Assembly: GCA_020057985.1 (NCBI GenBank)
Contig: JAGVEU010000473.1
Span: forward strand, 1 to 16,751
DNA from: Calditrichota bacterium
Lineage (GTDB): Bacteria > Electryoneota > RPQS01
Length of the DNA stretch: 16,751 nucleotides
Direction: 5' to 3'
The notes beneath the pieces are model-generated. The model worked only from the letters and a program-made list of their open reading frames with translations. It was not told the origin of the DNA and searched no databases. The translations under genes and the position numbers were made by a program. Each line of letters opens with the position of its first letter. Within the stretch, counting starts at the first letter, position 1. Shown here in pieces: positions 1 to 16,751 of the stretch.

Positions 1-48
1 CCGCCACGGCGTGATTTTCTTCCACCCCGAGTTCTCAGCAATATGCAT
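1..48 (-). CDS. Possible start of a further downstream gene (partial, 16 codons)
   Basis: An ATG at 46-48 opens a minus-strand reading frame that stays open to the window edge. Its first residues read MHIAENSGWKKITPW. It begins 18 bases after the gmd stop codon and in the same frame, so it could be the next gene of the operon. There is no clear Shine-Dalgarno sequence upstream, and 16 codons are too few to identify a family. It could equally be chance. Confidence 0.3.
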   Translation of the reverse strand, partial: MHIAENSGWKKITPWR

Positions 49-66
49 TGAAGCCGGTCGAAGTAA

Positions 67-1134
67 TTAGATCTGAACTGCTGACAAAGGTGTTGGCGCT
101 ACCGTGACCGGCTCGGTAGCGGAGCGGATATTTCTCTCAAACTCAGACGGTCCGGCAGTGAGTAGTGACTCCATGGCTTCTTTCTGCAGCTCAGCAAGAT
201 CGGCCTTGACCATCATCCGCACGAGACCTTCGAAGCGAACTTTAGGCATCCAGCCGAGTTGTCTGCGTGCCTTTGAGGGATCGCCGACGAGCAGATCCAC
301 CTCAGCCGGACGAACGAGTGACGAATTCACCTTGACATAGTCGCGGTAGTCGAGATCCAGCGCTCCGAAAGCCAGTTCGCAGAAATCACGAACGGAATGA
401 GTTTCGCCGGTGGCGATAACAAAATCATCAGGCTTGTCCTGCTGCATCATGCGCCACATGGCATCCACAAAATCACCAGCGTAACCCCAATCACGGCGAG
501 CATCGAGGTTGCCGAGTTCGAGGCGATCAGTCATTCCGAGCTTGATAGCGGAAGCAGTGCGCGTGATTTTACGGGTGACGAATTCCATGCCGCGCCGTGG
601 AGATTCGTGATTGAACAGGATTCCGGAGACTGCAAACAGCCCATAGCTTTCGCGAGCATTGACCGTAATATAGTGGCCGTAGACTTTGGACACTCCATAG
701 GGACTGCGCGGATAAAACGGGGTAGTTTCTGACTGGGGGACCTCACGGACTTTGCCAAACATCTCCGATGAGGACGCCTGATAGAAACGGATTCTCTTAT
801 CCACAGTTCTGATGGCTTCAAGAACTCTGGTCACACCGAGCGCAGTAAATTCACCTGTCAGGATGGGTTGCTCCCATGACGTGGGTACGAAGCTCTGGGC
901 GGCCAGATTATACACTTCATCCGGACGTGAATCGCGGAGGATTTTCTCAAGTGATGTGCCGTCGAGCAAATCACCTTTGAGGATAGTGAGTTTCCTTCGC
1001 AGATGTTCGATGCGGTCAAGCCGATCCTGACTTGATCTGCGAACCATTCCAAAGACTTCGTATCCTTTCGCAAGGAGCAGCTCCGCCAGATAGCTGCCAT
1101 CCTGGCCGGTAATTCCGGTAATAAGTGCGCGCAT
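67..1134 (-). CDS. gmd: GDP-mannose 4,6-dehydratase
   Basis: A 355-residue extended short-chain dehydrogenase that converts GDP-D-mannose to GDP-4-keto-6-deoxy-D-mannose, the precursor of GDP-fucose, GDP-rhamnose, GDP-perosamine and related sugars in the cytoplasm. The Rossmann nucleotide-binding motif GITGQDG is at residues 7-13. The SSSE segment at 121-124 and Y146-G-V-S-K150 form the family's catalytic Ser/Thr-Glu and YxxxK elements. The segments NLAAQSFV near residue 76 and FNHESPRRG near 174 are typical of this family. Length is normal, though the C-terminal 30 residues look variable. An AGAGGAAA Shine-Dalgarno precedes the ATG. It starts 8 bases after flgL, so it is probably co-transcribed with the flagellar rod/junction operon. 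That suggests, without proving, a role in flagellin or surface glycosylation. Confidence 0.93.
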
Positions 1135-1142
1135 GTTTTCCT

Positions 1143-2093
1143 CTATCCGATGTAGTCTACAAGAGACTGTGAAAGTAACCGGGCATTTATGCTTAACAGT
1201 GCATTGTATGCGTTCTCTTCAACAGCGAGTCGCGTAGCAAGGTTGGCCATGTCCACACCTTCCGCTTGTTCCAGCATGTCGGTCAAATTGATCTCAACTT
1301 CCTTGAGTCTGTCCTTCGTGCTTTCGAGGCGTTGTCCGACGCTGCCAAGAAAGGACTGTTGGGTGACAATGCGCTCGCGGATGGAATGAAGTTGTTCGCG
1401 GAGATGATCGTTGGAGAGCGTATCTTCCGAACCTTCAGGTGGTTGATTGTTGTTGGCAATCGTGTTTCTCAGCGATGTGATGACGTAGAAAACATCCTGA
1501 TCGGTTCCGTCCGAGCCAATAGGCTGAAAGAGCTGGTCGCCGGGGATATTGATTTGAACATCGTCATTCTGGCCGATGCGCCGATAGATTTTTCCGCCGA
1601 GCGACTCTTCGTTCGCTGCCGCACCGATGATTCTTCCGTTTTCGTCACGGACTGCTGTGAAGGCAGGAGAAGTCGTGTTGTGGCCGCCAAAGATGTAGCG
1701 GTCACCATGGGTGGTGTTCACGAGCGACATTAGTTGCTCGAGTTTCTGGTCTATTTGTATGGCGCTGTTGTGGCGATCATCTTCAGTCTGGCTATCATTG
1801 TCAGCCGCGAGGGCAAGGGTGTCAATCTCGTTGATAAGGTCAATAATTTGCTGCAGAGCGCCATCCGCACTGCCTACCCACGCCTTGCCGTCGTCTATGT
1901 TGCGAAGGAATTGACTATTTTCGGCGAGTCGCGCATCGGCTCTTAGAGCTTGCTGGGCACGAACAACGTCTTCTGAGGGGTTGAAAAGGCTTCGACCCGT
2001 ACCGAGTTCCTGCTCGATGCGCATGAGATTGGAGAGACGGTTTTGAACGTCGCGTGTGAACGCGCTGTATCTTTGTTGATCTGAAACTCGCAT
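1143..2093 (-). CDS. flgL: Flagellar hook-filament junction protein FlgL (HAP3)
   Basis: A 316-residue protein of the flagellin/HAP3 family. It forms the distal junction ring between hook and filament and is exported by the flagellar type III system. The N-terminal D0/D1 coiled region (about residues 1-140) carries the family pattern, including [13 protein letters not shown] near 21-33 and the [10 protein letters not shown] motif near 131. The C-terminal helix reads [19 protein letters not shown] (about 284-302), which matches FlgL/flagellin D0. Because it follows flgK directly and is close in length to Salmonella FlgL (317), FlgL is a better call than flagellin. A GTGAGGT sequence just upstream of the ATG can serve as ribosome binding site. 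It is 10 bases downstream of flgK and 8 bases upstream of gmd. Confidence 0.93.
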
Positions 2094-2103
2094 ATTTGTG
2101 ACC

Positions 2104-3492
2104 TCACTGCTTCATGTCGAGAATAGTTGTCATCATCTCGTCAACGGTCTTGATAATCTTGGCCGCTGCATCATACGCCTGCTGCACCTGAATCAGGCGA
2201 GTCATTTCCTCATCCATCGAGACGCCGGAGATCTGCAACCTTCGATTTTCAAGGTGATCAGATGCGGCTTGAGCAACAGCGTATTGGTCGGCAGCAAAGG
2301 AGCGTCGGGAGCCAATTCGTATGACGGAGTTTGTGTAGAAGTCGTCAATCGTGGACTGACCATTTTCAAGCAGCTTCTCCTGTTGAATCGCTGCGATTTG
2401 CAGTACAATTGAGTTGTCACCGGTTGCATCAGGCGAGGCTGCGGTGGCAATTCGTGACACATCTTCTGCAATTAGACTCGACACTTGAAAGTTCGCCGCG
2501 CCTGTCGTCTCAGGATCAAAGAAGTCCATGCCATTTGAGCCCGACAATCCATATCCTGTTCGATGGACTTCATTGAGGCGAGTGGCAAGAGTCTGTGCAA
2601 ACGTGTCCAGATCCTGCATGGCCTTGCCGATTTCAGTGTCGCGTGTATCCATGAGCGACTTGATCTCGCCGTTACCAAGTGAGATTGGTGCACTGTTCTG
2701 GCCGAGGGAGATGCTGGTTCGTGAATAGCCGCTCTGTGTGTCCGTGGACATTGTCAAAGGCGTATTTCGGTCACCTTGAACTATGACTTGACCGCTCGCA
2801 TAAACGCTGACGGCGCCATTCTCATTTTGCTGCACACTAATCTGGATGAGAGAAGAGAGGCGGCCAACGGCAAGATCGCGGGCATCACGAAGATCCGAGG
2901 CTTCGCCTCCGGATTGTTCAGTTTGTGCAATTTGAACATTCAACTGGGCGATTTGCGCCGTGAGTTGATTTACTTCTCCCACTTTACCAACAATTTGTGC
3001 GTCAAGGTCTTCTCTGCGCTGCGCAAGCTCGGAGTAAACTCGTCGCACACCGGAAGCAAGACTTTGCGCTTTTTCAAGGACAGATTGGCGTGTCGCAGTT
3101 CCCTCCGGATTGTTGGCAAGATCCTGCCATGAAGCCCAGAATTCCTTCAACTGATCGCTGATCGCTGTTCCTTCCATCTCGCTGAAGATCTGTTCCACTC
3201 CCCCAAGCGCTTCGTCTTGCTGACTCCAGTATCCGGCTTCGCTTGAGTTTCGCCAAATCTGATCATCGAGTAGACGATCACGAATTCGACCAAGGAAATT
3301 CAAATCCACGCCGGAGCCGATTTGCCATTGTCCGAACTCAGCAATGCCCGGTGCAGTGCTGAAATCAATCCTCCGTCTGGAATACCCTTCGGTGCTGACA
3401 TTGGACGTATTGTGGCCAATGATCTGCATGGCTAGCTGTTGCAGTTGCAACGCTTGCCGCCCTGTATTGAGAATTCCTCCGAGAGTGGGCAT
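2104..3492 (-). CDS. flgK: Flagellar hook-associated protein 1 FlgK
   Basis: A 462-residue junction protein that caps the hook before filament assembly. It is secreted by the flagellar export apparatus. The N-terminal rod/hook signature HNTSNVSTEGYSRR is at about residues 27-40, with the expected amphipathic D0 helix before it. The FlgK-type helical region follows (about 90-200), including the segment FWASWQDLANNPEG. The C-terminus (about 418-462) matches the family in MTRLIQVQQAYDAAAKII. It is shorter than the Salmonella protein (about 547), which suggests a reduced outer D2/D3 region. It starts 2 bases after flgN, consistent with translational coupling to its chaperone gene. Confidence 0.95.
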   Translation of the reverse strand: MPTLGGILNTGRQALQLQQLAMQIIGHNTSNVSTEGYSRRRIDFSTAPGIAEFGQWQIGSGVDLNFLGRIRDRLLDDQIWRNSSEAGYWSQQDEALGGVEQIFSEMEGTAISDQLKEFWASWQDLANNPEGTATRQSVLEKAQSLASGVRRVYSELAQRREDLDAQIVGKVGEVNQLTAQIAQLNVQIAQTEQSGGEASDLRDARDLAVGRLSSLIQISVQQNENGAVSVYASGQVIVQGDRNTPLTMSTDTQSGYSRTSISLGQNSAPISLGNGEIKSLMDTRDTEIGKAMQDLDTFAQTLATRLNEVHRTGYGLSGSNGMDFFDPETTGAANFQVSSLIAEDVSRIATAASPDATGDNSIVLQIAAIQQEKLLENGQSTIDDFYTNSVIRIGSRRSFAADQYAVAQAASDHLENRRLQISGVSMDEEMTRLIQVQQAYDAAAKIIKTVDEMMTTILDMKQ

Positions 3493-3494
3493 GC

Positions 3495-3872
3495 TCAGGC
3501 TTTCCGATCAACAATGAATGCTGATCCGCGGGGATTGGAACCGTAGTTCCCGGCATCTTGGACAGCATTCACGAGCCAGAGCAGGGCCTCGAGGCTGTCA
3601 TCAAGAATGCGACGTGATACTTCGAGACACTGCAGAGCATCCTGCCTCAATGCAACGAAGCGAGGATGCAGTGTGGATTGTTCGGTCCGCGAAAGCTTAC
3701 GGTGATCCCTTGTCAGGGTCAGCAACAACTCCTCGACAGCCTGAGATTCCGTCTCGATTTCGCTTAGGTTGCTGGTGCGAAGAAGATCATTCAGATGTTG
3801 AATGTGGATTCTCAAGGAGCCGAGTTTGCGGAGAAAATCGTTGTGTTGTGCTGTCATGAGTGCTTTCATCAT
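3495..3872 (-). CDS. flgN: Probable FlgN-type export chaperone for FlgK/FlgL
   Basis: A small (125 residue) predicted all-helical protein. FlgN binds FlgK and FlgL in the cytoplasm and delivers them to the export gate. Residues about 10-105 form long heptad-like helices resembling FlgN, with an EIETESQAVEELLLTL segment near 38-53. The C-terminal 20 residues look disordered. Direct position before flgK supports the call more than the sequence does. The chosen ATG at 3872 (MMK...) overlaps the flgJ coding region by 86 bases. A second ATG at 3857 would still overlap by 71. Neither start has a clear Shine-Dalgarno, so initiation may depend on translation of flgJ. Confidence 0.75.
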   Translation of the reverse strand: MMKALMTAQHNDFLRKLGSLRIHIQHLNDLLRTSNLSEIETESQAVEELLLTLTRDHRKLSRTEQSTLHPRFVALRQDALQCLEVSRRILDDSLEALLWLVNAVQDAGNYGSNPRGSAFIVDRKA

Positions 3873-4173
3873 GTTGGAGTTGCTGGAGTAGCTGTTCTTT
3901 CAAACCAAAGTGTGCAGACTGAGAGAGTAAGCGCGCCAAATCCCATTCACCGAGACTGCCGTACATCTGACCTGCATGACTGCTGCCGAACAGAGAACCG
4001 TTTTCAAGGGTCTTTTGCATACTCTGAACAAGTTGCAGCGCCAGCATGGTCTCAAACGGTGCAGCGGCTGACTCCAACTTAGCGGATTCACTCATGTCTC
4101 GTCTGTCATTTGGCATTGGCAGAGCGGCGGTTCCGGCTGTAAAGGGCAGTACGGATTTTTGAATGGGTTCCAT
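3787..4173 (-). CDS. flgJ: Rod-binding protein FlgJ, single-domain (no muramidase domain)
   Basis: A 128-residue protein with the rod-binding domain of FlgJ, which caps the growing rod in the periplasm. The domain spans about residues 30-95: a KLESAAAPFETMLALQLVQ segment, then the LFGSSHAGQMYGSL motif at 61-74, then a Gly-Leu rich helix. The C-terminal glucosaminidase domain of enterobacterial FlgJ is absent, as in many non-gamma lineages. A separate peptidoglycan hydrolase must be supplied elsewhere. The ATG at 4173 overlaps the flgI stop (TGATG), which implies translational coupling; a TTG one codon upstream is less likely. Its low-complexity C-terminal tail (about residues 101-128) lies in the overlap with flgN. 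Confidence 0.87.
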   Translation of the reverse strand: MEPIQKSVLPFTAGTAALPMPNDRRDMSESAKLESAAAPFETMLALQLVQSMQKTLENGSLFGSSHAGQMYGSLGEWDLARLLSQSAHFGLKEQLLQQLQHDESTHDSTTQRFSPQTRLLENPHSTSE

Positions 4174-5264
4174 CAAATTATCACCAGCTCCGCCTGAAGC
4201 GAGCCGGCTTCCTTTAGGGCTTGGAAAATAGCGATCATATCACGGGGTGACACGCCGAGCAGATTCATGGTTCGCGCCACGTCGCCGACGGACGCAACTC
4301 CCTGAAACTCCTGCAAGCCAAAACCGGCATTTTCGACGGAGATTCTGCTTTGCCGCTCGACAACGGTTTGGCCGCTTGAAAAGGCCTCCGGCTGACTGAC
4401 TCCCGCTCGATTAGAGATTTCGACAGTCAGGTTTCCGTGTGCAACCGCAGCCGGCATCAGCACCACAGCACCGCCGACGACAATGGTTCCGGTGCGCTCG
4501 TTGATGACAATGCGATCCGAGGCGGCAGGCGTGACGGTTAGATCACCGACCGATGATTGGAATGAAAGCCGCTGCGTTGTCGTAGTTAGATCAGCCGGAA
4601 TCCTAACCAGCACGGTGGCCGGATCAAGAACTTCTGTGGATTCTGAAAACTTGGAGTTAATGGCTTCCACGATGCGCACGGCGAGCGAGAGATCCGGCTT
4701 CATCAGGTTCAAGAGAAACGTGTCGGACGGCGCCGGAAGGGGATCCATATTCTCGAGCAACACAATGCCGCCCGGTATTCTGCCCGCCACTGAGTGATTG
4801 CGCGAGAGCCTTGATCCGGAAGACTCATAATTAAATCCGCCAATCGAGAGCGGCCCTTGTGCTTCCGCTACCGGTTTGCGCCACGGATCAAGCAGCACGG
4901 CGCGAAGCAGAGTTCCGCCCTGCAAACTGCTTGCATCGCCGAGCGATGAAACAAGCGCATCCACCTTGGAACCGATGCGTGAACCCGGGCTAATCTCACA
5001 GGTAACCATGACCGCCGCCACGTTTTTCAACTTGAGCGTAGAGGGATCCACTTCGATCCCAAAACCCTTCATCATACTGGCGAAGGACTGCGGTGTAAAG
5101 GTTGACTTGCTGCCATCGCCTGTTCCCGCCAAGCCGATCACAAGACCATATCCGGTTAGAGTTGTGGGTGTGCCGTTGGGATAGGTCGTCAAGTCAGAGA
5201 TGCGCACTTGCGACTGAGCGCTGACTGCAAGCAGAATCGTAATGGCAAGCAGTGAGGTCTTCAT
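4173..5264 (-). CDS. flgI: Flagellar P-ring protein FlgI
   Basis: A 363-residue periplasmic protein that forms the P ring around the distal rod in the peptidoglycan layer. An N-terminal signal peptide is visible (about residues 1-18, ending AQS). The mature protein begins with the family region RISDL, followed by the hallmark GYGLVIGLAGTGDG at 38-51 and the SFASMMKGFGI segment at 60-70. The C-terminal part contains the family's VASVGDVARTMNLLGVSPRDM-like region, followed by a helix about an export-independent C-terminus. Length matches the family (about 365). The start lies 1 base after the flgH stop, and the stop overlaps the flgJ start. Confidence 0.96.
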   Translation of the reverse strand: MKTSLLAITILLAVSAQSQVRISDLTTYPNGTPTTLTGYGLVIGLAGTGDGSKSTFTPQSFASMMKGFGIEVDPSTLKLKNVAAVMVTCEISPGSRIGSKVDALVSSLGDASSLQGGTLLRAVLLDPWRKPVAEAQGPLSIGGFNYESSGSRLSRNHSVAGRIPGGIVLLENMDPLPAPSDTFLLNLMKPDLSLAVRIVEAINSKFSESTEVLDPATVLVRIPADLTTTTQRLSFQSSVGDLTVTPAASDRIVINERTGTIVVGGAVVLMPAAVAHGNLTVEISNRAGVSQPEAFSSGQTVVERQSRISVENAGFGLQEFQGVASVGDVARTMNLLGVSPRDMIAIFQALKEAGSLQAELVII

Positions 5265-5265
5265 G

Positions 5266-5829
5266 TCAGAATAACCAATTGAGGAGTCTTGCGAAGAAGC
5301 CGGGGCGCTCGGTATTGGCCAGAATGCCTTTGCCCTTGAAGGTAATTTCGGCGTCAGCGATCATATCAGAGGATACAATGTTCTGCGGAGAGACGTCTTC
5401 AGGTCTGATAATTCCCTTTAGAACCGTCACCTGTCGCTCGCCATTTATAATGAGGTTTTTCTCACCTTCGATGCGCATATTGCCATTCGGGAGGACTTCG
5501 ACAACTTTAGCGGTCAACGTAGCCCGCAGACTTCCTTGACGCGAGGTGCGTCCATCTCCCTTGTGCTCACTCTTGGTAGAACCATCAGCGCCGAGTAAGG
5601 GAATGAAATCAAGAGCGCCTGTGCCCCCGGCACTGACTTTTGCGTCATACTCTGATTTGGTGTTGGTTCTTGCACTGGCGCTTGCCACTGAATTTTCAAC
5701 AATCTCGATCGTAATAATATCGCCGACATTGCGGGCGATGCGATCAGCAAAGAGTGAGGGAGCAGGAGCGGCAATTGCTGCGCATGTTATAGCAAGAAGC
5801 AAGATGATGAGCAGATGAGGCGCTTTCAT
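5266..5829 (-). CDS. flgH: Flagellar L-ring protein FlgH
   Basis: The outer membrane L-ring protein, 187 residues from the chosen ATG at 5829. A start 11 codons earlier is possible, but it would overlap flgA and put charged residues before the signal peptide, whereas 5829 has a well placed AAGGA. The signal peptide spans about residues 1-20. The family core is unmistakable from about 105 to 170: VEVLPNGNMRIEGEK, then NGERQVTVLKGIIRPEDV, then DAEITFKGKG. The protein ends in PGFFARLLNWLF. It is shorter at the N-terminus than Salmonella FlgH (232). The usual lipobox is degenerate: Cys16 is preceded by A-I-T instead of a typical L-[AS]-[GA], so lipidation is uncertain and signal peptidase I cleavage near AIA-AP is an alternative. 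Confidence 0.94.
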   Translation of the reverse strand: MKAPHLLIILLLAITCAAIAAPAPSLFADRIARNVGDIITIEIVENSVASASARTNTKSEYDAKVSAGGTGALDFIPLLGADGSTKSEHKGDGRTSRQGSLRATLTAKVVEVLPNGNMRIEGEKNLIINGERQVTVLKGIIRPEDVSPQNIVSSDMIADAEITFKGKGILANTERPGFFARLLNWLF

Positions 5830-5836
5830 AATGTCA

Positions 5837-5841
5837 TCCTT
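5837..5841 (-). promoter_or_regulatory. Ribosome binding site deciding the flgH start
   Basis: The minus strand reads AAGGA at 5841-5837, 7 bases before the ATG at 5829. This supports initiation directly before the signal peptide instead of at the upstream ATG at 5862, which lies inside flgA. Confidence 0.75.
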
Positions 5842-5842
5842 T

Positions 5843-6508
5843 CTACAATACCAGTTGAACAAGACCGTTGGACTGCACTCTTCCTTGAAGCCGCCTTTCC
5901 CGACCCAAGCGCACGGATACCGGAATAATATCGCCTATGGCGCCGTCGTGCAATGCGCGGCCGACCATGACTACTCTAACTGCGCCGTCCTTGAATTCAA
6001 GATTGACCTGTTGACCCTGTTTGACGAGAGGGATCGGCTCAAGATCGGATTCTGTGATGACCCGTCCCGGAACCAATGTTTTTGCAGCGCGCGCATTTTC
6101 ACACTGGAACCCAACAGAAATGGCCAGTGAAGAGAGCAGCGTCCACTCCAATTCGGTCGTATCGAGATATGACACTGACAGGGACTGACCGGACGGAATG
6201 GTCTGAGAGATGGTCAAGGACTCCCCGAAGATTCGGGCACGGCCAGATACAATGACCTGTTCTTTCTTTTTGTCAGACAATATTCTCTCGAGTTTCAGAG
6301 TGAGGCTGCCCGCAAGTCGTGACGGCAGTGGCTGCGCGAGTTGCCAGTCTGTGTATTGCTCAAGGATTGACGGTAGCTTGCCGGAAAACGTCCATTCAAC
6401 TCTTACCTTCTGCGGCTGCCATGCCTCAGCGATCAGGCCTTCCATTAGATTGCCGGATGCTGATGCTGAAAGCGCTACAATGAAGACGAAAAGTGGGACG
6501 ATGAACAT
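5843..6508 (-). CDS. flgA: Flagellar P-ring assembly chaperone FlgA
   Basis: A 221-residue periplasmic chaperone that assists FlgI polymerisation into the P ring. It begins with a signal peptide (about residues 1-18, ending SASAS). The C-terminal SAF domain spans about 139-219 and carries the family pattern: ARAAKTLVPGRVITESDL, then a VNLEFKDGAVRVVMVGRAL segment with the G-D-I-I-P-V-S motif near 192-198. Length is close to Salmonella FlgA (219). It lies 6 bases after flgG and 13 bases before flgH, in the operon with its client flgI. Confidence 0.92.
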   Translation of the reverse strand: MFIVPLFVFIVALSASASGNLMEGLIAEAWQPQKVRVEWTFSGKLPSILEQYTDWQLAQPLPSRLAGSLTLKLERILSDKKKEQVIVSGRARIFGESLTISQTIPSGQSLSVSYLDTTELEWTLLSSLAISVGFQCENARAAKTLVPGRVITESDLEPIPLVKQGQQVNLEFKDGAVRVVMVGRALHDGAIGDIIPVSVRLGRERRLQGRVQSNGLVQLVL

Positions 6509-6514
6509 TTCAGT

Positions 6515-7300
6515 CTATCGCTTCAGATTGCTGGCAATGCCGATCATGTCATCGGCGGTCTTTACGGACTTTGAGTTCAACTCGTAGGCGCGCTGTGCAG
6601 TAATCATGGCAATCATTTCGTCCACAATTCGGACGTTCGAGGCCTCAATATAGCCTTGGCTCAGAGTTCCGGTCCCGTCGAGTCCGACTTGAGCCACAAG
6701 CGGCTCACCCGAGGCTACCGTCTGCTTGTAGAGGTTTCCCCCAGCACTTGAGAGTCCCACGGGATTGACAAATCTTGCAAGCTCGATCTGTCCAAGCTCA
6801 ACCGGAGTTTGTGACGTGACCGTCGTAACCATAACCTTGCCGTCAGGTGTGATCAGAATTCCCGTTGCATCCTGTGGGAAAGCCAATGGCGGTTCCATAG
6901 GAAGGCCATCGGAGTTGACGAGCCTGCCTTCGGAAGTGACTTTCCATGAACCATCCCGTGTATAAGCAATGGTTCCATCGGGCATGAGCACTTGAAAAAA
7001 GCCATTGCCTTGAATCATCATGTCCAGAGGGTTTCCGGTCTTGACCGGCGTGCCCTGCTCGTAGTTTTTCAGACTGGCAACTGCCTTTGTACCCCCGCCA
7101 ATCTGCAACTCCGCGGGAATCGTGGTTCCCTGCGACGTAGGAGCAGTGCTCCGTAGCGTTTCATAGATCAAGTCTTGAAACTCGATGCGACTGCGTTTGA
7201 AACCGGTGGTATTGACATTGGCGATGTTGTTGGAAATGTTGTCCAGATTCGCCTGCTGAGCACCCATTCCTGATGCGGCTGTATAGAGTGATTTTATCAT
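6515..7300 (-). CDS. flgG: Flagellar distal rod protein FlgG
   Basis: A 261-residue distal rod subunit, close to the length of Salmonella FlgG (260). The N-terminus MIKSLYTAASGM is diagnostic, followed by the rod/hook signature NISNNIANVNTTGFK at 21-35. The FlgG core includes GNPLDMMIQGNGFF near 92-105. The C-terminus carries the family ends: GYIEASNVRIVDEMIAMI, then QRAYELNSKSVKTADDM. A GGATT sequence precedes the ATG. It starts 14 bases after flgF. Confidence 0.97.
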   Translation of the reverse strand: MIKSLYTAASGMGAQQANLDNISNNIANVNTTGFKRSRIEFQDLIYETLRSTAPTSQGTTIPAELQIGGGTKAVASLKNYEQGTPVKTGNPLDMMIQGNGFFQVLMPDGTIAYTRDGSWKVTSEGRLVNSDGLPMEPPLAFPQDATGILITPDGKVMVTTVTSQTPVELGQIELARFVNPVGLSSAGGNLYKQTVASGEPLVAQVGLDGTGTLSQGYIEASNVRIVDEMIAMITAQRAYELNSKSVKTADDMIGIASNLKR

Positions 7301-7314
7301 GAATGCAATCCTTC

Positions 7315-8034
7315 TTAGACTTTACCCAGCTCACCAACCGTGTGACGCAGGCTGTCATCCTGAGTCGTAAGCAGTTTGGCGTTGATTTCGTAGTTACGCG
7401 CTGTGGAGATCATCTCCACCATCTCAGCTACAGTCTCGACATTTGAACTCTCGAGGAATCCCTGACGAATGACGGGCGACTCCACCGGAGTTTCAGCCGC
7501 GCTTATTGCGGTTTTGACAAAGGACGATCCTTCTGTTTTTTGCAGGGATTGCAGATCTTCAAAGTCAACGATTCGCAGTTTGTCTACGGGGAGGCCGTTT
7601 ATACTGATTTCGCCGCGCGCAGAAAGCGCTATCGCGCCTTGTGGCAGGGAGATTGGGCCTCCTTCTCCCTGAACTACTCTACCGAGCGGGTCCACAAGCT
7701 GTCCACCTGAATTCCGCTCAAAGTGGCCATTGCGAGTATAGTACTCTTTGCTTCCGTCAGATACCACAAAGAAGCCCTTGCCCTGCAACGCAAAATCGAG
7801 AAGTCCACCAGTGGGATTGAAAGCCCCAGCAGTAAACTCTGTCCAACGCGAGGCGGATACCGGCGTAGCGGCCGCACTCGCCTTGTCATTGTCTGCGCTG
7901 ATCAGGTCGTGGACAAACAGCCGGTCACGCTTGAAGCCTGTTGTATTGGCGTTCGCAAGGTTGTTGGCCGTGATGTCCTGACGCAGCACTCCGGCTCGCA
8001 TTGCCGATGATGAGGTGTAAATTCCCTTGATCAT
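7315..8034 (-). CDS. flgF: Flagellar proximal rod protein FlgF
   Basis: A 239-residue rod protein of the FlgF/FlgG/FlhO family, exported through the flagellar secretion system. The signature ITANNLANANTTGFKR is at about 21-36. The central part has the GGLLDFALQGKGFFVV segment and the C-terminus has a FLESSNVETVAEMVEMI pattern. Divergence from FlgG and the position directly before flgG make FlgF the best name; an FlhO- or FlgG2-type name is possible. It is the first gene of the unit behind the sigma-54 promoter and has the strongest Shine-Dalgarno of the window. Confidence 0.9.
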   Translation of the reverse strand: MIKGIYTSSSAMRAGVLRQDITANNLANANTTGFKRDRLFVHDLISADNDKASAAATPVSASRWTEFTAGAFNPTGGLLDFALQGKGFFVVSDGSKEYYTRNGHFERNSGGQLVDPLGRVVQGEGGPISLPQGAIALSARGEISINGLPVDKLRIVDFEDLQSLQKTEGSSFVKTAISAAETPVESPVIRQGFLESSNVETVAEMVEMISTARNYEINAKLLTTQDDSLRHTVGELGKV

Positions 8035-8044
8035 ATAGAGTTAT

Positions 8045-8050
8045 CCTCCT
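8045..8050 (-). promoter_or_regulatory. Strong ribosome binding site of flgF
   Basis: The minus strand carries a full AGGAGG at 8050-8045, 10 bases before the flgF ATG at 8034. Most other genes in the cluster have weak or no Shine-Dalgarno sequences, which fits flgF being the first gene of a transcript. Confidence 0.8.
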
Positions 8051-8066
8051 ATGCGAGAGTAATCTC

Positions 8067-8082
8067 TGCAAGGATGGTGCCA
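8067..8082 (-). promoter_or_regulatory. Sigma-54 (RpoN) promoter for the flgF-gmd unit
   Basis: The minus strand reads TGGCAC, five bases, then TTGCA. The invariant GG (-25/-24) is at 8081-8080 and the GC (-13/-12) at 8069-8068, with exactly the 10 bases between them that sigma-54 requires. The predicted transcription start is near 8056, giving a leader of about 22 bases that contains the AGGAGG. Position between a hairpin terminator and flgF supports it. An activator of the FleQ/FlgR type would be needed; it is not in the window. Confidence 0.82.
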
Positions 8083-8190
8083 CTCGCTATAGCAGTTCCC
8101 GTCTACCGGTTAGAGGCAGTTAAACGTAAGATTTCAGGATACTTGGGGAAGAGCATGAGGATTCTATTCGGGGCGATATTGGGTGGGAGG

Positions 8191-8218
8191 AAAAGTCTGC
8201 CGACACGAAGTGACAGAC
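8191..8218 (-). terminator. Probable rho-independent terminator
   Basis: On the minus strand, 8218-8212 (GTCTGTC) pairs with 8201-8195 (GGCAGAC), 7 bp with one G-T pair. The loop is 10 bases and four T follow at 8194-8191. It starts 3 bases after the stop of the 86-residue gene, so it would end the export/sigma-factor transcript just before the sigma-54 promoter. The T run is short, so termination may be partial. Confidence 0.6.
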
Positions 8219-8221
8219 AGA

Positions 8222-8482
8222 TCAGGTGTGAAGATCAAGTGGCGGCTGGCGGTGATTGCCTGTTGCCGGAGGCGGGAATGACGGCATGAAGCGGAGACGA
8301 ATTCTGGGAAAGATGGTCAGCACTTGAACAAGGATTTCGTCACCGGGAGACATGTCCTGTTCCGGCTCAGCGACGAGCGTATGTCCTTTCAGGTTGATGA
8401 GTACGCGACTGGCGCTTAGTTTTCGGCGGACGGAGGCGGAAAGAATCTCGCCTACGCGAAGAGGAATACGATGCATAGCCAA
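8222..8482 (-). CDS. Small protein resembling the FliK-type N-terminal beta domain
   Basis: An 86-residue protein I do not recognise with certainty. Residues about 8-66 form a predicted all-beta unit: LRVGEILSASVRR, then VLINLKGHTLVAEPE, then MSPGDEILVQVLTIFPRIRLRF. This pattern (VGE..-A.V.., L.-G-..L.A, L.PGD.L...V....P...L) resembles, from memory, the N-terminal module found in some FliK-like hook-length proteins. Here it stands alone, followed by a short Pro-rich tail (67-86). No FliK C-terminal domain is encoded nearby. The start is probably TTG at 8482 with AAGGA 9 bases upstream; ATG at 8476 is the alternative. It is the last gene of its unit, before the terminator. The functional link to hook length is inference. 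Confidence 0.65.
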   Translation of the reverse strand: MAMHRIPLRVGEILSASVRRKLSASRVLINLKGHTLVAEPEQDMSPGDEILVQVLTIFPRIRLRFMPSFPPPATGNHRQPPLDLHT

Positions 8483-8491
8483 TGGAAATAG

Positions 8492-8496
8492 TCCTT
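8492..8496 (-). promoter_or_regulatory. Ribosome binding site favouring a TTG start
   Basis: AAGGA on the minus strand at 8496-8492 lies 9 bases before TTG (8482) but 15 bases before the first ATG (8476). The spacing favours the TTG as start of the 86-residue protein. Confidence 0.5.
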
Positions 8497-8509
8497 ACGA
8501 TTTGTTATG

Positions 8510-9706
8510 CTATTGATTAAGATCCAGAATGAGTTTGACCTCATCCTGTCCCATCTCAAGTTCTTGGGCAATGGACTGAATGTTGTGGCCCTGCTTGGAT
8601 AGTTCAAGGACGCGACGAACACGGCGATCCATCAGAGTCTCTTTGATTTCATCCTCGCCCCTCGTACCCTCCTCCTTGAATGCCCGCATCTCTGCTGCGA
8701 CCGGCAGGACAACAGGTATCGTCGCGGTCGTCGTGGCTTCACTCGTCTGCTCGCTTTCAACCGCAGCATGAAGCATCTGAAGATCCGCTTCGAGTTCTTC
8801 CGCTTGATCTCGCGGCGTGGCGGGCGATTTCTTGATTTCGACTCTGGGCAGATGAATCCGCATTCGTGGAAATAGCTTTGCAGCAAGTATGCCACCTATC
8901 AAACCGGCAACAAATGCCAAAACAATATATAGCAGAGATGGAAGTTGCGTTATGGGATTGTCAATCTGTTTTGGCTGACTGGGAGTTCTTGTGGTCAGGT
9001 CGAACTCTGGAGAAAGGTCAAGGGCTCTGCCAGTTAATTGCTGATAATGAGCGGCCTCTGCATTAGCTCTCACAGAGTCTCCCACAGCAAGATAGAAGTA
9101 GGCAAGCACGGCACGGACTTTGACGGGATCAAGGGAGTCTGAAAGAAACACGGTGATGCCGGCAAGCTTTGTCGGAATGGGTTGATCGCCGGGGATGTAC
9201 TCAGGGCGGACTTCTTCTTCAGCCATTTTGGTAGGAATCGGGCGATCACCGGGGATATAATCCGGTTTGCTTTCATTCACAGGCTCCGATTCGGTCTGCG
9301 TGGTTCTGGCTGCAATATCAATCGCCAGTCTCCACGGGCGTCCCGGCAGAGTTAGCTTTGAGGGCGATGCCTCTTTGGTCACTGGGATTTCAAAGACGAG
9401 GCTGTTATTCCCCTCGCGAAATGCCTTGAGACTCATGATTGTTGACAATCCGCGAGGCAGAGGAGGGAGTGCAAAGGTTGGCGATGCTGATACCCCATCA
9501 AACCGCACTTCTATGGTCTGATCGGCTCTGATTTCAATGCGACTTGCAACCTCACTCTCAAACTCAAACACAATGCGGTCGAAGTTTCTGTGCGGTCCGA
9601 TACGAACTTGGAGCAAGGTGTTGGCCAGCCCGCAATGAGACATTAAGGCGAGCGCAAGAACAGTGATCCAACTCCAGCGTGCTTCTATATGGCCGAGAAA
9701 GTGCAT
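8510..9706 (-). CDS. AMIN-like / single TM / C-terminal HTH protein in the SwrB position
   Basis: About 398 residues from the ATG at 9706; a TTG at 9715, overlapping the upstream gene, is the alternative. Numbering below is from the TTG. Residues 14-31 look like a signal peptide. An AMIN-like beta domain follows (about 33-137), with VRIGPHRNFDRIVFEFES near 37-54 and a closing RLAIDI at 129-134. A duplicated linker motif (151-163 and 171-183) and one TPR-like helix pair (about 193-230) come next. A transmembrane helix spans 259-282, then a basic and then acidic cytoplasmic linker. The last 40 residues form a helix-turn-helix resembling the DUF6115-type C-terminus seen, as I recall, in Firmicutes proteins next to flagellar sigma factors, including SwrB. 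Topology would place AMIN in the periplasm and the HTH in the cytoplasm. Function is not established. Confidence 0.72.
   Translation of the reverse strand: MHFLGHIEARWSWITVLALALMSHCGLANTLLQVRIGPHRNFDRIVFEFESEVASRIEIRADQTIEVRFDGVSASPTFALPPLPRGLSTIMSLKAFREGNNSLVFEIPVTKEASPSKLTLPGRPWRLAIDIAARTTQTESEPVNESKPDYIPGDRPIPTKMAEEEVRPEYIPGDQPIPTKLAGITVFLSDSLDPVKVRAVLAYFYLAVGDSVRANAEAAHYQQLTGRALDLSPEFDLTTRTPSQPKQIDNPITQLPSLLYIVLAFVAGLIGGILAAKLFPRMRIHLPRVEIKKSPATPRDQAEELEADLQMLHAAVESEQTSEATTTATIPVVLPVAAEMRAFKEEGTRGEDEIKETLMDRRVRRVLELSKQGHNIQSIAQELEMGQDEVKLILDLNQ
9167..9265 (-). repeat. In-gene tandem duplication with a 60-base period
   Basis: Two copies of a roughly 39-base unit (9167-9205 and 9227-9265) lie 60 bases apart inside the AMIN-TM-HTH gene. 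They encode PDYIPGDRPIPTK and PEYIPGDQPIPTK. Bases differ at several positions while the residues are nearly the same, so the duplication is old and the peptide appears conserved. Confidence 0.8.
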
Positions 9707-9707
9707 T

Positions 9708-10010
9708 TCAGACAACTATGTCGAGGGGACCGTCTTTGCTTTCCGATTGAGGAGATTTCTTGGTGACGTCAGCAGTTGGCTCGGACGGTTCTTGATTCTC
9801 CTGCTTTGCCTGTTGCTCGGCAGATGATTCGTACTTGTCCTCGCCCATCTCATGCTCGTGCTTTCGCTCGTCATGGACTTCGTGCACAGCATCATGGAAC
9901 TCATAGGAGAAATCGCGGGATGAGCCTCGTTCGCTGGCTTTGGGCTGTCGGACACGCCCCGCATACTCGTTCACCCGAAGGTGCTCTTGATTGTCGAGAG
10001 GTCTGACCAT
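9708..10010 (-). CDS. Small charged His-rich protein following the sigma factor
   Basis: A 100-residue hydrophilic protein of unknown function. It has no signal peptide or membrane segment. The N-terminus (MVRPLDNQEHLRVNE) and the C-terminus (GPLDIVV) look like short ordered ends around a disordered, highly charged middle. Six histidines fall between residues 10 and 53, five of them in 39-53 amid Glu and Asp. From memory, small proteins in Clostridia and Thermotogae flagellar loci share this plan (an R-P-[IL]-D start and an [IL]-D-I-x-[IV] end), but I cannot verify that. An AGGA sequence 9 bases upstream supports the ATG at 10010. It overlaps the TTG of the next gene or ends 1 base before its ATG, and lies 31 bases after fliA. 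Confidence 0.7.
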   Translation of the reverse strand: MVRPLDNQEHLRVNEYAGRVRQPKASERGSSRDFSYEFHDAVHEVHDERKHEHEMGEDKYESSAEQQAKQENQEPSEPTADVTKKSPQSESKDGPLDIVV

Positions 10011-10041
10011 AAGGTCTTATCCTACCCTGACTCCTTAGCCG

Positions 10042-10809
10042 CTAATTACTCATGCTGACATGAACTCCAGAGCGCAGATTGAGGATGGCTTTGCTATGGA
10101 TCTGTGAAACGCGAGACTCGGTCAGATTCAGGATATCTCCAATTTCCTTCAGCGTCAGCTCTTCGTAGTAATACAGCGCAACGACGAGCTTTTCCTGCTC
10201 CGGAAGGTTCTTCAGCCGGTGCACCAGCAACTCGCGAAGTTCTTGTTCTTCGAGACGTTCTTGACTTGAGGGCGATTCACGATCCATCGCCATGTCGGCA
10301 ATGGAGGACGAATCGCCGCGAGCGTTGTGAAATGTGTCATCAAGCGAAAGCAGCGTTGTGACATTCACATCATCAAGCATGTCGTAATACTCGTCGAGTG
10401 GGACTCCGAGTCTGTCGGCGACTTCGCCATCCTGCGGAGTGCGTCCGAGTTCTTGCAACAGAGCTTCGATGTTCTTTTCAAGCAGTCGCGCCTTCTGCCG
10501 GATGGAGCGGGGAACCCAATCGAGTTCGCGCAGGCTGTCCACCATGGCGCCGCGAATACGATTCATCGCAAAGGTCTCGAAGCGGATGCCGAGACTCGGG
10601 TCGAAGCTGTCAAGACAGGAGAGCAATCCGACGACTCCCGCAGAGATCAGATCATCCAGGCGCACGTTGCGCGGCAGGGTGCCAAGCATCCGACCGGCGA
10701 TTCTGCGCACGAGCGGCATATACTGCAACAGCAAGCGCTCGCGCATCTCAGGAGATCGCGAGCAGGTGTATGCTTCCCAGCCTGCGGCTGATGAACTTAG
10801 GGTTTTCAT
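10042..10809 (-). CDS. fliA: FliA/WhiG-family flagellar sigma factor (sigma-28)
   Basis: A 255-residue sigma-70 family group 3 factor for late flagellar and chemotaxis genes. Region 2 spans about 25-95 and includes YMPLVRRIAGRM, then LDDLISAGVVGLL. The segment RIRGAMVDSLRELDWVPRSIR at 84-104 is diagnostic of FliA/WhiG. Region 3 spans about 105-165. Region 4 holds the -35-binding helix-turn-helix, LTLKEIGDILNLTESRVSQI at 218-237. Length is close to B. subtilis SigD (254). It starts 4 bases after the 95-residue gene. No flgM anti-sigma factor gene is visible in the window. Confidence 0.94.
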   Translation of the reverse strand: MKTLSSSAAGWEAYTCSRSPEMRERLLLQYMPLVRRIAGRMLGTLPRNVRLDDLISAGVVGLLSCLDSFDPSLGIRFETFAMNRIRGAMVDSLRELDWVPRSIRQKARLLEKNIEALLQELGRTPQDGEVADRLGVPLDEYYDMLDDVNVTTLLSLDDTFHNARGDSSSIADMAMDRESPSSQERLEEQELRELLVHRLKNLPEQEKLVVALYYYEELTLKEIGDILNLTESRVSQIHSKAILNLRSGVHVSMSN

Positions 10810-10813
10810 CGGG

Positions 10814-11101
10814 TTAACGTGACGGACTTAAACCGGGTTTTTCGACAGCAATTATTTTGGTCTCTCCAACATGCGGGCTGGAGCGAATCACGACGGATTT
10901 TGCGTGGTTGCTGAGATAGCGAAACACAACCTCCACGATTTCGCCGCTCAAATACAGAACGCCCCACAACACAGCCACTCGAATCAGGAGCGACAAGTAT
11001 GGCATTTCCCGCCACAGTCCATAGGCGGCCACACCGAGGACAACGATTCTCCGGAGAAGAATCAGAAGTTCCCTTAGCTCAGATGACTCTCGTTTTGCCA
11101 T
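10814..11101 (-). CDS. Small two-helix membrane protein between flhF and fliA
   Basis: A 95-residue protein of unknown function. Two hydrophobic segments, about residues 13-30 and 36-62, predict a membrane hairpin. The N-terminal 12 residues are charged (MAKRESSELREL) and the C-terminal 33 residues are soluble and basic. No motif is recognised. It occupies the place where flhG (the MinD-like partner of flhF) is found in many flagellar clusters. It begins 20 bases after flhF and ends 4 bases before fliA, so it is surely in the same transcript. There is no clear Shine-Dalgarno. Confidence 0.75.
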   Translation of the reverse strand: MAKRESSELRELLILLRRIVVLGVAAYGLWREMPYLSLLIRVAVLWGVLYLSGEIVEVVFRYLSNHAKSVVIRSSPHVGETKIIAVEKPGLSPSR

Positions 11102-11121
11102 GATGATTCGGTTCGGTCGCT

Positions 11122-12318
11122 TCAGCTTATCGGTGACGTTGGCATTCCAATTTGTCTATTGGCAGTGTCATTCTGCGGAGAATGCAGAATCCACGTGCGC
11201 AATAGTTCCGGTTTGAATCTTTCAATATTCCCGGTGAAATTCTGCCCTGTCCCGAGCCACGCTACAGGTTTCTGCGCGGCGCCGGCTATATTCAGAAGAT
11301 AGCCACGACGCAGGGATTCATCGAGTCGAGTGAAGGTCAGGTGAGATACGGAAATCTCTCTGAACTTTTCACATGCGAGCCTCAGTTCTTCATCGCGAAT
11401 TGTTGAATTGAGAACAAGATGAATCTCATCGGGGTCGAGGGCGTCAATGAACTGCTTCAGGGACGAGAGACGCTCATTATCTTGCGGCGAAATCCCGGCA
11501 CTATCCACCAATATGATTTCGCAATTTGCAAGCCTTGACAACGCGATTTGCGCCTGATCGGGCTGGTACACCACTTCGAGCAATGTACCGGCAATTCGCG
11601 CATAGGTCTTGAGTTGCTCAATGGCTGCCATGCGATTAGTGTCCAAGGAAATCAGTCCGACCTTTCGCCGGCCATAGGCGACGGGATCGGTGGCCAATTT
11701 CTCAAGTGTGGTTGTCTTGCCCGCTCCGGGCGGACCGATCAGTGCGATCTTGTACGGGGCTTTGCGGCGGATTTCAACTGCCGGCGCCGGACGCATCACT
11801 TGTGACAGTTTGCGCAGCAAGTAGCCTTCGACCGCTTCGGCAGAAATTAGCTCCTGCGGCCCAAGTTGAATGAGCGCTTCCTGCACCATGTCTATAGCAA
11901 GTGTCTTGTCAACGCCCGATTCCCCAATGGTCTCACAGAATCTGGCCAGTTCCTGTGGCATATCCGGCAACTTATTGTGTTTGATACGATTGCCTATGAT
12001 CAGGAGTTCATCGCGCAGATTCTTGATTTCATCCTTGAGGAGGGCAATCTCAAATCGCGGTCGCGGGGGGAGTTCTTGATCTTGCTGTCGAGTCATTGTG
12101 CTTTCAAATGTTTCAGCAAAATCAGGGCCAGTCAGAATGCTATCCTGAACATCCTCCGGACGTGCGGCCGTAACTTCGATGAGATCATGTCTTAGGAAAT
12201 TCAGGCCGCCCGCCTTCACTTTCTCGGATTTCAAAATGATGGCGTCTTCTCCGAGAGTCCTTTTGACCTTGGCAAGCGCTTCCTTCATCGTCGGAGCGAC
12301 GAATTTTTCTGCATTCAT
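11122..12318 (-). CDS. flhF: Flagellar SRP-family GTPase FlhF
   Basis: A 398-residue member of the SRP GTPase family that sets flagellar position and number and helps initiate basal-body assembly at the membrane. The N-terminal B domain covers about 1-90 and begins KFVAPTMKEALAKVKRTLGEDA. The N domain spans about 95-180 and the G domain 188-398. The P-loop GPPGAGKT is at 195-202, then DTNRMAAIEQLKTYA at 226-240. G3 reads DSAGI (272-276) where SRP GTPases have DTAGR. G4 reads TRLD (330-333) instead of TKxD. The closing loop GTGQN is at 356-360. AGGAT lies 8 bases upstream of the ATG. It follows flhA by 6 bases. Weak G3/G4 motifs could mean altered GTPase kinetics. Confidence 0.92.
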   Translation of the reverse strand: MNAEKFVAPTMKEALAKVKRTLGEDAIILKSEKVKAGGLNFLRHDLIEVTAARPEDVQDSILTGPDFAETFESTMTRQQDQELPPRPRFEIALLKDEIKNLRDELLIIGNRIKHNKLPDMPQELARFCETIGESGVDKTLAIDMVQEALIQLGPQELISAEAVEGYLLRKLSQVMRPAPAVEIRRKAPYKIALIGPPGAGKTTTLEKLATDPVAYGRRKVGLISLDTNRMAAIEQLKTYARIAGTLLEVVYQPDQAQIALSRLANCEIILVDSAGISPQDNERLSSLKQFIDALDPDEIHLVLNSTIRDEELRLACEKFREISVSHLTFTRLDESLRRGYLLNIAGAAQKPVAWLGTGQNFTGNIERFKPELLRTWILHSPQNDTANRQIGMPTSPIS

Positions 12319-12324
12319 TTTCAG

Positions 12325-14412
12325 CTATCCTTCGAGGCTGATCATTCCCATGGGGAATATCTGGGTTGATGAGGGCAACTCGCCCAAGGAAAGAACGATG
12401 ACATGAGGCATTTCAGGCTCAATCATGCGATGAATGAAGCTACGGATTCCCGGGGCGGTGACCACGATCGGCTGAAATCCGCGACTGAGCATGTTCTTGG
12501 CATGATCTTTAAGTTTCTCGACGAGTTTGCGAACCACAACGGCGGGAAGCGCGAAGTCAGAGCCTTCCTTAGCCGAGGTGCGCAGACCATCAGCAATCAT
12601 CTGCTCCAGCCGTGGATCAACCGTCAGCGCCGACAGCTTGCCTCGCTCATCTTCATAGCGAGCGGCAATTGTTGTAGAGAGAGCCACTCGTACTGCTTCC
12701 GTTAGGAAGTCTACGTCCTTTGTAATGGGCGCATAGTCGGCAAGCGTTTCGAGAACGGTGACCATGTCGCGGATCGGGAGACCTTCCCGAAGTAGACTCT
12801 GTAGCACTTTTTGAATCTGGCCGACTCCAAGGTGACCCGGGACCAGTTCATCAACCACCGCTTTGTGAGTTTTTTTAACGGCGTCCAACAACTCTTGCAC
12901 CGCTTCACGTGACATGAGCCGATACCCTTCCTTCTTCATGATTTCGGAGAGGTGAGTGACAATTACGGCAGCGGGCTCGATGACCGTGTAGCCGTTCGTT
13001 TGGGCGCGCTCTTTCTCTGTACGTTGAATCCAGATTGCGGGAAGATCAAAACTTGGTTCGCGAGTCGGAATGCCTTCGATTCGCTGCGATCCTTCGCCCG
13101 GGCTCAGCGCGAGGAGCATACCCGGTCTGAGATCACTACGCGCGATTTCGGTTCCACGAATCTTGATGACGTAGGTGTTGGGCGAGAGTTGAGTGTTATC
13201 ACGGATACGAACGGGAGGCATCACTTGGCCCGTGTCCTGCGCAAACTGTCGGCGCAGCGATGTAATTCGATCGAGCAGATCGCCACCCGGCCCACCCTCG
13301 ACTAGCGGAATCAAGCCATAACCGATTTCGATTTCGAGCGGGTCAACGAGGACAAAATCCTCGACCTTCTCCGGTTTCCTGGTTGTGAGCGCCTTTTCCT
13401 GCTCCTCAGATTTCCTCTTCGTTGAGTCCTTTGCATTGTTGCTGATCCGTGCCAAAGTGAAGCATGAAGCAGACAACACTAGAAATGGAATGGTGGGCAT
13501 ACCGGGCGTCATTGCGAAGAAGGCGAGGACTCCGGACGCGATGTAAATGGCACGGGGGTAGGCGAGTAGCTGAGACGTAATCTCGTGGCCGAGATTCTTT
13601 TCCGTGCTCGCCCGCGCTACAGTGATACCGGCGGCGACCGATACGATTAGCGCCGGAATCTGCGAGACGAGACCGTCGCCCACTGTGAGAATCGTATAGG
13701 TCTGGAGGGATTGAACAAATCCCATTTTGAGCTGAGCAACACCGATGGCAAAGCCACCGAAGAGGTTGATCGCAGTGATCAGAAGGCCCGCGATAGCGTC
13801 ACCCCGAACGAATTTCGAAGCACCGTCCATCGCGCCGTAGAAATCCGCTTCGCGCGAGATCTTGTCCCGTCGGCGGCGCGCCTCGCGTTCATCAATCAGA
13901 CCTTGATTGAGATCTGCGTCTATCGCCATTTGCTTTCCCGGCATGGCATCGAGCGTAAATCTTGCCGCCACCTCAGCGATTCGTCCTGAGCCTTTAGTGA
14001 TGACCACGAGATTGATGACGACCAGCACAAGAAAGACCACAAGCCCGACAACGTAGTTGCCCTTCACGACGAAACTGCCGAAGGCTTGAATGATCTCACC
14101 GCCGTAGGCTTGTCCGAGAATCTGCCGCGTTGTCGCTACATTAAGAGCCAATCTGAAAAGAGTCACCACAAGCAGCAATCCGGGGAAGACAGAGAAGTTG
14201 AGCGGCTCTTCAACGTATAGCGCCGTAAGCAGAATTATCAACGAAATGGCAATAGACAGCGCAAGGAGAATATCGAGAATGAAGGTCGGCACCGGAATAA
14301 TCATGACGACCACGACGCTCACCAGGGCCAACGCGAGCGCAACGTCACTGTGCCCTAACAGCTTCTTCATTACATCTTTATCTCTTGCCGGTGCGGTCTT
14401 GCTATTTGCCAT
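12325..14412 (-). CDS. flhA: Flagellar export gate protein FlhA
   Basis: A 695-residue integral membrane protein of the type III export gate. It couples the proton motive force to export and docks chaperone-substrate complexes. Eight membrane segments lie within about 21-322. The FHIPEP loop is clear: GRIAEVAARFTLDAMPGKQ at about 143-161, then the LIDEREARRRRDKI segment, then YGAMDGASKFVRGDA at 192-206. The cytoplasmic domain (about 345-695) reads through normally and ends in SLGELPSSTQIFPMG, the usual family end. Length matches Salmonella FlhA (692). It starts 5 bases after flhB with no Shine-Dalgarno, which implies coupling. Confidence 0.97.
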   Translation of the reverse strand: MANSKTAPARDKDVMKKLLGHSDVALALALVSVVVVMIIPVPTFILDILLALSIAISLIILLTALYVEEPLNFSVFPGLLLVVTLFRLALNVATTRQILGQAYGGEIIQAFGSFVVKGNYVVGLVVFLVLVVINLVVITKGSGRIAEVAARFTLDAMPGKQMAIDADLNQGLIDEREARRRRDKISREADFYGAMDGASKFVRGDAIAGLLITAINLFGGFAIGVAQLKMGFVQSLQTYTILTVGDGLVSQIPALIVSVAAGITVARASTEKNLGHEITSQLLAYPRAIYIASGVLAFFAMTPGMPTIPFLVLSASCFTLARISNNAKDSTKRKSEEQEKALTTRKPEKVEDFVLVDPLEIEIGYGLIPLVEGGPGGDLLDRITSLRRQFAQDTGQVMPPVRIRDNTQLSPNTYVIKIRGTEIARSDLRPGMLLALSPGEGSQRIEGIPTREPSFDLPAIWIQRTEKERAQTNGYTVIEPAAVIVTHLSEIMKKEGYRLMSREAVQELLDAVKKTHKAVVDELVPGHLGVGQIQKVLQSLLREGLPIRDMVTVLETLADYAPITKDVDFLTEAVRVALSTTIAARYEDERGKLSALTVDPRLEQMIADGLRTSAKEGSDFALPAVVVRKLVEKLKDHAKNMLSRGFQPIVVTAPGIRSFIHRMIEPEMPHVIVLSLGELPSSTQIFPMGMISLEG

Positions 14413-14417
14413 AATGA

Positions 14418-15494
14418 TTATGCGACACCAAAGTATTTCTTCTTCAGACGATAGACATAAGCGAGTACTTCCGCGACGGCCTTGTACAGATCCATTGGAA
14501 TCTCCATTCCGATATCAACGGTTTTGAACAGCACTTGTGCAAGCGGTTTGTTCTCGATGATCGGAATGCCGTGCTCTTGCGCGATCTTTTTAATGCGCTC
14601 CGCAACTTTTCTTGCACCCTTTGCCACAACAACCGGAGCGGCGCTCTTCGCGCGATCATATCGCAGGGCAACAGCAAGGTGAGTCGGATTGGTGATGACC
14701 ACGTCAGCTTCCGGCACTCTTTTCATCATCCGCCGGAAGGCAGACTTAAATTGGATTTCCCGAATCTTGCTCTTGACCTTCGGATCACCCTCAGACTGTC
14801 TGCTTTCCTCTTTGACCTCTTCTTTGGTCATCTTCAGCGATTTCTCGTACTCGTACTTGGCATAGGCGAAGTCCAGAGCCCCAATCACGAGCAGGGACAG
14901 CGAAACTATCAGAAAGACTCTGCCGAGCAGGATTCCCACGATCGGCGCAAGGACTTCCACCGGCATGTCACTCAGAGAGTAAACATCATCGAGTTTATCC
15001 GCGATACTGAGATAGACAACTCCTCCGATGATTGCGAGTTTCAGCAGACTCTTCGCAAGCTCAACGAATGAGCGAACGGAGAAGAGCCTCTTGAAGCCTT
15101 GAATAGGGCTTACGCGCGACAATTTGGGATAGGCAGCTTTTCCCGTCACCTTGAATCCAACTTGTCCAATATTGACTGCAAGACCCGCGGCCATGACACC
15201 GAGAAAAAGCGGAGCAAGCAGCAGAGAAATTTGCCAAGACCCATGCGCCAAATATGTGGGCAAAGCATCTATCCGGATTTCCGTGCTCCCCATCTCACGA
15301 AAGAGCCCCCTCATGATCTGCATCAAGCCTTCAAAGAGCCGGGCGCCGAACCAAATCAGCATCAGCGAAGCAATCGTCAGCACAACCGCGGAGTTGAGAT
15401 CTGCCGATTTGGCAACACTTCCCTCTGACCGAACCTTGGTGCGCCGCTTTGGTGTGGGTTTCTCGGTCTTTGCTTGGTCGTCGAGCCAGCTCAT
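14418..15494 (-). CDS. flhB: Flagellar export switch protein FlhB
   Basis: A 358-residue export gate protein with a cleavable cytoplasmic domain that switches secretion from rod/hook to filament substrates. The N-terminus KTEKPTPKRRTKVRSEG is typical. Four membrane segments lie at about 35-55, 86-110, 145-165 and 180-210. The autocleavage site NPTH is at 269-272, the same numbering as in Salmonella. It is followed by THLAVALRYD and the C-terminal NKPLAQVLFKTVDIGMEIP segment. The ATG overlaps the fliR stop by four bases (ATGA), so translation is coupled. Confidence 0.97.
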   Translation of the reverse strand: MSWLDDQAKTEKPTPKRRTKVRSEGSVAKSADLNSAVVLTIASLMLIWFGARLFEGLMQIMRGLFREMGSTEIRIDALPTYLAHGSWQISLLLAPLFLGVMAAGLAVNIGQVGFKVTGKAAYPKLSRVSPIQGFKRLFSVRSFVELAKSLLKLAIIGGVVYLSIADKLDDVYSLSDMPVEVLAPIVGILLGRVFLIVSLSLLVIGALDFAYAKYEYEKSLKMTKEEVKEESRQSEGDPKVKSKIREIQFKSAFRRMMKRVPEADVVITNPTHLAVALRYDRAKSAAPVVVAKGARKVAERIKKIAQEHGIPIIENKPLAQVLFKTVDIGMEIPMDLYKAVAEVLAYVYRLKKKYFGVA

Positions 15495-16264
15495 GGATGG
15501 AGCAGTTTATGAAACACATTGATGTTGCGGGCGTATTCAGAGTACTCCATCGTGAAAATCGAGGCCGCTACGCCCATTGTCAATGATACGACAACAAGAG
15601 TCACTCCGATTTTCAAGGGAAAGCCCAAGACAAAGACGTTCATAGTCGGCGCGACTCGCGTCAGGATTCCCAGTCCGATATCGGTCAACAGCAGTGTCAC
15701 CATAAGTGGAGCCGCCAGTTTGATTCCGACGGTTAATGCTGTGCCTGCCATGGTTACTCCCCACTGAGCGAGCCTGCCGTCCGCTGCAAGCCCGCCCACG
15801 GGAACCGTAGTCAAACTGTCGGCTAGCGCTCGCAGCATCATGTGGTGTCCACCGATGCTAAGAAAGACCATCATGGCCATCAGGTTGTATGTCTGCGTCA
15901 AAACCGTGCTTTCGGCCTCGGTATTGGGGTCTATCGAGGCCACGATGGAGAAACCCGCTTGAAAGCCTAGTAGCTGTCCACCAACCTCCACTGCGAAAAA
16001 GAGCGCTTGCCCGGCGAAGCCAATCAGAATGCCACACAGCGATTCGCGAATAGCAAGGTTGAAGAAAGCAAAAAGTGATCCGCTCGTGGAAGGCAGTTGT
16101 GTCTGCAATGATGGCAAAAGCAACAGCGCCATTGCCCCGGCCAAACCTGCCTTGGCCATTGCGGGAAAGGCCGCATTTCTGAAAATCGGCAGGACTGCCA
16201 GCGCCGTTACGATGCGCACAAAGATCAGGACAAAGAATTCGATTTGTGCGACATCAAACGGCAT
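15491..16264 (-). CDS. fliR: Flagellar export gate protein FliR
   Basis: A 257-residue hydrophobic protein of the export gate core (FliP5-FliQ4-FliR1). It has about six to eight membrane segments. Family features include RNAAFPAMAKAGLAGAMALL at about 29-48, GFSIVASIDPNTEAES at 104-119 and the FLSIGGHHMMLRALADS segment at 134-150. Length is typical (Salmonella 264). A TGAGGA sequence lies a few bases upstream of the ATG. It overlaps flhB by four bases. fliP and fliQ, its usual upstream neighbours, are not there; an HDOD-type gene ends 6 bases upstream instead. Confidence 0.94.
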   Translation of the reverse strand: MPFDVAQIEFFVLIFVRIVTALAVLPIFRNAAFPAMAKAGLAGAMALLLLPSLQTQLPSTSGSLFAFFNLAIRESLCGILIGFAGQALFFAVEVGGQLLGFQAGFSIVASIDPNTEAESTVLTQTYNLMAMMVFLSIGGHHMMLRALADSLTTVPVGGLAADGRLAQWGVTMAGTALTVGIKLAAPLMVTLLLTDIGLGILTRVAPTMNVFVLGFPLKIGVTLVVVSLTMGVAASIFTMEYSEYARNINVFHKLLHP

Positions 16265-16270
16265 GAGTCC

Positions 16271-16630
16271 TCAGCCCATATTTACCAGAGTTCCGACCTG
16301 CGCTTCCATTTCGCCTTGCAATTCGGCACGCATGGCTTCATACATCTCCGCATCCAATCGGCACAATTCAAAGACTTCCGGCTCAACTTCCGGATTGCAC
16401 CCTCCCCCGCTGCCAATCCCGAGTTCGCGGGCCATTCGATCGGCCATTGCCACAAGTCCCGCAATCCGACTATTGTTCATACCCTCAACCGGATTGTGGT
16501 GGAATCCGATGGCTGCCCTAAGAACTTCGGGCAGATTCCAGCGTCCCGCCAGATAGTAACCGATCTCCGCATGGTTAACACCAAGGATTGCGTTCTCAGC
16601 CTCGACCATTCGTAGTTGCTTGAGATCCAT
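16271..16630 (-). CDS. C-terminal part of an HDOD-domain protein (5' part damaged)
   Basis: 119 residues from the first ATG available, but domain similarity continues upstream of it to 16708, where an in-frame TGA (16709-16711) interrupts. Residues 11-33 match the HDOD/HD family pattern (ENAILGVNHAEIGYYL, then RWNLP), followed by AIGFHHNP at 40-47 and a LVAMADRMARELG helix. HDOD proteins are metal-site-degenerate relatives of HD phosphodiesterases that act as signalling modules, often in two-component or motility control. Here the usual HDxGK stretch falls in the damaged region. The last 40 residues are acidic and helical. It ends 6 bases before fliR, so it is in the same transcript. Confidence 0.72.
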   Translation of the reverse strand: MDLKQLRMVEAENAILGVNHAEIGYYLAGRWNLPEVLRAAIGFHHNPVEGMNNSRIAGLVAMADRMARELGIGSGGGCNPEVEPEVFELCRLDAEMYEAMRAELQGEMEAQVGTLVNMG

Positions 16631-16751
16631 CTCCTGAATAATCGCTTTGAACTCTTCGTGAAAATGGCGATCTATACTGTTTCCCGAAAGTAATCCGCCA
16701 ATGAGCAGTCATTGGCCGCCGAGCAGGGTTAAGGTCTTCCGCAACCCTGCC
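16631..16751 (-). pseudogene. Frame-disrupted upstream part of the HDOD gene
   Basis: Reading the minus strand in different frames gives pieces of one HDOD-like protein. RVAEDLNPAR appears at about 16749-16720, LIGGLL at about 16705-16688 and IDRHFHEEFKAIIQE at about 16675-16631. The expected HDxGK motif between the last two is reduced, as if about 7 bases were lost, and an in-frame stop lies at 16709-16711. At least two or three small indels are needed to join the pieces. This is either real decay or, given closeness to the window edge, sequence error. Confidence 0.5.
16723..16750. repeat. Inverted repeat at the right edge
   Basis: GCAGGGTT (16723-16730) and AACCCTGC (16743-16750) are perfect 8-base inverted arms around a 12-base loop. 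There is no T run after either arm, and it lies within the damaged HDOD coding region, so a terminator is unlikely. It may be an end-of-assembly artefact. Confidence 0.5.

Follow-up and report, generated by a model that had tools for sequence, protein, structure and literature searches.

Among the described systems closest to the protein considered here are SwrB of Bacilli and FipA of Pseudomonas, Vibrio and Shewanella. SwrB, described as conserved only in the genus Bacillus in the accessible part of a 2015 study, raises the frequency of hooks; its suppressors involve FliP expression and FliG, and it is bypassed by a FliG polymerisation allele and by FliP dosage (PMC4526659). It was first tied to the activity of sigma-D, an effect later explained by hook completion, and flhF is not found among the suppressor classes in the available portion of that paper (PMC4526659). 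The mobility of basal bodies differs between flhF and swrB mutants of B. subtilis, according to an excerpt of PMC12153297. For FipA, the available sections of PMC11620751 report that its DUF2802 domain binds FlhF and requires G110 and L129 to do so, that FlhG accompanies it, that it is absent from Bacillus and that the Vibrio cholerae homologue FlrD is tied to flagellar gene regulation. In gammaproteobacteria, FlhF reportedly tethers FliG to HubP, a landmark of the cell pole (PMC11236974, in part). In the literature searched we found no connection between SwrB and FipA, nor the term DUF6115; the record of PMC11620751 names SwrB three times and its main text, as far as available, never, so the connection may already have been drawn elsewhere in that record. 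Here we describe a protein from a Calditrichota flagellar operon which we regard as a putatively wall-anchored, single-pass member of a wide family to which SwrB (DUF6115) and, most likely, FipA (DUF2802) also belong.

The operon and the architecture of its SwrB-like protein

The window, meaning the whole stretch of 16,751 nucleotides that was analysed, is a minus-strand flagellar operon. Its genes, named by reading their sequences, run in the order fliR, flhB, flhA, flhF, a gene for a 95-residue membrane protein, fliA, a gene for a 100-residue protein, the target gene and a gene for an 86-residue protein, followed by flgF, flgG, flgA, flgH, flgI, flgJ, an flgN-like gene, flgK and flgL. The target and its neighbours are placed as follows:

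8222..8482, minus strand: orf86, the next operon gene, without a Pfam or NCBIfam match
8510..9706, minus strand: target gene, 398 residues (signal peptide, AMIN, hairpin, transmembrane helix, acidic linker, DUF6115)
9708..10010, minus strand: orf100, a small charged protein, 1 base upstream of the target and retained together with it
10042..10809, minus strand: fliA (sigma-28), family assigned by reading the sequence
10814..11101, minus strand: orf95, a small membrane protein whose gene separates flhF from fliA
11122..12318, minus strand: flhF, SRP-type GTPase and proposed partner (TIGR03499, 172 bits, slightly below the cut-off of 174.15)

The order flhA-flhF-orf95-fliA-orf100-target recurs on all seven other contigs of the family that reach that far, so the placement of the gene two genes after fliA, as given in the sequence-only reading, holds in the window and on these contigs. 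The positional parallel with swrB drawn there is also borne out, in that the target follows fliA within a flagellar operon and the last gene of the fla/che operon in B. subtilis is swrB (PMC4526659, in part). Promoter and terminator counts lie within one standard deviation of shuffles. As to the small neighbours, orf100 ends in DIVV, and its positional counterparts end in DFKI, DIKV or DVRT in other genomes and in DITV or DIVI in the two same-order genomes outside the target's family; we regard this ending as a conserved tag. In the target's family and at two loci of the wider phylum (L083:4248-4688 and L093:10183-10545), the gene that lies before fliA and after flhF or flhG encodes a small membrane protein.

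Within the target protein, the following parts can be told apart, all on the minus strand:

9623..9706, minus strand: signal peptide region, residues 1-28 (hydrophobic helix 7-22 in the structure model; topology predicted)
9305..9622, minus strand: AMIN domain, residues 29-134
9158..9265, minus strand: linker carrying the motif Y-I-P-G-D-x-P-x-x-T twice, residues 148-183
9032..9127, minus strand: periplasmic helical hairpin, residues 194-225, aligning with the TPR part of homologues from the wider phylum
8873..8944, minus strand: transmembrane helix, residues 255-278 (structure model)
8657..8815, minus strand: membrane-proximal helix 298-322 and disordered acidic linker 326-350 (structure model)
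8516..8656, minus strand: C-terminal trihelical domain (DUF6115/DUF2802), residues 351-397

The architecture first read from the letters (signal peptide, AMIN-like domain, one transmembrane helix, acidic linker and C-terminal helical domain) is thus confirmed, including the AMIN domain, for which the beta-sandwich fold is present and Pfam AMIN-like (PF24837) scores 23.1 bits (E 8.5e-5), below its cut-off of 27. By analogy with AmiC and PilQ, as cited in the available part of PMC12403147, this domain may bind the peptidoglycan of the cell wall. A profile search of solved structures returned only designed helix-turn-helix repeats, as a marginal match (8vd6), and no PHROGs match was found. The linker motif between AMIN domain and hairpin, YIPGDxPIPTK, occurs twice in the target and once in each remaining row of the alignment; Y150, P152, G153, D154 and T159 are invariant across 26 aligned rows, a strong conservation for a disordered linker.

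The protein belongs to a known type of flagellar accessory protein and combines its domains in a new way. HubP/FimV landmarks also join a wall-binding periplasmic domain, a transmembrane helix and an acidic arm in the cytoplasm by which FlhF is recruited (PMC12918733 and PMC11236974, both in part), a likeness in working idea only: a Pfam scan of the target up to E 10 gave no LysM or FimV match, and no sequence relation to HubP/FimV was found. The AMIN-bearing FliO of Campylobacterota and others resembles the target in having a periplasmic AMIN domain, one transmembrane helix, a cytoplasmic domain and a flagellar association (PMC12403147, in part). However, the FliO core consists of the transmembrane helix and a cytoplasmic beta-sheet, whereas the cytoplasmic part of the target is all-helical and matches DUF6115, and the same scan up to E 10 gave no FliO match.

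Relation of the C-terminal domain to SwrB and FipA

DUF6115 (PF19610) matches residues 307-396 of the target at 34.8 bits, over its curated cut-off of 27, and the protein almost certainly belongs to this family. The link between SwrB and DUF6115 drawn in the sequence-only reading is correct as well: SwrB-named proteins match DUF6115, one of the five scanned over the cut-off (P0186, 28.7 bits, whose UniRef label is incomplete and ends at 'Swr') and the other four at 21.1, 22.0, 23.9 and 26.5 bits (E 9.4e-6 to 4.3e-4). The Bacilli protein L217, encoded directly downstream of a FliA reading frame, reaches 32.0 bits, over the cut-off, and SwrB-named proteins are among the 120 listed of its 364 database relatives. 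One of the protein searches scored only those 7997 candidates with most shared words. Comparison of the target family with the Bacilli set by hhalign gave a probability of 97.0 and an E of 1.1e-10, and B. subtilis yields a DUF6115 match, of unstated score, in the control search. At only 8 of 30 Bacilli loci does the 1.5-kb flank contain a FliA match, and 40 of 45 Bacilli DUF6115 genes share the strand of flhF and lie about 5.5-11.4 kb downstream of it; among the other five, two are on other contigs, one is in a genome without visible flhF and two lie elsewhere. SwrB of Bacilli and the target resemble each other in their DUF6115-type C-terminal trihelical domain, in their single transmembrane helix and in the placement of their genes, which follow flhF and the gene of the flagellar sigma factor within a flagellar operon. 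They differ in that SwrB-named proteins carry the transmembrane helix N-terminally and lack a periplasmic domain, whereas in the target a signal peptide, AMIN domain and hairpin precede it.

A point missed by the sequence-only reading is that the C-terminal domain also matches the FlhF-binding DUF2802 domain of FipA. DUF2802 (PF10975) scores 15.5 bits on the target, below the cut-off of 33.5, and at best 28.8 bits among the members of its family that were scanned; P. putida FipA scores 83.9 bits. The two Pfam models match the same C-terminal residues of DUF6115 proteins. Among 25 Bacilli proteins, matches at E<=0.01 number 25 for DUF6115, 19 for DUF2802, 10 for HTH_7 and 9 for Sigma70_r4_2; at the same threshold DUF2802 matches 10 of 26 proteins of the target's own family (GerE and HTH_23 one each) and 6 of 14 DUF6115 proteins of the wider phylum. 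One Bacilli protein, L199, exceeds both curated cut-offs (DUF6115, 40.6 bits against 27; DUF2802, 35.9 against 33.5). A counter-example to this overlap is another Bacilli protein, L193, which exceeds the generic Sigma70_r4_2 cut-off (27.4 against 25.7). Databases also mix the two domains, because some Paenibacillus carriers of DUF6115 are named DUF2802 in UniRef; all ten Paenibacillus proteins with a precomputed DUF2802 label fall below the DUF2802 cut-off in present Pfam. Labels likewise differ by source for Paenibacillus and other Bacilli proteins (L199 in G210, L106, P0057-P0176).

Profile comparisons are less discriminating. With hhalign, the target family matched FipA at E 5.8e-4 and the best control, FliA region 4, at 2.7e-3; for Bacilli DUF6115 the values were 1.4e-5 and 2.3e-5, and for the wider phylum FliA region 4 (9.6e-5) was better than FipA (4.7e-4), so that FipA and FliA region 4 are not separated in two of the three comparisons. 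The controls were the N and C ends of 42 Pseudomonas reading-frame families, giving 84 comparisons per profile; 24 of these families are encoded on the opposite strand and probably do not represent genes. An HMM search of 8138 Pseudomonas reading frames, for which four C-terminal-domain profiles were used, placed FipA at the top with two (9.5 and 12.9 bits), the first FipA-like sequence ranking 12th with the Bacilli profile and 106th with the wider-phylum profile; taken alone, this search does not show homology. It used 25 of the 30 Bacilli loci, five having been missed by the selection pattern, and alignment A3 comprises 24 Bacilli loci and the Paenibacillus protein L106. Because hhalign separates FipA from FliA region 4 poorly, it is the Pfam overlap, the operon position and the residue register, and not hhalign, that support the link to FipA.

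As to that register, G373, E389 and L392 of the target are the counterparts of G104, E120 and L123 of P. putida FipA, where G104 and L123 fall exactly at the mutant positions of the FipA paper. In the target family E and L are invariant (56/56), G is present in 46/56, and the spacing (16 and 3) is kept. All three residues occur in 74/74 Pseudomonas FipA sequences versus 55/3070 control reading-frame tails, and in 120/120 among the matches listed (364 found), a set that includes SwrB-named proteins. The Bacilli panel has G in 21/25, E in 25/25 and L in 11/25, and the wider phylum G in 12/14, E in 14/14 and L in 6/14; L therefore varies in both and is not a universal part of the triad. FipA itself was found at 73 of 80 Pseudomonas loci, most of the other seven ending at a contig edge, and begins 8.5 to 9.4 kb beyond the end of fliA at those 73 loci. 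FipA and the target thus share a membrane-tethered C-terminal domain, G, E and L in register and a gene by the flhF operon. FipA is shorter, with 131 residues in P. putida or 163 in V. parahaemolyticus (PMC11620751, in part) against 398, and has a short periplasmic tail; unlike FipA, the target falls below the DUF2802 cut-off, and its family lacks FlhG.

The SwrB reading is right as to family, gives export activation as a candidate function only, and should be widened to a SwrB/FipA family with FlhF as candidate partner. We consider it probable that DUF6115 and DUF2802 share a common ancestry; that they also share FlhF binding is possible, somewhat short of an even chance. Because the domain matches DUF2802 of FipA and flhF lies in the operon, FlhF is at least as good a candidate for the partner.

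FlhF, FlhG and the genomes that appear to have lost the flagellum

Among 76 FlhA-bearing genomes, DUF6115 or DUF2802 was detected at E<=0.01 in 49 of 65 with FlhF and in 1 of 11 without (p 5e-5, uncorrected for relatedness), FlhF being called at an author-set threshold of at least 110 bits in one frame, and FlhA at E<=1e-20, which may take in non-flagellar relatives. Because only 4 of the 11 FlhF-lacking genomes pass the FlhA cut-off, the test was repeated with FlhA over its cut-off, giving 46/61 versus 0/4 (p 0.006, again uncorrected). With DUF6115 over its cut-off the counts are 32/65 versus 0/11, and with both over their cut-offs 30/61 versus 0/4 (p 0.12). Outside the phylum the corresponding figures are 21/32 versus 1/10 at E<=0.01 (p 0.003, relatedness uncorrected), 19/29 versus 0/3 at E<=0.01 with FlhA over its cut-off (p 0.058), 9/32 versus 0/10 over the DUF6115 cut-off (p 0.086) and 8/29 versus 0/3 with both over their cut-offs (p 0.55). 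The association with FlhF is consistent in direction, in a comparison with few FlhF-lacking genomes that ignores relatedness. The Bacilli panel is uninformative here, because FlhF occurs in nearly every FlhA-bearing genome of it.

FlhF usually has FlhG as its partner and is seldom seen without it. In the target's family FlhG was not found, the best match having an E of 5.8e-9, and none of the 12 family and order loci read has a reading frame with a MinD-type Walker motif; all 13 wider-phylum genomes have FlhG at E 7.6e-73 or better. Wider-phylum genomes carry flhG between flhF and fliA, and there is no flhG at 10042-12318 of the window. The FipA trait of occurring only with FlhF and FlhG is therefore not found here: the target's family has FlhF (172 bits) and no FlhG, and the aflagellate order-mates have neither. 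As a separate matter, the membrane-proximal helix was considered as a substitute for the FlhG activating motif DQAxxLR and rejected, the motif occurring in 0/56 family members and DQAxxL in 5/56.

These order-mates, G011 (96% complete) and G012 (88%), are the two genomes of the same order outside the target's family. FlhA was not found in either, nor was FlhF (the best match in G011, 92.8 bits, is probably another SRP-type GTPase) or a convincing FliG, the partial 28.6-bit match in G011 resembling weak second matches in kin. G011 retains relics, namely a 67-residue flagellin and an flgG-like stretch of about 80 codons. Nevertheless fliA, orf100, the target homologue and orf86 are intact neighbours in both genomes (loci L078 in G011 and L079 in G012). 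This island holds sigma-28 without its usual regulon, both genomes appear to have lost the flagellum, and orf86 again lies 3' of the target homologue. The C-terminal motif still ends in QDE(I/V)KLI, and eight database proteins resembling those of the order-mates have all three FipA positions (G/E/L) intact; because the triad is intact there, it cannot mark FlhF binding by itself and may be structural. Between 13 other rows and 6 rows of this type, chosen by sequence similarity and not by genome, identity is 63% (median) in the C-terminal domain, 75% in the YIPGD linker motif and 27% in the AMIN domain. Since the order-mates keep the gene without FlhA and FlhF, the protein works without flagellum and FlhF in this lineage. 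Its retention reflects either repurposing, as has been proposed for FliO in some nonflagellated organisms, among which FliO is also present (PMC12403147, in part), or an FlhF that is not the primary partner. Homologues in genomes without flagella, which the sequence-only reading named as evidence against its proposal, thus do occur in both order-mates; elsewhere the gene tracks flagella, since of the 34 panel genomes in which DUF6115 exceeds its cut-off 32 have FlhA and FlhF, and FlhA-lacking genomes besides the order-mates give weak matches at E<=0.01 in 8 of 69, a background of about one in nine.

A candidate mechanism and its alternatives

We propose that the AMIN domain and hairpin would hold the protein at a cell-wall site, such as the pole or a division scar, and that the long acidic cytoplasmic arm would present the C-terminal trihelical domain. 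By analogy with FipA, this domain would engage the FlhF GTPase from the same operon and thereby place or license the nascent FliF/FliG base and the export gate, so that a single chain would do the job of FipA together with a wall-binding landmark of the HubP/FimV type in gammaproteobacteria. The domains, the fold, the Pfam family overlap and the operon position are observed, and co-occurrence with FlhF is seen in part. Wall binding, FlhF binding and site selection by the target are what we infer from them, and a wall anchor combined with an FlhF-engaging domain, taken as a whole, is the explanation that we favour, as a tentative proposal that may well be wrong. The genetics of SwrB, with bypass by a FliG allele and by FliP dosage, fits a factor acting at the FliG/FliF step; simple relief of an FlhF block is disfavoured because flhF is absent among the suppressor classes. 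The missing FlhG, the order-mates that keep the gene without FlhF and the different basal-body mobility of flhF and swrB mutants in B. subtilis (PMC12153297, in part) also weigh against the mechanism.

One alternative is that the domain acts on FliF, FliG or FliP without FlhF, as an export activator of the SwrB type, the role favoured in the sequence-only reading, that makes the base secretion-proficient while AMIN ties the switch to the wall. The DUF6115 matches of SwrB-named proteins, the effect of SwrB on hook frequency with its FliP and FliG suppressors (PMC4526659, in part), the operon shared with flhA, flhB and fliR and the importance of AMIN on the export-gate factor FliO for FlhB stability (PMC12403147, in part) all favour it. 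However, the hydrophobic stretch of the SwrB-named proteins read is N-terminal, FlhA-lacking genomes retain the gene, and such an activator does not predict the absence of the family from FlhF-lacking genomes with FlhA (0/11 over the cut-off, FlhA itself over cut-off in 4 of them); we consider it rather unlikely. Retention of the fliA-orf100-target-orf86 island in both order-mates, and the 63%, 75% and 27% identities found there, would suit a membrane regulator tied to FliA, or an envelope role outside the flagellum for which the flagellar operon is only the usual home, as would the early link of SwrB to sigma-D (PMC4526659, in part) and that of FlrD to flagellar gene regulation (PMC11620751, in part). 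Yet FlhA and FlhF accompany the family in 32 of 34 genomes, FipA lies 8.5 to 9.4 kb past fliA at 73 Pseudomonas loci, and hook completion has since accounted for the influence of SwrB on sigma-D (PMC4526659, in part), which leaves this explanation improbable.

PflA carries helical repeats. Its N-domain in Campylobacter jejuni is called AMIN-type in the available part of PMC12403147. In a third alternative the target would be a PflA-like scaffold of the motor in the periplasm (AMIN and TPR), and its cytoplasmic helix-turn-helix would serve generic docking or DNA binding, with no relation to FipA. We judge this possibility less probable still.

Returning to the wall-anchored FlhF-engaging protein, a bolder version would make SwrB, FipA and the target one ancient FlhF-receptor family, in which the trihelical domain controls the hand-off from FlhF to FliG, the target's diderm phylum has added an AMIN/TPR wall anchor, and the protein has outlived the flagellum in another role in the aflagellate order-mates. 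This is speculative and, in our view, doubtful. If true, the genetics of SwrB, with its FliG polymerisation allele bypass, would join the biochemistry of FipA, and site selection, FlhF capture and export licensing would run through one transmembrane protein. The lineage that keeps the gene without a flagellum offers a natural test of the role of the domain without FlhF. Our analysis suggests that a small helical domain links SwrB and FipA, so far treated as unrelated, at a shared start of flagellar assembly, and the architecture of the target connects two separate literatures. If SwrB and FipA do share one domain, FlhF would become a concrete candidate partner for SwrB, and flagellar placement outside the gammaproteobacteria would gain a candidate landmark with its own wall anchor.
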